Below the pieces are notes generated by a model that was not told the DNA's origin, did no database searches, and saw nothing but the letters and a program-made list of their open reading frames with translations. Position numbers and translations under genes: made by a program. A DNA stretch of 64,000 nt from Actinomycetospora sp. NBRC 106378 (GTDB taxonomy: Bacteria; Actinomycetota; Actinomycetes; Mycobacteriales; Pseudonocardiaceae), in NCBI RefSeq assembly GCF_030269685.1, contig NZ_BSTT01000013.1, forward strand, positions 62,001 through 126,000. Reading direction: 5' to 3'. This document shows positions 1 to 64,000 of the stretch, one piece after another (within the stretch, counting starts at the first letter, position 1; each line of letters starts with the position of its first letter).

Positions 1-143
1 TACCGGAAGAACGTGCGGCGGCCCATGCCGCCCGCGGCGGCGAGGTCGTCCACGGTCACGGCGTCGAACCCCCGCACGGTGAACAGCTCCAGCGCGACCG
101 CCTCGAGGCGGCGGGCGCGGAGCGTCCGAGTGGCAGAGGTCAC
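1..143 (-). CDS. mftR: TetR-family regulator of the mycofactocin cluster, N-terminal part only
   Basis: The gene runs off the left edge, so only about 47 N-terminal residues are visible. They read as a TetR helix-turn-helix: an LRARRLEAVALELF helix, then VRGFDAVTVDDLAAAGG and the recognition-helix end GRRTFFRY. The chosen start is the GTG at 143-141; no good ribosome site is visible. The gene is divergent from mftA and shares a 173-bp intergenic region holding a perfect palindrome (256-270). Known for the family: MftR sits beside mftA in many actinobacteria and represses the cluster, releasing DNA on binding acyl-CoA. The assignment rests on position and on the TetR fold; the ligand-binding domain is outside the window. 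Confidence 0.8.
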   Translation of the reverse strand, partial: MTSATRTLRARRLEAVALELFTVRGFDAVTVDDLAAAGGMGRRTFFR

Positions 144-255
144 CCGAGCAGTGTGCCCCGTCCGTGGCGACCGCCCCCTCGCGCGTAACAAACGAGACCG
201 CGATCACGCCCCGCCCGATCGGTCGGGACCGGACCGTCCACGACGACCGTGTGAA

Positions 256-270
256 TGGCACCGGGTGCCA
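256..270. promoter_or_regulatory. Perfect palindrome between mftR and mftA, candidate MftR operator
   Basis: TGGCACCGGGTGCCA is a perfect inverted repeat of 7-bp arms around one base, 46 bp before the mftA start and 113 bp from the mftR start. TetR-family repressors bind such palindromes between divergent genes. Binding by MftR is inferred. Confidence 0.5.
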
Positions 271-316
271 GTTAGCGTCCGACGCGTTCCGAGGTGGTCG
301 AACGCAGGAGGTCGGT

Positions 317-406
317 ATGGCTGAGCCCACGCACGAGGAGACCCCGCTCGTCGAGGAGACCCTCGTCGAAGAGGTCTCGATCGACGGTATGTGCGGCGTC
401 TACTGA
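317..406 (+). CDS. mftA: Mycofactocin precursor peptide MftA
   Basis: A 29-residue peptide, acidic, ending in IDGMCGVY. This C-terminus is the diagnostic part of MftA: the final Val-Tyr is oxidatively decarboxylated and crosslinked by the radical-SAM enzyme MftC, and the resulting AHDP core is later cut free by MftE. The ATG at 317 is preceded by AGGAGG at about 306-311. Longer readings from upstream starts were rejected because they lack a ribosome site and would prepend unrelated sequence. The stop overlaps the mftB start by one base (TGATG), so the two are translationally coupled. Confidence 0.95.
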   Translation: MAEPTHEETPLVEETLVEEVSIDGMCGVY

Positions 407-720
407 TGACCGCGGCTCCGGCGGAGGCCCAGACCTCCGCCGGCGCCTTCGACCCCGCGCTCCCGTACCGGCTCTCGTCGTCGGTCTCGGTGCGGCCGGA
501 GTCGTTCGGCGCCCTCGTCTACGACTTCCACACGCGGCGACTCTCGTTCCTCAAGACCCGGGCGCTCGTCCGGGTCGTGGAGGCACTCGCCGAGCACCCC
601 GACGTCCACGGTGCCCTCGGGGCCGCCGAGGTCCCGGCGGAGCAGTGGGAGCAGTACCTCAAGGCACTCGCCGGGCTCGCCAGGGCGGGCACGATCCAGC
701 CGCGGGAGACCACCACATGA
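406..720 (+). CDS. mftB: Mycofactocin peptide chaperone MftB (RiPP recognition element)
   Basis: 104 residues, the usual size. MftB binds the MftA leader and presents it to MftC. The segment PESFGALVYDFHTRRLSFLK, followed by a helical region (ALVRVVEALAEHP), has the PqqD-like winged-helix RRE pattern. The ATG at 406 was preferred over an upstream GTG at 391 because it gives the TGATG overlap with mftA and removes five residues that lie over the MftA C-terminus. It overlaps mftC by four bases (ATGA at 717-720). Confidence 0.93.
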   Translation: MTAAPAEAQTSAGAFDPALPYRLSSSVSVRPESFGALVYDFHTRRLSFLKTRALVRVVEALAEHPDVHGALGAAEVPAEQWEQYLKALAGLARAGTIQPRETTT

Positions 721-1937
721 AGCTCGTCGACCACTTCGTCGAAGGCCTGACCTCCCCGATCTGCCTGACCTGGGAGCTCACCTACGCCTGCAACCTCTCC
801 TGCGTGCACTGCCTCTCGTCGTCGGGTCGGCGCGACCCGAACGAGCTCTCCACCGAGGAGTGCAAGGCGGTCATCGACGAGCTGCAGCGGATGCAGGTCT
901 TCTACGTCAACATCGGCGGCGGCGAGCCGACCGTGCGCAGCGACTTCTGGGAGCTGCTCGACTACGCGATCGCCCACGACGTCGGCGTCAAGTTCTCCAC
1001 CAACGGCGTGAAGCTCGACCAGGAGCGCGCCGCGCAGCTGGCGAAGACCGACTACGTCGACGTCCAGATCTCGCTGGACGGAGCGACGGCGGAGGTCAAC
1101 GACCACGTCCGCGGTCCCGGGTCCTACGACACCGCGATCCGCGCCATGGAGAACCTGTACGAGGCGGGCTTCGGCGAGTTCAAGATCTCGGTCGTCGTCA
1201 CCCGGCAGAACGTCGACCAGCTCGACGACTTCAAGGCCATCGCCGACCGCTACGGCGCCCAGCTGCGCATCACCCGCTTCCGCCCCTCGGGCCGCGGCGC
1301 CGACTCGTGGGACGAGCTGCACCCGACCCGCGAGCAGCAGCGCCAGCTCTACGACTGGCTCGTCGCGAAGGGCGAGGACGTCCTGACGGGCGACTCGTTC
1401 TTCCACCTGTCGGCGTTCGGCCAGGAGCTGCCGGGGCTCAACCTGTGCGGCGCCGGTCGCGTGGTGTGCCTGATCGACCCGGTCGGCGACGTCTACGCCT
1501 GCCCGTTCGCGATCCACGACCAGTTCCTCGCCGGCAACGTCCGGTCCGAGGGCGGGTTCCAGGGCGTGTGGCAGGACAGCGAGCTGTTCGCCGAGCTGCG
1601 CGGCCCGCAGTCGGGTGGCGCGTGCACCAAGTGCTCGCACTACGACGCCTGCCAGGGCGGTTGCATGGCGGCCAAGTTCTTCACCGGGCTGCCGCTCGAC
1701 GGGCCGGACCCCGAGTGCGTGCTCGGCAACGGCGAGGTCGCGCTGGCGAAGCTGGAGATGGACACCGTCATCCCCAAGCCCTCGCTGGACCACTCGCACC
1801 GCACCGAGCGCGGACCCCGTCGCGACGGCGGGCCGGTGCCGCTGACCCTGTCGGTGCGTCGGCCGGACAAGGCCTGCGACACCGACCCCCTCGCGGGTGA
1901 GGGTCGACGCCTGCCGGCGGGCATCCGCGCCCATTAG
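717..1937 (+). CDS. mftC: Mycofactocin radical SAM maturase MftC
   Basis: 406 residues. The radical-SAM cluster motif CNLSCVHC (C25, C29, C32) is followed by GGGEPTVRSDF, typical of the SAM-binding segment. The C-terminal third has a SPASM-type cysteine region: a first cysteine near residue 244 (LCGAG), then DVYACPF and GGACTKCSHYDACQGGC, which would hold two auxiliary 4Fe-4S clusters. MftC decarboxylates the C-terminal Tyr of MftA and forms the Val-Tyr crosslink. The last 50 residues are a charged, probably disordered tail. The start is coupled to mftB by ATGA. A hairpin follows the stop, so the downstream flavoenzyme genes may be partly uncoupled. Confidence 0.96.
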   Translation: MKLVDHFVEGLTSPICLTWELTYACNLSCVHCLSSSGRRDPNELSTEECKAVIDELQRMQVFYVNIGGGEPTVRSDFWELLDYAIAHDVGVKFSTNGVKLDQERAAQLAKTDYVDVQISLDGATAEVNDHVRGPGSYDTAIRAMENLYEAGFGEFKISVVVTRQNVDQLDDFKAIADRYGAQLRITRFRPSGRGADSWDELHPTREQQRQLYDWLVAKGEDVLTGDSFFHLSAFGQELPGLNLCGAGRVVCLIDPVGDVYACPFAIHDQFLAGNVRSEGGFQGVWQDSELFAELRGPQSGGACTKCSHYDACQGGCMAAKFFTGLPLDGPDPECVLGNGEVALAKLEMDTVIPKPSLDHSHRTERGPRRDGGPVPLTLSVRRPDKACDTDPLAGEGRRLPAGIRAH

Positions 1938-1943
1938 GACCTC

Positions 1944-1979
1944 CCCCGGCGCCGCGGACCCCTCGTCGTGGCGCCGGGG
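1944..1979 (+). terminator. GC-rich hairpin after mftC
   Basis: CCCCGGCGCC (1944-1953) pairs perfectly with GGCGCCGGGG (1970-1979) across a 16-base loop, filling the 51-bp gap between mftC and the next gene. There is no T-run. It could attenuate transcription or stabilise the upstream mftABC message. Confidence 0.45.
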
Positions 1980-1988
1980 TGAGCTCGC

Positions 1989-3800
1989 ATGTTGACCGAC
2001 CCGGCCAGGTTCGGCGCGCGCACCGTCCCGTCGCGCGTGCTGTTCGGTCCGCACGCGACGAACACCTCGCCCGACCGGACCCTCGGCTCGGTCGAGCACT
2101 ACCGCGCCCGGGCGGCGGGGGGCGCGGGGGTGATCGTCACCGAGGTCGCGTCGGTGACCGGGGACGACCGGCCCTACGAGTACGCGCCCCTGGCCTCCTC
2201 GTGCGTCGACGGGTGGGCGGAGGTCGCGGTCGCCTGTGCGCCGGCGCTGGTCCTCGCGGGGCTCGGGCACGCCGGGTCGCAGTCGTCGGCCCGCGGGCTG
2301 CTGCGGGCGCCGTCGTCGGTACCCGATCCGGCGACCCGGGCGGTGCCGCGTCCCCTGTCCGCCACCGAGATCGACGAGCTGGTCGGGGCCTTCACGACGG
2401 CGGGTCGCGCGGCCGTCGACGCCGGGTGCGCCGGCGTGGAGATCGCGGCCGGGCAGTACTCCCTGCTGCGGCAGTTCCGGTCGGGGCTCAGTACTCCGAC
2501 ACCGGACGACCGTGTGCTCGTGGCCGTGCTGGAGGCCGTCCGCGCGGAGCTCCCCGACGCGTGGGTGGGCCTGCGGCTCGGCGTCGACGAGCTGGCGCCG
2601 TGGGCCGGGATCACCCCGGACGCGGCGCTGGCGACGGTGGACCGCGTGGCCGGCCTGGTCGACCACGTCGTGCCGGTCCGGGGTTCCGCGATGTCGGTGC
2701 CGGCGACGCGTCCGGACGCGCACACGGCGCCCGGGTTCATGGCCGAGGCGTGCCGGGCGGTGCGCGCCGTGGTGGACGGCCGGTGCGCGGTGGTGCTGGC
2801 GGGCAGCGTCGTCGATCCCGCCGACGCGCGGGCGGCGCTGGACGACGGGGTGGCCGACCTCGTCGAGATGACCCGCGCGCTGCTCGCCGACCCGACCCTC
2901 GTCGCCACCGTGCGCGCCGGACGTGTCCCGCGGCCCTGCGTGCTGACCAACCAGCGGTGCCGGGTCCGGGACGTCCGGAACCCGAGGATCGGCTGCACGG
3001 TGGAGCCGTCGGTGGGTGAGCCCTTCCCCGGTGGCAGGAAAGCGTCGTTGCTGTCACGACGTGACAGCAACGACGCTTTCCTGCCACGAGGGGCCGAGGT
3101 GCTCGTCGCCGGGGCCGGGCCCGCCGGGATGGAGGCGGCGCGCACCCTGGCGCTGGCGGGACGGGCGGTGCGGATCGTGGAGCGGGACGACGAACCGGGC
3201 GGGCTGCTCCGGACGATCGCGGCCCTCCCCGGCCGGCACCGGTTCGGGCTGCTCGCCGACTGGTACGTCGACGAACTCGTCCGGCTCGGGGTGTCGATGC
3301 AGGTCGGAGCGCCTGCACCGCCCGGTGCGCACATCGTGGCGACCGGCGGGGACGACGTCGGGCTCACCCCGCTCGCCGTCCTGCGCGGCGCAGCGCTCGC
3401 CGGGCCCGTCGTCATCGACGACCCGCTCGGGGACGGATCGGCGGTCGCCCTCGCCGAGCACCTCGCGACCGGTCATGCGGTCACCCTCGTGACCGCCGAC
3501 CAGATCGTCGGGAAACAGCTGCACGACGTCGTCGGCGCGGCCACGAGACTCGAGCGGGCGGGCGTCGACCGCGTCCTCGAGCACCGGGTCGTCGAGCGCC
3601 GGGCCGACCACGTCGTCGTCGCGGACGTCGTGACCGGCGCACGCCGCACGATCCCCGGCACCCTCGTCGACGCCGGGCCGCGGCAGCCGGGCGACCCGTC
3701 GTCGGGACACGGAATCGGCGACGCCCGAGCGCCGCGGACCGTCGCCGAGGCGATTCGCGAGGGGCGCCGGGCGGCCGAGGAGATCCTCCGTGCTGGGTGA
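1989..3800 (+). CDS. Mycofactocin-cluster FadH/OYE-type oxidoreductase 1
   Basis: 603 residues: an old-yellow-enzyme FMN barrel (about 1-310), an iron-sulfur segment (317-336) and an FAD/NAD(P) domain with VLVAGAGPAGMEAARTLALA. The layout is that of FadH-like 2,4-dienoyl-CoA reductases and of OYE proteins repeatedly seen in mycofactocin clusters. Two features are odd. The cysteine quartet is C317, T320, C324, C336, so the second ligand is Thr where its neighbour has Cys. The usual barrel signature (HGAH ... FLSP.xNxR) is degraded to AAGQYSLLRQFRSGLS. A 57-bp perfect palindrome (3031-3087) adds residues 348-367 in frame between the cluster segment and the FAD domain. The end overlaps the next gene by 11 bp. 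Substrate and link to mycofactocin are inferred from context. Confidence 0.85.
   Translation: MLTDPARFGARTVPSRVLFGPHATNTSPDRTLGSVEHYRARAAGGAGVIVTEVASVTGDDRPYEYAPLASSCVDGWAEVAVACAPALVLAGLGHAGSQSSARGLLRAPSSVPDPATRAVPRPLSATEIDELVGAFTTAGRAAVDAGCAGVEIAAGQYSLLRQFRSGLSTPTPDDRVLVAVLEAVRAELPDAWVGLRLGVDELAPWAGITPDAALATVDRVAGLVDHVVPVRGSAMSVPATRPDAHTAPGFMAEACRAVRAVVDGRCAVVLAGSVVDPADARAALDDGVADLVEMTRALLADPTLVATVRAGRVPRPCVLTNQRCRVRDVRNPRIGCTVEPSVGEPFPGGRKASLLSRRDSNDAFLPRGAEVLVAGAGPAGMEAARTLALAGRAVRIVERDDEPGGLLRTIAALPGRHRFGLLADWYVDELVRLGVSMQVGAPAPPGAHIVATGGDDVGLTPLAVLRGAALAGPVVIDDPLGDGSAVALAEHLATGHAVTLVTADQIVGKQLHDVVGAATRLERAGVDRVLEHRVVERRADHVVVADVVTGARRTIPGTLVDAGPRQPGDPSSGHGIGDARAPRTVAEAIREGRRAAEEILRAG
3031..3087. 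repeat. 57-bp palindromic element, copy A, in frame inside oxidoreductase 1
   Basis: Two 28-bp arms are perfect inverse complements around a single A at 3059; each arm starts GTGGCAGGAAAGCGTCGTTG. It lies wholly inside a coding sequence. Its length is a multiple of three, so removing it would leave the frame intact. It encodes GGRKASLLSRRDSNDAFLPR in a linker. Further copies are at 8633-8689 and 55174-55230, with a half copy at 53464-53489. Confidence 0.95.
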
Positions 3801-5676
3801 GCCGATCCGGGTGGGCACGAGAACCGTCCGGAACCGGATCGTCTTCCCCGCCCACCTCACCAACGCCGCGGTGCAGAACCGACCGAGTGCCCAGCACGCG
3901 GCCTACTACGCGGCCCGTGCGGCCGGCGGCGTCGGCCTGATCATCGTCGAGGAACAGGCCCTCGACCGGCCGTACGAGAAGGCCGTCCTCGGCACCGACC
4001 CCGCCGTCGTGCCCGGCTACCGGGCGATCACCGACGCCGTGCACGCGCACGGAGCGGTGGTGCTGGCGCAGGTCGGGCACAACGGCGCCCAGTCGTCGTC
4101 GCTGTACTCCCGCGAGCCGGTCGAGGCGCCGAGCCCGGTCCCCGACCCGATGTTCCGCGAGGTCCCCGTCGCCCTCGACGCCGCCGGGATCGCGGAGGTC
4201 GTGCGCGGCTTCGCGACCGTCGCCCGCCACTGCGTCGCCGGCGGCTTCGACGGCGTGGAGATCCAGGGCTCGCAGGCGTCGCTCGTGCGCCAGTTCCTCT
4301 CGCCGCTGACCAACCACCGGACCGACCGCTACGCCGACGGCGTCGTGTTCCTGCGCGAGGTGCTCACGGCCGTGCGCGCCGAGCTCGGCGACCGCGTCCT
4401 CGGCGTCCGGTTGCAGGGCGACGAGGGTCTCGACGGCGGGCTCACCGCGGCCGACGCCGCGCGGGTGGCGGTGCGCATCGCGGACCTGGTCGACGTCGTG
4501 AACACCGCGGTCGGAGTGGCGACCGCCACGCTCCCGCTGATCGAACCGCCGATGGGCGTCCCGGCGGGCTACGCCGAGCCGGTGCCGGACGCCGTCCGCG
4601 CGGCGCTCGCGGGGACGGGCGTCCCGGTGATCGGTGTCGGCCGGTACACCACCTCCGAGCAGGCACGACGCGCACTCGAGACCGGTGCGTGCGACCTCGT
4701 CGGCGTCGTCCGCGGGCAGATCGCGGACCCGGCGTTCGCGGCGAAGGCGCTCGCCGGGGAACGGGTCCGCCGCTGCATCGGGTGCAACCAGGAGTGCATC
4801 GCGGCGGTCGGGCTGAACCGGTGGCTCGGGTGCTTGGTGAACCCCGACGCGGGGCGCGAGTCGGTCGCGGTGCCGGTGGCCCGTTCCCGACGACGGGTGC
4901 TGGTCGTCGGGGGTGGTCCGGCCGGTCTGGCGGCAGCCGCGGAAGCGGCGGAGCGGGGGCACGACGTGCACCTCGTCGAACGCTCGGACCGCCTCGGAGG
5001 GCAGTTGGCCCTCGCCGCGGCCGCCCCGGAGCGGCGGGAGCTGGCGCACGCGGTCGCCGACCTGGCGCACCGTTGTCGGGACGCCGGGGTGTGGATCTCG
5101 CTGCGGACCGAGGTCCGAGATGCACATCAGGCAGGTCCGGGCGGCTCGGAACCTGCCTGGCGTCACCCTCGCGGGGAGGGCCCGGACCACCCCGACGTCG
5201 TCATCGTCGCCACCGGCGCGCGGCCGGACCCGCCGTCGGGAACCATCGACGTGACCGACGTGCTCGCCGGCACCGCCTCGCCGTCGGGACGGGTGCTGGT
5301 CGTCGACGACCTCGGCGGCCCGGCCGCCCCGAGCGTCGCCGAGCTCCTCGCGCAGCGGGGGTCGCACGTGCGGCTGGTGACGAGCGGGATGGTCGCCGCC
5401 GAGGGGCTCGGCCCGGTGCTGGAGCGGGAGCGGTGGCGACGGCGGGTCGCGGCGCTCGGGGTGGAGCTGCTGACCGACCGGGTGCTGCTGGACGGTGCGC
5501 TCCTCCATCACCCCAGTGGTCGGTGGGAGCCCCTCGACGCGGACGCCGTCGTCCACGCCGGGCCCCGCATGCCGGCGGAGATCGACCTGGCGGGCACCCG
5601 GGTCGGCGACGTCCTCGCGCCGCGCGACGCCGCGGCCGCGATCCGGGAGGGCACCGACGCCGCGCGGGCCGTCTGA
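3790..5676 (+). CDS. Mycofactocin-cluster FadH/OYE-type oxidoreductase 2
   Basis: 628 residues and paralogous to the preceding gene: OYE barrel (1-320) with VEIQGSQASLVRQFLSP and RTDRYADG, a complete 4Fe-4S motif CIGCNQEC...GC (C329, C332, C336, C348), then an FAD domain with VLVVGGGPAGLAAAAEAAER and DVVIVATGARP. These proteins pass electrons from NAD(P)H via FAD and the cluster to FMN. The GTG at 3790 has GAGGAG at 3777-3782 and overlaps the upstream gene by 11 bp, so the pair is coupled. Residues 443-459 come from a 51-bp repeat (5116-5166) just before the conserved DVVIVATGARP segment. The use of mycofactocin as electron partner is inferred. Confidence 0.86.
   Translation: MLGEPIRVGTRTVRNRIVFPAHLTNAAVQNRPSAQHAAYYAARAAGGVGLIIVEEQALDRPYEKAVLGTDPAVVPGYRAITDAVHAHGAVVLAQVGHNGAQSSSLYSREPVEAPSPVPDPMFREVPVALDAAGIAEVVRGFATVARHCVAGGFDGVEIQGSQASLVRQFLSPLTNHRTDRYADGVVFLREVLTAVRAELGDRVLGVRLQGDEGLDGGLTAADAARVAVRIADLVDVVNTAVGVATATLPLIEPPMGVPAGYAEPVPDAVRAALAGTGVPVIGVGRYTTSEQARRALETGACDLVGVVRGQIADPAFAAKALAGERVRRCIGCNQECIAAVGLNRWLGCLVNPDAGRESVAVPVARSRRRVLVVGGGPAGLAAAAEAAERGHDVHLVERSDRLGGQLALAAAAPERRELAHAVADLAHRCRDAGVWISLRTEVRDAHQAGPGGSEPAWRHPRGEGPDHPDVVIVATGARPDPPSGTIDVTDVLAGTASPSGRVLVVDDLGGPAAPSVAELLAQRGSHVRLVTSGMVAAEGLGPVLERERWRRRVAALGVELLTDRVLLDGALLHHPSGRWEPLDADAVVHAGPRMPAEIDLAGTRVGDVLAPRDAAAAIREGTDAARAV
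5116..5166. repeat. 51-bp palindromic repeat, copy 1, in frame inside oxidoreductase 2
   Basis: The core is CAGGCAGG (5128-5135) with CCTGCCTG (5152-5159) around a GC-rich loop. Read on the minus strand, these 51 bases align without gaps to 46750-46800 behind mfd, with 38 of 51 identical by my count. It occupies exactly 17 codons in a linker of the FAD domain. Confidence 0.8.
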
Positions 5677-5690
5677 CAGGCTCGGACGCG

Positions 5691-6365
5691 ATGGACATCA
5701 GCGCCGCGCGCTCGGCCGACACCGCCGCCGTCGACCTGCTGCTCGTGCCCGTGGGGGCCACCGAGCAGCACGGCCCGCACCTGCCGCTGGGCACCGACAC
5801 CGCCGTGGCGACGACGGTGGCCGGCCGCGTCGGGCTCCCCGTCACCGCGCCGATCGCCTTCGGCGCCTCCGGGGAGCACGAGGGCTTCCCCGGCACGATC
5901 TCGATCGGCACCGAGACGCTGGCCGCGGTGCTCGTGGAGACCGGCCGCTCGGCCTGCCGGTGGGCCCGGCGGCTGTGCTTCGTCAACGGGCACGGCGGCA
6001 ACGTCCCCGCGCTGGTCACGGCGACGACGTTGCTCCGCCACGAGGGTCGCGACGTCGCCTGGCACTCGTGCGGCGTCCCGGGTGCCGACGCGCACGCCGG
6101 CCGCTACGAGACGTCGCTGATGCTCGCGCTCGCTCCCGACGACGTCGACCTCGCCCGCGCCGAGCCCGGCAACACCGCCCCGCTGCGGGAGCTGATGCCT
6201 GCGCTGCGGGCCGGGTCGGTCCGCGACGTCAGCCCCAACGGCGTGCTCGGCGACCCGGCCGGGGCGTCGGCGGCGGAGGGCGCGGAGACCCTCGCCGTCC
6301 TGGCCGCCGCGCTGCGCGACGCGCTCGCCGACTGGCGGGTCAGCGAGCACGGCCGGCTCAGCTGA
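5691..6365 (+). CDS. mftE: Mycofactocin biosynthesis peptidase MftE (creatininase family)
   Basis: 224 residues. The creatininase metal-site pattern VGATEQHGPHLPLGTD gives E25, H27 and D36, and NGHGGN plus GEHEGFPGT follow as in the family. MftE cuts the modified MftA to release the cyclic AHDP unit, the next step after MftC. The ATG at 5691 is 14 bp after the preceding stop, with only a weak ribosome site. The gene ends 8 bp inside the convergent NTF2-like gene. Confidence 0.92.
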   Translation: MDISAARSADTAAVDLLLVPVGATEQHGPHLPLGTDTAVATTVAGRVGLPVTAPIAFGASGEHEGFPGTISIGTETLAAVLVETGRSACRWARRLCFVNGHGGNVPALVTATTLLRHEGRDVAWHSCGVPGADAHAGRYETSLMLALAPDDVDLARAEPGNTAPLRELMPALRAGSVRDVSPNGVLGDPAGASAAEGAETLAVLAAALRDALADWRVSEHGRLS

Positions 6366-6747
6366 GCGCCTGCCGGAACTCGGCCACGTCCACGAAGGCC
6401 TCGAACCGCACGACGAGTCCGTCGCGGACCCGGAGCACGTGCACCTCCGAGGCGTCGAACGGACGCCCCGTCGCGAGCGCCCGACCCCGCGAGCGCCCGA
6501 TCTGCACCACCGCGTCGCCCGCCGCGAACAGGTCGACGACCTCCACCCGCGGGTCGACGTGCCCGAGTAGCGCCCGCAGGAACGCCCCCACCCCCTCCGG
6601 CCCCGCGTACGTCCCCGCCCACGGCAGGTCGCCGGCCTGGTACACCCGCACCTCCGGGTGCAGCATCGCCCCGATCGCCGCCGTGTCCCGCGCGGCGAAC
6701 CCCTCGTAGAGCCGCCGCGCCACCGCCACGGCCTCACTGCTGGACAT
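6358..6747 (-). CDS. NTF2-like (SnoaL-type) protein
   Basis: 129 residues with the NTF2 pattern: an N-terminal helix (AVAVARRLYEGFAARDTAAI), MLHPEVRVYQ, then a curved sheet ending in VHVLRVRDGLVVRFEAFVD. Proteins of this fold are small enzymes or ligand binders; the substrate cannot be read. The ATG at 6747 has GGAGGGG five bases upstream. It is convergent with mftE (8-bp overlap) and divergent from the TetR gene. Confidence 0.8.
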   Translation of the reverse strand: MSSSEAVAVARRLYEGFAARDTAAIGAMLHPEVRVYQAGDLPWAGTYAGPEGVGAFLRALLGHVDPRVEVVDLFAAGDAVVQIGRSRGRALATGRPFDASEVHVLRVRDGLVVRFEAFVDVAEFRQALS

Positions 6748-6777
6748 TCGTCCCCTCCGTCCTGGAATCTCCTCCGT

Positions 6778-7425
6778 GTGCTCGAAGCCTCCGTCGCCGT
6801 TGCCGCCCCGGACCAGGCACGGAGCACTTCCCGGGACGAAGCGCCGCATCGGTTCGGGAAACCCGGCCGACCGGCCGACGACGTCGTGCTGCGCCGGCGA
6901 GAGATCTTCGAGGCGGTCGCTCCCCTCGTTCCCGACGGCGGGGCGCGGCGGCTGACGATGGCCCGCGCGGCCCGGGTCGCGGGGCTGTCGGTCGGCGGGC
7001 TCTACCACCGCTTCGACGGCAAGCGCGCGCTGCTGCTCTACGGGCTCGCGCCGGAGAACCTCGGGCGGGCGTGCGCGGACTTCCAGGTGCGGTGGGGCCA
7101 CGTCGAACCGGTCGAGCGCGTCTCGCGCGCCCTCGACGGGTTCTCCGACGCCGTCGACCGGTGGGTGCGGCCGTCGGTCGACGCTGCGGGCCAGCTCGGC
7201 GTCGACGTCCTGCACGGAGCGCTCGAGGCGGCGATGACGACGGAGCTGGTCGGGATGGTGCGGTCCGTCCGCGCGATGGCGCCGGGCATGACCGACGGAC
7301 GGGCGGAGGCGCTGGAGCGGTCGCTGCGCCGGGTGTGCACCGCGCACGTGGTCGACCCCACCGCCCGCGACGGCGAACTGCGCGAACAGCTGCGCCTGAC
7401 GGTGGTGGGAGCGCTCGCGTGCTGA
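6778..7425 (+). CDS. TetR-family transcriptional regulator
   Basis: About 215 residues from the GTG at 6778; a later GTG at 6886 is also possible, since the DNA-binding domain only begins at RRREIFEAVAPLV. The helix-turn-helix reads LTMARAARVAGLSVGGLYHRFDGKRALL, with YHRF the typical end of the recognition helix. The ligand domain is not recognisable. The gene is divergent from the NTF2-like gene, which it may regulate. Two tandem palindromes follow its stop and separate it from mftF. The start is uncertain; the family is not. Confidence 0.75.
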   Translation: MLEASVAVAAPDQARSTSRDEAPHRFGKPGRPADDVVLRRREIFEAVAPLVPDGGARRLTMARAARVAGLSVGGLYHRFDGKRALLLYGLAPENLGRACADFQVRWGHVEPVERVSRALDGFSDAVDRWVRPSVDAAGQLGVDVLHGALEAAMTTELVGMVRSVRAMAPGMTDGRAEALERSLRRVCTAHVVDPTARDGELREQLRLTVVGALAC

Positions 7426-7426
7426 G

Positions 7427-7481
7427 GTCAGCGGTGGCCCACGGCTGACGTCGGGTGTCAGCGGTGGCACACGGCTGACAC
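7427..7481. repeat. Tandem 28-bp-family palindromes, terminator-like
   Basis: Two hairpins lie just after the TetR stop: GTCAGC...GCTGAC at 7427-7449 and GTGTCAGC...GCTGACAC at 7455-7481. Bases 7457-7484 match 14937-14964, behind coxG, at 27 of 28 positions. Both sites follow a stop codon and precede a new transcription unit, so a terminator role is likely although no T-run is present. Confidence 0.75.
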
Positions 7482-7506
7482 CGGCCCTCGCCCGGGCGGC
7501 CGCGCC

Positions 7507-7512
7507 TAGACT
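7507..7512 (+). promoter_or_regulatory. Probable -10 box of mftF
   Basis: TAGACT ends 11 bp before the mftF ATG, directly downstream of the tandem hairpins. It suggests that mftF is transcribed on its own with a leader of only a few bases. No clear -35 is seen. Confidence 0.45.
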
Positions 7513-7523
7513 CGCGTCCCGCG

Positions 7524-9074
7524 ATGAGCACCCCACGCCTGCCGGACGGCTGGACCGTCCGCCCCGACCCCCGGACCTGGCGCGTCGACGGCGGGGCCAC
7601 CTGGATCGGCGGGTCGCCGCCCCGGGTGCTGCGGCTCTCGGCGGCGGCGCGCGGACGGCTCGCCGGGCCGGAGCTCGTCGTCACCGACGCCACGTCCGCA
7701 GCCCTGGCACGGCTGCTGTCCGATGCCGGGGTCGCGCATCCCGCCGGGGGAGGCGGTCCGACGCCGGACGACGTCACGGTGGTGGTCCCGGTCAAGGACC
7801 GCCCGGCCGAGCTCGACCGGCTGCTCGCGGCGGTCCGGGCGACCGCACCCGGCGTCGGGATCGTGGTGGTGGACGACGGCTCGGCCGTGCCCCAGGTGAC
7901 CGAGGCCGTCGTCGGGAAGCATGGCGGGCAGGTGATCCGGCATCGGACGAGTCGCGGTCCGTCCGCGGGTCGCAACACCGGCGCCCGGGCGTGCGCGACA
8001 CCGGTGATCGCGTTCCTCGACTCCGACGTCGTCCCCGAGCCGGGCTGGCTGGAGACGTTGCTGGCGCACCTCGGTGACCCGGCGGTCGGGCTCGTGGCTC
8101 CCCGGATCGTGGCCTTCTCCGACGGCGGCCCCGAGAACGCCGTGACCCGCTACGAGCGGCGACGCTCCTCGCTCGACCTCGGGCCCCGGCCGGCCCCGGT
8201 CACCGCCCGGTCGCGGGTGGCCTACGTCCCGAGCGCGGCGGTGCTCGTCCGGCGCGAGGCGTTCGGCGAGGGGTTCCGCGAGGACATGCCGGTCGCCGAG
8301 GACGTCGACCTGGTCTGGCGGATCGGCGCCGCGGGGTGGCGGCTGCGCTACGAGCCGGCCGCCCGCGTCGCGCACGAGCACCGCGCCCGCTTCCGTGCCT
8401 GGCTCGCCCGCAAGGCGTTCTACGGCACGGGCGCCGCCCCCCTCGCCCGGCAGCACCCCCGCCGCGTCCCGCCCGTCGCACTCGCCCCGTGGACGGCGGC
8501 GACGGTGACGCTGCTCGGCGTCCAACGCCGGTGGTCCGTCCTGACGGCGGGGGCCGTCACCCTGGTCGCGACGGCCCGGCTCGCCCGGGGCCTCCGCAAG
8601 CCGGGGGAGCCGTGGGTGTCGCTCCGTCCTCGGTGGCAGGAAAGCGTCGTTGCTGCCACCGGACGACAGCAACGACGCTTTCCTGCCACGAGGAGGGCCA
8701 CGAGGGGGGCGGCAAGGGGGGTGGCCACGGGGCCGGTCCCGCTCGCCCTCGTCCTGGCCCCCTGGGGCCTCGGCGGCGCGCTGTGGCAGGCGGCCGGGGC
8801 CCTGACGCGCCACTGGTGGCCGGCCGCGCTCGCCGGGGCCCTCGTGAGCCGACGGGTCCGGAGGGCGCTCCTGGTCGCGGCCGTCGCCGAGGGGCTGGCC
8901 GACTGGGTCCGGTTCCGCGACCCGGGCGCCGGGCCGCTCGACGCCGCCCTGCACGTCGCCGCCCACCGCGCCGACGACCTCGCCTACGGCGCCGGCCTCT
9001 GGTGGGGTGCGTGGCGGCACCGCACCGTCGAGCCGTTGCGGCCCGACCTCTCCGGGAAGGGACCCGATGCCTGA
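7524..9074 (+). CDS. mftF: Mycofactocin glycosyltransferase MftF (GT2)
   Basis: 516 residues. The GT-A domain (about 85-290) shows VTVVVPVKDRPAELDRLL, IVVVDDGS, SAGRNTGARA, the metal-binding AFLDSDVVPEPGW and EDVDLVWRIGAAGW. The C-terminal half is hydrophobic and probably membrane-associated. MftF extends premycofactocin with beta-1,4-linked glucose. A 57-bp palindromic element (8633-8689) inserts residues 370-389 in frame, in a basic loop between hydrophobic segments, and makes this protein longer than I would expect for MftF. The gene has its own -10 box and overlaps the MOSC gene by 8 bp. Confidence 0.9.
   Translation: MSTPRLPDGWTVRPDPRTWRVDGGATWIGGSPPRVLRLSAAARGRLAGPELVVTDATSAALARLLSDAGVAHPAGGGGPTPDDVTVVVPVKDRPAELDRLLAAVRATAPGVGIVVVDDGSAVPQVTEAVVGKHGGQVIRHRTSRGPSAGRNTGARACATPVIAFLDSDVVPEPGWLETLLAHLGDPAVGLVAPRIVAFSDGGPENAVTRYERRRSSLDLGPRPAPVTARSRVAYVPSAAVLVRREAFGEGFREDMPVAEDVDLVWRIGAAGWRLRYEPAARVAHEHRARFRAWLARKAFYGTGAAPLARQHPRRVPPVALAPWTAATVTLLGVQRRWSVLTAGAVTLVATARLARGLRKPGEPWVSLRPRWQESVVAATGRQQRRFPATRRATRGAARGVATGPVPLALVLAPWGLGGALWQAAGALTRHWWPAALAGALVSRRVRRALLVAAVAEGLADWVRFRDPGAGPLDAALHVAAHRADDLAYGAGLWWGAWRHRTVEPLRPDLSGKGPDA
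8633..8689. repeat. 57-bp palindromic element, copy B, in frame inside mftF
   Basis: Arms of 23 bp (8633-8655 and 8667-8689) are perfect inverse complements and identical to the outer arms of copy A. The 11-base centre CCACCGGACGA differs from copy A. The frame used in mftF stays open because of this centre; the copy A centre would give a TGA in the same frame. Confidence 0.95.
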
Positions 9075-9744
9075 TCCCCGCGTGCGCACCGTCGCCGTCG
9101 GCCGCGCCGTCGAGATCGCCGGCCCGAAGGACCGCACCACGCGCACGGCGAGCGCCAAGTCGCCGGTCGAGGGCTCCGTCGTGGTCCACCCCGAGCACCT
9201 CGAGGGCGACGAGCAGGCCGACCTCGAGAACCACGGCGGTCCCGACAAGGCCGTCTACGCCTACGCCGACGAGGACGTCGCCTGGTGGCGCGGCGAACTC
9301 GGCCGCGACGTCGACCCGCAGACCTTCGGCCAGAACCTCACGACGACGGGTCTCGACCTGCGGTCCGTCGTCGTAGGGGAGCGCTGGCGGATCGGGACGG
9401 CCGAGTTCGAGGTGGCCCAGCCGCGCATCCCGTGCTTCAAGCTCGGCCTGCACTCGGGGGACCCGACGATGCCGCGCCGCTTCATCGCCGCGGTCCGCCC
9501 GGGCGCCTACCTGCGGGTCACGACGACGGGTCGGGTCGCCGCCGGCGACCGGGTCGAGGTCCTGGACCGACCGGCCCACGGGGTGTCGCTCGCCGAGGTG
9601 TTCACGATCTACCACCACGAGCGCGACCGGGCGGCGACCCTGCTCGACGTCCCGCAGCTCGCGCCGATGTACCACCGGTGGGCCCGCGAGCGGCTCCGAG
9701 CGCCCGCCGAACGGCACCGACCCGACGTCGGGGAGGGCGTGTGA
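9067..9744 (+). CDS. MOSC-domain protein (YiiM-like)
   Basis: 225 residues with the MOSC pattern ENHGGPDKAVYAY, FGQNLTTTGLD and PRIPCFKLG, where the Cys is the conserved sulfur- or molybdenum-contacting residue. The family includes YiiM and the C-terminal part of molybdenum cofactor sulfurases, and handles molybdenum-cofactor-linked detoxification or sulfuration. The ATG at 9067 has AAGGGA upstream and overlaps the mftF end. Placement ahead of coxSLM fits a molybdenum role, but its exact substrate is unknown. Confidence 0.85.
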   Translation: MPDPRVRTVAVGRAVEIAGPKDRTTRTASAKSPVEGSVVVHPEHLEGDEQADLENHGGPDKAVYAYADEDVAWWRGELGRDVDPQTFGQNLTTTGLDLRSVVVGERWRIGTAEFEVAQPRIPCFKLGLHSGDPTMPRRFIAAVRPGAYLRVTTTGRVAAGDRVEVLDRPAHGVSLAEVFTIYHHERDRAATLLDVPQLAPMYHRWARERLRAPAERHRPDVGEGV

Positions 9745-10142
9745 GATCGCCGTGGCGACATGGATACGAGACCTGTCCGATCGGGTAGGTGGGCACGCTG
9801 CCCGGACCGCCCGATTTCCCCCGGCTCGTACCGACGTCCGCGCCGTCGGGGCCATCGGCCGCACGCAGGTGCGGGCGCAGGAACCTCGAACCCCCGCATC
9901 TTCGGAGTGGATCCGCGGCATGGTCCTGACCAGCACCGGAGGTACCCACGGCACGCCCCGACCAGCCGTTGCGAGATGGCGATCACGGGGGTGTGATGTG
10001 GCCGCCACCACGCTGACGGGCGTGACGGCGTCGTCGCGGCCGGGCCACGGCCCGTCACTGCGACGGCAACACCACCACTGACGACGTGCTCGCCTCTTGT
10101 GTCCCGTGCGAAAGCGGGCCTGGGCGTGTGAGGAGTGAATCC
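9745..10142. other. Gene-free 398-bp region upstream of the cox operon
   Basis: I see no credible gene here. It holds an inverted repeat TGACGGGC (10014-10021) / GCCCGTCA (10050-10057) and, near its end, the coxS ribosome site GTGAGGAGTGA. It probably contains the cox promoter; no convincing -10/-35 pair was found. Confidence 0.5.
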
Positions 10143-10655
10143 ATGGCACGCATCCGGACCACCGTCGACGGCCTCGTCTACGAGGACGACGTCGAGCCCC
10201 GCATGCTGCTCGTGCAGTACCTGAGGGAACGACTGGGCAAGACCGGCACGGTGATCGGCTGCGACACCAGCAACTGCGGTGCCTGCACCGTGCACCTGGA
10301 CGGCCTCTCGGTGAAGTCCTGCTCCGTGCTGGCCGTGCAGGCCAACGGCAGCGAGGTGCTCACCGTCGAGGGTCTCGAGCGTGACGGTCAGCTCCACCCG
10401 GTCCAGCAGGCGTTCCACGACAACCACGCCCTGCAGTGCGGCTACTGCACGCCGGGCATGATCATGCAGTCGATCGACCTGCTCGGGGACAACCCGGACC
10501 CGACCGAGCAGGAGGTCCGTGAGGGCATCGAGGGCAACCTCTGCCGCTGCACCGGTTACCAGAACATCGTGCGGGCGGTGCAGGACGCGGCGCAGAAGAT
10601 GAAGCCGGGCGCCACGGCCTCCCAGCCCGCGTCCGTCGCCGGGGGAGGCGCCTGA
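10143..10655 (+). CDS. coxS: CO dehydrogenase-like small subunit, 2Fe-2S protein
   Basis: 170 residues with both iron-sulfur motifs of xanthine-oxidase-family small subunits: plant-type [15 protein letters not shown]...KSC in the N-terminal half and [11 protein letters not shown]...[10 protein letters not shown] in the C-terminal half. It relays electrons between the molybdenum site of CoxL and the FAD of CoxM. The ATG at 10143 has GAGGAG close upstream. The stop overlaps the coxL start (TGATG). The last 15 residues are an Ala/Gly-rich tail. Confidence 0.93.
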
Positions 10656-13138
10656 TGACCACGGTCGAGAACAACGCACCTGCACAGGAGATCGGGCGCG
10701 ACCGGCGCCGCAAGGAGGACCGTCGGCTCATCACCGGACGCACCCGGTGGACCGACAACCAGGCCCTCACGGGCCTCCTCCACCTCTCCATCGTGCGCAG
10801 CCCCTTCGCCCACGCGGAGATCGGCAGCATCGACACGAGCGCCGCCAAGCAGATCCCGGGCGTCGTCGCGGTCTACACCGCGTCCGACATCGGTGCCGAC
10901 GCGGTCCAGCTGCCCTGCGCCTGGCCGATCACCAAGGACATGAAGTCGCCGCAGCGCCCCGCCCTCGCGGGGAGCCGGGTGAACTTCGCCGGTGAGGGCG
11001 TCGCCGTCGTCGTGGCCCGCTCCGCGGCCGCCGCGAAGGACGCCGCCGAGCTGGTCGAGGTCGACTACACCGAGCTCGAGCCGGTCCTGGACATGGAGGA
11101 GGCCCTCAAGGAGGGCGCGACCCTCGTCCACCCGGAGCTCGGCACGAACGAGAACGCCCAGTGGGTGTTCGACTCGGGCGAGGCCGGCTCCGGCGGGTCC
11201 GCCACCGAGGCGCTCTCCGCGGCGGAGAAGGCCGACGACCAGGTCGTCATCACGCGCCGCTTCCGCCAGCAGCGCCTCGTGCCGGTCTTCATGGAGCCGC
11301 GCTCCACGGTGGTCGACCCGTCCGGCGAGCAGCTGGTCATGTGGTCCTCCACCCAGGTGCCGCACATCCTCAAGACGATGCTGGCGCTGACGCTCGGCCT
11401 GCCCGAGCACAAGATCCGCGTCATCGCTCCCGACGTGGGCGGCGGCTTCGGCGGCAAGATCGCCGTGGCGCCGGAGGAGGTCGTCACGCTGCTGGTGGCC
11501 CAGAAGCTGGGCAAGCCGGTGAAGTGGACCGAGACGCGCTCGGAGTCGCTGCTCACCGCCCACCACGGCCGTGACCAGATCCAGGACATCTCGATGGCCG
11601 TCACGAAGGACGGCATCATCAAGGGCCTGGACGTCAAGCTCCTGGCGGACATGGGTGCCTACCTGGGCCTCGTCGGCCCGGGTGTGCCGATCCTCGGCGC
11701 GTTCATGTTCAACGCGATCTACAAGATCCCGGCCTACCGGTTCGACTGCACCAACGTCTTCACCACGAAGACGCTGACCGACGCCTACCGCGGCGCCGGG
11801 CGCCCGGAGGCGACCTTCGGCATCGAGCGCATGATGGACGAGGTCGCCGTCGAGCTCGGGCTCGAGCCGATGGAGTTCCGCAAGAAGAACTGGATCAAGC
11901 ACGAGGAGTTCCCGTTCACCACGGTCAGCACGCTGACCTACGACACGGGCAACTACGAGGCCGCGACCGACCAGGCCATGCAGATGTTCGACTACGACGG
12001 CCTCCGGCGTGAGCAGGAGGAGCGCCGCAAGCGCGGCGACGTCAAGCAGCTCGGACTCGGCATCTCGACCTTCACCGAGATGTGCGGCCTCGCCCCGTCC
12101 CGCGTGCTCGGCTCGCTGGACTACGGCGCCGGCGGCTGGGAGACCGCGTCCATCCGGATGCTCCCCACCGGCAAGGCCGAGGTCGTCGTCGGCGTCAGCC
12201 CGCACGGGCAGGGCCACGAGACCGCGTTCTCGCAGATCATCGCGGACAAGCTGGGCGTCCCGTTCGAGGACGTCGAGATCCTCCACGGCGACACCCAGTC
12301 GTCCTACCGCGGGCTCGACACCTACGGGTCGCGCTCGCTCGCGGTCGGCGGCATCGCGATGGTCAAGGCGGCCGAGAAGGTCGTCGCGAAGGCCAAGCCG
12401 ATCGCGGCGCACATGCTCGAGGCGTCCGAGGACGACATCGAGTTCACGGCCGGCAAGTTCTCGGTCAAGGGCACCGACAAGGGTGTGGGCATCCAGGACG
12501 TCGCGCTCGCGGTGTTCGCGGCCCACGACTACCCGGAGGGCATCGAGCCCGACATCGACGCCCACGCGACGTTCGACCCGGAGAACTTCTCCTACCCGCA
12601 CGGCACACACCTGTGCGCGGTCGAGGTCGACACCGAGACGGGCTTCGTGCAGCTGCACAAGTACGTCTGCGTGGACGACGTCGGCACGGTGATCAACCCG
12701 CTGATCGTCGAGGGCCAGATCCACGGCGGTCTCGCGCAGGGCATCGCGCAGGCGCTGTTCGAGGAGGCCCCGTACGACGAGTCCGGGACGCTGCTCTCGG
12801 GCACGTTGGTCGACTACACGCTGCCCTCGGCGGCGGACCTGATCAACTTTGACACGGCGAACACCTCGACGCCCTCGACGACCAACCCGCTCGGCGTCAA
12901 GGGCGTGGGCGAGGCGGGCACCATCGCCTCCACCCCCGCCGTCGTGAACGCCGTCCTCGACGCCGTGCGCCAGTACGGGGTCTCCGACATCGACATGCCG
13001 ACCACGCCGTTCCGCGTGTGGACGGCGATCAACTCGGCCAAGGGCACCGCGGGCCGGGCGGACGAGGCGGACGTCGCCTCGCCCGGCGCGGGCCTGGGTT
13101 CCACCGCGAAGGACATGCCCGAAGGAGGCAACCTGTGA
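10655..13138 (+). CDS. coxL: Molybdenum hydroxylase large subunit, form II CoxL-like
   Basis: 827 residues, xanthine-dehydrogenase-type molybdopterin subunit with IGRDRRRKEDRRLITGRTRW at the start, GGGFGGKIAVAPEE in the middle and GVKGVGEAGTIASTPAV near the end. The active-site loop reads AYRGAGR at 377-383, the signature of form II enzymes; true aerobic CO dehydrogenase (form I) has AYRCSFR with the catalytic Cys. The S-L-M order is also the form II order. The physiological substrate of form II enzymes is unsettled and may not be CO. Coupled to coxS (TGATG) and to coxM. Confidence 0.92.
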   Translation: MTTVENNAPAQEIGRDRRRKEDRRLITGRTRWTDNQALTGLLHLSIVRSPFAHAEIGSIDTSAAKQIPGVVAVYTASDIGADAVQLPCAWPITKDMKSPQRPALAGSRVNFAGEGVAVVVARSAAAAKDAAELVEVDYTELEPVLDMEEALKEGATLVHPELGTNENAQWVFDSGEAGSGGSATEALSAAEKADDQVVITRRFRQQRLVPVFMEPRSTVVDPSGEQLVMWSSTQVPHILKTMLALTLGLPEHKIRVIAPDVGGGFGGKIAVAPEEVVTLLVAQKLGKPVKWTETRSESLLTAHHGRDQIQDISMAVTKDGIIKGLDVKLLADMGAYLGLVGPGVPILGAFMFNAIYKIPAYRFDCTNVFTTKTLTDAYRGAGRPEATFGIERMMDEVAVELGLEPMEFRKKNWIKHEEFPFTTVSTLTYDTGNYEAATDQAMQMFDYDGLRREQEERRKRGDVKQLGLGISTFTEMCGLAPSRVLGSLDYGAGGWETASIRMLPTGKAEVVVGVSPHGQGHETAFSQIIADKLGVPFEDVEILHGDTQSSYRGLDTYGSRSLAVGGIAMVKAAEKVVAKAKPIAAHMLEASEDDIEFTAGKFSVKGTDKGVGIQDVALAVFAAHDYPEGIEPDIDAHATFDPENFSYPHGTHLCAVEVDTETGFVQLHKYVCVDDVGTVINPLIVEGQIHGGLAQGIAQALFEEAPYDESGTLLSGTLVDYTLPSAADLINFDTANTSTPSTTNPLGVKGVGEAGTIASTPAVVNAVLDAVRQYGVSDIDMPTTPFRVWTAINSAKGTAGRADEADVASPGAGLGSTAKDMPEGGNL

Positions 13139-13986
13139 TCCCGGCTTCGTTCGACTACGTGCGGCCGACGTCGGTCGCCGAGGCCGTCCAGGCCCTCGCC
13201 GACGGCGGCGACGACGCGAAGATCCTGGCCGGCGGCCAGAGCTTCATCCCCGTCCTGCGGCTGCGCATGGGTGACCCGTCGCTCGTCGTCGACCTCGGTG
13301 GCATCGCCGAGCTCCGCGGCGTGCGCGAGGAGGGCGACAAGATCGTCGTCGGTGCGATGACGACGCACCACGACGTCACCCGCGACGACCTGCTGAACCA
13401 GCACGTGAAGCTGATCAGCGAGGCGACGAAGACGGTGGCCGACTTCCAGGTCCGTCACCGCGGGACCCTCGGTGGCGCCCTGGCGCACGCCGACCCGGCC
13501 GGTGACCTCGCGGCGCCGGCGCTCGCGCTGGACGCCGAGTTCGTCATCGCCGGGGCGAACGGCGAGCGCACCGTCGCCGCCGGGGACTTCTTCGAGGACT
13601 ACTTCACGACGGCCATCGGCCCGCAGGAGATCCTCACCGCGATCCGCTTCCCGAAGTACACGGGCTGGGGCGCGCGGTACGAGAAGTTCAACCGCGTCGC
13701 GCAGGCCTGGTCGATCGTCGCGGTCGCCGCGACGGTCAAGGTCGAGGGCGGCACCATCACCGACGCCCGCATCGGCCTGACCAACATGGCAGGTACGCCC
13801 GTCCGTGCGCGGGGTGTGGAGTCGGCCCTCGTCGGGCAGACGATGAGCGAGGAGACGGTCCGCGCCGCCGCGCAGGCCGCCGCCGAGGGCACCAGCCCCA
13901 CGTCGGACGCCGACGCCGGGTCGGACTACCGCGAGCACCTCGCGAAGGTCCTCACCGGTCGCGCGGTGCTCGCCGCGGCCGGCTGA
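13135..13986 (+). CDS. coxM: CO dehydrogenase-like medium subunit, FAD protein
   Basis: 283 residues. The FAD-binding motifs AGGQSFIPVLRLRMG (near residue 35) and TLGGALAHADPAGD (near 115) are both present. It accepts electrons from CoxS and passes them to an external acceptor. The GTG at 13135 sits inside the coxL stop (GTGA) with a strong GGAGG seven or so bases upstream. A hairpin at 14009-14041 separates it from coxG. Confidence 0.93.
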   Translation: MIPASFDYVRPTSVAEAVQALADGGDDAKILAGGQSFIPVLRLRMGDPSLVVDLGGIAELRGVREEGDKIVVGAMTTHHDVTRDDLLNQHVKLISEATKTVADFQVRHRGTLGGALAHADPAGDLAAPALALDAEFVIAGANGERTVAAGDFFEDYFTTAIGPQEILTAIRFPKYTGWGARYEKFNRVAQAWSIVAVAATVKVEGGTITDARIGLTNMAGTPVRARGVESALVGQTMSEETVRAAAQAAAEGTSPTSDADAGSDYREHLAKVLTGRAVLAAAG

Positions 13987-14008
13987 CGCCACCGGCCAAC
14001 GCCCTACC

Positions 14009-14041
14009 GTGAGGCCCGTCCCAGCCCGGGGCGGGCCTCAC
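14009..14041 (+). terminator. Hairpin between coxM and coxG
   Basis: GTGAGGCCCG (14009-14018) pairs perfectly with CGGGCCTCAC (14032-14041) over a 13-base loop, 23 bp after the coxM stop. No T-run is present. It may partly terminate or protect the coxSLM message. Confidence 0.5.
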
Positions 14042-14071
14042 GTGCGTCCACCCACTCGCCAGGAGGCGTCA

Positions 14072-14923
14072 ATGCAGCTCGAGAACACGTTCACCGTGCC
14101 GGTCGCGATCGACACCGTGTACGACGCCATGAACGACCCGGAGAAGATCACCCCGTGCTTCCCCGGCGCCACGCTGACCTCCGCCGACGGTGACGACTTC
14201 ACCGGCACCGTGAAGGTCAAGCTCGGCCCGATCTCCATGACCTACAAGGGCAAGGGCACCTTCGTCGAGCGCGACAAGACCGCGCACAAGATCGTCGTCG
14301 ACGCCCAGGGCCGCGACTCGCGCGGCAACGGCACGGCCTCGGCCAAGGCCACCCTGACGATGAGCGAGGACGGCCCCGGCTCCACCAAGGTCACCGTGCT
14401 CACCGAGATGCAGGTGACCGGGAAGCCGGCGCAGTTCGGCCGCGGCGTGATGTCCGACGTCGGTGACAAGATCCTCGGCCAGTTCGCGTCGTGCCTGGCC
14501 GACGAGTTCGCCGACGCGCCCGCGCCGGAGGCCGCCCCCGCCTCGGCGTCGTCCAACGGTGCGGCCGCTCCGGTGTCCTCCGGGGCCGAGGCCGTGTCCG
14601 GCGCCGCCACCCCGGTGTCGCAGCCGGCGAGCCCCGCGCCCGTCGCCGCCGGCTCCGGTGCGCCCGAGGCCGCGCCGATGGCGTCGACCGTCGCCGAGGC
14701 CCGCAAGCAGGACGACGCCGCCGCGAAGCCCGGCGCCTCCCCGTCCTCCGGGGCCGGGCCTCGCCCCGTGCAGTCGGCGCCGAAGCCCAAGCGCCAGCAG
14801 GCCGAGGCCATCGACCTGCTCGACGCCTCGTCCGAGGCACTCACCAAGCGCCTCGTCCCGGTCGCGGCCGGCGTCGGCGTGCTGGCGATCATCCTGCTGA
14901 TCATCCGGTTCGCCCGGCGCTGA
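14072..14923 (+). CDS. coxG: CoxG-like SRPBCC protein with membrane anchor
   Basis: 283 residues. The first 150 form an SRPBCC/START-like domain (MQLENTFTVPVAIDTVYDAM, CFPGATL, TYKGKGTF) of the CoxG family, which in CO oxidisers helps anchor the enzyme to the cytoplasmic membrane. An Ala/Pro/Ser-rich linker of about 100 residues follows, then one transmembrane helix (VAAGVGVLAIILLIIRFARR) at the extreme C-terminus. The ATG at 14072 has AGGAGG at 14061-14066. The tail anchor agrees with recruitment of CoxSLM to the membrane. Confidence 0.88.
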   Translation: MQLENTFTVPVAIDTVYDAMNDPEKITPCFPGATLTSADGDDFTGTVKVKLGPISMTYKGKGTFVERDKTAHKIVVDAQGRDSRGNGTASAKATLTMSEDGPGSTKVTVLTEMQVTGKPAQFGRGVMSDVGDKILGQFASCLADEFADAPAPEAAPASASSNGAAAPVSSGAEAVSGAATPVSQPASPAPVAAGSGAPEAAPMASTVAEARKQDDAAAKPGASPSSGAGPRPVQSAPKPKRQQAEAIDLLDASSEALTKRLVPVAAGVGVLAIILLIIRFARR

Positions 14924-14936
14924 CCACGGCGCCGGC

Positions 14937-14964
14937 GTCAGCGGTGGCACACCGCTGACACCGG
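14937..14964. repeat. 28-bp-family palindrome after coxG
   Basis: GTCAGCGGTG (14937-14946) and CACCGCTGAC (14950-14959) form a perfect 10-bp stem with a GCA loop, 13 bp after the coxG stop. It is nearly identical to 7457-7484 (27 of 28). Probable terminator and dispersed repeat. Confidence 0.75.
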
Positions 14965-15002
14965 ACGTCAGCAGCGCGTCACGGCACCCGGACCCGTCCG
15001 GT

Positions 15003-15038
15003 CGAAGGGCATCTCCCGACGTCGGGAGGTGCCCTTCG
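15003..15038. terminator. 36-bp near-perfect palindrome upstream of the CoA-transferase gene
   Basis: CGAAGGGCA (15003-15011) pairs with TGCCCTTCG (15030-15038), and CTCCCGAC|GTCGGGAG (15013-15028) is a perfect inner palindrome; only one pair is mismatched. It lies 17 bp before the next start, so it could be an operator as well as a terminator of the cox unit. Confidence 0.5.
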
Positions 15039-15054
15039 GCGTCTCGGCGTCAGA

Positions 15055-16257
15055 ATGTCGACCATGACGGGACCTCTCGCGGGGCTGCGAGTACTGGAGA
15101 TGGGGACGATCATCGCCGGGCCGTTCGCGGCCCGGATCCTCGGCGACTACGGCGCCGACGTCGTCAAGATCGAGCCACCGGGCCGTCCCGACCCGCTCCG
15201 CGACTGGGGCCAGGGGGAGTACAAGGGCGAGCACTTCATGTGGACGGTGATCGGCCGCAACAAGCGCTGCATCACCCTCGACCCCCGCAGCGGGCGCGGG
15301 CAGGAGATCTTCCTGGAGCTCGTGGAGCAGACCGACGTCATCGTCGAGAACTTCCGGCCCGGCACCCTGGAGCGCTGGGGCCTGGGCTTCGACCGGCTCA
15401 GCGAAGTGAACCCGGGACTGATCCTGGGCCGCGTCTCGGGCTACGGCCAGACCGGTCCCTACGCCTCGAAGCCCGGCTACGCGTCGGTGGCCGAGGCGGT
15501 CAGCGGGATGCGCAGCATCAACGGCTTCCCCGGCGAGGCGCCGCCGCGCATGGCGGTCTCTCTCGGCGACTCCCTGGCCGGGATGGTCGCGGTGCAGGGC
15601 GTCCTCGCCGCCCTCTACAGCCGGAGCGTCACCGGGAAGGGCCAGGTCGTCGACATCGCGATCACCGAGGCCTGCCTGTCGGTGCTGGAGTCGTCGATCC
15701 CCGAGTACGACAAGCTCGGCGCCGTGCGCCGTCCGGGCGGCACGAAGCTCGACGGCATCGCGCCCTCGAACATCTACCGGTCGTCGGACGGTCTGTGGAT
15801 GGTCGTCGCGGCCAACCAGGACACCGTGTTCAAGCGGCTCTGCGAGGCGATGGGCCGCCCGGAGCTCGCGATCGACGAGCGCTTCGTCGACCACGTCGCC
15901 CGCGGCCGCAACCAGGACGAGATCGACGGCATCGTCGGCGACTGGGTGGCGTCGAGGACGGCCGACGAGGTCCGGGAGATCCTCGACGGGGCCGGCGTGA
16001 TCGTCGGCCCGGTGAACACGATCGCCGAGGTGGTCACCGACGAGCAGTTCCTGGCCCGCGACATGATCGTCCCGCACCACGACGAGCGCCTCGACGAGGA
16101 CGTCCTCGGCCCCGGCGTGGTGCCGACCTTCGCCGGGACGCCCGCCTCCGTGCGCCGGGCCGGGCCCGCCCTCGGCGCGGACAACCAGGAGGTCTACCGC
16201 GAGCTCGGGCTCTCCGACGCCGAGATCGAGGAGCTCACGGCGGCGGGGACCATCTGA
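15055..16257 (+). CDS. Class III (CaiB/BaiF) CoA-transferase
   Basis: 400 residues. Hallmarks are GLRVLEMGTIIAGPFAARIL, GADVVKIEPPG, the loop VENFRPGTLERWGL, and MAVSLGDSLAGM with the Asp that forms the acyl anhydride in formyl-CoA transferases. It would move CoA between carboxylic acids; the substrate cannot be read. The ATG at 15055 is followed by a second in-frame ATG nine bases on, so the start may be three residues shorter. Its stop overlaps the next gene (TGATG). Confidence 0.9.
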   Translation: MSTMTGPLAGLRVLEMGTIIAGPFAARILGDYGADVVKIEPPGRPDPLRDWGQGEYKGEHFMWTVIGRNKRCITLDPRSGRGQEIFLELVEQTDVIVENFRPGTLERWGLGFDRLSEVNPGLILGRVSGYGQTGPYASKPGYASVAEAVSGMRSINGFPGEAPPRMAVSLGDSLAGMVAVQGVLAALYSRSVTGKGQVVDIAITEACLSVLESSIPEYDKLGAVRRPGGTKLDGIAPSNIYRSSDGLWMVVAANQDTVFKRLCEAMGRPELAIDERFVDHVARGRNQDEIDGIVGDWVASRTADEVREILDGAGVIVGPVNTIAEVVTDEQFLARDMIVPHHDERLDEDVLGPGVVPTFAGTPASVRRAGPALGADNQEVYRELGLSDAEIEELTAAGTI

Positions 16258-17210
16258 TGCGCGTCGGCCACGCCCGGCTCGCCGGCGACGGCGCGCTGAG
16301 CGGCACGACGGTGGTCGTCCCCGGCCCGGAGGGCGCGGTCGCCGGGGTGGACGTGCGCGGCGGCGGCCCCGGGACCCGCGAGACCGACGCGCTCGACCCC
16401 CGCACGCTCGTCGACCGGGTGCACGCGGTCGTCCTGTCCGGCGGGTCGGCGTACGGGCTCGCCGCCGCGACCGGGGTGATGGACGCGCTGGGTGATCAGG
16501 GGGTCGGCTTCCGGGTCGGCGGCCCAAGCGAGGTGGTCCCGATCGTCCCGGCGGCCGTGGTGTTCGACCTCGGTCGCGGCGGCGACTTCCGCGCCCGCCC
16601 CGACGCCGCGCTCGGCGCCGAGGCCCTCGCGGCCGCGAGCGAGGACTGGGAGGACGGCGTCGTCGGCGCGGGCACCGGGACGCTCGTCGGTGGGCTGAAG
16701 GGCGGGATCGGGACCGCCACGGTCACGACCGACGCCGGGTCGGTGACCGCGCTCGTCGTCGTGAACGCGGCGGGCTCGGCGGTCGATCCGCGCACCGGCG
16801 AGCTGTGGGCCGCGCGCCACCTCACCGCCGACGACCGCACCCCGCCGCCCCTGCCCGACGACCGGTCGGCTCTGCTCGAGCGGCTGGCCGCGGCCGCCGC
16901 CCCGCCGACCCTCAACACCACGATCGGCGTGGTGTGGACCGACGCGACCCTCACGGTCGCCCAGTGCTCCAAGCTCGCCGCCGTCGGCCACGACGGGCTC
17001 GCCCGCGCGATCCGGCCGGTGCACGGGATGACCGACGGCGACACGCTCTTCGGGCTCGCGACGACGACGGGTCCCGCCCCCGACCTCGCGGGCCTCCAGG
17101 CGATCCTGACGGCGGGTGCGGACGCGGTGACCCGCGCCGTCGGCAACGCGGTGCTCGCCGCGCACTCGATCGGCGGGTTCCGCTCCTACGCCGACGTGGT
17201 GCGCTCGTGA
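16257..17210 (+). CDS. P1-family peptidase (DmpA/NylC-like, self-cleaving)
   Basis: 317 residues. N-terminal-nucleophile hydrolase of the DmpA superfamily: VVLSGGSAYGLAAATGVMDAL, GAGTGTLVGGLKGGIGTA, and TLNTTIGVV, where cleavage before a Thr would create the nucleophile. Relatives cut D-amino-acid, beta-peptide or nylon oligomers. The start overlaps the CoA-transferase stop and its own stop overlaps the next gene (GTGA), so this run is translationally coupled. Confidence 0.88.
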   Translation: MRVGHARLAGDGALSGTTVVVPGPEGAVAGVDVRGGGPGTRETDALDPRTLVDRVHAVVLSGGSAYGLAAATGVMDALGDQGVGFRVGGPSEVVPIVPAAVVFDLGRGGDFRARPDAALGAEALAAASEDWEDGVVGAGTGTLVGGLKGGIGTATVTTDAGSVTALVVVNAAGSAVDPRTGELWAARHLTADDRTPPPLPDDRSALLERLAAAAAPPTLNTTIGVVWTDATLTVAQCSKLAAVGHDGLARAIRPVHGMTDGDTLFGLATTTGPAPDLAGLQAILTAGADAVTRAVGNAVLAAHSIGGFRSYADVVRS

Positions 17211-18025
17211 GACTGCGCGTGGCCACCTGGAACCTGTGGTGGCGCTTCGGGGACGCGGACCGGCGGCGGCCGGCGGTGCTGGAGACGCTGCGGGGGCTGG
17301 ACGCCGACGTGATCGGACTGCAGGAGGTCTGGTGCCGCGGCACCGAGGACCTCGCGAGCAGTCTCGCCGACGACCTCGGGATGCACGCGGTGTTCGGGCC
17401 GTCCCCGGACCCGTCGTCGTGGACCGACCGGCTCCCCGGGGACGCCGACTGCGGGATCGGCAACGCCGTCCTCGCGCGGTGGCCGGTGCACCGGCTGCAC
17501 CTCGAGGGGCTGCGCGGCACCGGACGGACGCTGCTCGGCGCCACCGTCGACACCCCGGTCGGCTCCTGGCACGTCCAGTCCGCGCACCTCAGTTCGTCGG
17601 CCAGCGGGTCCGCGCTGCGCTGCGAGCAGGTGCGGGTGATCGCGCGACACGTGGTGTCCGCCCCGCCGACCGACCTGCCCCCGCTCGTGCTCGGCGACTT
17701 CAACGCCGAGGCGGCGTCGGACGAGATGCGGCTCGTCGAGGGCCACCTGACGGCGCCGGCCGAGCCCGGTCTGGTGCTGGTCAACACCCGGCGCTGGGCC
17801 GCCGACCCCGACGAGCCGACCTGGTCCCCGGCCAACCCCTACGTCGCGCCCACCGGGTCGCCGCCGTCGCGGATCGACCACGTGCTCGTGGGCGCCGGGC
17901 GGGGGACCGTGCCGCTCCGGGTCGACCGGGTGGCGGTGTTCGGCGACGGTCCGGCGTCGGACGGAATCTGGCCGTCGGACCACCACGGTGTGGTGGTGGA
18001 CCTCGAGGTGGCCGGCCGTGCGTGA
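17207..18025 (+). CDS. Endonuclease/exonuclease/phosphatase-family hydrolase
   Basis: 272 residues with the family's metal-site motifs: LRVATWNLWW at the N-terminus, DVIGLQEVW with the metal-binding Glu, SAHLSS, LVLGDFNAE, and SRIDHVLV ... SDHHGVVVDL at the C-terminus. It could act on DNA or on a phosphodiester or lipid; nothing decides which. The GTG at 17207 lies within the previous stop and the gene ends 8 bp into the AraC gene. Confidence 0.88.
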   Translation: MRLRVATWNLWWRFGDADRRRPAVLETLRGLDADVIGLQEVWCRGTEDLASSLADDLGMHAVFGPSPDPSSWTDRLPGDADCGIGNAVLARWPVHRLHLEGLRGTGRTLLGATVDTPVGSWHVQSAHLSSSASGSALRCEQVRVIARHVVSAPPTDLPPLVLGDFNAEAASDEMRLVEGHLTAPAEPGLVLVNTRRWAADPDEPTWSPANPYVAPTGSPPSRIDHVLVGAGRGTVPLRVDRVAVFGDGPASDGIWPSDHHGVVVDLEVAGRA

Positions 18026-18611
18026 GGTCCACCCGTGGCGGCGGGAGGCGCGCGGACCGGCGCTGATCCTCCCGGACGGGTGCCTCGACGTGATCGTCCG
18101 TCCCGACGGGGAGGCGGTCGTCGCCGGGCCGGACGCGGTCGCGCGGGAGCACGTCGGCGACGGCCCGTACCGCGGGGTCCGGTTCTCCCACGGGGTCGGC
18201 CCGCTGGTCCTCGGGGTGCCGGCGGACGAGTTGGTGGGGCGGACGGTGCCGCTCGCCGACGTCGTCGGGCGGGTCCCCGACGTCGGGTCCTGGCTGCGGT
18301 CGCGTCTGCGGGACGTCCCGGCACAACCGTGGGCCGGGGCCGTCTTCGACGCCTCGGCCCGGGGTGTCCCCGTGGCGCGGATCGCCGACGGGCTGGGGCT
18401 CTCCGCCCGTACGCTGCACCGCCGGTGCCTGGCCCGCTTCGGGTACGGCCCGCAGCACCTGCACCGCGTGCTGCGCCTCCAGCGCGCCCTGACCCGTCGT
18501 CGGGAAGGGTGGTCGTGGACGGCGACGGCGGCCGCCGTCGGGTACGTCGACCAGCAGCACCTGGCCCGGGAGGCGCGGGCGCTGACCGGGAGGTGTCCTT
18601 CGGACCTGTGA
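18018..18611 (+). CDS. AraC-family transcriptional regulator
   Basis: 197 residues. A short N-terminal domain (PALILPDGCLDVIVRPDGE) resembles that of AraC proteins with the DUF6597-type sensor. The C-terminal double helix-turn-helix reads PVARIADGLGLSARTLHRRC and ATAAAVGYVDQQHLAREARALTG. The GTG at 18018 overlaps the upstream hydrolase gene. It closes the co-directional run 15055-18611, which it may control. Confidence 0.85.
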   Translation: MREVHPWRREARGPALILPDGCLDVIVRPDGEAVVAGPDAVAREHVGDGPYRGVRFSHGVGPLVLGVPADELVGRTVPLADVVGRVPDVGSWLRSRLRDVPAQPWAGAVFDASARGVPVARIADGLGLSARTLHRRCLARFGYGPQHLHRVLRLQRALTRRREGWSWTATAAAVGYVDQQHLAREARALTGRCPSDL

Positions 18612-18644
18612 GTACCTCTCCGTGCCGGAGCACGGAGGAAGTCT

Positions 18645-19028
18645 TCACGGGCGCGTGGCGAACAAGTCCACCCCGACGCCGTCCGGGTCGAGCACGACGG
18701 CGTAGCGCTGGCCCCAGACGGCGTCGAACGGCGCGAGGTGACCGCGGTACCCGGCGCCGACCAGGCGGTCGTACTCCGCGTCGACCTCGGCGGGCGAGGT
18801 GCACTCCACCGCGAGGCCGACCCGTCCGGCGCCCGTCGGCGGCGTGAACGACGGGTCGAACGACGCGACGACCTCCTCGGTGTCGAGCAGGAGCCGCAGC
18901 CCCCCGAACGGGATCTCCACGTGCGGGGCGGGGTCGTCGGGCACCTCCAGACCGAGCGTGCGGTAGAAGGCGAGCGAGGCGGCCATGTCGGTCACGACGA
19001 TGCCGACGGCGGCGGGGCTGGTGCGCAT
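18645..19028 (-). CDS. VOC-superfamily (glyoxalase-like) protein
   Basis: 127 residues, one VOC domain: VGIVVTDMAASLAFYRTLGLE, RVGLAVECTSPAEVDAEYDRL and the end VVLDPDGVGVDLFA. It may be a glyoxalase- or dioxygenase-like enzyme or a binding protein. The ATG at 19028 lies 8 bp downstream of a TAGCCT -10 box (19042-19037), so the message is probably leaderless. Divergent from the glycosylase gene. Confidence 0.85.
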   Translation of the reverse strand: MRTSPAAVGIVVTDMAASLAFYRTLGLEVPDDPAPHVEIPFGGLRLLLDTEEVVASFDPSFTPPTGAGRVGLAVECTSPAEVDAEYDRLVGAGYRGHLAPFDAVWGQRYAVVLDPDGVGVDLFATRP

Positions 19029-19047
19029 GGCGTGGGAGGCTAGGTCC

Positions 19048-19956
19048 GTGACGGCGACGGGGTCGTGGATCCATCGGACACACGCCCTCGGGTTCACGGC
19101 GCCGCTCTGCCCGGACAACCTGTACGGCCACCTGGTCGCCACCGCCGTCCCGGGCGTGGAGGAGTGGTTCGACGGCGCCTACCGGCGCACGCTCTCGCTG
19201 CCCGGCGGACCTGCCGTCGTGAGCCTGCCGCCGCCGGTCCGCGGCACCGTCGAGGCCGGGCTGGTGCTCTCCGATCCCGACGACGAGGCGGAGGGGGTCC
19301 GGCTCGCGCGGCGCCTGCTCGACCTCGACGCCGACCCGGCCGCGGTCGACGGGCGGCTGCGCACCGACCCCGTGCTCGCCCCGCTCGTCGACGCGGCCCC
19401 GGGCCGGCGCGTGCCCGGCAGCCCCGACCCCGACGAGTTCGCGGTGCGGGCCGTCCTCGGCCAGCAGGTCTCCACCGCGGCCGCGCGGACGCACGCGGCC
19501 CGCCTGGTGCGGGACCACGGCACGCCGCTGCCGGGCGGTCTGGCTCCGGCCGGGTCGTCGCTGAGCCACCTCTTCCCGAGCCCCCACCAGCTCACCGCGC
19601 TCACGGACGACGAGCTCGGCATGCCCGCGAGCCGGAAGCGGACGCTGCACGGACTCGTCGCCGCCCTCGCGGACGGGAGCGTGGACCTGCGGGCCCCGGA
19701 CGCCCGGGAGCAGCTGGGCGCGCTGCGGGGGATCGGACCGTGGACGGTGGACTCGGTCGCGATGCGCTCGCTCGGCGACCCGGACGCCTTCCTGCCCTCC
19801 GACCTCGGCATCCGGGTCGCCGCGCGCGAGCTGGGCCTGCCGGAGCGCGACCGCGACCTCGTGGCGCACGCCGAGGCGTGGCGGCCCTATCGCGCCTACG
19901 CGACGCAGTACCTGTGGGCCGCCCTCGACCACGCGGTCAACACGATGCCCGCCTAG
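19048..19956 (+). CDS. AlkA-type DNA-3-methyladenine glycosylase
   Basis: 302 residues. The helix-hairpin-helix-GPD core is clear: EFAVRAVLGQQVSTAAARTHA, then LGALRGIGPWTVDSVAMRSLGDPDAFLPSDLGIR with the catalytic Asp in SDLGIR. It excises alkylated purines. The N-terminal 100 residues resemble the AlkA N-domain. The GTG at 19048 was chosen for its GGGAGG at 19034-19039. The stop TAG is shared with the convergent esterase. An ogt gene 1 kb away is a second alkylation-repair function. Confidence 0.88.
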   Translation: MTATGSWIHRTHALGFTAPLCPDNLYGHLVATAVPGVEEWFDGAYRRTLSLPGGPAVVSLPPPVRGTVEAGLVLSDPDDEAEGVRLARRLLDLDADPAAVDGRLRTDPVLAPLVDAAPGRRVPGSPDPDEFAVRAVLGQQVSTAAARTHAARLVRDHGTPLPGGLAPAGSSLSHLFPSPHQLTALTDDELGMPASRKRTLHGLVAALADGSVDLRAPDAREQLGALRGIGPWTVDSVAMRSLGDPDAFLPSDLGIRVAARELGLPERDRDLVAHAEAWRPYRAYATQYLWAALDHAVNTMPA

Positions 19957-20903
19957 CGGGTGGCAAGGTGGTCGACGATCAGCTCGGCGACGGTGTCGCT
20001 GGTGAGGTCCATCATCGGCAGATGGGTGTTGCCGGGGTGGTCCGAGGCCGGGAGATCGAGGTAGTCGGCGGTCACGCCGGCCGTCCGCAGCTCCTCGAGG
20101 TAGGTCCGCCAGCGCCGCCGGAGGTCGCGGTAGAGCGGTGAGAGCTCGATGAAGTCCCCGGCGACGATCAGCTGACGGCCGGTCGACCCCGCGAAGTCCG
20201 CCGCGTCCGGCAGGCCGTGCGGCTCGACGAGCACGAGATCCTCGACGAGCCCGTCGGTCCCGGCCGCCGCGCGGGCGGCGATCCCCCCGCCCTGACTGTG
20301 CGCGACCACGGCGCACGGGCCGACGCGGCGGACCAGGGCGGTGACCGCGGCGACGGCCAGGTCGGTCGTGGTGGTCCAGCGCGGGACCTGCTGACGGTTC
20401 AGCTCGGCCAGCGCGTCGCCGGGGAACCGGCTGCCCGCGAACGGCGTGCGGGTGGGATAGCCCTCCGGCGGGCCGAGCCGGAACGCGTCCCACGCCTCGC
20501 GCTCGGTGCGCAGCAGCGGCGCGGCGTCCTCCCCGACCCCGGGGACCGGGCACCACCCCGCCCGGCCCCGCTCGACGTTGTCGAGCACGTAGCAGGGGTG
20601 GCCGGCCCGGAGGAGGAACTGCAGCCACCCCGGGCGGCCGTCCGGGGTGGTCTCCCAGCAGGTCCCGGTCAGCCCGCCGCCGTGGACGAGGACGACGGGG
20701 CGGCGCTCGGCCGGGGCCGGCACGAAGTACTGCACGTAGGCGTGGCCCACCGAGTACAGGCCGTTCGGGTCCACCGGGAACTCCGGGAGGTCCCGCGAGA
20801 GCCGGACGACCTGCGTGGGTCGGTCCGTCACCTCGACCCGCCGGCCGCCGACGGTGAAGCTCCCGAAGGCCGCGAGGGTCACCGGGGTGTGGGCGGCGGT
20901 CAC
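19953..20903 (-). CDS. Alpha/beta hydrolase (esterase-like)
   Basis: 316 residues with an oxyanion segment PVVLVHGGGLTGTCWETTPDG and the nucleophile elbow VVAHSQGGGIAA (GxSxG variant HSQGG). A late His (ASDHPGNTHLP) could complete the triad. It may be an esterase or lactonase. The start is a GTG at 20903 with no clear ribosome site. Convergent with the glycosylase gene by 4 bp. Confidence 0.82.
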   Translation of the reverse strand: MTAAHTPVTLAAFGSFTVGGRRVEVTDRPTQVVRLSRDLPEFPVDPNGLYSVGHAYVQYFVPAPAERRPVVLVHGGGLTGTCWETTPDGRPGWLQFLLRAGHPCYVLDNVERGRAGWCPVPGVGEDAAPLLRTEREAWDAFRLGPPEGYPTRTPFAGSRFPGDALAELNRQQVPRWTTTTDLAVAAVTALVRRVGPCAVVAHSQGGGIAARAAAGTDGLVEDLVLVEPHGLPDAADFAGSTGRQLIVAGDFIELSPLYRDLRRRWRTYLEELRTAGVTADYLDLPASDHPGNTHLPMMDLTSDTVAELIVDHLATR

Positions 20904-21061
20904 GCGGGCTCCTCGTGCGGCGGGGGAGGCGGAGGGCCGCCCGGGAGGGCGACCCTACGTCGTGAGGTGCCGGCGCAGCGCCTCGTCCACCGTCGCGCCC
21001 GACGACGACGGCCGGCGTGGCCGACCCCGGGAGACGACCCGCGCGGAGGTGAGCCGGACGG

Positions 21062-21526
21062 TCAGAAGAGCATCGCGTCCGCGGCCTCGAGGTCGAGCAG
21101 CGCCCGCTTGGTCCCCAGCCCGCCCGCGTACCCGGTGAGGGAGCCGTCGGCGCCGACCACGCGGTGGCAGGGCACCACGATCGCCACCGGGTTGCGGGCC
21201 ATGGCGCCGCCGACCCGCCGCGAGTCCGAGACCGGGAGGCCGACCCTCGTCGCGAGCGCCCCGTAGGTGATCGTCGAGCCCCACCCGACGCCGCGCAGCC
21301 CCTCCAGGATGCGGCGGTCGTGCGCCCCGCTCAGGTCGACCGGGACGGTGAACTCCCGCAGCCCGCCGTCGAGGTAGGCGTCGAGCTCGCGGCGCGCGAG
21401 GTCGAGGTGCTCCGTCCCCACCACCGGTCCCGGCTCGTCGGGGAGGCCGAAGCCCAGCAGCGTCAGCCCGTCCGCCGAGGCCTCCAGGTACAGCGGTCCG
21501 ATCCGCGTCTCGTGCACGATCGTCAT
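21062..21526 (-). CDS. ogt: Methylated-DNA--protein-cysteine methyltransferase
   Basis: 154 residues. The active-site motif VPCHRVVGADGSLTGYAGGL carries the acceptor Cys, preceded by YGALATRVGLP and RRVGGAMARNPV of the winged-helix DNA-binding domain. It repairs O6-alkylguanine in a suicide reaction. The ATG at 21526 gives the usual length for a stand-alone Ogt. The 158 bp upstream of the esterase start and downstream of ogt hold no gene I can support. Confidence 0.93.
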   Translation of the reverse strand: MTIVHETRIGPLYLEASADGLTLLGFGLPDEPGPVVGTEHLDLARRELDAYLDGGLREFTVPVDLSGAHDRRILEGLRGVGWGSTITYGALATRVGLPVSDSRRVGGAMARNPVAIVVPCHRVVGADGSLTGYAGGLGTKRALLDLEAADAMLF

Positions 21527-21567
21527 GTCCGGGAGAACACCACGGCGGCGGGCGGTGTTGCGGCCGC

Positions 21568-22839
21568 TCAGACCCGGGCGGCGGCGCGCCGGGCGAACGC
21601 CGGGGCGCGCTCGGGGCGGACGCCGACGCCGATCAGGTAGGCGGGCACGATCTGCGCCGCGGGCACGGCGGCCATGAGCTTCCCGACGGCGGCGGGCGGC
21701 CCGGACCGTCGGCCCTCGAGCACCGGGGAGAGGATCACGCGGTGCATGAGGCGCTGCAACCCCTGCACCAGCACGGTCGGCAGCAGCCGACGCCGCCGGA
21801 CGCCGTCGAGGTCCCTCGGTCGGACCGCACCGCGCCGCAGCGGCTCGGCGAGCAGGCGCGCCGCGGCGACGGCGTCCTGGATGGCGAGGTTGATCCCGAC
21901 GCCGCCCATGGGTGACATGGCGTGCGCCGCGTCGCCGATGCAGAGCAGGCCGTCGACGTGCCAGCGACGCAGCCGGTTCAGCTTCACCGAGAGGAGCTTG
22001 ACCTCGTCGAGCGAGGTGATCGCGTCCATGCGGTCGGCGAACTCGGGCACCAGGGCGGCGACGTCGGCCCGGAACGCCGCGAGGCCGCGGGCGCGGAGCG
22101 CGGCGTCCGAGCCGGGCGGGGTCATGTAGGCGACCTGGTAGTAGTCGTCCCGGGGGATGAGCAGCCCGAAGCGCCGGTCGCCCATGCGTGGGGACAGGGC
22201 GGTCATGGTGTCGCCCGCGTGGCGCGGCAGCCGGAACCACCAGACGTCCATCGGGCAGGCGAACTCGGTGATCGGCAGGTCGACCCCGTCCCGGGCCGTC
22301 GAGGACCGACCGTCGCCCGCCACGGTCAGCGTCGCCTCGATCTCGCCCTCGACACCGTCGGCGGTGCGGTAGTGCACCCCGGTGACCCGTTCACCGTCGT
22401 GGCGCAGCCCGGTGACCTCGGTGCTCATCCGCAGGGTGAAGGTGGGCTCGTGCCGGGCCGCGTCGGCGAGCAGGTCCAGCAGGTCCCACTGCGGCACCAT
22501 CGCGACGTACGGGTGGCGGACCCCGACCCGGGCGAGCTTCGTGAAGTCCCCGACGCGCAGCATCGGGCCGCTGCCGACCGCCGCCCCCGGAGCCACCGGC
22601 CCGGCCGGGAAGGACACCTCCTCGAGTCGGCTCTGCGTGAGGTCCGCGAACCGCTCCCCGAGCCCCAGGTCGTCGAGCAGCTCGAGCGTCGTCGGGTGGA
22701 CCGTGTCACCGCGGAAGTCCCGCAGGAAGTCCGCGTGCTTCTCCAGGACCGTGACCTCCACCCCGGCCCGCGCCAGCAGCAGGCCCAGCATCATCCCGGC
22801 CGGACCGCCTCCGACCACGCAGCACGTCGTGCGCTCCAT
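21568..22839 (-). CDS. FAD-dependent monooxygenase (PHBH-type)
   Basis: 423 residues. The dinucleotide motif CCVVGGGPAGMMLGLLLARAG is at the N-terminus, a DG motif in LTVAGDGRSST, and the FAD ribityl motif GLLCIGDAAHAMSPMGGVGI near residue 290. These define aromatic or polyketide hydroxylases of the p-hydroxybenzoate hydroxylase fold. It is divergent from a TetR gene across 103 bp containing an inverted repeat, a common repressor/monooxygenase pairing for aromatic or antibiotic detoxification. The substrate is unknown. Confidence 0.9.
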   Translation of the reverse strand: MERTTCCVVGGGPAGMMLGLLLARAGVEVTVLEKHADFLRDFRGDTVHPTTLELLDDLGLGERFADLTQSRLEEVSFPAGPVAPGAAVGSGPMLRVGDFTKLARVGVRHPYVAMVPQWDLLDLLADAARHEPTFTLRMSTEVTGLRHDGERVTGVHYRTADGVEGEIEATLTVAGDGRSSTARDGVDLPITEFACPMDVWWFRLPRHAGDTMTALSPRMGDRRFGLLIPRDDYYQVAYMTPPGSDAALRARGLAAFRADVAALVPEFADRMDAITSLDEVKLLSVKLNRLRRWHVDGLLCIGDAAHAMSPMGGVGINLAIQDAVAAARLLAEPLRRGAVRPRDLDGVRRRRLLPTVLVQGLQRLMHRVILSPVLEGRRSGPPAAVGKLMAAVPAAQIVPAYLIGVGVRPERAPAFARRAAARV

Positions 22840-22906
22840 GTCGATCCCTCCCCGATTTCACCGCCTGATGAATTCCTCTCCTCGCACGGTACGGCTCCGC
22901 GCGCAG

Positions 22907-22928
22907 GAACTCAACAGTCGATGAGTTC
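22907..22928. promoter_or_regulatory. Inverted repeat between monooxygenase and TetR genes
   Basis: GAACTCA (22907-22913) and TGAGTTC (22922-22928) are perfect arms with an 8-base spacer, directly before a TAGGGT -10 box (22931-22936) that lies 6 bp from the TetR ATG. This is a good candidate operator for autoregulation and for control of the divergent monooxygenase. Confidence 0.6.
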
Positions 22929-22942
22929 GATAGGGTGACGTC

Positions 22943-23542
22943 ATGGCGGCGACGGCCCGGCGGGCCACCGGACGGCGTCCGGGCGACTCCGGCGCCCGCG
23001 AGGCGATCCTCACCGCGGCTCGCGCCCGCTTCACCGACCAGGGCTTCCGGGAGACGACGGTGCGCGCGGTGGCCACCGCGGCCGGGGTCGACCCGGCCCT
23101 GGTCCACCACTACTTCGGCACGAAGGAAGGGCTGTTCGCCGCGGCCATGGCGTTCCCGTTCAACCCGGCGGACCTCGTCGAGCACCTGCTCGAGGGCGGC
23201 GTGGACGGGCTGGGCGAGCGCCTCGTCCGCACGCTGCTCGGGACGTTCGCGCGGCTCGGCGCAGCGAACCCGATGATCGCCCTGCTGCGCTCGGCCGTCG
23301 GTCACCCGCCGGCCGCCGACATGCTCCGGGAGTTCCTGACGGGGGCCGTGCTGGACCCGGTGGCGGCCGCGATCCGCGTTGACCGGCCGGGCCTGCGGGC
23401 GGAGCTCTGCGCCTCCCAGGTGGTCGGCATCCTGGTGGCGCGGGAGGTCGTCGCCCTGCCCGAGCTGCGGGCGGCCGAGACCGACACGCTGGTGGCGGCC
23501 TACGGGCCGACGCTCCAGCGCTACCTCACCGCGGAGTTCTGA
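22943..23542 (+). CDS. TetR-family repressor, divergent from the monooxygenase
   Basis: 199 residues. The helix-turn-helix is TTVRAVATAAGVDPALVHHYFGTKEGLF, with a TetR_C-type ligand domain rich in Leu and Ala. The ATG at 22943 follows a TAGGGT -10 box by 6 bp, so it is probably leaderless. An inverted repeat overlaps the promoter. Most likely it represses the FAD monooxygenase; the inducer is unknown. Confidence 0.88.
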   Translation: MAATARRATGRRPGDSGAREAILTAARARFTDQGFRETTVRAVATAAGVDPALVHHYFGTKEGLFAAAMAFPFNPADLVEHLLEGGVDGLGERLVRTLLGTFARLGAANPMIALLRSAVGHPPAADMLREFLTGAVLDPVAAAIRVDRPGLRAELCASQVVGILVAREVVALPELRAAETDTLVAAYGPTLQRYLTAEF

Positions 23543-23562
23543 CCGTCAGGCGTTGCCGAGGG

Positions 23563-23841
23563 TCAGCCCCCGGCGAACGGCGGCAGCACGTCGAGGACGG
23601 CGCCGTCGGCGAGGGCCTCGTCGCGGGAGTGCACGGCGGTCCCGTCGAGGAGGAACGACGAGGCGGCCAGCACCTTGACCAGCGCCTCGCCGTGGTCGGA
23701 GGCGATCGCCTCGACCAGGGCCGCGACGGTGGTGCCTGCCGGCACGGAGACCGGTTCGGAGCCCTGTCCGGCGGCGGCCTTGGCTCCGGCGAAGTAGCGG
23801 ACCGTGACGGTCACGGTGCGGGTGTCGAGGGAGTTCGTCAT
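23563..23841 (-). CDS. moaD: Molybdopterin synthase sulfur carrier MoaD
   Basis: 92 residues with a ubiquitin-like pattern (VTVTVRYFAGAKAAAG ... FLLDGTAVHSRDEALADGAVLDVLPPFAGG) and the required C-terminal Gly-Gly, which is thiocarboxylated to donate sulfur to precursor Z. It overlaps the moaA end (ATGATGA), so an alternative start one codon upstream exists. No moaC, moaE, moeA or mobA lies in the window, so the rest of the pathway must be elsewhere. Confidence 0.9.
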   Translation of the reverse strand: MTNSLDTRTVTVTVRYFAGAKAAAGQGSEPVSVPAGTTVAALVEAIASDHGEALVKVLAASSFLLDGTAVHSRDEALADGAVLDVLPPFAGG

Positions 23842-24917
23842 CATCCTCCGATCGCGCTCATGGGACGGTCGGGCTGCAGGAAGCCGGGGTCGTCGATGCC
23901 GTGACCGGGCTTCTTGCCCCACATCGCGACCCGCCACGCGGCGGCGATCTCGGCGTCGGTGCCGCCGCCGCGCAGGAGCGACCGTAGGTCGTTCTCGGAG
24001 CGGGCGAACAGGCACGTGCGCACCTGTCCGTCGGCGGTCAGGCGCGTGCGGTCGCAGGTCCCGCAGAACGGGCGGGTGACCGAGGCGATCACGCCGACCC
24101 GGGCCGGACCGCCGCCGGGGCGCTCCCAGCCGTCGACGAGGAACCGCTCCGCCGGGGCACCGCCGCGCTCGGCCGGGTCGGGGCGCAGCGAGAACCGGGT
24201 CTGCAGCGAGGCGAGGATCTGCTCCGCGGTGATCATGCGGTCGCGCTGCCAGGAGTGCCCGGCGTCGAGCGGCATCTGCTCGATGATGCGGAGCTCGAAG
24301 CCTTCCTCGAGGGCCCAGCCGAGCAGGTCCGGGGCCTCGTCGTCGTTCAGGCCGGGCATGAGCACAGTGTTGATCTTGATGGGGCCGAGCCCCGCGTCGC
24401 GGGCGGCCGCGAGGCCGTCGAGGACGTCACCGAGCCGGTCGCGCCGGGTGATCTCGGCGAACCGCTCCGGGCGCAGGGTGTCCAGCGAGACGTTGACCCG
24501 GTCCAGGCCGGCGTCGGCGAGACGCCGCGCCCGCTTCGTCAGGCCGAGGCCGTTCGTGGTGACGGACATGTCGGGGCGCGGCGTGAGCGCGGCGGTGGCG
24601 GCCACGATGTCCTCGAGCCCGCGCCGCAGGAGCGGCTCGCCGCCCGTGAAGCGGATCTCGTGCACCCCGAGGTGCTCGACCGCGACGCGCACGAGCCGGA
24701 CGACCTCGTCGTCGGTCAGCGCCTCCTCGGTCGGCATCCACTCCAGGCCCTCGGCGGGCATGCAGTAGGTGCAGCGCAGGTTGCAGCGATCGGTCAGCGA
24801 GACCCGGAGGTCGGTCGCGACGCGGCCGTAGCGGTCGACGAGACGGTCGTCGGAGGGACGGTCGGCCGCCGTGTCCGACGAGCCCGGGACGGACGGGACG
24901 CCGAGGAGGGTGGTCAT
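23841..24917 (-). CDS. moaA: GTP 3',8-cyclase MoaA (radical SAM)
   Basis: About 358 residues. The radical-SAM motif CNLRCTYC follows VSLTDR; the C-terminal second cluster motif is CGTCDRTRLTADGQVRTC, and the chain ends in the conserved Gly-Gly. MoaA starts molybdenum-cofactor synthesis from GTP. A TAGGGT -10 box ends just before an upstream ATG at 24923 and 8 bp before the ATG at 24917, so the latter is preferred as a leaderless start. Coupled to moaD. Confidence 0.93.
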   Translation of the reverse strand: MTTLLGVPSVPGSSDTAADRPSDDRLVDRYGRVATDLRVSLTDRCNLRCTYCMPAEGLEWMPTEEALTDDEVVRLVRVAVEHLGVHEIRFTGGEPLLRRGLEDIVAATAALTPRPDMSVTTNGLGLTKRARRLADAGLDRVNVSLDTLRPERFAEITRRDRLGDVLDGLAAARDAGLGPIKINTVLMPGLNDDEAPDLLGWALEEGFELRIIEQMPLDAGHSWQRDRMITAEQILASLQTRFSLRPDPAERGGAPAERFLVDGWERPGGGPARVGVIASVTRPFCGTCDRTRLTADGQVRTCLFARSENDLRSLLRGGGTDAEIAAAWRVAMWGKKPGHGIDDPGFLQPDRPMSAIGG

Positions 24918-24925
24918 CGCCATCC

Positions 24926-24931
24926 ACCCTA
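24926..24931 (-). promoter_or_regulatory. Probable -10 box of moaA
   Basis: TAGGGT on the minus strand ends 8 bp before the ATG at 24917. The position favours a leaderless message and leaves no room for a 5' riboswitch. Confidence 0.5.
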
Positions 24932-25086
24932 ACCACGATCGAGGACCTGCGTGAGCAGCATCTCCGCAGGTCGCGGGCGGTGAGCCGCAGATGCGGGGAC
25001 CGCTCCGGCATGATCACGCACCTGCGGCTCGGACCCTCCGGAACCGTACGATTGGAGGGGAGTCGAGCCGTCGGCGGTCCGCAGAA

Positions 25087-25123
25087 GTAGCGGATCCGGG
25101 GCCTGGGCGTCCGGATCCGCTAC
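25087..25123. terminator. 37-bp palindrome between moaA and the HlyD-like gene
   Basis: GTAGCGGATCCGG (25087-25099) pairs perfectly with CCGGATCCGCTAC (25111-25123) around an 11-base loop. It lies just downstream of the end of a possible gene remnant on the minus strand (stop at 25131-25129) and may have been its terminator. Confidence 0.5.
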
Positions 25124-25128
25124 CTCTC

Positions 25129-25272
25129 TCAGGCGGTCGTGATGTCGCCGTTGGTCAACGTGCCGGTCACGGTCCTGCTGCCGATCCGGACGGTCACCTG
25201 GTCCCGGCCGCCGGCCCATCCCCCGGTCGGGTGACACGCCGAGCGCGCGGACGTTCCGGTCCGCGCGTCCGC
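25129..25272 (-). pseudogene. Possible 3' remnant of a secreted-protein gene
   Basis: On the minus strand an open frame without a usable start ends in GRDQVTVRIGSRTVTG followed by TLTNGDITTA and a TGA. It alternates hydrophobic and polar residues like the last strands of a beta-domain. It is cut at its 5' side by a TGA near 25272 and by the promoter of the HlyD-like gene. A palindrome follows its stop as after intact genes. The family is not recognised and chance is possible. Confidence 0.3.
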
Positions 25273-25279
25273 CGATCAC

Positions 25280-25285
25280 TAGCGT
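25280..25285 (+). promoter_or_regulatory. Probable -10 box of the HlyD-like gene
   Basis: TAGCGT ends 6 bp before the GTG at 25292, which fits a leaderless transcript. Confidence 0.4.
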
Positions 25286-25291
25286 CGGCCC

Positions 25292-26338
25292 GTGACCACC
25301 ACCGCGATCCGGATGCCCGCGGCGGGCCCCGGTCCCGTTCGGCGGCGCCGACGGGGACGCGGGGTGGTCGCGGTCCTGCTGCTGTTCGTGGTCGTCGTCG
25401 TGATCGGCGGGCTGGCTCTCGGCGCGGACGCCCCGCTGCGGCCCGACACCGCGACCGTGGTCCGCGGCAGCGTCGTGGCGCAGACCCGCGCCGACGGCAC
25501 CGTGGTGAGCCGCCAGGCGTCCACGGCGTCGTTCCCGGTGGACGGCGTCGTCGCCTCCGTCGACGTGACGACCGGGGCGGAGGTGCGGGCGGGCGACGTG
25601 CTCGCGACGCTCGACGAGAGCGCCGTCCGCCCCCGCCTCGAGGCGGCGCGTGCCGCGGTGGTCGCCGATGAACGCGCCCGGGACGCCTCGACGCGCGTGC
25701 CGGTGCCCGACCCCGTCGCGATCGCCCGCCTGGACGCCGCGATCTCCGCCGACCGGGCCGCGCTGGCGGAGGCGCAGCAGGTGCTCGACGGCGGCGTGCT
25801 GCGCGCCGCCCAGGACGGCACGGTGACCGGTGTCCGGGCGCAGGTGGGCGACCGCGTCACGGCGAGCTCGCCCCCCGTCGTCGAGATCGCGGACCTCGCG
25901 GGGCTCGTCGTGCGGGCCGGCGTCGAGCCCGCGCAGGTCGCCGCGGTCCCCGTCGGCCGCACGGCGTTCGTGACGACGACCGGCCCCGCCACACGCGGTC
26001 GCGTGACCGACGTGGCGCCGGTCCCCGGCCCCGACGGGCGCTACGCCGTCACGGTCGACGCCCCGCTCGACGGTTCCGCCCGCATCGGCGTGCCCGCCCG
26101 GGTGGGCTTCGTGCTCGCGCGGCGGGACGGGGTCCTCGTCGTCCCGCGCGGGGCGCTGCGGCCCGGGCCGGCGCCGGAGACCGCGACGGTGTCGGTGCTG
26201 CGCGATCAGGGGCCCGGGATCGACACGCGCGTCGTCGGCGTCGGGCTCGTCGGCGACGACGTGGCCGAGGTGCTCGACGGCCTCGCGGTCGGCGACGAGG
26301 TGGTGGTCGGGGCGGGACTGCCGGCGACCGAGGAGTAG
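25292..26338 (+). CDS. HlyD/RND-type periplasmic adaptor-like protein
   Basis: 348 residues: a basic N-terminus, one transmembrane helix (VVAVLLLFVVVVVIGGLAL, about 25-43), then a lipoyl-type half (DGVVASVDVTTGAEVRAGDVLATLDES), a short coiled hairpin, the second lipoyl half (LRAAQDGTVTGVRAQVGDRV) and a C-terminal barrel ending in VLDGLAVGDEVVVG. No ABC transporter or permease gene follows, unlike usual operons. Its last 133 bp overlap, antisense, the end of the lyase-like gene. Confidence 0.82.
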   Translation: MTTTAIRMPAAGPGPVRRRRRGRGVVAVLLLFVVVVVIGGLALGADAPLRPDTATVVRGSVVAQTRADGTVVSRQASTASFPVDGVVASVDVTTGAEVRAGDVLATLDESAVRPRLEAARAAVVADERARDASTRVPVPDPVAIARLDAAISADRAALAEAQQVLDGGVLRAAQDGTVTGVRAQVGDRVTASSPPVVEIADLAGLVVRAGVEPAQVAAVPVGRTAFVTTTGPATRGRVTDVAPVPGPDGRYAVTVDAPLDGSARIGVPARVGFVLARRDGVLVVPRGALRPGPAPETATVSVLRDQGPGIDTRVVGVGLVGDDVAEVLDGLAVGDEVVVGAGLPATEE

Positions 26339-27579
26339 GTCTCGCCGAGCCGGGCGACGCTCAGGTCGGCCGTGGCGGTGCCGGCGTTGCCAGTGTCGCG
26401 GTAGAGGCCGACCTTCCAGTAGCTCCGCTTCCCGGGGTAGAGGGTGCCGCCGGGCGGGCGGAACCCCGCGATCTTCTGCGTTCCGTCCACCCAGGCGTCG
26501 ACCCGGCCCTCGGCGGGGTCGGACGAGAAGACGATCCCGACGACGAGGTCGACCGGCCGGCCGGTGATCGCGGGAGCGATGTCGGTCGCGAACAGCCGCG
26601 AGCCGCCGGGCCGACCGAAGCCGCCGCCGAGCCGGAACTTCCCGTCCTCGACCCGCAGTTCCAGCGGCGGCGACCCCGTCCCGTCGTTCTTCCACTGGGT
26701 CGCGAGCTGGAAGCCCGACGGGTCGAGCGGGAACGAGGGCGGGAGCAGGTAGGTCAGGCGGAAGAAGCGCGTCTGGCCCTCGCCGAACTCGTCGACGTCG
26801 GGCTCGACCTCGGCCCGCTGCGAGCCGCTGGGCACCGTGAACCGGATGGTCTTCGGTGGACCGTCGAGGACCTTCACCGTCGAGCTGCCGGTGATGTTGT
26901 ACGGGGTGTCCTCGAACCCGCCGAGGCCCTTCGTGGCGATGGCCCCGTCCCAGATCAGGCCGGTGCCCGAGGGCGCGGCTGTGGTGGTCACGGCTGCGCT
27001 GGTCGCGGCGAAGGCAGCGGGTCGGGGCCGGTCGGTGGGGATCGTCGGGACGGGGGACGTCGTCGGGACCGGCTCGCGCGTGTCCGGCCCGGCGGTCAGC
27101 CACACGCTCCGGGCCGCGGGCACGGCGGACCCGTCGGGGGCGCCGCGCAGCAGCAGCCGCACCTGCACCTCGGCGGTGGGGTCCGCGAACCGTGCGGGCG
27201 CGCGGTCGCGCACCGGCAGCCACGGACCCCACCCGCCGTCGGTGTCGAGGCCGCGGGCCTGGAGGTCCACCGCGGTGCCCGGCGGCGTCTCGGCCGTGAC
27301 CGTGCCGGCGAGGGTCGTCGTGGGCCGCAGCAGGCGGCGGGGAGCGACGGTGAGGACGCCCTCGGTGCGGGGCGCCGCGGGGCGGACCTCGCCCCCCGCG
27401 AGCACGACCCCGGCATCGTCGCCGCCCTCGAGGGCGAGCTCGGCCGACCAGGTCTCGGCGGGCGGCGTCGGGACCACGATCGCGGGGTCGGCGACGGCCG
27501 CAGCGGTGCCCGCGACCAGCAGCGCGGCGACGGCCGCGGCGGTGACGGCGGCCCGCCGACGGTCAGCACGCGGGGACAT
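26206..27579 (-). CDS. Secreted polysaccharide-lyase-like protein (heparin lyase I type)
   Basis: 457 residues. A signal peptide (RRRAAVTAAAVAALLVAGTAAAVADP) is followed by a beta-rich domain and, from about residue 215, a jelly-roll region resembling the heparin-lyase-I family: IWDGAIATKGLGGFEDTPYN, FQLATQWKNDG and YPGKRSYWKVGLYRDTGN. The last 40 residues are Thr/Ser/Pro-rich and lie over the 3' end of the HlyD-like gene, so they may be a late extension. The ATG at 27579 has GGAGG seven bases upstream and the gene overlaps its upstream neighbour by 17 bp. Catalytic residues were not identified. Confidence 0.75.
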   Translation of the reverse strand: MSPRADRRRAAVTAAAVAALLVAGTAAAVADPAIVVPTPPAETWSAELALEGGDDAGVVLAGGEVRPAAPRTEGVLTVAPRRLLRPTTTLAGTVTAETPPGTAVDLQARGLDTDGGWGPWLPVRDRAPARFADPTAEVQVRLLLRGAPDGSAVPAARSVWLTAGPDTREPVPTTSPVPTIPTDRPRPAAFAATSAAVTTTAAPSGTGLIWDGAIATKGLGGFEDTPYNITGSSTVKVLDGPPKTIRFTVPSGSQRAEVEPDVDEFGEGQTRFFRLTYLLPPSFPLDPSGFQLATQWKNDGTGSPPLELRVEDGKFRLGGGFGRPGGSRLFATDIAPAITGRPVDLVVGIVFSSDPAEGRVDAWVDGTQKIAGFRPPGGTLYPGKRSYWKVGLYRDTGNAGTATADLSVARLGETYSSVAGSPAPTTTSSPTARPSSTSATSSPTSPTPTTRVSIPGP

Positions 27580-28900
27580 CGGGGACCTCCAGTGCGGTGG
27601 CGGGGACGTACTGGTCGGGGCCGAGGCGCAGCCAGCGATCGGTGGCCGGCGTCGTGGTCGGCGGGGCGGTGGTCGTCGTGACCGCCGGTCGCCGGGCCAC
27701 GGCGGCCTGGTCGGCCGGTGGGGCGGCGGTCGTCGTCGGGGTGGCCGGCGGAGCGGTGGTCGTCAGCGGCACCGAGCTGCTCGGCGCGGACCCGGCGGGC
27801 GCGGCGCACTCGACGAGGACGCGCGAGCGCGGCGCGACGGACCCGACGTCGGGAGCCTCGGCAGAGGGGGCGGAGCGGACGGTCAGGGGATCGTCGGAGG
27901 TGGTGCCGGCCGGCCCCGTGCCGGTCCAGAGGTAGGTGACGTCGACCGGGGAGTTGTCGGCGAGGCGCAGGTCGCGGCGGAAGGTGCCGTCGGCGAGGTC
28001 GATCCCGGCCGGGTTGGCCACCCGGCGGCCGAACCCGTCGCGGCCGCCGTTGTACCCGTCGTCGCGGGCGGCCTGGGCCTGCGGGACGCCACGGGGGAGG
28101 TCGGAGAAGGACTCGCGGTCGGCGTTCCAGTAGTCGTCGCGGATGTTCCACGGGCCGACGTCCCAGACCGGGGCCCACGCGCACCGGCCGTTGTCGGCGC
28201 AGACGCGGACGGTGTAGTCGCCGGCCCCGTCCGGAGCGAGTCCGCGCCGCGACGGCAGGGCGACGAAGCGGTCGTCGGTCACGATGCGGTGGCCGTTGGC
28301 GGTGGTGTCGCCGACCAGACCGAGGCGGGTGGCGAAGACGCGGGCGGTGAAGGGCGGGCTCGCGACCACCGCCGCCGACCGTCGTGGTGTCGGGGTCGCG
28401 TCCGCGGTGAGCCACAGGCGGCGCAGCGCCGGGCCGGCCCCGCCGTCGCCCGCGACGAGGGTCACCCGGACCTGCACCTGCAGGGTCGCGGCGGGCAGCT
28501 GGGCAGGCCCCTGCGCGCCGGTGGGGATCCACTCGGACCAGGACCCGTCGTCCCGCAGACCCCGGACCGCGACCAGGACCTGCGAACCCGGCGGCGTGTC
28601 CGCGGTGACCGCCGCGGAGATCCGGTCGGCCACGGCGCCGAGGCGGCGCGGGGGGAGGAGCAGGGTGCCCTCGGCGGGGGCGGGCCCGGACGTCGTGGTG
28701 CGGGCGGTCGTGTCGCGCAGTCGCACGGCACCGTCGGCGGCGACCACGTCGACGTCGTCCCCGTCGGCGACGGCCAGCTCGGCGGCCCAGGTCTCCCCGG
28801 TCGGCAGGGACGGCAGGGCGCGCGCCGGGGGCGCCGCCGGGAGCGTCAGCAGCGTCGCGACCGCCGCCAGGACCAGTGCCCACCGCGTCGCCTCTCGCAC
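27563..28900 (-). CDS. Secreted protein with double-psi-barrel-like region and split SH3-like end
   Basis: About 445 residues from a GTG at 28900. A signal peptide (WALVLAAVATLLTLPAAPPARA) leads into the same N-terminal design as the next gene (GETWAAELAVADGDDVDVV, LLPPRRLGAVADRISAAVTA), so the two share a paralogous domain. The middle part, ARVFATRLGLVGDTTANGHR to VWDVGPWNIRDDYWN and GIDLADGTF, resembles a double-psi barrel (RlpA-like). The end has SH3-like halves ([17 protein letters not shown] and WLRLGPDQYVPATALEV) separated by a Thr/Pro-rich insert. A cell-wall role is inferred. Confidence 0.7.
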   Translation of the reverse strand: MREATRWALVLAAVATLLTLPAAPPARALPSLPTGETWAAELAVADGDDVDVVAADGAVRLRDTTARTTTSGPAPAEGTLLLPPRRLGAVADRISAAVTADTPPGSQVLVAVRGLRDDGSWSEWIPTGAQGPAQLPAATLQVQVRVTLVAGDGGAGPALRRLWLTADATPTPRRSAAVVASPPFTARVFATRLGLVGDTTANGHRIVTDDRFVALPSRRGLAPDGAGDYTVRVCADNGRCAWAPVWDVGPWNIRDDYWNADRESFSDLPRGVPQAQAARDDGYNGGRDGFGRRVANPAGIDLADGTFRRDLRLADNSPVDVTYLWTGTGPAGTTSDDPLTVRSAPSAEAPDVGSVAPRSRVLVECAAPAGSAPSSSVPLTTTAPPATPTTTAAPPADQAAVARRPAVTTTTAPPTTTPATDRWLRLGPDQYVPATALEVPDVPAC

Positions 28901-29075
28901 TCGATCATGGAATCCACCGCTGCCCGGCGGACGCAATCGCTGTGCGCGTGACGCATGTGAGTGATGGCCAGGGGGGTGAATTACATCGGTGTCGGTCGGT
29001 CGGCGTGCCCGGTGGCCCGGGTCCGTGTCACCCGGTAGAGATCTGGCGTCCACGATCGTGTGAAGGAGCCGCGCG

Positions 29076-29711
29076 ATGGGGCGCACCTGTGTGGTGCACG
29101 ACGAGCGGGAGCAGACGCGTCGTCGGCTGGAGCTGCTGCTGGCGAGCACCGGCGACGTCGACGAGGTGGTGGCCGCGGCCGACCTCGACGACCTCCTGGC
29201 GCGGGTGGGCGCCGGCCCCGTGGACGTGGTCGTGCTGGGGGCCGCGCGGGTCGGCACCGTCGCGGCCACGCTCGCCGCGGTCCGGCACGCGGCGCCGACG
29301 GTGCCCGTGCTGGTGGCCGGGCCGTCGGACGACCCGAGGGCGGTCGCGGAGGCCCTGACCGCCGGCGCGGCCGGCTATCTCCGCTGGGACGCGCCGCGGG
29401 CGATGACCCGCACGCTCGCGGCGTTGGCCGCCGGCTCCTCGACCGAGGGCGGGCTGCTCACCCCCGCGGACGAGGGTGTCCACCTCGACCGGCTCGCGCA
29501 GCGGGAGCTGGACCTCTCGGCCCGCGAGGTGCAGGTGCTCATCGGGCTGAGCCGGGGGATGACGCACGCCGACATCGGCGGGCGGCTCTACCTGTCCTCC
29601 GCCACCGTCAAGTCGCACGCCGCGCGGCTGTTCCGCAAGCTCGGCGCGACCGACCGCGCGGAGGCGGTCGGCCGGGCCTGGGCGCTCGGGGTGTTCAGGC
29701 GCGGTTCTTGA
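29076..29711 (+). CDS. LuxR/NarL-type regulator with an atypical receiver domain
   Basis: 211 residues. The C-terminal LuxR helix-turn-helix is [20 protein letters not shown] plus [20 protein letters not shown]. The N-terminal half folds like a response-regulator receiver (ends [25 protein letters not shown]), but where the phospho-acceptor Asp is expected the sequence reads VVVLGAARV with Gly at 55, so phosphorylation is unlikely. The ATG at 29076 has GAAGGAG upstream. No histidine kinase is adjacent. Its 3' end overlaps the convergent dehydrogenase by 17 bp. Confidence 0.85.
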
Positions 29712-30900
29712 TCTCGACGCGGGCGACGGAGCGCAGGTGCACCTCGTCGGGACCGTCGGCGAGGCGCAGTGCACGTGCCCAGGCGTAGGCCGAGGCCAGC
29801 GGGAAGTCGTCGGACACCCCGCCGCCGCCGTGCACCTGGATCGCGCGGTCGATGACGTTGCAGGCCATCCGCGGGCAGACGACCTTGATCGCCGCGATCT
29901 CGCTCGCCGCGCCCCGGGACCCCACCTTGTCGATGAGGTCCGCGGCCTTCTGCACGTAGAGGCGGGCCTGGTCGATCTCGATGCGGCTCTCGGCGATCTG
30001 CTGCTGGACCACGCCCTGGTTCGCCAGCGGCCCGCCGAAGGCGATGCGCTCGTTCGCGCGGCGCACCATCGCGTCGAGGGCGCGCTCGGCCATGCCGATG
30101 AGGCGCATGCAGTGATGGATGCGTCCGGGGCCGAGGCGTGCCTGGGAGATGGCGAAGCCGCCGCCCTCCTCGCCGACCAGGTTCGACGCCGGGACCCGGA
30201 CGTCGTGGAACTCGATCTCGCAGTGCCCGTGCTGGTCCTGGTAGCCGAACACCGGCAGGGCGCGGACGATGTTCACGCCGGAGGTGTCGCGCGGGACGAG
30301 CACCATGGACTGCTGGCGGTGCTTCGAGGCCTCCGGGTCGGTCTTGCCCATGACGATGAAGATCGCGCAGCGCGAGTCGGCGGCTCCGGAGCACCACCAC
30401 TTCGTGCCGTTGATGACGTACTCGTCGCCCTCGCGGCGGATCTCGGTGGTGATGTTGGTGGCGTCGGAGCTCGCGACGTCCGGCTCGGTCATCGCGAACG
30501 CCGAGCGGATCTCGCCGGCGAGCAGCGGGACGAGCCAGTCCTGCTTCTGCTCGGCGGTGCCGAACAGGTGCAGCGTCTCCATGTTGCCGGTGTCCGGCGC
30601 CTGGCAGTTGATCGCCTCCGGCGCGATCACCGGCGACCAGCCGGTCACCTCGGCGACGGCGGCGTACTCGAGGTTCGACAGGCCCGACTCGGACGGCAGG
30701 AACAGGTTCCAGAGGCCGCGCTCGCGGGCCTCGGCCTTGAGGGTCTCGACGACGGGCGGGAGCTCGTGCTCGGCGGGGGTGCCGCGACGCGCCTCACGGA
30801 AGGCGTCGTATTCGGCCTCGGCCGGGAGGATCGACTCCTCCAGGAAGGCGCGCATCCGCTTCGTGTAGTCGTCCGCTACGGCGCTGGGGGCGAAGTCCAC
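29695..30900 (-). CDS. Acyl-CoA dehydrogenase (ACAD11-like)
   Basis: 401 residues. Family marks include [67 protein letters not shown] and [16 protein letters not shown]. It oxidises acyl-CoA to enoyl-CoA with FAD and hands electrons to ETF. The start is a GTG at 30900. The acyl-CoA synthetase of the window lies 8 kb away, so the two are not an operon. Confidence 0.92.
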
Positions 30901-31025
30901 ACCCGCGACTCTCCCACCGGTGCGGGCGGTTCGCGAGGGTGGCGGTCCCCGCGATCTCCACCACCGTCACCCGCCGTCCCGAAGATGCTCCCCCAGGCGG
31001 GTCACCACAGCCGTAGTTACGTGCC

Positions 31026-31031
31026 TAGACT
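31026..31031 (+). promoter_or_regulatory. Probable -10 box of the molybdate operon
   Basis: TAGACT ends 7 bp before the GTG at 31039, consistent with a leaderless first gene of the regulator-modABC unit. Confidence 0.5.
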
Positions 31032-31038
31032 GCGCGCC

Positions 31039-31443
31039 GTGACGCACTTCCGGATCGCCGAGGCGGCTCGCCTGCTCGGGGTCAGCGACGACACGGTCCG
31101 TCGCTGGACCGACGGCGGCGCCCTGCCCGTCGAGGCCGACTCGAGCGGCCGCAAGGTCATCGCGGGCGCCGATCTCGCGGCGTTCGCGCGGGCCCAGGCA
31201 CACGCCACGCCCGACCCGTCCGGGGTCGGGCGCTCGGCCCGGAACCGGTTCGTCGGACTGGTGACCGACATCCAGAGCGACAAGGTCATGTCGCAGGTCG
31301 AGATCCAGTGCGGTCCGCACCGGGTCGTGTCGCTCATGAGCACCGAGGCCGTGCACGAGCTGTCCCTCGAGGTCGGCTCGCTCGCGGTCGCCGTCGTCAA
31401 GGCCACCCACATCATCGTCGAGACCCCTGGAGGGACCGCGTGA
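31039..31443 (+). CDS. MerR-type HTH plus Mop-domain molybdate regulator
   Basis: 134 residues. The N-terminus is an excisionase/MerR-type helix-turn-helix (FRIAEAARLLGVSDDTVRRW), the C-terminus a molybdate-binding Mop/TOBE domain (NRFVGLVTDIQSDKVMSQVEI ... EVGSLAVAVVKATHIIVE). Such two-part proteins head mod operons in actinobacteria, in place of classical ModE. The GTG at 31039 follows a -10 box by 7 bp. The stop overlaps modA (GTGA). Confidence 0.88.
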   Translation: MTHFRIAEAARLLGVSDDTVRRWTDGGALPVEADSSGRKVIAGADLAAFARAQAHATPDPSGVGRSARNRFVGLVTDIQSDKVMSQVEIQCGPHRVVSLMSTEAVHELSLEVGSLAVAVVKATHIIVETPGGTA

Positions 31444-32231
31444 GGACCCGATTCCGTGCTGCGCTGATGGCCGGCACCGCTGCCGTGCTCGGGCTGGCCC
31501 TGACCGCCTGTGGAGGCTCGGACTCCGGATCGGGTCAGCAGGCGGCCCCGGCGCGCACCCTGACCGTGTCCGCGGCGGCCTCGCTCACGAGCGTCTACCA
31601 GCAGCTCGGCACCGAGTTCCAGAACGCGAACCCGGGCACGACCGTCAAGTTCAACTTCGGCGGCTCGGACTCGCTCGCCCAGCAGGTCGTGCAGGGCGCC
31701 CCGGCCGACGTGCTCGCGACGGCCAGCTCGAAGACCATGCAGACCGCGGTCCAGGCCGGGAAGATCCAGGGCGAGCCGGTCGTCTACGCGACCAACTCGC
31801 TGCAGATCGCCGTGGCCCCGAACAACCCCAAGGGCATCACCTCACTGCAGGACCTGACGAAGCCGGGCGTCGTCTCGGTCGTCTGCGCTCCCGCCGTCCC
31901 GTGCGGCGCGGCCGCCGAGGCCGCCGAGAAGGCCGCGGGCGTCACGCTCACCCCGGCCAGCGAGGAGCAGGACGTCAAGGGCGTGCTCAACCGCGTCCAG
32001 ACCGGCAACGCCGACGCGGGCCTGGTCTACGTCACCGACGTGAAGTCCACGAACGGCGCGGTCACCGGCGTCTCCTTCCCGCAGGCGAGCGCGCAGGGTG
32101 CGGTGCAGTCGTACCCGATCGGCGTGGTCAACGGCTCGCAGAACGCCGACCTGGCGCAGAGCTGGATCAACTTCGTCCGGGGCCAGCAGGGCACGGCGGC
32201 GCTGCAGCAGGCGGGGTTCGTCACCAAGTGA
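31440..32231 (+). CDS. modA: Molybdate-binding lipoprotein ModA
   Basis: 263 residues. The signal peptide ends in the lipobox LTAC, after which the mature protein reads TLTVSAAASLTSVYQQLG, GSDSLAQQVVQGAPADVLATA and NRVQTGNADAGLVYVTD, all typical of ModA. It captures molybdate for the ABC importer. The GTG at 31440 overlaps the regulator stop. Confidence 0.94.
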   Translation: MRTRFRAALMAGTAAVLGLALTACGGSDSGSGQQAAPARTLTVSAAASLTSVYQQLGTEFQNANPGTTVKFNFGGSDSLAQQVVQGAPADVLATASSKTMQTAVQAGKIQGEPVVYATNSLQIAVAPNNPKGITSLQDLTKPGVVSVVCAPAVPCGAAAEAAEKAAGVTLTPASEEQDVKGVLNRVQTGNADAGLVYVTDVKSTNGAVTGVSFPQASAQGAVQSYPIGVVNGSQNADLAQSWINFVRGQQGTAALQQAGFVTK

Positions 32232-32270
32232 CCCCCGCGTGAGGAGGGCGAGCGGAGCGACGGGAGACGT

Positions 32271-33047
32271 GTGAGGACCACGGTTCCGCGGTTCCTCTGG
32301 GTGCCGGCGGCGCTCGCGTGGCTCCTGGTGGCGATCCCCGTCGCGGGGCTCGTCGTCCGGGTGGACTGGCCGAACTTCCTCGGCCTCGTCACCACGCCGT
32401 CGGCCCTCGCGGCCCTGCGTCTCTCGCTGGAGACCGGGCTCGCGACGATGGTGCTCTGCCTGCTGTTCGGGGGGCCGCTCGCCGTGGTCCTCGCGCGGTC
32501 GTCCCTGCCCGGCCTGCCGTTCATCCGGTCGGTGGTGCTGCTGCCGCTGGTGCTCCCACCCGTCGTCGGGGGCCTGACGCTGCTGTTCCTGTTCGGGCGC
32601 ACCGGGCCCGTCGGCGGGTTCCTCGACCGCGAGTTCGGCATCACCATCCCCTTCTCGACGGGGGCGGTGGTGCTGGCCCAGACCTTCGTCGCCATGCCGT
32701 TCCTCGTCGTTTCGCTCGAGGGAGCGCTGCGGACGGCGGGGGAGCGGTACGAGGCGGTCGCCGCCACGCTCGGTGCCTCCCCGGCGACCACGTTGTGGCG
32801 CGTGACCGTGCCGGTGGTGCTGCCGGGCCTGATGTCGGGCAGCGTGCTCGCGTTCGCCCGGGCGCTCGGGGAGTTCGGCGCGACGATCACCTTCGCGGGC
32901 TCGCTCGAGGGCACGACGCGGACGCTGCCGCTGTTCATCTACCTCGAGTCCGAGAGCGACCTCGACGGCGCCGTCGCGATGTCGCTCGTGCTCGTCGTCG
33001 TGGCGATCCTGGTCATCGTCGTGTCCCGCACCCGGGACCTGCGGTGA
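32271..33047 (+). CDS. modB: Molybdate ABC transporter permease ModB
   Basis: 258 residues with five or six hydrophobic helices and the EAA loop [20 protein letters not shown], which contacts the ATPase. [13 protein letters not shown] is typical of molybdate and sulfate permeases. The GTG at 32271 has GGGAGA upstream. Coupled to modC by GTGA. An exact CCCGTCGTCGGG motif lies at 32559-32570. Confidence 0.94.
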
Positions 33048-34120
33048 GCCGGCTCGAGGTCGACGTCGCGGTCACCCGCGGGTCCTTCGCGCTCGACGTG
33101 TCGGTGACCGTGGAGTCCGGCGAGGTCGTGGCCGTGCTCGGCTCGAACGGCGCGGGCAAGTCGACGTTCCTCGGCGCGCTCGCCGGGCTGTACCGCCCCG
33201 ACCGCGGCTCGATCGCGCTCGACGGCCGGGTGCTCGACGACGTGCCCGTGCACAAGCGGCGGGTCGGGCTGCTCAGCCAGTCCGCGCTGCTCTTCCCCCA
33301 CCTCACCGCCCGCGACAACGTCGCCTTCGGGCCGCGCTCCACCGGTTCCCGACGACGGGTCGCGCGTGCGACCGCGGACCGCTGGCTCGCCGAGGTGGAC
33401 GCGACGGCGCTGGCCGACCGGCGCCCGTCGGAGCTCTCCGGCGGCCAGGCCCAGCGCATCGCGATCGCCCGCGCTCTCGCCTGCGAGCCCGAACTGCTCC
33501 TGCTCGACGAGCCGTTCGCGGCGCTCGACGTCGACGTCACCCCCGCGATCCGCTCGTTGCTGCGCCGCGTGGTGCGGGCCGCCGGGGTGACCACCCTGAT
33601 GGTCACCCACGACGTCCTCGACGCCGTCGTCCTCGCCGACCGGCTCGTGGTGCTCGACGCCGGCCGGGTGGTCGAGTCGGGGGCCACCGCCGACGTGCTG
33701 CGCCGGCCGCGCTCCGCGTTTGCCGCGCGGATCGCCGGACTCGACCTCGTCCCCGGGCGCTCCTGCCCGGAGGGCCTGCGCACCGCCGAGGGCACGGTGA
33801 TCGGCGGCGTGCACCCGGAGCCGGTCGCCGACGGGGAGCCGGCGGTCGCCCTGTTCTCCCCGGCGTCGGTGGCCGTGTACCGCGAGCCGCCGAAGGGCTC
33901 GCCGCGCACCATGGTGCCGGTTCGGCTGGCCGCGATGGAGCCCCACGGCGAGCTGGTGCGGCTCCGTGCGGGCGTTCCCGACGGCGGGCCGGGCTGGGTC
34001 GACGGCCTCGCCGCCGACGTCACGCCGGCCGCCGTCGCCGACCTGGGCGTCGACCCGGGCGACGAGCTGTGGTTCTCGGTGAAGGCGGCGGAGGTCGAGG
34101 TGTACCCGGCGGGCCGGTGA
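33044..34120 (+). CDS. modC: Molybdate ABC transporter ATPase ModC
   Basis: 358 residues. Walker [10 protein letters not shown], signature [15 protein letters not shown], Walker [13 protein letters not shown] and the switch His in [10 protein letters not shown] are all present. The C-terminal 110 residues form a TOBE-like regulatory domain ([13 protein letters not shown] ... [11 protein letters not shown]). It powers ModB. The GTG at 33044 overlaps the modB stop. TTCCCGACGACGGG (33346-33359) sits inside the coding region. Confidence 0.95.
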
Positions 34121-34133
34121 GCCCGACACCCGC

Positions 34134-34180
34134 GCGAACGGCACTCCCGCAGCATCTATGTGCACGAGAGTGCCGTTCGC
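34134..34180. terminator. Bidirectional hairpin between modC and the SDR gene
   Basis: GCGAACGGCACTC (34134-34146) pairs perfectly with GAGTGCCGTTCGC (34168-34180) across 21 bases, in the gap between two convergent genes. A two-way terminator is the natural reading. Confidence 0.65.
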
Positions 34181-34201
34181 TCGGAAGGGAGGATGGGCCG
34201 A

Positions 34202-34879
34202 TCAGACCAGCCGGCCGCCGCCGTCGACGTGCAGCGTCGTGCCGGTGACGAACGGGTTGGTGAGCGCGAGGAGCGCCGCGGCGGAGACGTCGGCCGGGGT
34301 CCCGGTCCGTCCCGCCGGGAGTCGGGCCGCGGTGTCGGCGAGGAAGTCCGCGTCCCACGTGCCGGAGTCGACGATGCCGGGCGAGATCGCGTTGACCCGC
34401 ACCGGCGCGAGCTCGACGGCCAGCGCCTCGGCGAGGAACGCGACCGCGCCGTTCGTCGCGACCATCACCGACAACCCGGGCGCGGGCCTCCAGGCGGCCA
34501 CCCCGGAGAACAGCAGGATCGAGCCGCGGACGGTCAGGTGCTTGGCGAGCAGGAGCGGCCCGATCACCTTGGCGTCGAAGGCGGTGTGCACGGCGTCGCG
34601 GTCGAGCGAGGCCACCGGTCCGTTGGCGTGCGCCGCCGCGGTGACGACGAGGTGGTCGACCGGCCCGACGCGTGCGGCCAGGGCAGCGATCGACGCCTCG
34701 TCGGTGAGGTCGACGGCCTCGGGGCGGGCACCGTCGGCGGCGAGCCGGCCGGGGTCGCGCCCGGCGAGGATCGCGTCCGCGCCGCGGGCGGCGGCGTCCG
34801 CGGCGATGCGGGCCGCGATGCCGGAGCGGCCGCCCACGACGAGGACGGTGGAGCCGGTGAGGTCGGTGGTGATGTCCAT
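34202..34879 (-). CDS. SDR-family protein with altered catalytic residues
   Basis: 225 residues, Rossmann fold: VLVVGGRSGIAARIAADAA for the cofactor, VDHLVVTAAAHANGPV in place of NNAG, LLFSG (S125) and VRVNAISPGIVDSGTW. The usual YxxxK reads MVATN (M139, N143), so Tyr and Lys are both replaced. It is therefore either a divergent SDR with another mechanism or a binding protein. The ATG at 34879 gives the standard SDR N-terminus. Divergent from the LysR gene, its likely regulator. Confidence 0.85.
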   Translation of the reverse strand: MDITTDLTGSTVLVVGGRSGIAARIAADAAARGADAILAGRDPGRLAADGARPEAVDLTDEASIAALAARVGPVDHLVVTAAAHANGPVASLDRDAVHTAFDAKVIGPLLLAKHLTVRGSILLFSGVAAWRPAPGLSVMVATNGAVAFLAEALAVELAPVRVNAISPGIVDSGTWDADFLADTAARLPAGRTGTPADVSAAALLALTNPFVTGTTLHVDGGGRLV

Positions 34880-34946
34880 GCCGGGTGCAGCGCACCGGCC
34901 GGCCCGCCGCATCCCGTCGCGCCATGAGTGTTCTGGGCAGTTGCCA

Positions 34947-34952
34947 TAGATT
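34947..34952 (+). promoter_or_regulatory. Probable -10 box of the LysR gene
   Basis: TAGATT ends 6 bp before the ATG at 34959 and favours that start over the GTG at 34953 for a leaderless message. Confidence 0.45.
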
Positions 34953-34958
34953 GTGCGC

Positions 34959-35861
34959 ATGCCGACGTTGCGCGCGCTGGAGTGCCTGGTCGCGGTCCTC
35001 GACGCGGGGTCGGTCACCGAGGCCGCCCGGGCGCTGCACCTCTCGCAGCCCGCGCTCTCCCATCAGCTCGCGGGGCTGGAGCGCGAGCTCGGCACGCCCC
35101 TGCTGGAGCGCCTGCCGCGCGGGGTGCGTCCGACGGCCGCCGGACGCGCCGTCGCGGCCGACGCCCGGCTCGCGCTCGCGGCGGCGGACCGGGTGGTCGC
35201 CACGGCCCGGGACGTGGCGGGCGGGCGCGGTGGCCGCCTGCGGCTGGCGTGCGCCGAGTCGATGACGGCGTGGCTGCTCGCGCCCGTGCTGCGCGGCTGG
35301 CGGCGCCGGCACCGCGACGTCGCGGTCGAGCTGACCGAGACCACGAGCGCCGACGACCTCGCGGCGGCCCTCGCCAGAGGCGCTGCCGACGTCGCGATCG
35401 GCCCCCGCCCCTCGTCGCACGAGGCCGCGCGGGAGGTCGTCGTCGGGACCGAGGAGATCCTCGCCGTCGTCCCGCCGGACCACACCCCGCCGCAGACCTG
35501 GGCCGACCTCGCCGCCGGACCCGTCGTCGGCTACCACCCCGACAACGGGCTGGCCGCCTTCCTCGACGCGACCGCGGCGCAGCGGGGCGCGGCCCTCACC
35601 CCGGTCACGCGCACGCGGCACGCCGCCACCGCCGCCCAGCTCGCCCACGCCGGCCTGGGTGTCGCGCTGGTCCCGACGACGGGTCTCGGTGCGGCCTTCT
35701 CGGGCGAGCTCCGCCACCTCGATCCACCGCTGACCCGCGAGGTCGTCGCCCTCGTAGAGACCCCGCACGACCCGATGGTGCGGGCCTTCGTCGGCGAGGT
35801 GGTCCGCCGCGGGGTGCCCGTGTCGGCGGCGGTCAGCCGGCGGCTGTCGGACCGGAACTGA
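34959..35861 (+). CDS. LysR-family transcriptional regulator
   Basis: 300 residues. The winged helix reads LRALECLVAVLDAGSVTEAA, ALHLSQPALSHQLAGLEREL and GTPLLERLPRGVRPTAAG; the rest is a substrate-binding domain. The gene is divergent from the SDR gene with 79 bp between the starts, the classical LysR arrangement. The co-inducer is unknown. A CCCGACGACGGG motif lies at 35672-35683. Confidence 0.9.
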   Translation: MPTLRALECLVAVLDAGSVTEAARALHLSQPALSHQLAGLERELGTPLLERLPRGVRPTAAGRAVAADARLALAAADRVVATARDVAGGRGGRLRLACAESMTAWLLAPVLRGWRRRHRDVAVELTETTSADDLAAALARGAADVAIGPRPSSHEAAREVVVGTEEILAVVPPDHTPPQTWADLAAGPVVGYHPDNGLAAFLDATAAQRGAALTPVTRTRHAATAAQLAHAGLGVALVPTTGLGAAFSGELRHLDPPLTREVVALVETPHDPMVRAFVGEVVRRGVPVSAAVSRRLSDRN

Positions 35862-36049
35862 CGGACCCACGGCGCGACGCGGGGCCCTGGCGGCGGTCGG
35901 TGGCGTCGGCGGAGTTCGTCACTCCGCGCGACCTGCGGGTCCACCCGTTCGAGACCACAGCACGCCCTCGTCGGCGGTTTACCGTGGCCGTACTGCGAAG
36001 TAGGTGTACGCGATCCGCCCGGTCGGGTCGGACCGCCGGAGGGGGACGA

Positions 36050-37357
36050 ATGGCGGTCGAGGTCACGGACGACGTGGACGCGGACCTCCGCGCCGTCCTC
36101 GCGACGAGGTCGGTCCGCACGGTCTTCCAGCCCGTCGTCGAGCTCTCGACCCGTCAGGTCGTCGGCGTCGAGGCCCTCACCCGCGGACCGCGCGACGGTG
36201 CCCTCGAGCGCCCCGACGCCCTCTTCGCCGCCGCTCGCGCGGCGGGGGTCACCGGGGAGCTCGACCGGCTCTGCCACGCCGAGGCCCTGAACCAGTGGGA
36301 GATCGCGCGGCCACCGGCCGAGCTGCGGCTGTTCCTCAACTGCGAGCCCGCCGGCCTGGGCGCCACCTCGTGGACGGCGCTGCTCGCCGGCATCGCGCGG
36401 TACCCGCAGGTCCAGGTCGTCGTCGAGATCACCGAGCGCGACCTCGCCCGCGACCCCGCGGAGCTGCTCACGTTCACCGAGCACCTGCGGGCGGCCGGGG
36501 TGGGGATCGCGCTGGACGACGTCGGGGTGGACGCCGACTCGCTCGCGCTCATGCCCTTCCTGATGCCCGACGTCGTGAAGCTCGACATCAGCCTGCTACG
36601 CCGCGCCCCGGACCCCGCTCTCGCCCGGGTGCTCTCCGCGGTCCGCGCGCACGCTCAGCGCCGGGGGGCGCTCGTCCTCGCCGAGGGGGTGGAGACCCTC
36701 GAGCACGAGCGCCTGGCGATCGCGTTCGGCGCGACCCTCGCGCAGGGCTGGTACTACGGCGCGCCACGCCCGCTGCCCGAGCACTGGCTCCCGGGCGGCC
36801 TGCCGCGTCCCCGCTGGCCGTTACCGCTGCACGGCCTGGACGACGCGACACCCGCGGGGAGCCCCTACGAGATGGCGACGTCCCGGCACCCGGCGGTCCG
36901 GACCCCGGTCGATCTGCTGATCGCCATGCGGCGGGAGCTCGAGGACGTCGTCAGCCGGAACGCCGGCCTCGCCGTCGTGCTGATCACGTGTCTCGATCCG
37001 CGCAACACGCCCGCCGGGCTCGCCGAGCACTACGCGGCGCTCGCGACGCACGCGCGGTTCATCGGGGCCCTCGGGGTCGACATGCCCGCCGAACTCGTCC
37101 CCGGGCTGCGGGGCACGGCGCTCGCGGCGGGCGACCCGGTGGCGCGCGAGTCGAGCCTCGTCGTCGTCAGCCCGCACTTCGCCGCGGCCCTCGTCGCCCG
37201 CGAGCGCGGCGACGCCCAGCCGGGCGAGGGCCGGGCCTTCGACCACGTGGTCAGCTACGACCGCACCCTCGTCGTCGAGATCGCCCGGTCCCTCATGGTC
37301 CGGGTGCTCCCCCTCGCCGACGAGGAGCCCGTCCCGGGGGACCGCGTCCCGGCGTGA
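36050..37357 (+). CDS. EAL-DICT sensory protein, probable c-di-GMP phosphodiesterase
   Basis: 435 residues. An EAL domain (about 20-260) keeps the main catalytic marks: [42 protein letters not shown] and [12 protein letters not shown] domain (about 285-425), associated with light- or ligand-sensing proteins, follows. The DDFGTG loop is reduced to DDVGVD, so activity is probable but not certain. The ATG at 36050 has GGAGGGGG upstream. The 188 bp before it hold a small hairpin (GCGGAGT / ACTCCGC, 35909-35927). Confidence 0.85.
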
Positions 37358-37367
37358 GCCCCCGGTC

Positions 37368-38558
37368 CTACGTGTCCGAGGGACCGCCGAACAGCGGCTC
37401 GTCGACCGAGCGGATCTCCTGGCTGGGCAGGCCGCCCGGGTGCTCGCGACGGACACGGTCCACGGCGGCGAGCGCGATGCCGAGGTGGTGGCGCTTCGAG
37501 GTCTCGTAGAAGGTCTGGGCGTCCGCGGAGAGCTTGGGCGACCCGTGCAGCGGCTTGTCCGAGACGCAGAGCAGCGTCGCGTTGGGAACCCGGTAGCGGA
37601 ACCCGTTCGCGGCGATCGTCGCCGACTCCATGTCCACCGCGACGCTGCGGCTGGCCTGCATCGCCGCGAGCGTCAGCTTCTGGTTGAGCTCCCAGTTGCG
37701 GTTGTCGGTGGTGTGCACCGTGCCGATCCGGTACTCCGCCCCGGCCTCCTGGAGCGCTTCGAGGAGGAACGTGTTGAGCCGGTGGTTCGGGATCACCGGG
37801 ACGTTCAGCGGCAGGACCTCGTCGAGCACGTGGTCGAAGCGCTGGTAGCCGGTGGCGAGGACGAAGTCGCCCTTCTGCTGGTGGTTCCGCAGCCCGCCGC
37901 AGTGTCCGATCATGATCATCGTGTCGGGGCGGAGCACCGCGACGTGGTCGGTCGCGGTCTTCGCGTTGGCCGGGCCGACGCCGATGTTGACGAGCGTGAC
38001 GCCGTCGCCGTCGGGCAGGACGTGGTGGTAGGCGGGCATCTGGACGTCGTGGTCCGGCCGGACGGCGTCGGCGTAGCGCTCCAGGAACGCCTCGACGTGC
38101 ATCGCGTAGTTGGTGAACAGCACGTGCCGCTGGAAGGCCGCCGCGGGGGTGCCGGTGTAGTGCCCGAGCCGGTCGGTGGAGAGCTGCATCCGCTCGGGGG
38201 AGAAGAGGAAGAGCTTCTTCGAGCGCGCGTCGACCCGGTCCTCGTCGAGCGCGGCGAAGAAGGAGGGGTCGTCGAAGGCCAGCGCGGGCCGTGCCGGGCG
38301 CACCGTGATCCGGGCGCCCGCGCGCAGGAGCGACTCGAGCTCGCGGCAGAGGTAGCGCCGGATCGCCGCCGTCCGGGAGAACTCGCCGGTCAGCCGTGGG
38401 TTGACCGCCGACCACGGGCGCACGACCTCGATGGTCGAGTACCACCCGTCGTCGTCGATGGCACCGAGCGTGTCCACCAGCCGGGCCACGGCGTCGTCGT
38501 ACTCGGTGAGCGTGGCGCCGTCGGCGCTCGCCGTGGTGTGCGGGTGGGTCGCGGTCAC
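37368..38558 (-). CDS. amn: AMP nucleosidase
   Basis: About 396 residues. It has the Amn-type N-terminal domain ([24 protein letters not shown]) and the purine-phosphorylase-like C-terminal domain ([63 protein letters not shown]). It hydrolyses AMP to adenine and ribose 5-phosphate. The GTG at 38558 is the first plausible start; no ribosome site is evident. Convergent with the EAL-DICT gene with 10 bp between stops. Confidence 0.9.
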
Positions 38559-38681
38559 GGCTGTCGATGGTCCCAGTCGTTCCCGACGACGGCGGTGGCC
38601 GGGTCGCCGAGGCTTCACGCTGTCGGTGCATCGTGCGATCGTGAGACGGACCACGATCGAGTCCGTCATGGAGGTCACCCG

Positions 38682-40325
38682 GTGAGCGCCCCCGCTGTCC
38701 CGTCGTACGCGTCCGGTATCTCCGACGTGCCCCTGCTCGGCGACACCATCGGCGACGACCTGGACCGGACGGTCGCCGCCTTCCCCGACGGCGAGGCGCT
38801 GGTCGACCGGGCGCAGGGGCTGCGCTACACGTGGTCGGAGTTCGCCGCGGAGGTCGACGCGCTGGCGGTCGGGCTGCTCGACCTGGGGATCGCGAAGGGC
38901 GACCGGGTCGGGATCTGGGCACCGAACTGCGCGCAGTGGACGCTGCTGCAGTACGCCACGGCGAAGGTCGGGGCGATCCTGGTCAACATCAACCCCGCCT
39001 ACCGCACCCACGAGCTGGAGTTCGTGCTCAACCAGGCCGGGGTGCGGCTGCTGGTGGCGGCCCGGTCGTTCAAGACCTCGCAGTACGCCGAGATGATCGA
39101 GCAGGTGCGGCCGAACTGTGCGGCGCTCGAGACGGTGGTCATCACCGACTCCGACGCGTGGCGGTCGCTGTTCGTCACCGACGGGGACGTCGCCCGGGTG
39201 CGCGCGGTGCAGGCGGAGCTGTCGGCCGACGACGCGATCAACATCCAGTACACCTCGGGCACCACCGGGTTCCCGAAGGGCGCGACGCTCTCGCACCACA
39301 ACATCCTCAACAACGGCTACTTCGTCGGCCGCATGTGCGGCTACGACGAGACCGACCGGGTGTGCATCCCGGTGCCCTTCTACCACTGCTTCGGCATGGT
39401 GATGGGCAACCTCGCGTGCTCCAGCTCCGGGGCGACGATGGTGATCCCGGCCCCCGGCTTCGACCCGGCGCTGACGCTGGCCGCCGTCGCCGAGGAGCGC
39501 TGCACCTCGCTCTACGGCGTGCCGACGATGTTCATCGCCGAGCTCGCGCTGCCCGACGTCGGCGACTACGACGTCTCCTCCCTGCGCACCGGGATCATGG
39601 CCGGCTCGCCGTGCCCGGTGGAGGTGATGAAACAGGTCGTCGACCGGTTCGGGATGACCGAGGTGACGATCGCCTACGGCATGACCGAGACCTCGCCGGT
39701 GTCCACCCAGACCCGCGCGGACGACTCGCTCGACCGCCGCGTCTCCACCGTCGGACGCACGATGCCGCACCTCGAGTCGAAGGTGATCGACCCCGAGACC
39801 GGGCTGACCGTGCCGCGCGGGACGCCGGGGGAGCTGTGCACCCGCGGGTACTCGGTGATGCTCGGGTACTGGGAGCAGCCCGACAAGACCGCCGAGGTGA
39901 TCGACCGGGCGCGCTGGATGCACACCGGCGACCTCGCGGTGATGGACGACGAGGGCTACGTCAACATCACTGGCCGGATCAAGGACATGGTCATCCGCGG
40001 CGGCGAGAACGTGTACCCGCGGGAGATCGAGGAGTTCCTCTACACCCACCCCGACATCCTCGACGCGCAGGTCATCGGGGTGCCCGACCCGCGCTACGGC
40101 GAGGAGCTCATGGCGTGGGTGCGCCTGCGCGACGGGGTGGCGGAGCTGACCGCCGAGCAGGTCCGGGAGTTCGCCACCGGCCGGCTCGCCCACTACAAGA
40201 TCCCGCGCTACGTGCACGTCGTCGAGGAGTTCCCGATGACCGTCACGGGCAAGGTCCGCAAGGTCGAGATGCGCGCGACCGCCGTGGAGCTGCTCGGTCT
40301 CGAGGCGGCGGCACCGACGGCGTAG
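38682..40325 (+). CDS. Acyl-CoA synthetase (AMP-binding, FadD-type)
   Basis: 547 residues. The AMP-binding P-loop [20 protein letters not shown], the A5 motif [52 protein letters not shown] and the C-terminal TGKVRK Lys are all present. It activates a carboxylic acid, probably medium-chain, to its CoA ester. The GTG at 38682 has GGAGG seven bases upstream. Monocistronic by position. Confidence 0.93.
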
Positions 40326-40378
40326 CGGGGAGAGGACGCGCGCCCGCGATCTCCGACGACCCGGTCACCCGTGCGGGA

Positions 40379-40384
40379 TACGAT
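40379..40384 (+). promoter_or_regulatory. Probable -10 box of the cold-shock gene
   Basis: TACGAT lies about 65 bp before the GTG at 40449, leaving a leader that contains a stable hairpin. Confidence 0.4.
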
Positions 40385-40392
40385 GGACCGAT

Positions 40393-40417
40393 GCGCTCCG
40401 GCACTCTGCCGGGGCGC
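40393..40417 (+). promoter_or_regulatory. Hairpin in the 5' leader of the cold-shock gene
   Basis: GCGCTCCGGCA (40393-40403) pairs with TGCCGGGGCGC (40407-40417), with one G-U pair and a CTC loop, in the predicted untranslated leader. Cold-shock genes often carry structured leaders; a thermosensor role is only a possibility. Confidence 0.4.
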
Positions 40418-40448
40418 GTTCTCGTCGACGAGAGAACGGGTGAGCACG

Positions 40449-40835
40449 GTGCCGACCGGCAAGGTCAAGTGGTACGACGCCGAGAAGGGGTTCGGGTTCC
40501 TCTCCCAGGAGGAGGGCGCCGACGTCTACGTCCCCAAGGGTTCCCTGCCCCGTGAGGTGGAGGCCCTGAAGTCCGGTCAGCGCGTCGAGTTCGGGATCGC
40601 CGAGGGGCGTCGCGGACCGCAGGCGCTGCAGGTCCGCCTCGTCGACCCGCTGCCGTCGGTGGCCGAGGCCAAGCGTCGTTCACCGGACGAGCTGCACGGG
40701 CTCATCGACGACATGATCAAGCTGCTCGAGATCAAGGTCCAGCCCGACCTGCGGCGCGGGAAGTACCCCGACCGGCGCAACACGAAGAAGCTCGCCGAGG
40801 TCGTCCGCGCCGTCGCCCGGGAGCTCGAGGGCTGA
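40449..40835 (+). CDS. Cold-shock domain protein, long actinobacterial type
   Basis: 128 residues. The first 65 are a cold-shock domain ([45 protein letters not shown]) binding single-stranded nucleic acid; a helical C-terminal extension of about 60 residues ([16 protein letters not shown] ...) is usual in the longer CspB-like proteins of mycobacteria. The GTG at 40449 matches the family start; a GTG nine bases upstream is an alternative. The gene is followed by the convergent DUF2771/MFS pair, an order also known in Mycobacterium. Confidence 0.9.
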
Positions 40836-40885
40836 GCGGTCCCGACGGCGGCTCCGGCCCTGTCGCGGGTTTCCACCCTGCCGTG

Positions 40886-40922
40886 CCCACCTTGTCGTTG
40901 TGAATCACAACGACAAGGTGGG
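40886..40922. terminator. 37-bp perfect palindrome, nested in an outer repeat
   Basis: Two 18-bp arms (40886-40903 and 40905-40922, CCCACCTTGTCGTTGTGA and its complement) flank a single A. An outer pair TGTCGCGG (40861-40868) / CCGCGACA (40940-40947) encloses it. It lies between convergent stops at 40835 and 40955, the place of a two-way terminator. Confidence 0.7.
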
Positions 40923-40954
40923 ACCGGTCGGTCGAATGTCCGCGACAAGGCGGC

Positions 40955-41473
40955 TCAGGCCGCCCCCGCCGCGGTCAGCACCCACGTGGACCGGGTGGAG
41001 AACAGGCTGCCCTGCGGGGTGATCGTCTGGCTGGCCCCGAACTGCTGCACCTCCACGCGCTGGAGGCGCCAGCGGGGGTCGGGGAGCACGAGGCGGAACG
41101 AGCCGCGCGCGTTCGGCGCGAAGACCTGGCTGCGTCCGCTCTGCTGCGCGCCGGTGTCGTCGAGGTAGGTGAAGGCGACCTGCCACGGCGTCGCGAGCAC
41201 GGCGTCGGGGATGGTCAGGTCGACCGCCACCCCGGCCGGCAGCGGCAGCGTGGCGACGTTCGACGGGTCGGTCTCGCAGTCGGTGACCATGAGGTCGCAG
41301 TAGACCGTCGGCTCGGCCTGCACGGACGCCGGGCCGGCGGTGAAGGTGACGTCACCCGGGTCGTCCGGCCCGGAGGTGACCACGAGCACGACCACCACCG
41401 CGGCGACCACGACCACGACCACGACGACGGCGATCCACACCCAGCGGGGCACCGCCCGCAACCGCGCGAGCAT
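40955..41473 (-). CDS. DUF2771-type membrane-anchored protein
   Basis: 172 residues: a Val-rich transmembrane helix near the N-terminus (about 13-36), then an extracytoplasmic domain with a Cys pair (YCDLMVTDCETD), VAFTYLDDTG and FRLVLPDPRWRLQRVEVQQF. The family is of unknown function and is found beside an MFS transporter in mycobacteria, as here. The ATG at 41473 overlaps the stop of the transporter gene by one base. Confidence 0.8.
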   Translation of the reverse strand: MLARLRAVPRWVWIAVVVVVVVVAAVVVVLVVTSGPDDPGDVTFTAGPASVQAEPTVYCDLMVTDCETDPSNVATLPLPAGVAVDLTIPDAVLATPWQVAFTYLDDTGAQQSGRSQVFAPNARGSFRLVLPDPRWRLQRVEVQQFGASQTITPQGSLFSTRSTWVLTAAGAA

Positions 41474-42954
41474 CAGGCGGGACGGCGGGGGAGCAGCGAG
41501 CGGCCGCGCGAGGTCATCACGGTCTGCACGGTACCGATCACCAGCACGGCGCTGATCACCGTGAACCCGATCCACCAGGTCGGGGGCAGGAGCACCCCGA
41601 GCGTGCCGCCGAACACCCAGGTGAGCTGCAGGATCGTCTCCGACCGCCCGAACGCCGAGGCGCGCGCCGCCTCGGGCATGTCCCGCTGCACCACCGCGTC
41701 CAGGCAGACCTTCAGCAGCGCCGAGGCGGTCGCGCCGACCAGGCCGACCACGGCCGCCGTCGCGAGCCCGACGACGAGCGCGGCGGTCACGGTCGACGCG
41801 AGGGCCGCGCACAACGCCGTGATGAGCAGCAGGTCCGGGCGGTCGAAGCGGCGTCGGGCCCCGAGGGCGTTGCCCAGGAACCCACCGGCTCCCGCCGCCG
41901 CCCCGACGACGCCGAGCAGCAGCAGCTGACGGCCGGGCGTGCCCTCGGTCTGGGCCTTGACGACGAACGCGGCGAAGAGGGTCAGGAATCCGGTGAGGGC
42001 CCGGATCGTGCCGTTGGCCCACAGCGCCGTGACGACGTGCCGGCTCATCCGCACCCGCGGCCGGGCCCCCGGGCGGTCTCGACGGCCCGGCTCCGCCGCG
42101 GTGCGCGGGCGGGGGATCAGCACCGTCTCCATCTCGCCCTCGGTGACCTCCACCCACCGCGGGATGCGCAGGCAGAGCCAGATCCCGGCGAAGCAGATCC
42201 CGGCGGTCAGCCAGGCCGCGCCCGGCGAGCCGGCCAGGTACGAGACCCCCGCGGCGATCCCTCCGAACACCCCGGAGGCGACGAGGCCGAACACGGTCAG
42301 CCGGGAGTTGGTGGTCACGAGCGTGATGCCCGGCGGCAGGACGCGCGGGGTCACGGCGGCCTTGAGCACCCCGAACGACTTCGACAGCACGAGGATCCCG
42401 AGCGCCGCCGGGTAGAGCGCCCAGGTGTCCATGAACAGCGCGAGGACCACCGCGAGGACGCCCTGACCCGCCGTCGAGATCGCGAGGGCCCAGCGGCGGC
42501 CGCGTTGGACGCGGTCGAGCAGCGGGCCGATCACCGGCGCGACGAGCGCGAACGGCGCGACCGTGATCAGCAGGTAGAGCGCGACCTTGTCCTTGGACTC
42601 GGCGCTCGCCGCGGAGAAGAACAGGGTGTTGGCGAGCGCGACGGCGAGCGCGGCGTCGGAGGCGTAGTTGGCCATCCACGCGTAGGTCAGCGCGGTCAGC
42701 CCCGAGCGGTCGGCACCGTCCGCCGAGGCCGCACGGTGGAAGGCCCGGACGCCGGCGCGCGTCAGGTTCCGCGTCCGCCACGCGGCGACGCGGGTGACCG
42801 TGATCTTGCGCGGGCCGGGGTCGTCGGCGTCCTGCCCGGTCAGGCGCCGCGTCGGAGCAGGTTCCGGACGGCGGGTGTCCCGGTCCCGGCGACGCCCGGC
42901 CGACCAGCCGGCACGGCCGGGGTCGGGGTCCGGGGCGGGATCGGGGCGGGCCAC
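41473..42954 (-). CDS. Major facilitator superfamily transporter
   Basis: About 493 residues, with 10 to 12 hydrophobic helices after a 50-residue charged, Pro/Arg-rich N-terminus ([12 protein letters not shown]). The first helix region is [20 protein letters not shown]. The substrate cannot be read. The start is uncertain: the GTG at 42954 has a GAGGTGG upstream at a wide spacing, and in-frame GTG codons at 42972 and 42984 are also possible. Divergent from mfd. Confidence 0.85.
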
Positions 42955-43017
42955 GGAGCCATCGTCGCCCACCTCACGGGTCACCGGGGAAGGCCGGAGG
43001 CCGTCGGGGTGTTCTCG

Positions 43018-43023
43018 TAGACT
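43018..43023 (+). promoter_or_regulatory. Probable -10 box of mfd
   Basis: TAGACT lies about 41 bp before the mfd GTG, leaving a short leader with CAGGAG. Confidence 0.4.
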
Positions 43024-43064
43024 GGCCAACGATCCTCCCCACCTGCTCAGGAGTCGGTTCCCGG

Positions 43065-46000
43065 GTGTCTCCCGCTGCTCTGTCCGAACTCACCGCGGTC
43101 GTGCTCGCCGATCCCGGCCTGCGCGAGGTCGTCGACGCCGCCGGCCGCGACGCCGCCGTCGAGGGGCCCACCGCGCTGCGGCCCCTGCTCGGCGCCGCGC
43201 TGGCGTCCGGGGCGCGGCGGACCGTGCTCCTCGTCTGCGCCACCGAGCGCGAGGCGGACGAGCTGGCCACCGCGGTCGGCGACCTGATCGGGCCGGACGT
43301 CGTCGCCTACCTGCCCAGCTGGGAGACGCTGCCGCACGAGCGGCTGTCCCCGCGGGCGGACACGGTCGGGCGCCGCGTCGACATCCTGCGGCGCCTGGCC
43401 CACCCGGGCGAGCGCCCGCTGCGCGTCGTCACCACCGCCACGCGCTCGCTGATCCAGCCGCTCGTGCCGGGCCTGGGCGACCTCGAGCCCGTGGTGCTCC
43501 GTGAGGGCGTCGAGATCGAGCTGGGCGAGCTGTCCGAGCGCCTGGTCGGCCTCGCGTACGCGCGCGTCGAGATGGTCGAGAAGCGCGGCGAGTTCGCCGT
43601 GCGCGGCGGCATCGTCGACCTCTTCCCGCCGACCGCCGAGTCCCCGGTGCGCATCGAGTTCTGGGGCGACGAGGTCTCCGAGATGCGCTGCTTCTCGGTG
43701 GCCGACCAGCGGTCGCTGCCCGATCGCGAGGACGGCTCCGGCCGTCCCACCGAGGTCGTCGCCCCGCCGTGCCGCGAGCTGCTGCTCACCCCCGAGGTCC
43801 GCGGGCGTGCCGCGGAGCTGCACACCGTGCACGGCAACGACGCCGCGCTCGGCGAGCTGCTCGGCAAGGTCGCCGCGGGCATCCCCACCGAGGGCATGGA
43901 GTCCCTCATCCCGGCGCTGCTGCCCGGCGAGCTGCGGCTGCTGCCCGAGTTCCTTCCCGACGACTCCTCGGTCGTCATCTGCCACCCGGAGCGGGTGGCG
44001 CGCCGCGCAGCCGACCTCGTGCGCACCGGTCAGGAGTTCCTCGAGGCCAGCTGGCTCGTCGCGGCCGACTCCACCGACGGCCGCGCCCCGATCGACCTGG
44101 GCGCCTCCGCGTACCGCGACCTCGACGTCGTCCGGGCCAACACCCGCGAGGCCGGCCACCCGTGGTGGACCCTCTCGAGCCTCGCCACCGATCCCGATCT
44201 GGCGGACGACTCGGTCACGAGCGACGGCGTCCGCGTCCTGCGCACCGGGATCGCCGGCGTCGACTCCTACCGCGGCGACTGGGAGGAGGCCGCGGTCGAC
44301 CTGCGGGCCCACGCGGCCGCCGGGGGCGCCGCGCTCGTCGTCCTGCCCGCCGCGGGCACGGCCGAGCGCGCGGTCGAGCAGCTGCGCGAGTTCGTCGGCG
44401 AGGACGTGCCCGTCGTCGGCGGGGAGGCGGTCCCGCGGCCCGGCAGCATCGTCGTCACCCGCGGCCGTCTGGCCGACGGGTTCGTCGCTGAGGCGAGCCG
44501 CCTCGTCGTCGTGACCGAGGCCGACCTGACCGGTGCCCGCAGCACGGGCGGGGACGCGCCGACCAAGCGCGCCGCGGTCAAGCGCCGCAACGCGGTCGAC
44601 CCGCTGACCCTGCAGCCGGGCGACTTCGTGGTCCACGCCCAGCACGGCATCGGCAAGTTCGTCGAGATGACCCAGCGGACCACCGGCACGGGCAAGGCCG
44701 CGACCACCCGCGAGTACCTGGTGCTGGAGTACTCCAGCTCGAAGCGCGGGCAGGCATCCGACCGGCTGTTCGTACCCACCGACCAGCTCGACCAGATCAG
44801 CCGGTACGTGGGCGGCGAGCTGCCGACGCTGAACAAGCTGGGCGGCTCGGACTGGTCGAAGACGAAGTCGAAGGCCCGCAAGGCCGTCCGGGACATCGCC
44901 GCCTCGCTCGTCCAGCTCTACGCCGCCCGGCAGGCCGCGCCCGGCCACGCCTTCGCCCCGGACACCCCGTGGCAGCGCGAGATGGAGGACGCGTTCCCGT
45001 ACACCGAGACGCCCGACCAGGCGAGCGCGATCGACGAGGTCAAGTCCGACATGGAGAAGGCGGTCCCGATGGACCGCGTCATCTCCGGCGACGTCGGCTA
45101 CGGCAAGACCGAGATCGCGGTGCGCGCGGCGTTCAAGGCGGTGCAGGACGGCAAGCAGGTCGCGGTCCTCGTCCCGACGACGCTGCTGGCCCAGCAGCAC
45201 CTGCAGACGTTCACCGACCGGATGCGCAACTTCCCGGTGACGGTCCGCGGTCTCTCCCGGTTCACGCCGAACAAGGAGGCCGACCAGACCATCAAGGGGC
45301 TGGCGGACGGTGCGGTCGACGTCGTCGTCGGCACCCACCGCCTGCTGCAGACCGGGATCACGTGGAAGGACCTCGGGCTCGTCGTCATCGACGAGGAGCA
45401 GCGCTTCGGCGTCGAGCACAAGGAGCACATCACGGGGCTGCGCGCCCACGTCGACATGCTCTCGATGTCGGCCACGCCGATCCCGCGCACGCTGGAGATG
45501 AGCCTCGCCGGCATCCGCGAGATGTCGACGATCCTCACCCCGCCCGAGGAGCGGCACCCGACACTGACCTACGTCGGCGCCTACGACGACAAGCAGGTCG
45601 CGGCCGCGATCCGGCGCGAGCTGCTGCGCGACGGGCAGGTCTTCTACATCCACAACCGGGTGTCCTCGATCGACGACAGCGCCGCGAAGCTGCGCCGGCT
45701 CGTCCCCGAGGCGCGCATCGCCACCGCGCACGGCCAGATGGCCGAGGAGCGGCTCGAGCGCACGGTCAACGAGTTCTGGGAGCGCGAGCACGACGTGCTC
45801 GTCTGCACCACGATCGTCGAGAACGGCCTCGACATCTCCAACGCGAACACGCTGATCGTGGAGCGCTCGGACACCCTCGGGCTCTCCCAGCTCCACCAGC
45901 TGCGGGGCCGCGTCGGCCGTGGGCGCGAACGGGGCTACGCCTACTTCCTCTACCCGAACGACAAACCGCTGACCGAGACGTCGCACGAGCGCCTCGCGAC

Positions 46001-46727
46001 GATCGCGCAGCACTCGGAGCTGGGTGCGGGCACGGCGGTCGCGATGAAGGACCTCGAGATCCGCGGCGCCGGCAACATCCTGGGCGCCGAGCAGTCCGGC
46101 CACATCGCGGGCGTCGGGTTCGACCTCTACGTGCGGCTGGTCGGCGAGGCGGTCGAGGCGTTCAAGAAGCACACCGACGCCGCGGGCGACGACGACGAGC
46201 CGCTGGCCGAGGTCCGCGTCGACCTGCCGATCGACGCGCACGTGCCGCACGACTACGTCGACACCGAGCGGCTGCGCCTCGACGTCTACCGCAAGATCGC
46301 CGAGGCGGGCGACGCCGCGGCGCTCGACGCGGTGAAGGAGGAGCTGGTCGACCGGTACGGCGAGCCGCCGGTGCCGGTGACCAACCTGCTCGCGGTCGCC
46401 GCGTTCCGGCAGGCGTGCCGCCGCTACGGCATCACCGAGGTGTCGGGGCAGGGCAACCAGATCCGGTTCGCCCCGGTCGACCTGCCCGAGTCCGCCCAGA
46501 TGCGGCTCAAGCGGCTCCACCCGCGCGCCCAGCTCAAGGCGGCCTCGCAGACGCTGTCGCTGCCGAAGCCGACCGAGGGCTCGTCGGGCGCGGGCGGACA
46601 GAAGGGCCCGGTGAAGATGGGCGCCCCGCCGCTGCGCGACCTCGAGCTCCTCGCCTGGTGCGAGCAGCTGTTCGTCGCGCTCTACGGCGAGCGACCCGCC
46701 GCCGCGAAGGTCCCCGCCGGCGTGTAG
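43065..46727 (+). CDS. mfd: Transcription-repair coupling factor Mfd
   Basis: 1220 residues, full length. Order: UvrB-like N-terminal part ([20 protein letters not shown]), RNA-polymerase-interacting domain ([18 protein letters not shown]), SF2 translocase with Walker [18 protein letters not shown] (from about 675), [22 protein letters not shown] and QLRGRVGRG, and the C-terminal TRCF domain. It removes stalled RNA polymerase at lesions and recruits UvrA. The GTG at 43065 has CAGGAG upstream. First gene of the conserved block running to ppx. Confidence 0.96.
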
Positions 46728-46749
46728 GCCCGCCGGGCTCGTCGCGAGG

Positions 46750-46800
46750 GTGACGTCAGACAGGGTCCGGAGCGTCGGGGCCTGCCTGGTGTATGTCTCG
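46750..46800. repeat. 51-bp palindromic repeat, copy 2, behind mfd
   Basis: Starts 23 bp after the mfd stop and matches, without gaps, the minus strand of the element inside oxidoreductase 2 (38 of 51). The hairpin core is CAGACAGGGTCCG with CGGGGCCTGCCTG. Here it would serve as a two-way terminator between mfd and the convergent small gene. Confidence 0.75.
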
Positions 46801-46823
46801 CGGGCGCGGGAGCGGCGGCCGGG

Positions 46824-47051
46824 TCAGGGCCCGCCCAGGAGGAGCAGGAACGCCGTCCCGGTGGTCTGCCCGTTGCCGCCGCCCGCGGTGCACGAGGCGC
46901 CGATGAACAGGATCACGGCGAGGATCACCAGCAGGGCGAGGAAGCCGCCGAGGATCGCCCCGACCGGCAGCCGTGTGCGGCCACCCGCCGGCTTCTCGTC
47001 GGTGGTCGGGCGCTTCTCGAACGGCGTGTCGGGACGGTCGTTGTCACTCAC
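46824..47051 (-). CDS. Small single-pass membrane protein, unknown function
   Basis: 75 residues from a GTG at 47051: a charged N-terminus (SDNDRPDTPFEKRPTTDEKP), one transmembrane helix (GAILGGFLALLVILAVILFIG) and a Gly/Thr-rich end with one Cys. I do not recognise a family. It stands between mfd and the asparaginase gene, divergent from the latter. Confidence 0.6.
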   Translation of the reverse strand: MSDNDRPDTPFEKRPTTDEKPAGGRTRLPVGAILGGFLALLVILAVILFIGASCTAGGGNGQTTGTAFLLLLGGP

Positions 47052-47109
47052 GGGCCGGGCTTCCCGTCTCCGGCCCGGTCGATACCCGCCCCCGGGAGTG
47101 ATGTCCGCC

Positions 47110-47115
47110 TAGGGT
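47110..47115 (+). promoter_or_regulatory. Probable -10 box of the asparaginase gene
   Basis: TAGGGT ends 8 bp before the GTG at 47124, consistent with a leaderless message. Confidence 0.5.
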
Positions 47116-47123
47116 GACGCGCC

Positions 47124-48080
47124 GTGACCCGACTCGCGCTCCTGGCCACCGGCGGCACCATCGCGACCCGCGCCACGGCCGACGGTCGGGCGGTGTCGGC
47201 CACGGCCGCGGACCTGCTCGGCGCGGCCCGCACCGACCTCGACGTCACGCCGGTCGACGCGGCCGGACGGCTCTCCTTCGCGGCGACGCTCGACGACCTC
47301 GCCGCCCTCGCCCGCACGGTGCGCGCGACGTGCGCGGACCACGACGGCGTCGTGCTCACCCACGGCACCGACACCCTCGAGGAGACCGCGGTGCTGCTCG
47401 CCCTCACCCACGACGGGCGGACACCGGTCTCGATCACCGGCGCCCAGCGGCCCTTCGACGACCCGGCCCCCGACGGCCCCGGCAACCTCGCCGCGGCCTT
47501 GCGCTGGGCCGCGCACGGTCGGCCCGGGGTCACCGTCACCTTCGCCGGTCAGGTGTTCCCGGCGGTCGGCGTCCGCAAGGTCGACGCCGAGGCGCTCACC
47601 GCCTTCGCCGCGCCCGGCCGGGGCCCGCTCGCGAACGTCGACGCCCACCACGTCCGCGAGCACGCCGTCGCCCCGCCGGCGGCGCTGGCCGACCCGCCCC
47701 CGACCCTTCCGCGCGTCGACGTCGTCGCGCAGTACGTCGGTGCCGACGACCACGCGATCACCGCGGCCGCCGACGCCGGGGCGCGGGGCGTCGTCATCGC
47801 CGCGTTCGGGGCGGGCAACGCGACCCCACCCGTCGTCGGGAAGGCGAAGGAGCTGCTGGAGCGGGGGATCCCGGTGGCGGTGGCAAGCCGCACCGGGTCG
47901 GGGCCCGTCGCCGGGCTGTACGCGGGTGGGGGAGCCGAGCTGGCCCGGGCCGGCGCGCTGTTCGCCGGGGACCTGTCGCCGTGGCAGACGCGGCTGCTGC
48001 TCGCCGTCGCGCTCACCGCGCACCCGGACGACCCGATCGGGGCGGCCCGGGAGTGGCTGGCGCGCGTCGGGGTCGCGTGA
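47124..48080 (+). CDS. ansA: L-asparaginase, type I/II family
   Basis: 318 residues. Both catalytic Thr motifs are present: LLATGGTIAT (T12) and LTHGTDTLEETA, plus ITGAQRPFDDPAPDGPGN. It hydrolyses asparagine to aspartate and ammonia. No signal peptide, so cytoplasmic. A -10 box ends 8 bp before the GTG. It contains CCCGTCGTCGGGAA at 47829-47842. Confidence 0.9.
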   Translation: MTRLALLATGGTIATRATADGRAVSATAADLLGAARTDLDVTPVDAAGRLSFAATLDDLAALARTVRATCADHDGVVLTHGTDTLEETAVLLALTHDGRTPVSITGAQRPFDDPAPDGPGNLAAALRWAAHGRPGVTVTFAGQVFPAVGVRKVDAEALTAFAAPGRGPLANVDAHHVREHAVAPPAALADPPPTLPRVDVVAQYVGADDHAITAAADAGARGVVIAAFGAGNATPPVVGKAKELLERGIPVAVASRTGSGPVAGLYAGGGAELARAGALFAGDLSPWQTRLLLAVALTAHPDDPIGAAREWLARVGVA

Positions 48081-48099
48081 CCATGAGAAGGTGTCGCCC

Positions 48100-49107
48100 G
48101 TGCTGCGCCGGATCGTCCTCGCACTGGTCGCGCTGACCGCCCTGACCGCGTGCTCCACCGCCAACGGACCCCAGGTGGGTGCCGGGACGGCGGCCGTCGT
48201 CGGGAACATGACCATCTCCTCGGACCTGGTCGACCAGCGGCTCCGGACCGCGGCCCCGACGCTGGCACAGGCGTTGGACCAGCAGGCGCAGCAGGAGGGC
48301 CGGCAGAGCTCCGGGCTCGACGCGACCACGCTCGCCGACCAGAGCCGCGAGCTGCTGACCACCGCGATCCTCCACGACGTCATCACCGAGGCGAGTCGGC
48401 GCGAGGGCGTCGTCGTGGACCCCGCGGAGGTGGAGCAGCGCGTCGCGGCGGCCGGGGGAGAGCAGGCCGCGGCGGCCGCGGGCTACGACCTCGACACCCT
48501 GCGCCAGCTCATCGGTGATCAGCTCGCGGTCGCCGAGATCGGCCGCCGGCAGTTCGACCGGCTGCAGGTGACCGTCGACGTCGGCACCTTCGCCGACAAG
48601 ACCACCGCCGAGCGCGCCGCGGCCCAGCTCGCCGCCGACCCCGGTCCCGGCCCGCTCGCCACGCTCCCCGCCGAGGCCCGCATCCTCGACACGACGCTGC
48701 GGCCGGGCACCACCCAGGGCGGCCAGGTCCGCACCGCGTCGTCGCTGCTCTTCGGCCTGCCCGGTCGCACCGTGAGCATCTCCGCCCCGCAGCAGGACTC
48801 CACCCCGGGCGCGCCGAAGCCGGACCCGACCACCCAGCCCTGGACCGTCGTCCGCGTCCGCGACCGCTCCCTGAACGCCCCGGCGCCGACCGGCTCGACC
48901 GTGCCGGCGGCCCTCGTCGACACCCGCACGATGATCCAGTTCGGGCTGCGCGCGATCCAACCGGTCGCCGCGGAGATCGGGGTGCAGGTCAACCCGCGCT
49001 ACGGGACGTGGGACCCGACGCAGGTGCGCGTCGTCGCCCCGCCGTCGGCCGCCGGTGCCATCGTCCCGCTCGCCCCGACCGTGACGTTCGCCCCCACCGC
49101 CCCGTGA
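48100..49107 (+). CDS. SurA N-terminal-domain-like lipoprotein
   Basis: 335 residues. A signal peptide ends in the lipobox LTAC (about residue 18); the mature part has the SurA-type pattern VVGNMTISSDLVDQRL, SRELLTTAILHDVITEASRREG, YDLDTLRQLIGDQLAVAEIG, but no recognisable rotamase motif. It is probably a surface chaperone. The GTG at 48100 is 8 bp after GAGAAGG; a GTG at 48091 is an alternative. The stop overlaps mazG (GTGA). Confidence 0.82.
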   Translation: MLRRIVLALVALTALTACSTANGPQVGAGTAAVVGNMTISSDLVDQRLRTAAPTLAQALDQQAQQEGRQSSGLDATTLADQSRELLTTAILHDVITEASRREGVVVDPAEVEQRVAAAGGEQAAAAAGYDLDTLRQLIGDQLAVAEIGRRQFDRLQVTVDVGTFADKTTAERAAAQLAADPGPGPLATLPAEARILDTTLRPGTTQGGQVRTASSLLFGLPGRTVSISAPQQDSTPGAPKPDPTTQPWTVVRVRDRSLNAPAPTGSTVPAALVDTRTMIQFGLRAIQPVAAEIGVQVNPRYGTWDPTQVRVVAPPSAAGAIVPLAPTVTFAPTAP

Positions 49108-50024
49108 CGCTCCCCGCCGACCACGAGCCGATCACCGTCCCCGTCGACCCCCGGCTCGGCGCGGTCCTGCCGGCGGGCGCGGTCCGGCTCGTCGCCGCCG
49201 CCCCCGCGGTGCTGCTCGACCCGTCCCTGCCGGAGCCGGTCGCGGCACGCTTCGCCGCGGACCTCGGTGCCGTCCCCGTTCCCGACGCCGGGTCGGCGCC
49301 GGCGGGCGCGGTCGTCCTCGTCCCCGTGGCGGACCCGCAGGCGCCGGCCGGCGCCGAGCTGCTCACCGCGGTCGCCGTCATGGACCGGCTCCGCTCACCC
49401 GGCGGCTGCCCGTGGGACGCCGAGCAGACCCACGAGAGCCTCCTGCGCTACCTCGTGGAGGAGACCTACGAGCTCTACGACGCGCTCGCCGCGGGCGACG
49501 TGGCCGCCAGCCGGGAGGAGCTCGGTGACGTGCTGCTCCAGGTGCTCTTCCACGCCCGGGTGGCGGCGGAGGCCGAGGGATACGACGTCGACGACGTGGC
49601 GGCCGAGCTGGTGGCCAAGCTCGTCGGCCGGCATCCGCACGTGTTCGCGGACGGCGAGTCGGTGGCCACCGCGAGCGACCAGGACCGCCGCTGGGAGGAG
49701 CTCAAGGCCACCGAGAAGCAGCGGGAGTCGATCCTCGACGGGGTGGCCCAGGCCCAGCCCGCCGCCGCCCTGCTCGCGAAGTACGTCAGCCGGGCGAAGC
49801 GGGCCGGTGTCCCGCCTGACCTGCTCGCCGCGGCCGTGCCCGAGGGTGTGCCCGCCGCGGTGGCGACCGCCTACCTGGCGGGAGGTGACCCCGAGGGCGA
49901 GCTGCGGGCTGCGGCGACCGCACTGGGGGTCCACCTGCGCGCCACTGAGGCCAGGCTGCGCGAAGCGGGCCTCCCGAGCGGGGCTGCGGTGGACGGATCG
50001 ACCTGGCGCCAGCACTGGCAGTGA
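49104..50024 (+). CDS. mazG: Nucleoside triphosphate pyrophosphohydrolase MazG
   Basis: 306 residues. One MazG domain is clear: CPWDAEQTHESLLRYLVEETYELYDAL, then EELGDVLLQVLFHARVAAEA (the E-E...E-D metal site) and GRHPHVF. It cleaves non-canonical NTPs to NMP. The first 95 residues lack a recognised domain. The GTG at 49104 lies in the stop of the lipoprotein gene. mazG next to mfd and eno matches the mycobacterial order. Confidence 0.92.
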   Translation: MTLPADHEPITVPVDPRLGAVLPAGAVRLVAAAPAVLLDPSLPEPVAARFAADLGAVPVPDAGSAPAGAVVLVPVADPQAPAGAELLTAVAVMDRLRSPGGCPWDAEQTHESLLRYLVEETYELYDALAAGDVAASREELGDVLLQVLFHARVAAEAEGYDVDDVAAELVAKLVGRHPHVFADGESVATASDQDRRWEELKATEKQRESILDGVAQAQPAAALLAKYVSRAKRAGVPPDLLAAAVPEGVPAAVATAYLAGGDPEGELRAAATALGVHLRATEARLREAGLPSGAAVDGSTWRQHWQ

Positions 50025-50104
50025 CTGTTTTGCCCGATTCCTCCCAGGCGTAGCCCGTCCAGGCGACAGATTGTGTCGCATTGAGTCGCGGGATGGCTTG
50101 ACGA

Positions 50105-50123
50105 CGAGGTGAGGCAAACCTAA
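50105..50123. promoter_or_regulatory. Iron box (IdeR/DmdR-type) upstream of efeUOB
   Basis: CGAGGTGAGGCAAACCTAA matches the 19-bp iron-box consensus TTAGGTTAGGCTAACCTAA at 15 positions by my count. It lies 59 bp before the efeU start, where an iron-loaded DtxR-family repressor would block transcription. Confidence 0.75.
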
Positions 50124-50181
50124 GACTTCCCGGCGGCGTGGGCGGCTTCTCCGGCCGCGCGAGAGACCGGGAGGCGTGGCG

Positions 50182-51021
50182 GTGCTGGCGACGTTCGTGA
50201 TCGGACTCCGTGAGGGTCTGGAGGCCGCACTCATCGTCGGCATCGTCGGCGGCTTCCTGCGCCGCCGGGGTGACCGCGCCGCCCTGCGCCCGATGTGGGC
50301 GGGTGTCGCGCTCGCGGTGCTGATCTGCATCGCGGTCGCCGTGGTGCTCGAGGCGGTGTCGGCGGACCTGCCGCAGCAGGAGCAGGAGGGTCTCGAGACG
50401 GTCATCGGGCTCGTCGCCGTCGCGATGATCACCTACATGATCGTGTGGATGCGCAAGCACGCGCGGTCGATGCGCGGCGAGCTCGAGGCCGCGGCGGAGT
50501 CCGCACTCGCGAAGGGCTCGACGTGGGCCCTCGTCGGGATGGCCTTCCTCGCGGTGCTGCGCGAGGGCTTCGAGACCACGGTCTTCCTGCTCGCCGCGTT
50601 CGGGTCCTCCACCAGCCCGGTCGCCGCCGGTGGGGGTGCCCTGCTCGGCATCCTCATCGCGATCGGGCTCGGGTACGGCATCTACCGCGGCGCGGTGCAC
50701 ATCGACCTCGCCCGGTTCTTCACCGTCACCGCCGTGTTCCTGGTGCTGGTCGCCGCCGGTCTGCTCGTCAGCGCCGTGCACACCGCCCACGAGGCCACGT
50801 GGGTGAACGTCTGGCAGGAGCCGGTCGCCGACCTCTCGGCGATCGTGCAGCCGGGCACCCCGATCGCCTCGCTGCTGACCGGCGTCCTCGGTATCCAGCC
50901 GGAACCCACCCTGATCGAGACCGTGGTCTGGGTGCTCTACCTCGTGCCGATGCTGATCTTCGTGCTGTGGCCGACGCGCCGCCCGGCGGGCTCCCGGACC
51001 GCCGCCCCGGCCGCCGCCTGA
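50182..51021 (+). CDS. efeU: Ferrous/ferric iron permease EfeU (FTR1 family)
   Basis: 279 residues, about seven transmembrane helices, with both REXXE iron motifs: GLREGLEAALIVG near the N-terminus and VLREGFETTVFLLAAFG in the middle. It imports iron with EfeO and EfeB. The GTG at 50182 has GGGAGG (50169-50174) at a proper distance and matches the family start; a GTG six bases upstream is too close. An iron box precedes it. Confidence 0.93.
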   Translation: MLATFVIGLREGLEAALIVGIVGGFLRRRGDRAALRPMWAGVALAVLICIAVAVVLEAVSADLPQQEQEGLETVIGLVAVAMITYMIVWMRKHARSMRGELEAAAESALAKGSTWALVGMAFLAVLREGFETTVFLLAAFGSSTSPVAAGGGALLGILIAIGLGYGIYRGAVHIDLARFFTVTAVFLVLVAAGLLVSAVHTAHEATWVNVWQEPVADLSAIVQPGTPIASLLTGVLGIQPEPTLIETVVWVLYLVPMLIFVLWPTRRPAGSRTAAPAAA

Positions 51022-51055
51022 GTCCTCCCTCCCGTCGTCGAGAAAGGCCCGTCCC

Positions 51056-52207
51056 GTGCCCCGTCCTGCCCTCCGCACCCTGGCTGCGGCCGGTGCGTTC
51101 GTCGTCGTCGCCGGCCTCGCGGCCGCCTGCTCGTCCGGGGGGGACGACGCGCAGGGCGGCAGCGAGGCGAAGGTCGCGCTCGCCCTGTCCGACGCGGGGT
51201 GCGCCCCGAACCCGGCGAGCGTGCCCGCCGGGCCGGTCACCTTCACCGTCACCAACTCGGGCACCGCGAAGGTCACCGAGGGCGAGATCCAGAAGGACAA
51301 CCGCATCCTGGGCGAGAAGGAGAACATCACCGAGGGCATCTCCGGCGACTTCTCGCTGCGCCTCGACCCGGGCACCTACACCGTGTACTGCCCGGGCGCG
51401 GCGCAGGACACCGCCGAGCTGACCGTGACCGGGCAGGGCGGGCAGTCCCAGGCGCCGGTCGACGCCTCGCTGGCGACCGCGACCGCGGGCTACAAGCAGT
51501 ACGTCGAGAACCAGGTCGCCGCGCTCGTGCCCGCCTCGAAGGCGTTCACCGACGCCGTCCGGGCCGGCGACGTGGCCCGCGCCCAGGCGCTCTACGCGCC
51601 GGCGCGCTACCACTACGAGACGATCGAGCCCGTCGCGGAGAGCTTCGGCGACCTCGACCCGGCGATCGACCTCCGCGAGCCCGACGTCGAGCCCGGGCAG
51701 GACTGGACCGGCTTCCACCGCATCGAGAAGTCGCTCTGGACCCAGAACACCGCCGCCGGGATGGCCCCGTACGCCGACAAGCTGGACGCCGACATCGCGA
51801 AGCTGCAGGCCCAGGTGGCCGGGGCCGAGTACCAGCCGGCCCAGCTCGCCAACGGTGCGAGCGAGCTGCTCACCGAGGTGTCGACCTCGAAGGTGACGGG
51901 GGAGGAGGACGCGTTCTCGCACACCGACCTCTCCGACTTCGACGCCAACATCGCCGGCGCGCAGCAGGCGTTCGAGCTGCTCAAGCCGTCCCTGCAGGCC
52001 AAGGATCCGGCCCTCGCCACCCAGCTGCAGGCGCGCTTCACCGGCATCACCGACGAGCTCACCCCGTTCCGTCGTGGTGAGTCCGCGCCCGGCATCCCGG
52101 CCTACGTCGACTACTCGACCGTGAGCGAGGAGCAGCGCCGCGTGCTCGCCGACCGGGTCAACGCGCTGGCCGAGCCGCTCTCCCAGGTGTCTGGGAAGGT
52201 GGCGTGA
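51056..52207 (+). CDS. efeO: Iron-uptake lipoprotein EfeO
   Basis: 383 residues. Lipobox LAAAC at the signal-peptide end, then a cupredoxin-like domain (about 35-120, PAGPVTFTVTNSGTAKVTEG ... TYTVYCPGA) and an imelysin/M75 domain with the metal motif HRIEK. It binds iron for EfeU. The GTG at 51056 has GAGAAAGG upstream. Its stop overlaps efeB (GTGA). Confidence 0.93.
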   Translation: MPRPALRTLAAAGAFVVVAGLAAACSSGGDDAQGGSEAKVALALSDAGCAPNPASVPAGPVTFTVTNSGTAKVTEGEIQKDNRILGEKENITEGISGDFSLRLDPGTYTVYCPGAAQDTAELTVTGQGGQSQAPVDASLATATAGYKQYVENQVAALVPASKAFTDAVRAGDVARAQALYAPARYHYETIEPVAESFGDLDPAIDLREPDVEPGQDWTGFHRIEKSLWTQNTAAGMAPYADKLDADIAKLQAQVAGAEYQPAQLANGASELLTEVSTSKVTGEEDAFSHTDLSDFDANIAGAQQAFELLKPSLQAKDPALATQLQARFTGITDELTPFRRGESAPGIPAYVDYSTVSEEQRRVLADRVNALAEPLSQVSGKVA

Positions 52208-53445
52208 CGCTCAGCAGACGTCGGTTCCTCGGCCGCGCCGGGCTGGTCGCCGCCGGCGCCGGCGCGGCCGGGGGCGTGCTCGCCGGCTGCTCCACCGACA
52301 CCGCGCCGCCGCCCGCGGTGGTGCCGTTCCGGGCCGACCACCAGGCCGGGATCGACACCGCCGCGCAGGACCGCCTGGCCTTCGCCGCGTTCGACGTGGT
52401 GCCCGGCTCGACACGGGCGGATCTCGTCGCCCTGCTCAGCACCTGGAGCGCCGCGGCCGAGGCGATGACCGCGGGCCGACCGGTCCCGGGGGAGAACGAC
52501 GACCAGAACTCCCCGCCCGCCGACACCGGCGAGGCGTTCGACCTGGCGCCGGGGAACCTCACGGTCACCGTCGGCTTCGGGCCCGGGCTCTTCGACGCCC
52601 GCTTCGGGCTGGGCGCGAAGCGGCCGGCCGAGCTGGCGGTGCTGCCGGCCCTGCCCGGGGACACCCTCGACCCGGCCATCTCCGGGGGCGACCTGTGCAT
52701 CCAGGCCTGCTCCGAGGACCCCCAGGTCGCGTTCCACGTCGTCCGCAACCTGGCGCGCCTCGGCCGCGGCACCGTCGTCACCCGGTGGACCCAGCTCGGC
52801 TTCGGGCGCACGTCGTCGACCTCCACCAGCCAGGTCACCGCCCGGAACCTCATGGGGTTCAAGGACGGCACGCGCAACCTCAAGGTCGAGGACCCGGCCG
52901 CCATGTCCCGCTCGGTGTGGGTCGATCCCGCCGACGTGCCGGACGCGGGCTGGCTGGCCGGCGGCTCCTACCTCGTGTCCCGCCGGATCCGGATGATCCT
53001 GGAGACCTGGGACCGGGACGTCCTCTCCGACCAGGAGGACGTGTTCGGGCGGGCCAAGGGGACCGGGGCGCCGTTGTCGGGGGGCGAGGAGTTCACCGCG
53101 CCGGACTTCCGCAAGACCCTCGCGACCGGGACCCCCGCGATCCCGCTCAACGCCCACATGCGGCTCGCCGCCCCGGAGAACAACGGGGGCACCGCGATCC
53201 TGCGCCGCTCCTACTCCTACACCGACGGCATCGATCAGACGACGGGCATGCTCGACGCCGGGCTGTTCTTCGTCGCGTTCATGCGCTCGCCCTCCCAGTT
53301 CGTCACGCTCCAGACGAAGCTGGGCGGGGGCGACGCGCTCAACGAGTACATCCGGCACACCTCGTCGGCCCTCTTCGCCTGCCCTCCGGGGGTGCGGGCG
53401 GGCGATCCGGGCGACTACTGGGGTCGCGCGCTGCTCGAGGGGTGA
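52204..53445 (+). CDS. efeB: Tat-exported dye-decolorizing peroxidase EfeB
   Basis: 413 residues. A twin-arginine signal (SRRRFLGRAGLVAAGAGAAG) leads to the DyP domain with MGFKDGTRN (GxxDG) and, later, the proximal-heme His in LNAHMRL. EfeB oxidises ferrous iron or releases iron from heme for EfeUO. The GTG at 52204 overlaps the efeO stop. A half copy of the 57-bp palindrome follows the stop. Confidence 0.94.
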   Translation: MTLSRRRFLGRAGLVAAGAGAAGGVLAGCSTDTAPPPAVVPFRADHQAGIDTAAQDRLAFAAFDVVPGSTRADLVALLSTWSAAAEAMTAGRPVPGENDDQNSPPADTGEAFDLAPGNLTVTVGFGPGLFDARFGLGAKRPAELAVLPALPGDTLDPAISGGDLCIQACSEDPQVAFHVVRNLARLGRGTVVTRWTQLGFGRTSSTSTSQVTARNLMGFKDGTRNLKVEDPAAMSRSVWVDPADVPDAGWLAGGSYLVSRRIRMILETWDRDVLSDQEDVFGRAKGTGAPLSGGEEFTAPDFRKTLATGTPAIPLNAHMRLAAPENNGGTAILRRSYSYTDGIDQTTGMLDAGLFFVAFMRSPSQFVTLQTKLGGGDALNEYIRHTSSALFACPPGVRAGDPGDYWGRALLEG

Positions 53446-53463
53446 GCCGCTCCCACACGCGGG

Positions 53464-53489
53464 AGGAAAGCGTCGTTGCTGTCGTCCGG
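53464..53489. repeat. Half copy of the 57-bp palindromic element, copy D
   Basis: AGGAAAGCGTCGTTGCTGTC plus GTCCGG repeats one arm and centre of the element (compare the minus strand of copy C). The opposite arm is absent, replaced by unrelated sequence. It starts 18 bp after the efeB stop. Confidence 0.85.
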
Positions 53490-53541
53490 CGGGAGAATCG
53501 CCCCGTCGTCGGGCCGGGGGAAGATCACGGTGACCGGCCCG

Positions 53542-53547
53542 TAACCT
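53542..53547 (+). promoter_or_regulatory. Probable -10 box of the transglycosylase gene
   Basis: TAACCT ends 8 bp before the ATG at 53556, fitting a leaderless transcript. Confidence 0.45.
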
Positions 53548-53555
53548 TCTCCGCG

Positions 53556-55163
53556 ATGAGCACGAGCGTCGACTCCCACCGCGGAGCGGGCCCGTCCGAC
53601 GAGGACGGCGAGCCCGACGACGTCACGGCGCCCCTGCGGCGTCCCTCCCCGGGGCCGCGGCTCGACGCGGACACCGAACGCCTCCCACGTCCCGACGTCG
53701 GGTCGCGTGGCCCGGCGGCGGTCGGGTGGTTCGACGCCGGCCCCGGGGTCGTGGTCCCGCCCGCCGTCCCGCCCGCGACCCCGGCGGTCGCGCTCGCGGC
53801 GACGGCGCCCACGGAGGACCCCGGCGGAACGGCTCCCTCCGACGGGGTGTCTCCCCCCACGGCCGCTCCCGACCCGGCCGCCCCCGACGGGGCGCCCTCC
53901 GCGGGAGCCGCTCCCGGCGACCCGACGACCGCCCCGCCCTCGGCACCGGCGACCGTCGACGGCTCCCCGGCGGAGGCCCTCGCCGCGACGTCCCCGGACC
54001 GGCCGTCCGACACCCGGCCACGTCGGCGCTCCCGGGGGCTCCGGGTCCCGACGGCCCCCGTCGCCGCAGCACCCGCCGCTCCGGCCCCCGCGGGCGCGGC
54101 ACCCGCCGGCCCGGCACCCTCCGGCGCGGCCGCCTCCGCCCGGGGCACCACCACTCCGCCGGACCCGGGGCCGCCACCGTGGCGTCCCGGCGACCGGCCC
54201 GAGGCGCCGACCACCACGTCGGCCACCACGTCGGTCCGCCCGCGGCCCACGCCCCGGCCCCGCCCGACCCCGTCCCCGCGCCCGACGGGCACGTCGTCCC
54301 CGTCGTCGGGAATCGACCTGCTGCCCCCCGTGGGCGGGCCGCCCCCGCCGCGCACGCCGAAGGAGCCGCCGAAGAAGCACACGGCCGCACTCGGGCGACT
54401 GGCGCTGGTGCTCGTGCTGGTGGCGGCGGTGGTCGGGACGGTCGTGGTGCTCCAGCAGGGCAGCCGGTTCGGGCGCACGGACGCCGGTGCGGACGAGATC
54501 CCGGCCCTCGAGGTGGCGCCGGCGCAGGTCGACCTGAACACGGTCGGGCAGCCGAACGCGATCGCGCCGCCCTCGGCCCTGCTGCCCGGTTCGACGTCGA
54601 CGCCGCAGGCCGGCCGGCCGCCGACGATCTCGGCCTGGGCGAACGGGCTGGCGCCGCGGACGAACATCCCGCCGATCGCGCTGCAGGCGTACGGCATGGC
54701 GGACCTGGCGATGCGCAAGCTCGACCCGGGCTGTCACCTGAGCTGGGTGACCATCGCGGGGCTCGGGCGCATCGAGTCGAACCACGGCCGCTACCGGGGC
54801 GCCAGCATCGCCCCGAACGGCGCGGTGACGCCCCCGATCATCGGTGTCCCGCTCGACGGCACGAGCGGGAACCGGGCGATCGCCGGCAGCGACGGCAACT
54901 ACGACCGCGCCGAGGGCCCGATGCAGTTCATCGAGTCCACCTGGGCGCGGTGGGGCTCGGACGGCAACGGCGACGGCGTGGCCGACCCGAACAACATCTA
55001 CGACGCCGCGTTCACCGCCGGCCGCTACCTCTGCGCCGGCAACCGGGACCTGGCGACGGGCGAGGGCTGGCGCGACGCGGTGCTCTCGTACAACTTCTCC
55101 GACGACTACGGCCGCCGGGTCTACGCAGCCGCCCAGGCGTACGCGAACAGCACGACGCCCTAG
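53556..55163 (+). CDS. Membrane-anchored lytic transglycosylase (LpqU-like)
   Basis: 535 residues. The first 270 are Pro/Ala/Thr-rich and cytoplasmic, without a fold I recognise. One transmembrane helix follows (LALVLVLVAAVVGTVVVL). The extracytoplasmic C-terminal domain is a soluble-lytic-transglycosylase type: GLGRIESNHGRYRG with the catalytic Glu, AEGPMQFIESTWARWGSDGN and DAAFTAGRYLCAG. It would cleave peptidoglycan near the membrane. In Mycobacterium the lipoprotein LpqU holds this place between mazG and eno, but here the anchor is a helix. It is leaderless by its -10 box. It contains CCCGTCGTCGGGAA at 54299-54312. Confidence 0.87.
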   Translation: MSTSVDSHRGAGPSDEDGEPDDVTAPLRRPSPGPRLDADTERLPRPDVGSRGPAAVGWFDAGPGVVVPPAVPPATPAVALAATAPTEDPGGTAPSDGVSPPTAAPDPAAPDGAPSAGAAPGDPTTAPPSAPATVDGSPAEALAATSPDRPSDTRPRRRSRGLRVPTAPVAAAPAAPAPAGAAPAGPAPSGAAASARGTTTPPDPGPPPWRPGDRPEAPTTTSATTSVRPRPTPRPRPTPSPRPTGTSSPSSGIDLLPPVGGPPPPRTPKEPPKKHTAALGRLALVLVLVAAVVGTVVVLQQGSRFGRTDAGADEIPALEVAPAQVDLNTVGQPNAIAPPSALLPGSTSTPQAGRPPTISAWANGLAPRTNIPPIALQAYGMADLAMRKLDPGCHLSWVTIAGLGRIESNHGRYRGASIAPNGAVTPPIIGVPLDGTSGNRAIAGSDGNYDRAEGPMQFIESTWARWGSDGNGDGVADPNNIYDAAFTAGRYLCAGNRDLATGEGWRDAVLSYNFSDDYGRRVYAAAQAYANSTTP

Positions 55164-55173
55164 CCACCTCCCC

Positions 55174-55230
55174 CTGGTAGGAAAGCGTCGTTGCTGTCAC
55201 CGGACGACAGCAACGACGCTTTCCTGCCAC
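55174..55230. repeat. 57-bp palindromic element, copy C, intergenic
   Basis: Starts 11 bp after the transglycosylase stop, between convergent genes. Arms match copies A and B except for one base change in the left arm (GGTAGG for GGCAGG) and the first base. The loop is ACCGGAC. Here the hairpin probably ends transcription from both sides. Confidence 0.93.
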
Positions 55231-55261
55231 CGGGGCCGTTCCTGCCTACCGGGGCGGGGGT

Positions 55262-55666
55262 TCACGCCCCGCGACGCAGCGCGATGGACGCGCTGACCTC
55301 CCCGAGCGCCTCCTGGTACTCGGGCCGCGGGTCCATGGCGGCGGCCATCCGCAGCTGCGCCCGGGCCTCGGGCAGGCGCGACTGGCGCTGCAGGCACCGA
55401 CCGAGGGCGAACCGGGCGTAGTGGTCGGCGGGGTCGAGCTCGAGGACCCGGAGGAACGAGGCCTCGGCGCGGCGCAGCTGGGCCGACGCGAGGTACGCCC
55501 GCGCGGCGAGGAGCTGCACCGACGCGGCCTCGCTCTCGGTCTCGGGCAACGTGCCCAGCGCCTTCAGCGCGTCGAGGGGCCGCCGGTCGTCGAGCAGCTG
55601 CTCCGCCCGCCGGAAGGCCGTGACACCGGATTCGGGAAAGTTCGCCGCCCTGCGCTCCGATGACAT
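55262..55666 (-). CDS. Small TPR-repeat protein
   Basis: 134 residues with about two tetratricopeptide repeats (SVQLLAARAYLASAQLRRAE and DPADHYARFALGRCLQRQSR), the rest helical. A scaffold or adaptor; partner unknown. The ATG at 55666 lies 6 bp from a TACCGT -10 box (55678-55673), so it is probably leaderless. Divergent from eno. Confidence 0.82.
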   Translation of the reverse strand: MSSERRAANFPESGVTAFRRAEQLLDDRRPLDALKALGTLPETESEAASVQLLAARAYLASAQLRRAEASFLRVLELDPADHYARFALGRCLQRQSRLPEARAQLRMAAAMDPRPEYQEALGEVSASIALRRGA

Positions 55667-55729
55667 TCCCGCACGGTAGGACCCGAACGCGCCGGACGCG
55701 AGAGCTGAACCGGGCCCCGCGGGGTGTGA

Positions 55730-57100
<1,371 letters not shown>

Positions 57101-57108
57101 GCCCCCGC

Positions 57109-57729
57109 ATGGCCGCCACCGCGCCCGACCAGCCCCTATCGGCGTGCTCGTCTGAATCGGGATCCTTCCCGACGACGGGTGCGGGCGCGGCGCGGTCGCG
57201 CGGTCGCCAGCGCGCCCGTCAGGGTCCGCGCCGCGATCCGCAGCGGGCCGCCCTGCGGCGGCACCCGCTGTCCGGCCGCGGGAAGAACACCCCGGCGGCG
57301 GCGCAGGCCGCGGCGCGGGCGGTCCACGCCACCCGCGGCGCGCTGGGCCTGTCCACGGCCCGCCGCGCGGCCCTGCTGGCCGTGGTGGTCTGTGCGCTCG
57401 CACTGACCGTCGCGGTCCCACTGCGCAACTACGTCTCGCAGCGTCACGAGATCGCGGCGGTGGCGGCCCAGCAGCAGCGGCTCGACGCCGAGGCGGCGCA
57501 GCTGCGGGGCGAGCGCGCGGCGATGGACGACCCGGCGCACGTCGAGGCGCTCGCCCGCGCCCGCCTCGGGTACGCCCGGCCGGGGGAGACGCCCTACCGC
57601 GTCGAGCTGCCCGGCGACGCGGCCCGCGCCCCGGAGCAGGACACGCCGATCGCGCCGAGCGAGGCCGACCTGCCCTGGTACACCCGTGTGGCCCGGGGAA
57701 CGCTCGGTACGGCGGGCGCCCAGCCCTGA
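57109..57729 (+). CDS. Septum formation initiator (FtsB/DivIC-like)
   Basis: 206 residues. A basic, disordered N-terminus of about 80 residues, one transmembrane helix (AALLAVVVCALALTVAVPL), a short coiled coil (RHEIAAVAAQQQRLDAEAAQLRGER) and the DivIC-type end (PAHVEALARARLGYARPGETPYRV). It takes part in the divisome beside FtsL and FtsQ. It starts 8 bp after eno and its stop overlaps the DUF501 gene. TTCCCGACGACGGG lies within the disordered part (57166-57179). Confidence 0.9.
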   Translation: MAATAPDQPLSACSSESGSFPTTGAGAARSRGRQRARQGPRRDPQRAALRRHPLSGRGKNTPAAAQAAARAVHATRGALGLSTARRAALLAVVVCALALTVAVPLRNYVSQRHEIAAVAAQQQRLDAEAAQLRGERAAMDDPAHVEALARARLGYARPGETPYRVELPGDAARAPEQDTPIAPSEADLPWYTRVARGTLGTAGAQP

Positions 57730-58226
57730 TGGAACCCGTCCGTGCGGGCGATCGCGAGGCGATCGCCGCCCAGATCGGCCGTGCCCCGCGTGGGCTGCGT
57801 GGCGTCGCGCACCGCTGCCCCTGCGGGCTGCCGGACACGGTGCAGACCGCCCCGCGCCTCGAGGACGGCACGCCCTTCCCGACGCTCTACTACGCCACCT
57901 GCCCGCGCCTGACGTCGCGGATCGGGTCGTTGGAGGCCGACGGGCTGATGCGCGAGCAGCAGGACCGGCTCGCCACCGACCCGGAGTTCGCCGCCGCCTA
58001 CCGCGCGGCCCACGAGACCTACCTGGCCGAGCGCGACGCGATCGAGCCGCTGGGCACCGACGTCAGCGCGGGAGGCATGCCGGAGCGGGTGAAGTGCCTG
58101 CACGTGCACGTCGCCCACACCCTGGCGGCCGGCCCCGGCGTCAATCCGGCCGGCGACGAGGCCCTGGCGCTGCTCCCCGCGTGGTGGGCGGCCGGGCCCT
58201 GCGTGGCGGTCGCCCCCGAGGAGTGA
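57729..58226 (+). CDS. DUF501 protein
   Basis: 165 residues of the conserved actinobacterial DUF501 family: RCPCGLPDTVQTAPRLEDGTPFPTLYYATCPRL, then VKCLHVHVAHTLAAG. Five or more Cys and His residues could bind a metal. The function is unknown; the gene always lies between ftsB-like and ppx genes in mycobacteria, as here. Coupled by TGATG to the upstream gene. Confidence 0.92.
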   Translation: MEPVRAGDREAIAAQIGRAPRGLRGVAHRCPCGLPDTVQTAPRLEDGTPFPTLYYATCPRLTSRIGSLEADGLMREQQDRLATDPEFAAAYRAAHETYLAERDAIEPLGTDVSAGGMPERVKCLHVHVAHTLAAGPGVNPAGDEALALLPAWWAAGPCVAVAPEE

Positions 58227-58460
58227 GCGGTCCGGTCGCCCGCGACGGGATTGGCGGACACCTCGGACGGCACGCAGCGTCGCGGCCGCGCACGACACGG
58301 GTGATCACGGGCCACGGCCCGGTGTCGGAACCGGTTCCGGATTGCCGTCGGGGGTCCCGGCAGGCGACGATGGTGGCGTCGCCGGCGACGGCGACCCGGT
58401 TCCCGGTGGTGCGGACGGCCCACCGGACCGCGGGGTTCTCCGCCGGACCCCGCGTGCCAG

Positions 58461-58510
58461 GACCGGCTACCGGGAGGCGACACCCGCCGTCCGCCTCCCG
58501 GTAGCCGGTC
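58461..58510. repeat. 50-bp palindrome with 19-bp perfect arms
   Basis: GACCGGCTACCGGGAGGCG (58461-58479) pairs perfectly with 58492-58510 over a 12-base loop. The last ten bases of the right arm are the first unit of a tandem repeat. Confidence 0.9.
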
Positions 58511-58540
58511 GTAGCCGGTCGTAGCCGGTCGTAGCCGGTC
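58501..58540. repeat. Four perfect tandem decamers
   Basis: GTAGCCGGTC is repeated four times without change. Each unit can pair with the left end of the adjoining palindrome (GACCGGCTAC), so several slipped hairpins are possible. Copy number is likely to vary between strains. Confidence 0.95.
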
Positions 58541-58616
58541 GGGCAGCCCCGGCGCGGCGTCGCGGCGGGGCCCCTGCCGTAACCTCACGCGCGACCATCC
58601 GCCGGAGGGAGCGCCC

Positions 58617-59584
<968 letters not shown>

Positions 59585-59588
<4 letters not shown>

Positions 59589-60286
59589 CCGCGCTCGCGG
59601 ACCTCGACGCCGAGATCTGCGCGTGCCGGGCCTGCCCCCGCCTCGTCGCCTGGCGCGAGCAGGTCGCCCGCGAGAAGCGGGCCGCGTTCCGCGACCAGAC
59701 CTACTGGGGCCGGCCCGTGCCCGGCTTCGGCCCCGGCGACGCCCGCCTCGCGATCGTCGGCCTCGCCCCCGCGGCGCACGGCGCCAACCGGACCGGGCGG
59801 ATGTTCACCGGCGACCGCTCCGGGGACGTGCTCTACGCCGCCCTGCACACCGTCGGCCTCGCCTCGCAGCCCACCGCGACGTGGCCGGGGGACGGGTTGG
59901 AGCTCCGGGGGGTCCGCATCGTCGCGCCGGTCCGCTGCGCGCCGCCGGAGAACAAGCCGACCCCGGCCGAGCGGGACACGTGCCGGCCGTTCCTCGAACG
60001 CGAGCTGGCGCTGCTCACCGCGGTCCGGTCCGTCGTCGTGCTCGGCGGCTTCGGCTGGCAGGCCCTCCTTCCGGTCCTCGACGCCGGCTGGGTCGTCCCG
60101 CGGCCGCGCCCGCGGTTCGGCCACGCGGCCACCGTGACGCTCGAACCGCGGGACGAGCGCGCCCCGTTGGAGCTCTTCGGCTGCTACCACGTGAGCCAGC
60201 AGAACACCTTCACCGGGCGGCTCACCCCGGCCATGCTGGAGGAGGTCCTGGCCGCGGCCGCGCGGGCGGCGGGCCTGCGAGACTGA
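59585..60286 (+). CDS. Uracil-DNA glycosylase, type 5 (UdgB)
   Basis: 233 residues. The active-site segment LAIVGLAPAAHGANRTGRMFTGDRSG is the type 5 form (no catalytic Asp/Asn of type 1), and CYHVSQQNTFTGRLT is motif B. Iron-sulfur Cys residues are in CACRACPRL (C14, C17) and CAPPENKPTPAERDTC. It removes uracil and other deaminated bases. The GTG at 59585 overlaps the ppx stop. Confidence 0.92.
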
Positions 60287-60296
60287 CGACGGCAAG

Positions 60297-60370
60297 GCCC
60301 CTGTAGCCCAATCGGCAGAGGCAGGCGACTTAAAATCGCCGCAGTGTGGGTTCGAACCCCACCGGGGGCA
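60297..60370 (+). tRNA. tRNA-Leu (anticodon TAA), 74 nt with short variable loop
   Basis: Acceptor GCCCCTG / CGGGGGC, D-arm with a 3-bp stem, anticodon stem GGCGA / TCGCC with loop CTTAAAA (anticodon TAA), a 5-nt variable loop GCAGT, T-arm GTGGG-TTCGAAC-CCCAC, discriminator A and no encoded CCA. By anticodon it reads UUA (Leu). Leucine tRNAs normally have a long variable arm; this one does not. It starts 10 bp after the udg stop. Confidence 0.92.
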
Positions 60371-60628
60371 CGTCACACGACGTTCACGCGCCGTCGGCCC
60401 CGTGTCGGGCGTGTCGTCGTCACCCCGTCACCGCATCGTCGCTCCGGCGAGAGACGGCCGTCGTCCCGGCCTCACCCGGCCGCGCCAGCATCGTGGCAAC
60501 GGGAGGACGGCGGTGCAGCAGGGCGTGACCGCTCGCGTCCCGGCCCGGACCGCTCGGCGTTCCCGTCCGTGTGCTGCTCCGATCGGGCGAGATCCATGGT
60601 CCAGACTTGCGAAGGGGAGGTGAGCAGG

Positions 60629-61489
60629 GTGGCTGACTTCGCGGGACCGTCCGACGCGCTCCGGGACGCGGGCGCGTCCGTGCGGGCGCCCTGGAGCGCG
60701 CTGGAGACGCTGCGTCCGCTCACCCTGCGCTCGTGCCGCCGCATCGTGGTCGTCGCACCGCACCCGCGCGACGAGATCCGCGCCGCCGGTGGGCTCCTGC
60801 GGCGGCTCGCGTCGCGGCACGCCGAGGTCGACGTCCTCAGCCTCACCGAGCGGCCCACCCTGAGCTGCCCGCCCACCGGGCCGGTCGACGACCCGGCGCC
60901 CGACGGCCGGGTCAGCCTCGACGACCTCGTGGCCGGCGCCCTGGACGACCTCCCCGAGGACGGCGAGGACGACAGCACCGACGGGCCCGTCGACCCCGAC
61001 GAGGCGGCCGCCGAGGCCGCGTACCGGGCGCTCGGGCTCTCGGTCGTGCGCCGGCACCGGCTCGGGCTGCCCGACGGCGGGGTCGCCGCGGCCGAGTCCG
61101 ACGTCGTCGCCGCCGTCAGCGAGATCGTCGGGTTCTCCGACGACCCGGGCGGCCTGTGCGTGCTCGCGCCCTGGTCCGGCGACGGGGACGACGACCACGA
61201 GGCGGCGGGTCGCGCGGCCGAGGTGGTCACCGCCGCGTACCGGGTGCGCCTCGTGCGGTGGCTGGACCGGGCCTGGACGTGGGCGGGGCCGGACTCGGCG
61301 GAGGTCCCGTGGCGCCGTGCCCGCCAGGTGCTGCTCACCGACACGCTGATCGAACGCAAGCACGCCGCGAGCGCGGCGTTCACCGCGGCGCTGACCGCGC
61401 CCGGGCGGGACGCGGGCCACGACGGCGAGCACGACGCCGAGCTGCCCGACGGCTGGGCGCCCGGGCCGCGCGAGGTCTACCTCGTCTGA
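60629..61489 (+). CDS. PIG-L (MshB-like) deacetylase-family protein with changed active site
   Basis: 286 residues. The PIG-L fold is visible: RRIVVVAPHPRDEIRAAGGLLRRL, AYRALGLSVVRRHRLGLPDG and DDHEAAGRAAEVVTAA. The canonical PHPDDE is PHPRDE (H45, R47, D48), so the residue matching the catalytic base Asp of MshB is Arg while the likely zinc ligands His, Asp and the later His remain. An acidic insert (DDLPEDGEDDSTDGPVDPDE) lies in the middle. The GTG at 60629 has GGGGAGG eight bases upstream; an in-frame ATG at 60596 is an alternative. Confidence 0.8.
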   Translation: MADFAGPSDALRDAGASVRAPWSALETLRPLTLRSCRRIVVVAPHPRDEIRAAGGLLRRLASRHAEVDVLSLTERPTLSCPPTGPVDDPAPDGRVSLDDLVAGALDDLPEDGEDDSTDGPVDPDEAAAEAAYRALGLSVVRRHRLGLPDGGVAAAESDVVAAVSEIVGFSDDPGGLCVLAPWSGDGDDDHEAAGRAAEVVTAAYRVRLVRWLDRAWTWAGPDSAEVPWRRARQVLLTDTLIERKHAASAAFTAALTAPGRDAGHDGEHDAELPDGWAPGPREVYLV

Positions 61490-61596
61490 TGGCCCGTCCG
61501 CCCACCCCGTTGCATCCCAGTCCGACGCAACGCCGAGGGGGCCCCGGTCCGGGTCATTCCGCGCATCCGTGTCGGGCCGAGGTGGCGCGGGGTGGC

Positions 61597-61602
61597 TAGG
61601 CT
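61597..61602 (+). promoter_or_regulatory. Probable -10 box of the LOV phosphatase gene
   Basis: TAGGCT ends 7 bp before the GTG at 61610, which decides the start and suggests a leaderless message. Confidence 0.5.
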
Positions 61603-61609
61603 GCCCGAG

Positions 61610-63967
61610 GTGACGAGGAGGTCGAACGGAGACGGTCACGCCGACGACGGCGCGGTCGTGGCGTCGGCGCGTCCCCGGGACGTCCGCGACGCAGGGGTGA
61701 CGGGAGGAGTCGGGATCGAGCACGTGGAGACCGCAGACGGCGCGCAGCGGGGCTCGGCCATCGACGCCGGCGATCCCGGGCGTGCCGACGGCGTCGGCGC
61801 CGACCCGGGGATGGCCGACGAGGCCGCGCGCGTGCGCGACAGCCTGACCTTCGACGCGAGCAGCGGCGACCTCCCGCAGGTGTTGCACACCGCTCCCGCC
61901 GCCGTCGCTCTCATCGATCTCGATGCCGGCACCGTCACCTACGCCAACGGCTCCGCGCAGGACCTCACCGGCGGCAAGGCCCAGCTCCCGCTCGACATCG
62001 ACGCCTGGAGCGAGGCGGCCGGCCTCACCGACCTGTCCGGCCGCCCGATGCGCGACACCGCGTCCCCGCTCTCCCGCGTGGCGCAGGGCATCCCGGTCTC
62101 CGGGGAGCCGGTCGCGGTCGCCGACGCCGCCCGCCGTGGGTCCGAGGCGACGGTCGAGGAGCGGGAGGAGGCCGAGGGCCGCCTGCTCTGGGTCACCGGC
62201 TTCCCGCTCTCCGAGGCCGAGGACGACGAGCGCCGCCGGCTCGCCCTGGTGGTCTTCCTGCAGCTCTCCGGGGCGGGCGCACAACGCCACCTCGAGATGA
62301 TGCGCGACCGCGCCGTCGTCGCCACCGAGCTCTCCTTCACGATCTCCGACCCGGGGCGCGAGCAGAACCCGCTCGTGTGGGTCAACCCGGCGTTCACCCG
62401 GCTCACCGGGTACGACCTCGACGAGGTGCTCGGACGCAACTGCCGCTTCCTGCAGGGACCGAACACCGACCCGACCTCGATCTCGCGGATCCGGGCCGCG
62501 CTCGCCGACGAGCGTCCGATCACCGAGGTGCTGCTGAACTACCGGCGCGACGGCACCGCCTTCTGGAACCAGGTGTCGATCTCCCCGGTGTTCGACGGCG
62601 GCGGCCGCGTCGTCAACTTCGTCGGCGTGCAGGCCGACGTCACCGAGCGCGTGATGGTGGAGAACGAGCGCCGCGCCGCGCTCGCCGCGGCCGAGGAGAC
62701 CCGGGAGCAGCTGCGGTTGCTCACCGACTCCACGGCGGCGATGACCGCCTCGCTCGACTCCGGGGGTGCGGCCCGGGCGCTCGCGCGCATCGTCGTGCCT
62801 GCCCTCGCGGACTACTGCTGCGTGGACCTGCTCGACGAGGTGGGCGACCCGTCGTCGTCGACCCGCGTGGCGGTGAACCACCGCGACGACTCGAAGACCG
62901 GGACGGTGTCGGCGCTCGGCCGCTGGATCACGCCGACCGAGGACGGCGACGACCCCGTCGACCGGGTCCTCGCGGGCGGCGCCCCGTCGCTGCTGCCCGA
63001 GCTGCCCGTGCGCCCCGAGGGGCTCCGCGACGACCCGGAGCTCATCGCGCACTACGAGCAGCTCCGGCCGCGGTCGGCCATCGTCGTGCCGCTGCGCGCC
63101 CGCGGCCAGGTGCTCGGCGCGCTGACCCTCGGCACCGAGCTGCCCTACGGGCGCCGCTACTCCCAGCGCGACCTCTACCTCGCGAGCGACCTCGCGGCCC
63201 GCGCCGGGCTCGCCGTCGACAACGCCCGCCTCTACGCCCGCGAGCACGGCGCGGCCGAGACCCTGCAGCGCAGCCTGCTGCCGGCGGTCCCCGAGGTCCC
63301 GGGGCTCGTGGTGGCCTCCCGCTACCTCGCGGCCACCGACGGCGCGCAGGTCGGCGGCGACTGGTACGACCTGCTGCCGCTGCCCGACGGGGCCGTCGGC
63401 ATCGCCGTGGGTGACGTCGTGGGGCACGACCTGCGCGCCGCGGCGGCCATGGGCGAGCTGCGCGGTGTGCTGCGCTCCTACGCGTGGGAGGGCCTCGGCC
63501 CCGACGCCGTCATCGACCGCTGCAACGACCTCGTGCAGGGCATGCACATGGCCGCGGCGATGGCCACGGCGGTGTTCGGGCGCCTGGAGCGTCCGCAGGA
63601 CGGCGGGGACGGCTGGATCCTCGGCTACTGCAACGCGGGCCACCCGCCGCCCCTGCTGCGCCGCGGTGACGGCAGCGTCGAGCTGCTGACGGGCAACCTG
63701 TCCCCGCTGATCGGCGCCACCCGGGCCGCGGCGCGCGACTGCACCGAGGTGCACCTGCACCCGGGCGACCTGCTCGTGCTGCACACCGACGGGCTGATCG
63801 AGGCCCCGGGCACCGACCCCGACGAGCGGACGGACCTGTTCGCCCGCACGCTCGCCCAGGCCCCGGACGTCGACGACGTCGGCGCGATCTGCGACCGCGT
63901 GCTCGAGGTGCTCGGCGCGGACGGGCTGCGCGACGACGCGGTGCTGCTCGCGGTCCGGATCGACTGA
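61610..63967 (+). CDS. LOV-GAF-PP2C blue-light-responsive phosphatase
   Basis: 785 residues. Order: a 75-residue disordered start; a divergent PAS-like region (about 80-205); a LOV domain (about 225-345) with GRNCRFLQGPNTDP, whose Cys278 would form the flavin adduct, plus LLNYRRDGTAFWNQ and NFVGVQADVTERV; a GAF domain (about 370-545); and a SpoIIE/RsbU-type PP2C domain (about 560-785) with GGDWYDLLPL, VGDVVGHDL, NAGHPPPLL and LLVLHTDGLIE. Such proteins dephosphorylate anti-sigma antagonists, linking light to a sigma-factor switch. No partner switch genes lie in the window. The GTG at 61610 was chosen from the -10 box. Confidence 0.92.
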   Translation: MTRRSNGDGHADDGAVVASARPRDVRDAGVTGGVGIEHVETADGAQRGSAIDAGDPGRADGVGADPGMADEAARVRDSLTFDASSGDLPQVLHTAPAAVALIDLDAGTVTYANGSAQDLTGGKAQLPLDIDAWSEAAGLTDLSGRPMRDTASPLSRVAQGIPVSGEPVAVADAARRGSEATVEEREEAEGRLLWVTGFPLSEAEDDERRRLALVVFLQLSGAGAQRHLEMMRDRAVVATELSFTISDPGREQNPLVWVNPAFTRLTGYDLDEVLGRNCRFLQGPNTDPTSISRIRAALADERPITEVLLNYRRDGTAFWNQVSISPVFDGGGRVVNFVGVQADVTERVMVENERRAALAAAEETREQLRLLTDSTAAMTASLDSGGAARALARIVVPALADYCCVDLLDEVGDPSSSTRVAVNHRDDSKTGTVSALGRWITPTEDGDDPVDRVLAGGAPSLLPELPVRPEGLRDDPELIAHYEQLRPRSAIVVPLRARGQVLGALTLGTELPYGRRYSQRDLYLASDLAARAGLAVDNARLYAREHGAAETLQRSLLPAVPEVPGLVVASRYLAATDGAQVGGDWYDLLPLPDGAVGIAVGDVVGHDLRAAAAMGELRGVLRSYAWEGLGPDAVIDRCNDLVQGMHMAAAMATAVFGRLERPQDGGDGWILGYCNAGHPPPLLRRGDGSVELLTGNLSPLIGATRAAARDCTEVHLHPGDLLVLHTDGLIEAPGTDPDERTDLFARTLAQAPDVDDVGAICDRVLEVLGADGLRDDAVLLAVRID

Positions 63968-64000
63968 GCCGCGACCCCCGGTCACGACGACGGCCGGTGT

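Follow-up and report, generated by a model that had tools for sequence, protein, structure and literature searches.

A dispersed palindromic hairpin repeat in Actinomycetospora with in-frame copies inside protein genes

Rickettsia is the best-known source of palindromes that code for protein. According to passages of the review PMC10969869, the Rickettsia palindromic elements (RPE) comprise about 150 bp, encode a conserved peptide and lie in frame in genes of unrelated proteins as well as elsewhere. The REPs of the GTAG and CGTC super-families are shorter, and the passages of Di Nocera et al. 2013 (PMC3733652) considered here describe them as repeats of 20-40 bp with stems of 5-13 bp and an unpaired terminal tag. 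They occur in high copy number, mostly past genes; most REPs between convergent genes lie less than 20 bp from both 3' ends, and some REPs are found in ORFs (same passages of PMC3733652). For the CGTC super-family, these passages give a terminal CGTC, a stem of 8-9 bp with A-T in the first two pairs, a loop of 4-5 nt and a CCA tail, and state that a dedicated transposase is lacking. The word 'actinobacteria' is absent from the main text of PMC3733652, and untagged REP-like repeats are mentioned in its passages for M. tuberculosis.

The window analysed here, a stretch of 64,000 nucleotides from Actinomycetospora sp. NBRC 106378, carries three palindromes (copies A, B and C) that had been listed in a preliminary description. 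Their positions, as well as the exact length of 57 bp, were confirmed for all three (Table 1), with copy A being the only perfect one. It comprises two perfect 28-bp arms, and the sole mismatch to its own reverse complement is the centre base, while copies B and C differ from their reverse complements at 7/57 and 9/57 positions. A fourth, imperfect copy, absent from the preliminary description, was additionally found in the window (half-type element in Table 1). Copy A is read in frame 1 and copy B in frame 2, in agreement with the two different frames of the preliminary description, and the centre of copy A would indeed create a stop in the frame of copy B. The mycofactocin identities were determined with Pfam and with NCBIfam models, for the latter of which MftF, MftE and the radical SAM maturase scored above the cut-offs and both OYE proteins below. 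Copy A showed a folding energy of -53.9 kcal/mol (z of -12.2), and the three window palindromes ranged from -45.6 to -53.9 kcal/mol (z of -10.4 to -12.2). Compared to these, three half-type elements folded less strongly (z of -1.8 to -2.8). At the gathering score, Rfam gave no match for the palindromes of the window; only a tRNA gene (60297-60370) was found.

Table 1. Positions and sequence context of the elements and of the host genes in the window; P, palindrome; E, half-type element; positions without prefix refer to the window.
Feature	Position	Strand	Remarks
Copy A, perfect 57-bp palindrome in mycofactocin OYE/FadH-family gene	3031..3087	.	in frame; encodes GGRKASLLSRRDSNDAFLPR, residues 348-367
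Copy B, 57-bp palindrome in mftF	8633..8689	.	in frame; 25/28 pairs; encodes RWQESVVAATGRQQRRFPAT, residues 370-389
Copy C, 57-bp palindrome, intergenic	55174..55230	.	24/28 pairs; 10 nt past stop codon; terminator-like position
Half-type (E) element	53459..53515	+	arm as in copies A-C, imperfect second arm; 13 nt past stop codon
Host gene of copy A, mycofactocin FadH/OYE-family oxidoreductase	1989..3800	+	best NCBIfam model TIGR03996, under its cut-off; Pfam
Host gene of copy B, glycosyltransferase MftF	7524..9074	+	NCBIfam TIGR03965, above its cut-off
Verified genic P, OYE and MftF	window (copies A and B)		in frame
Verified genic P, AtuA			between its two Pfam domains
Verified genic P, methyltransferase			weak Pfam: MTS just below cut-off; palindrome within UPF0020 match, also below cut-off
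Verified genic P, Ser/Thr kinase			between kinase and DUF4232 domains
Verified genic P, CobB/CbiA			inside nucleotide-binding domain
Verified genic P, AMP-binding enzyme	L166		in frame
Verified genic P, NRPS	L181		in frame, within condensation domain
P at ends of called genes, in neither class	L176		
P at ends of called genes, in neither class	L180		
P at ends of called genes, in neither class	C1:397929		
P at ends of called genes, in neither class	C1:564500		

The genome of the window (G000; 6.3 Mb, 52 contigs) was compared with 17 other genomes of the genus. Genome-wide, a 20-nt arm with up to 2 mismatches was matched 121+121 times and 81 palindromes (spacer of 7, up to 3 mismatches) were determined, while the control, a reversed pattern in the case of the arm, yielded 0 in both searches. 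Strong hairpins of all palindrome families (at least 18/22 pairs) amounted to 93 in an 800-kb sample of contig C1 compared to 12 in one order-3 Markov sequence. Since the counts lie far above these controls, the family is not a product of chance, and many further copies exist, while a genome without further copies would have contradicted the preliminary description. With 1 mismatch allowed, the arm was found in 5/390 genomes of the bacterial family, all belonging to one genus (1/46 genera), and one of these five, G017, showed 3 arm matches only. Exact matches to a longer half-type element among 84,980 species genomes, from which the window's own records were possibly excluded, were obtained for Actinomycetospora soli alone, in 3 stretches.

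Of the 28 arm-bearing elements in 800 kb of contig C1, 8 are palindromes (P) and 20 are half-type elements (E), the latter consisting of the arm, about 7 nt and a diverged second arm, mostly with a consensus of its own. Much of the arm core is unvarying across 26 aligned copies. Since the spacing was identical in 57/57 facing arm pairs found in the sequence examined, the length of 57 bp characterizes the family as a whole and is not specific to its coding members. The idea that a multiple of three represents a coding adaptation has to be given up, as intergenic copies have the same length. Moreover, the extra length in G000 compared to empty relatives is 60-63 nt for the methyltransferase and 66 nt for CobB, not 57. 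G006, a genome without arm matches, contains a related dialect of its own in 400 kb, often adjoining stop codons and also present inside mftF (52 matches, of which many three-mismatch ones within genes look like chance). Based on the similar layout of this dialect in a genome free of arm matches, E looks like the older form. Accordingly worded as a model, an imperfect hairpin of arm, short loop and diverged second arm, about 10 nt past stop codons, would be the ancestral state, and in the G000 clade the sharp arm would have taken over the place of the second arm, resulting in the near-perfect 57-bp P.

Palindromes of other sequence were observed as well. At 34130-34184 the window contains a different inverted repeat, GAACGGCACTC...GAGTGCCGTTCG, the likes of which are repeated in the C1 sample as a second palindrome family, and further repeated families occur there at L034-L073, for example of the CAGGTGAGCACTATTCCGTGC, GGAACGAACGACGCGTTCGTGC and GTCACGTCAGGCAGC types. 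A 47-nt inverted repeat, 77% complementary and with 1 nt between its arms, lies at 40857-40951 of the window.

For the position relative to genes, 55 P of about 81 were examined, originating from C1, the window and 36 stretches picked for earlier P or near-P matches and including all 43 zero-mismatch palindromes of the genome. Genes were called by our own codon-usage script, with some starts miscalled and the strand wrong at three P. While 43 of the P are intergenic, 8 lie in frame inside genes and 4 at gene ends in neither class. Two candidates for genic copies were by judgement counted as intergenic, namely L187:5314, which lies upstream of an ECH domain and is directly followed by a stretch of poor codon score ahead of that domain, and L160:5122, which lies 14 nt past another ORF and for which the scanned overlapping ORFs gave no Pfam match. 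Compared to a coding fraction of 0.905 (90.5%) in the C1 sample, 8/55 genic P correspond to a strong depletion. An upstream stop was located at most 18 nt away in 27/41 P initially called intergenic, and P between convergent genes typically lie about 10 nt from each stop. In the E rows, 4/33 of which sit less than 100 nt from a P, stops at a distance of up to 45 nt were found beside the arm in 20/33 cases and on the opposite side in 5/33, with two rows falling inside ORFs (L189:7137 and L192:7082).

This REP-like positional habit fits a transcript-end hairpin, and judged from the sequence the hairpin probably works at transcript ends. Once transcribed, it would mark or stabilise the 3' end; between convergent genes, the element would be a bidirectional terminator or an RNA-end hairpin. 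Sequence ahead of the element is rich in C and sequence behind it rich in G; in line with this G-rich consensus flank, the hairpin has no U-tract behind it, and a terminator scan of 52000-57000 does not select copy C. A preference for G-U on the sense strand was weak, with 20 G-U compared to 12 A-C in 24 codirectional P.

Among the eight genic copies, seven share one peptide frame (GRKASLL...DSNDAFLP), the exception being MftF. Assuming equal use of the three frames, the probability of at least 7/8 copies in one frame is 0.008. This bias is partly trivial, since frame 2 carries a stop in 59/110 orientations, compared to 1/110 for each of the other two. Frame 0, however, is open yet unused by the genic copies, and since 7/8 share one frame in spite of this, the peptide as well as the DNA is probably filtered. 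The preliminary view that selection acts on the DNA and not on the peptide therefore holds only in part. In the proposed course of events, a few copies landed in an open frame in tolerant loops or linkers, where they would persist as spacer peptide. Palindromes located in ORFs, in frame and absent from orthologues are what characterizes the Rickettsia type, and this is what was found here. With 8 verified genic copies and relatives that are empty at several sites, the suggested likeness to the Rickettsia case, in which the palindromes are dispersed and some of them lie in genes in frame, is borne out.

The corresponding sites in the relatives were compared by orthologue alignments for 5/8 genic copies; the relatives vary per gene, and G014 is absent from all alignments (fragment or weak match). 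In the methyltransferase, the insert is absent in 13/16 relatives, including G017 as the nearest outgroup, while G002 contains a P and G005 and G009 a diverged E-like sequence. The CobB site (16 relatives) is filled in G009, reduced to a shortened remnant in G002 and empty in G005 and G017, and eight relatives showed a short loop. A different insert occupies the CobB loop of G006, G010 and G011 (L224, L222 and L223; TGCGTGCGTTTCC...GGAAACACACGCA in G006), which its z identifies as a hairpin in G006 and G011 but not in G010. The same loop of G007 (L225) holds a long tandem-like G+C-rich coding insert. At the OYE site (15 relatives), related palindromes were found in G005 and G002, a longer insert in G009, a shorter diverged sequence in G017 and an insert of other sequence in G012; the other 10 comprise a short linker only. 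For MftF (16 relatives), the palindrome is present in G005, ten relatives contain 54-57 nt of diverged sequence at the slot (z of -0.4 to -5.5), and G001, G002, G003 and G011 show short or no inserts. The G009 gene is split over contig ends and not readable; this assembly breaks in mftF near the palindrome slot (G009:C13:1 and the end of G009:C23), perhaps because of the repeat. For the kinase, as taken from the match table only, both flanks align in G017, which has about 20 nt between them compared to about 82 in G000.

The AtuA linker (L258-L272) was aligned for 13 relatives, with matches in G004, G008 and G012 left out. Several species carry inserts resembling different palindrome families, which might point to a preferred or repeatedly used slot; none is visible in G016 and G013. 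The AtuA of G007, G015, G001 and G003 match by only 67-71% and may be paralogues, and G009 has extra copies at 75 and 68%. Folding of the insert was strong in G000, G009 and G003 (z of -10.8, -5.4 and -4.6), weaker in G007, G015, G017 and G011 (-2.6 to -2.0) and little or absent in the rest. A hairpin z near 0 was determined for the genic slots of the methyltransferase in G005 and G009 and of AtuA in G002 and G005. Based on the uneven folding at the AtuA linker, genic copies seem to lose their palindrome with age and to become ordinary linker. The expectation that the extra residues would be missing in relatives agrees with the several empty or short-looped genic sites, and the opposite case, the same residues encoded by different codons, did not occur within the genus, the more distant species of which are devoid of the methyltransferase, CobB and OYE inserts.

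The arms differ between species. AGGAAA precedes the core in 27/32 arms of the G000 sample, in 7/11 of G005 and in 1 of G002, while in the G002 sample 9/17 arms showed AGCGAA. Among the C1 elements with both flanks present in the G002 sample, 10/11 sites hold a family member, and in G005 the same applies to 9/9 flanked sites, one of them partial (both by eye); the flanks of 8 further C1 elements in that interval are absent from the G002 and G005 samples. Differences in presence and absence likewise appeared when the search was relaxed and run in every direction, some from weak chance matches. At C1:369045, G000 and G005 contain an E and G002 a P, and at C1:490999 an unrelated palindrome in G005 stands at the place of a member of the present family in G000 and G002. 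The clade tree calculated from four genes, (G017,(G009,(G002,(G000,G005)))), has weak inner support (0.69 and 0.84), and trees of individual genes vary. The similarity among paralogues clearly exceeded that among orthologues only in G000 (0.947 compared to 0.880 and 0.909); in G002 it did so barely (0.896 compared to 0.880 and 0.889), and in G005 this was not the case (0.865 compared to 0.909 and 0.889).

Compensatory change between the arms is present but modest against shuffles, a control that does not preserve relatedness. Pairing was observed in 95.1% of cells compared to 93.5% in shuffles (1/500 reach the observed value), the covariation score was 0.117 compared to 0.094 (2/500), and double-changed cells amounted to 12 compared to 7.8 (25/500). 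The number of pairs with a double change, 4, was not above the shuffles (432/500 reach it). Since each species has its typical arm even where a site is common to several of them, the copies seem to be renewed in place. This renewal would proceed by recombination or template copying, from arm to arm and between copies, and not by fresh transposition. A more far-reaching version, which we put forward only tentatively and consider less likely than not, is that the slots past stop codons and in a few protein linkers are stable but have their palindrome rewritten, as E or P, with the species-typical arm or as an unrelated family, by a genome-wide copying of arms that takes place without a Y1 transposase and rewrites codons. 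If true, such rewriting would be strong enough to change the codons of protein genes.

Mobilisation was considered as an explanation for the dispersal. The preliminary description had proposed a REP-type Y1 transposase, and movement by a RAYT/Y1 enzyme would agree with the location of the copies at REP-like places and in genes, for which passages of PMC3733652 give parallels among REPs. However, PF01797 was found in 0/18 genomes of the genus, while the same search was positive in 5/14 control genomes, and the consensus has no terminal GTAG; for these assemblies, the proposal is largely refuted and we consider it extremely improbable. A plasmid or phage origin was dismissed, since the 57-mer had no match at E 1e-5 in either collection. 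The elements could also be MITEs, i.e. minimal ends of DNA transposons moved in trans by a non-Y1 transposase, with facing E forming passenger cassettes. Dispersal, fixed length, inverted ends and facing pairs around genes point in this direction, as do the empty CobB slot of G005 and the lack of C1:738825 in G002 and of G005:280875 in both G002 and G000, the latter possibly with a remnant. Of the facing pairs in the C1 sample, three surround a single gene (0.75-1.36 kb), another surrounds four, and one contains no called gene. None of these 7 genes is a transposase by Pfam; 4 matched other families (one below cut-off) and 3 gave no match. The cassette C1:367742-369101 was matched in three relatives (G002, G005 and G009), inspection by eye of the CobB and methyltransferase sites showed no target-site duplication, most testable sites are common to several species, and each E makes better sense as the 3' element of the gene next to it on the outside. 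Altogether, MITEs appear rather unlikely. Passenger cassettes with inverted E pairs as transposon ends were rejected as the main reading because E lie mostly past the stop of the outside neighbour and the Pfam-matched enclosed genes are ordinary. Beside the left E of the FAD-binding oxidoreductase locus, G009 (C3:87529-94486) contains about 1.8 kb extra compared to G000.

The insertion of new palindromes into old ones was likewise discarded, as the complementarity of the flanks was 5.89 compared to 5.88 +/- 0.17 in shuffled flank pairs; no copy-specific pairing between element flanks was detected. Alternatively, a protein with sequence specificity, such as a nucleoid or termination factor, may bind the elements, and the arms would have changed together in each species along with its specificity. 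The invariance of much of the arm core in the 26 aligned copies would fit, and so would the occurrence of AGGAAA and AGCGAA also in E, whose second arm does not match. Since the swap to an unrelated family at C1:490999 in G005 and the decay in some genic slots do not agree with strict conservation of sites, the proposal is regarded as improbable. Uptake sequences of Neisseria and Haemophilus occur as species dialects and as inverted pairs at gene ends. The dialects and inverted pairs described here resemble them and could represent signals of the DNA-uptake type, maintained through uptake bias together with recombination. The genome contains about 240 arms, though, and 0/28 arm matches on C1 (25-nt arm, up to 5 mismatches) are a clean lone arm by eye; this absence led us to reject uptake signals, to which we attach hardly any probability.

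We therefore prefer, with a probability of roughly 0.6, the reading as a genus-wide, non-autonomous hairpin repeat of REP/RPE-like kind, of which E is the older form and P the form of this clade, which acts at transcript 3' ends, includes tolerated in-frame copies and is renewed in place. The repeat offers a clear actinobacterial case of coding palindromes, for which close relatives with full, decayed and empty sites make gain, rewriting and loss traceable. In this case, enzymes gain about 20 internal residues from a DNA element, among them a methyltransferase, an amidotransferase of the CobB/CbiA type and the condensation domain of an NRPS. It also raises the question how near-identical palindromes stay alike genome-wide with no REP transposase found.

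Compared to known systems, the elements share with MITEs that they are short, non-coding, dispersed inverted repeats, but neither a target-site duplication (two sites, by eye) nor an autonomous partner (among the 7 enclosed genes) was found. Like intrinsic terminators, they form a strong G+C-rich hairpin about 10 nt past stop codons, often between convergent genes; unlike these, they have no U-tract, are near-identical in many copies and also lie inside genes. With the REPs they have in common the high copy number, the post-gene position, the distance of less than 20 bp (27/41 P within 18 nt) and some copies in ORFs, whereas stems of 25-28 bp without an unpaired terminal tag set them apart from the REPs of the PMC3733652 passages. 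The consensus of 55 P begins with GTGGCAGG and finishes with CCTGCCAC, thus carrying no GTAG tag, and PF01797 is missing as stated above. In P, CGTC is paired within an arm of a 25-28 bp stem, which separates it from the CGTC REPs by their text description in those passages; E ends near ATCGTCG, so that a distant likeness to the CGTC REPs remains. As the tag and transposase of these super-families are lacking, the repeat was not filed in either. The untagged REP-like repeats of M. tuberculosis are likewise actinobacterial, a likeness drawn from their bare mention in PMC3733652. The earlier statement that no actinobacterial family is described is thus too wide with regard to this mention, but holds for in-frame copies, of which no actinobacterial case was found; the open-access literature, judged by its listing and with most subscription papers outside its scope, contained nothing relevant on such palindromes in actinobacteria. 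As in the passages of PMC10969869 on RPE, palindromic repeats lie in frame in unrelated genes and elsewhere, although here they comprise 57 bp with arms of 25-28 bp and are actinobacterial, a comparison made at the level of description. The family is an actinobacterial form of the known REP/RPE type, i.e. of dispersed post-gene palindromes with some genic copies in frame.
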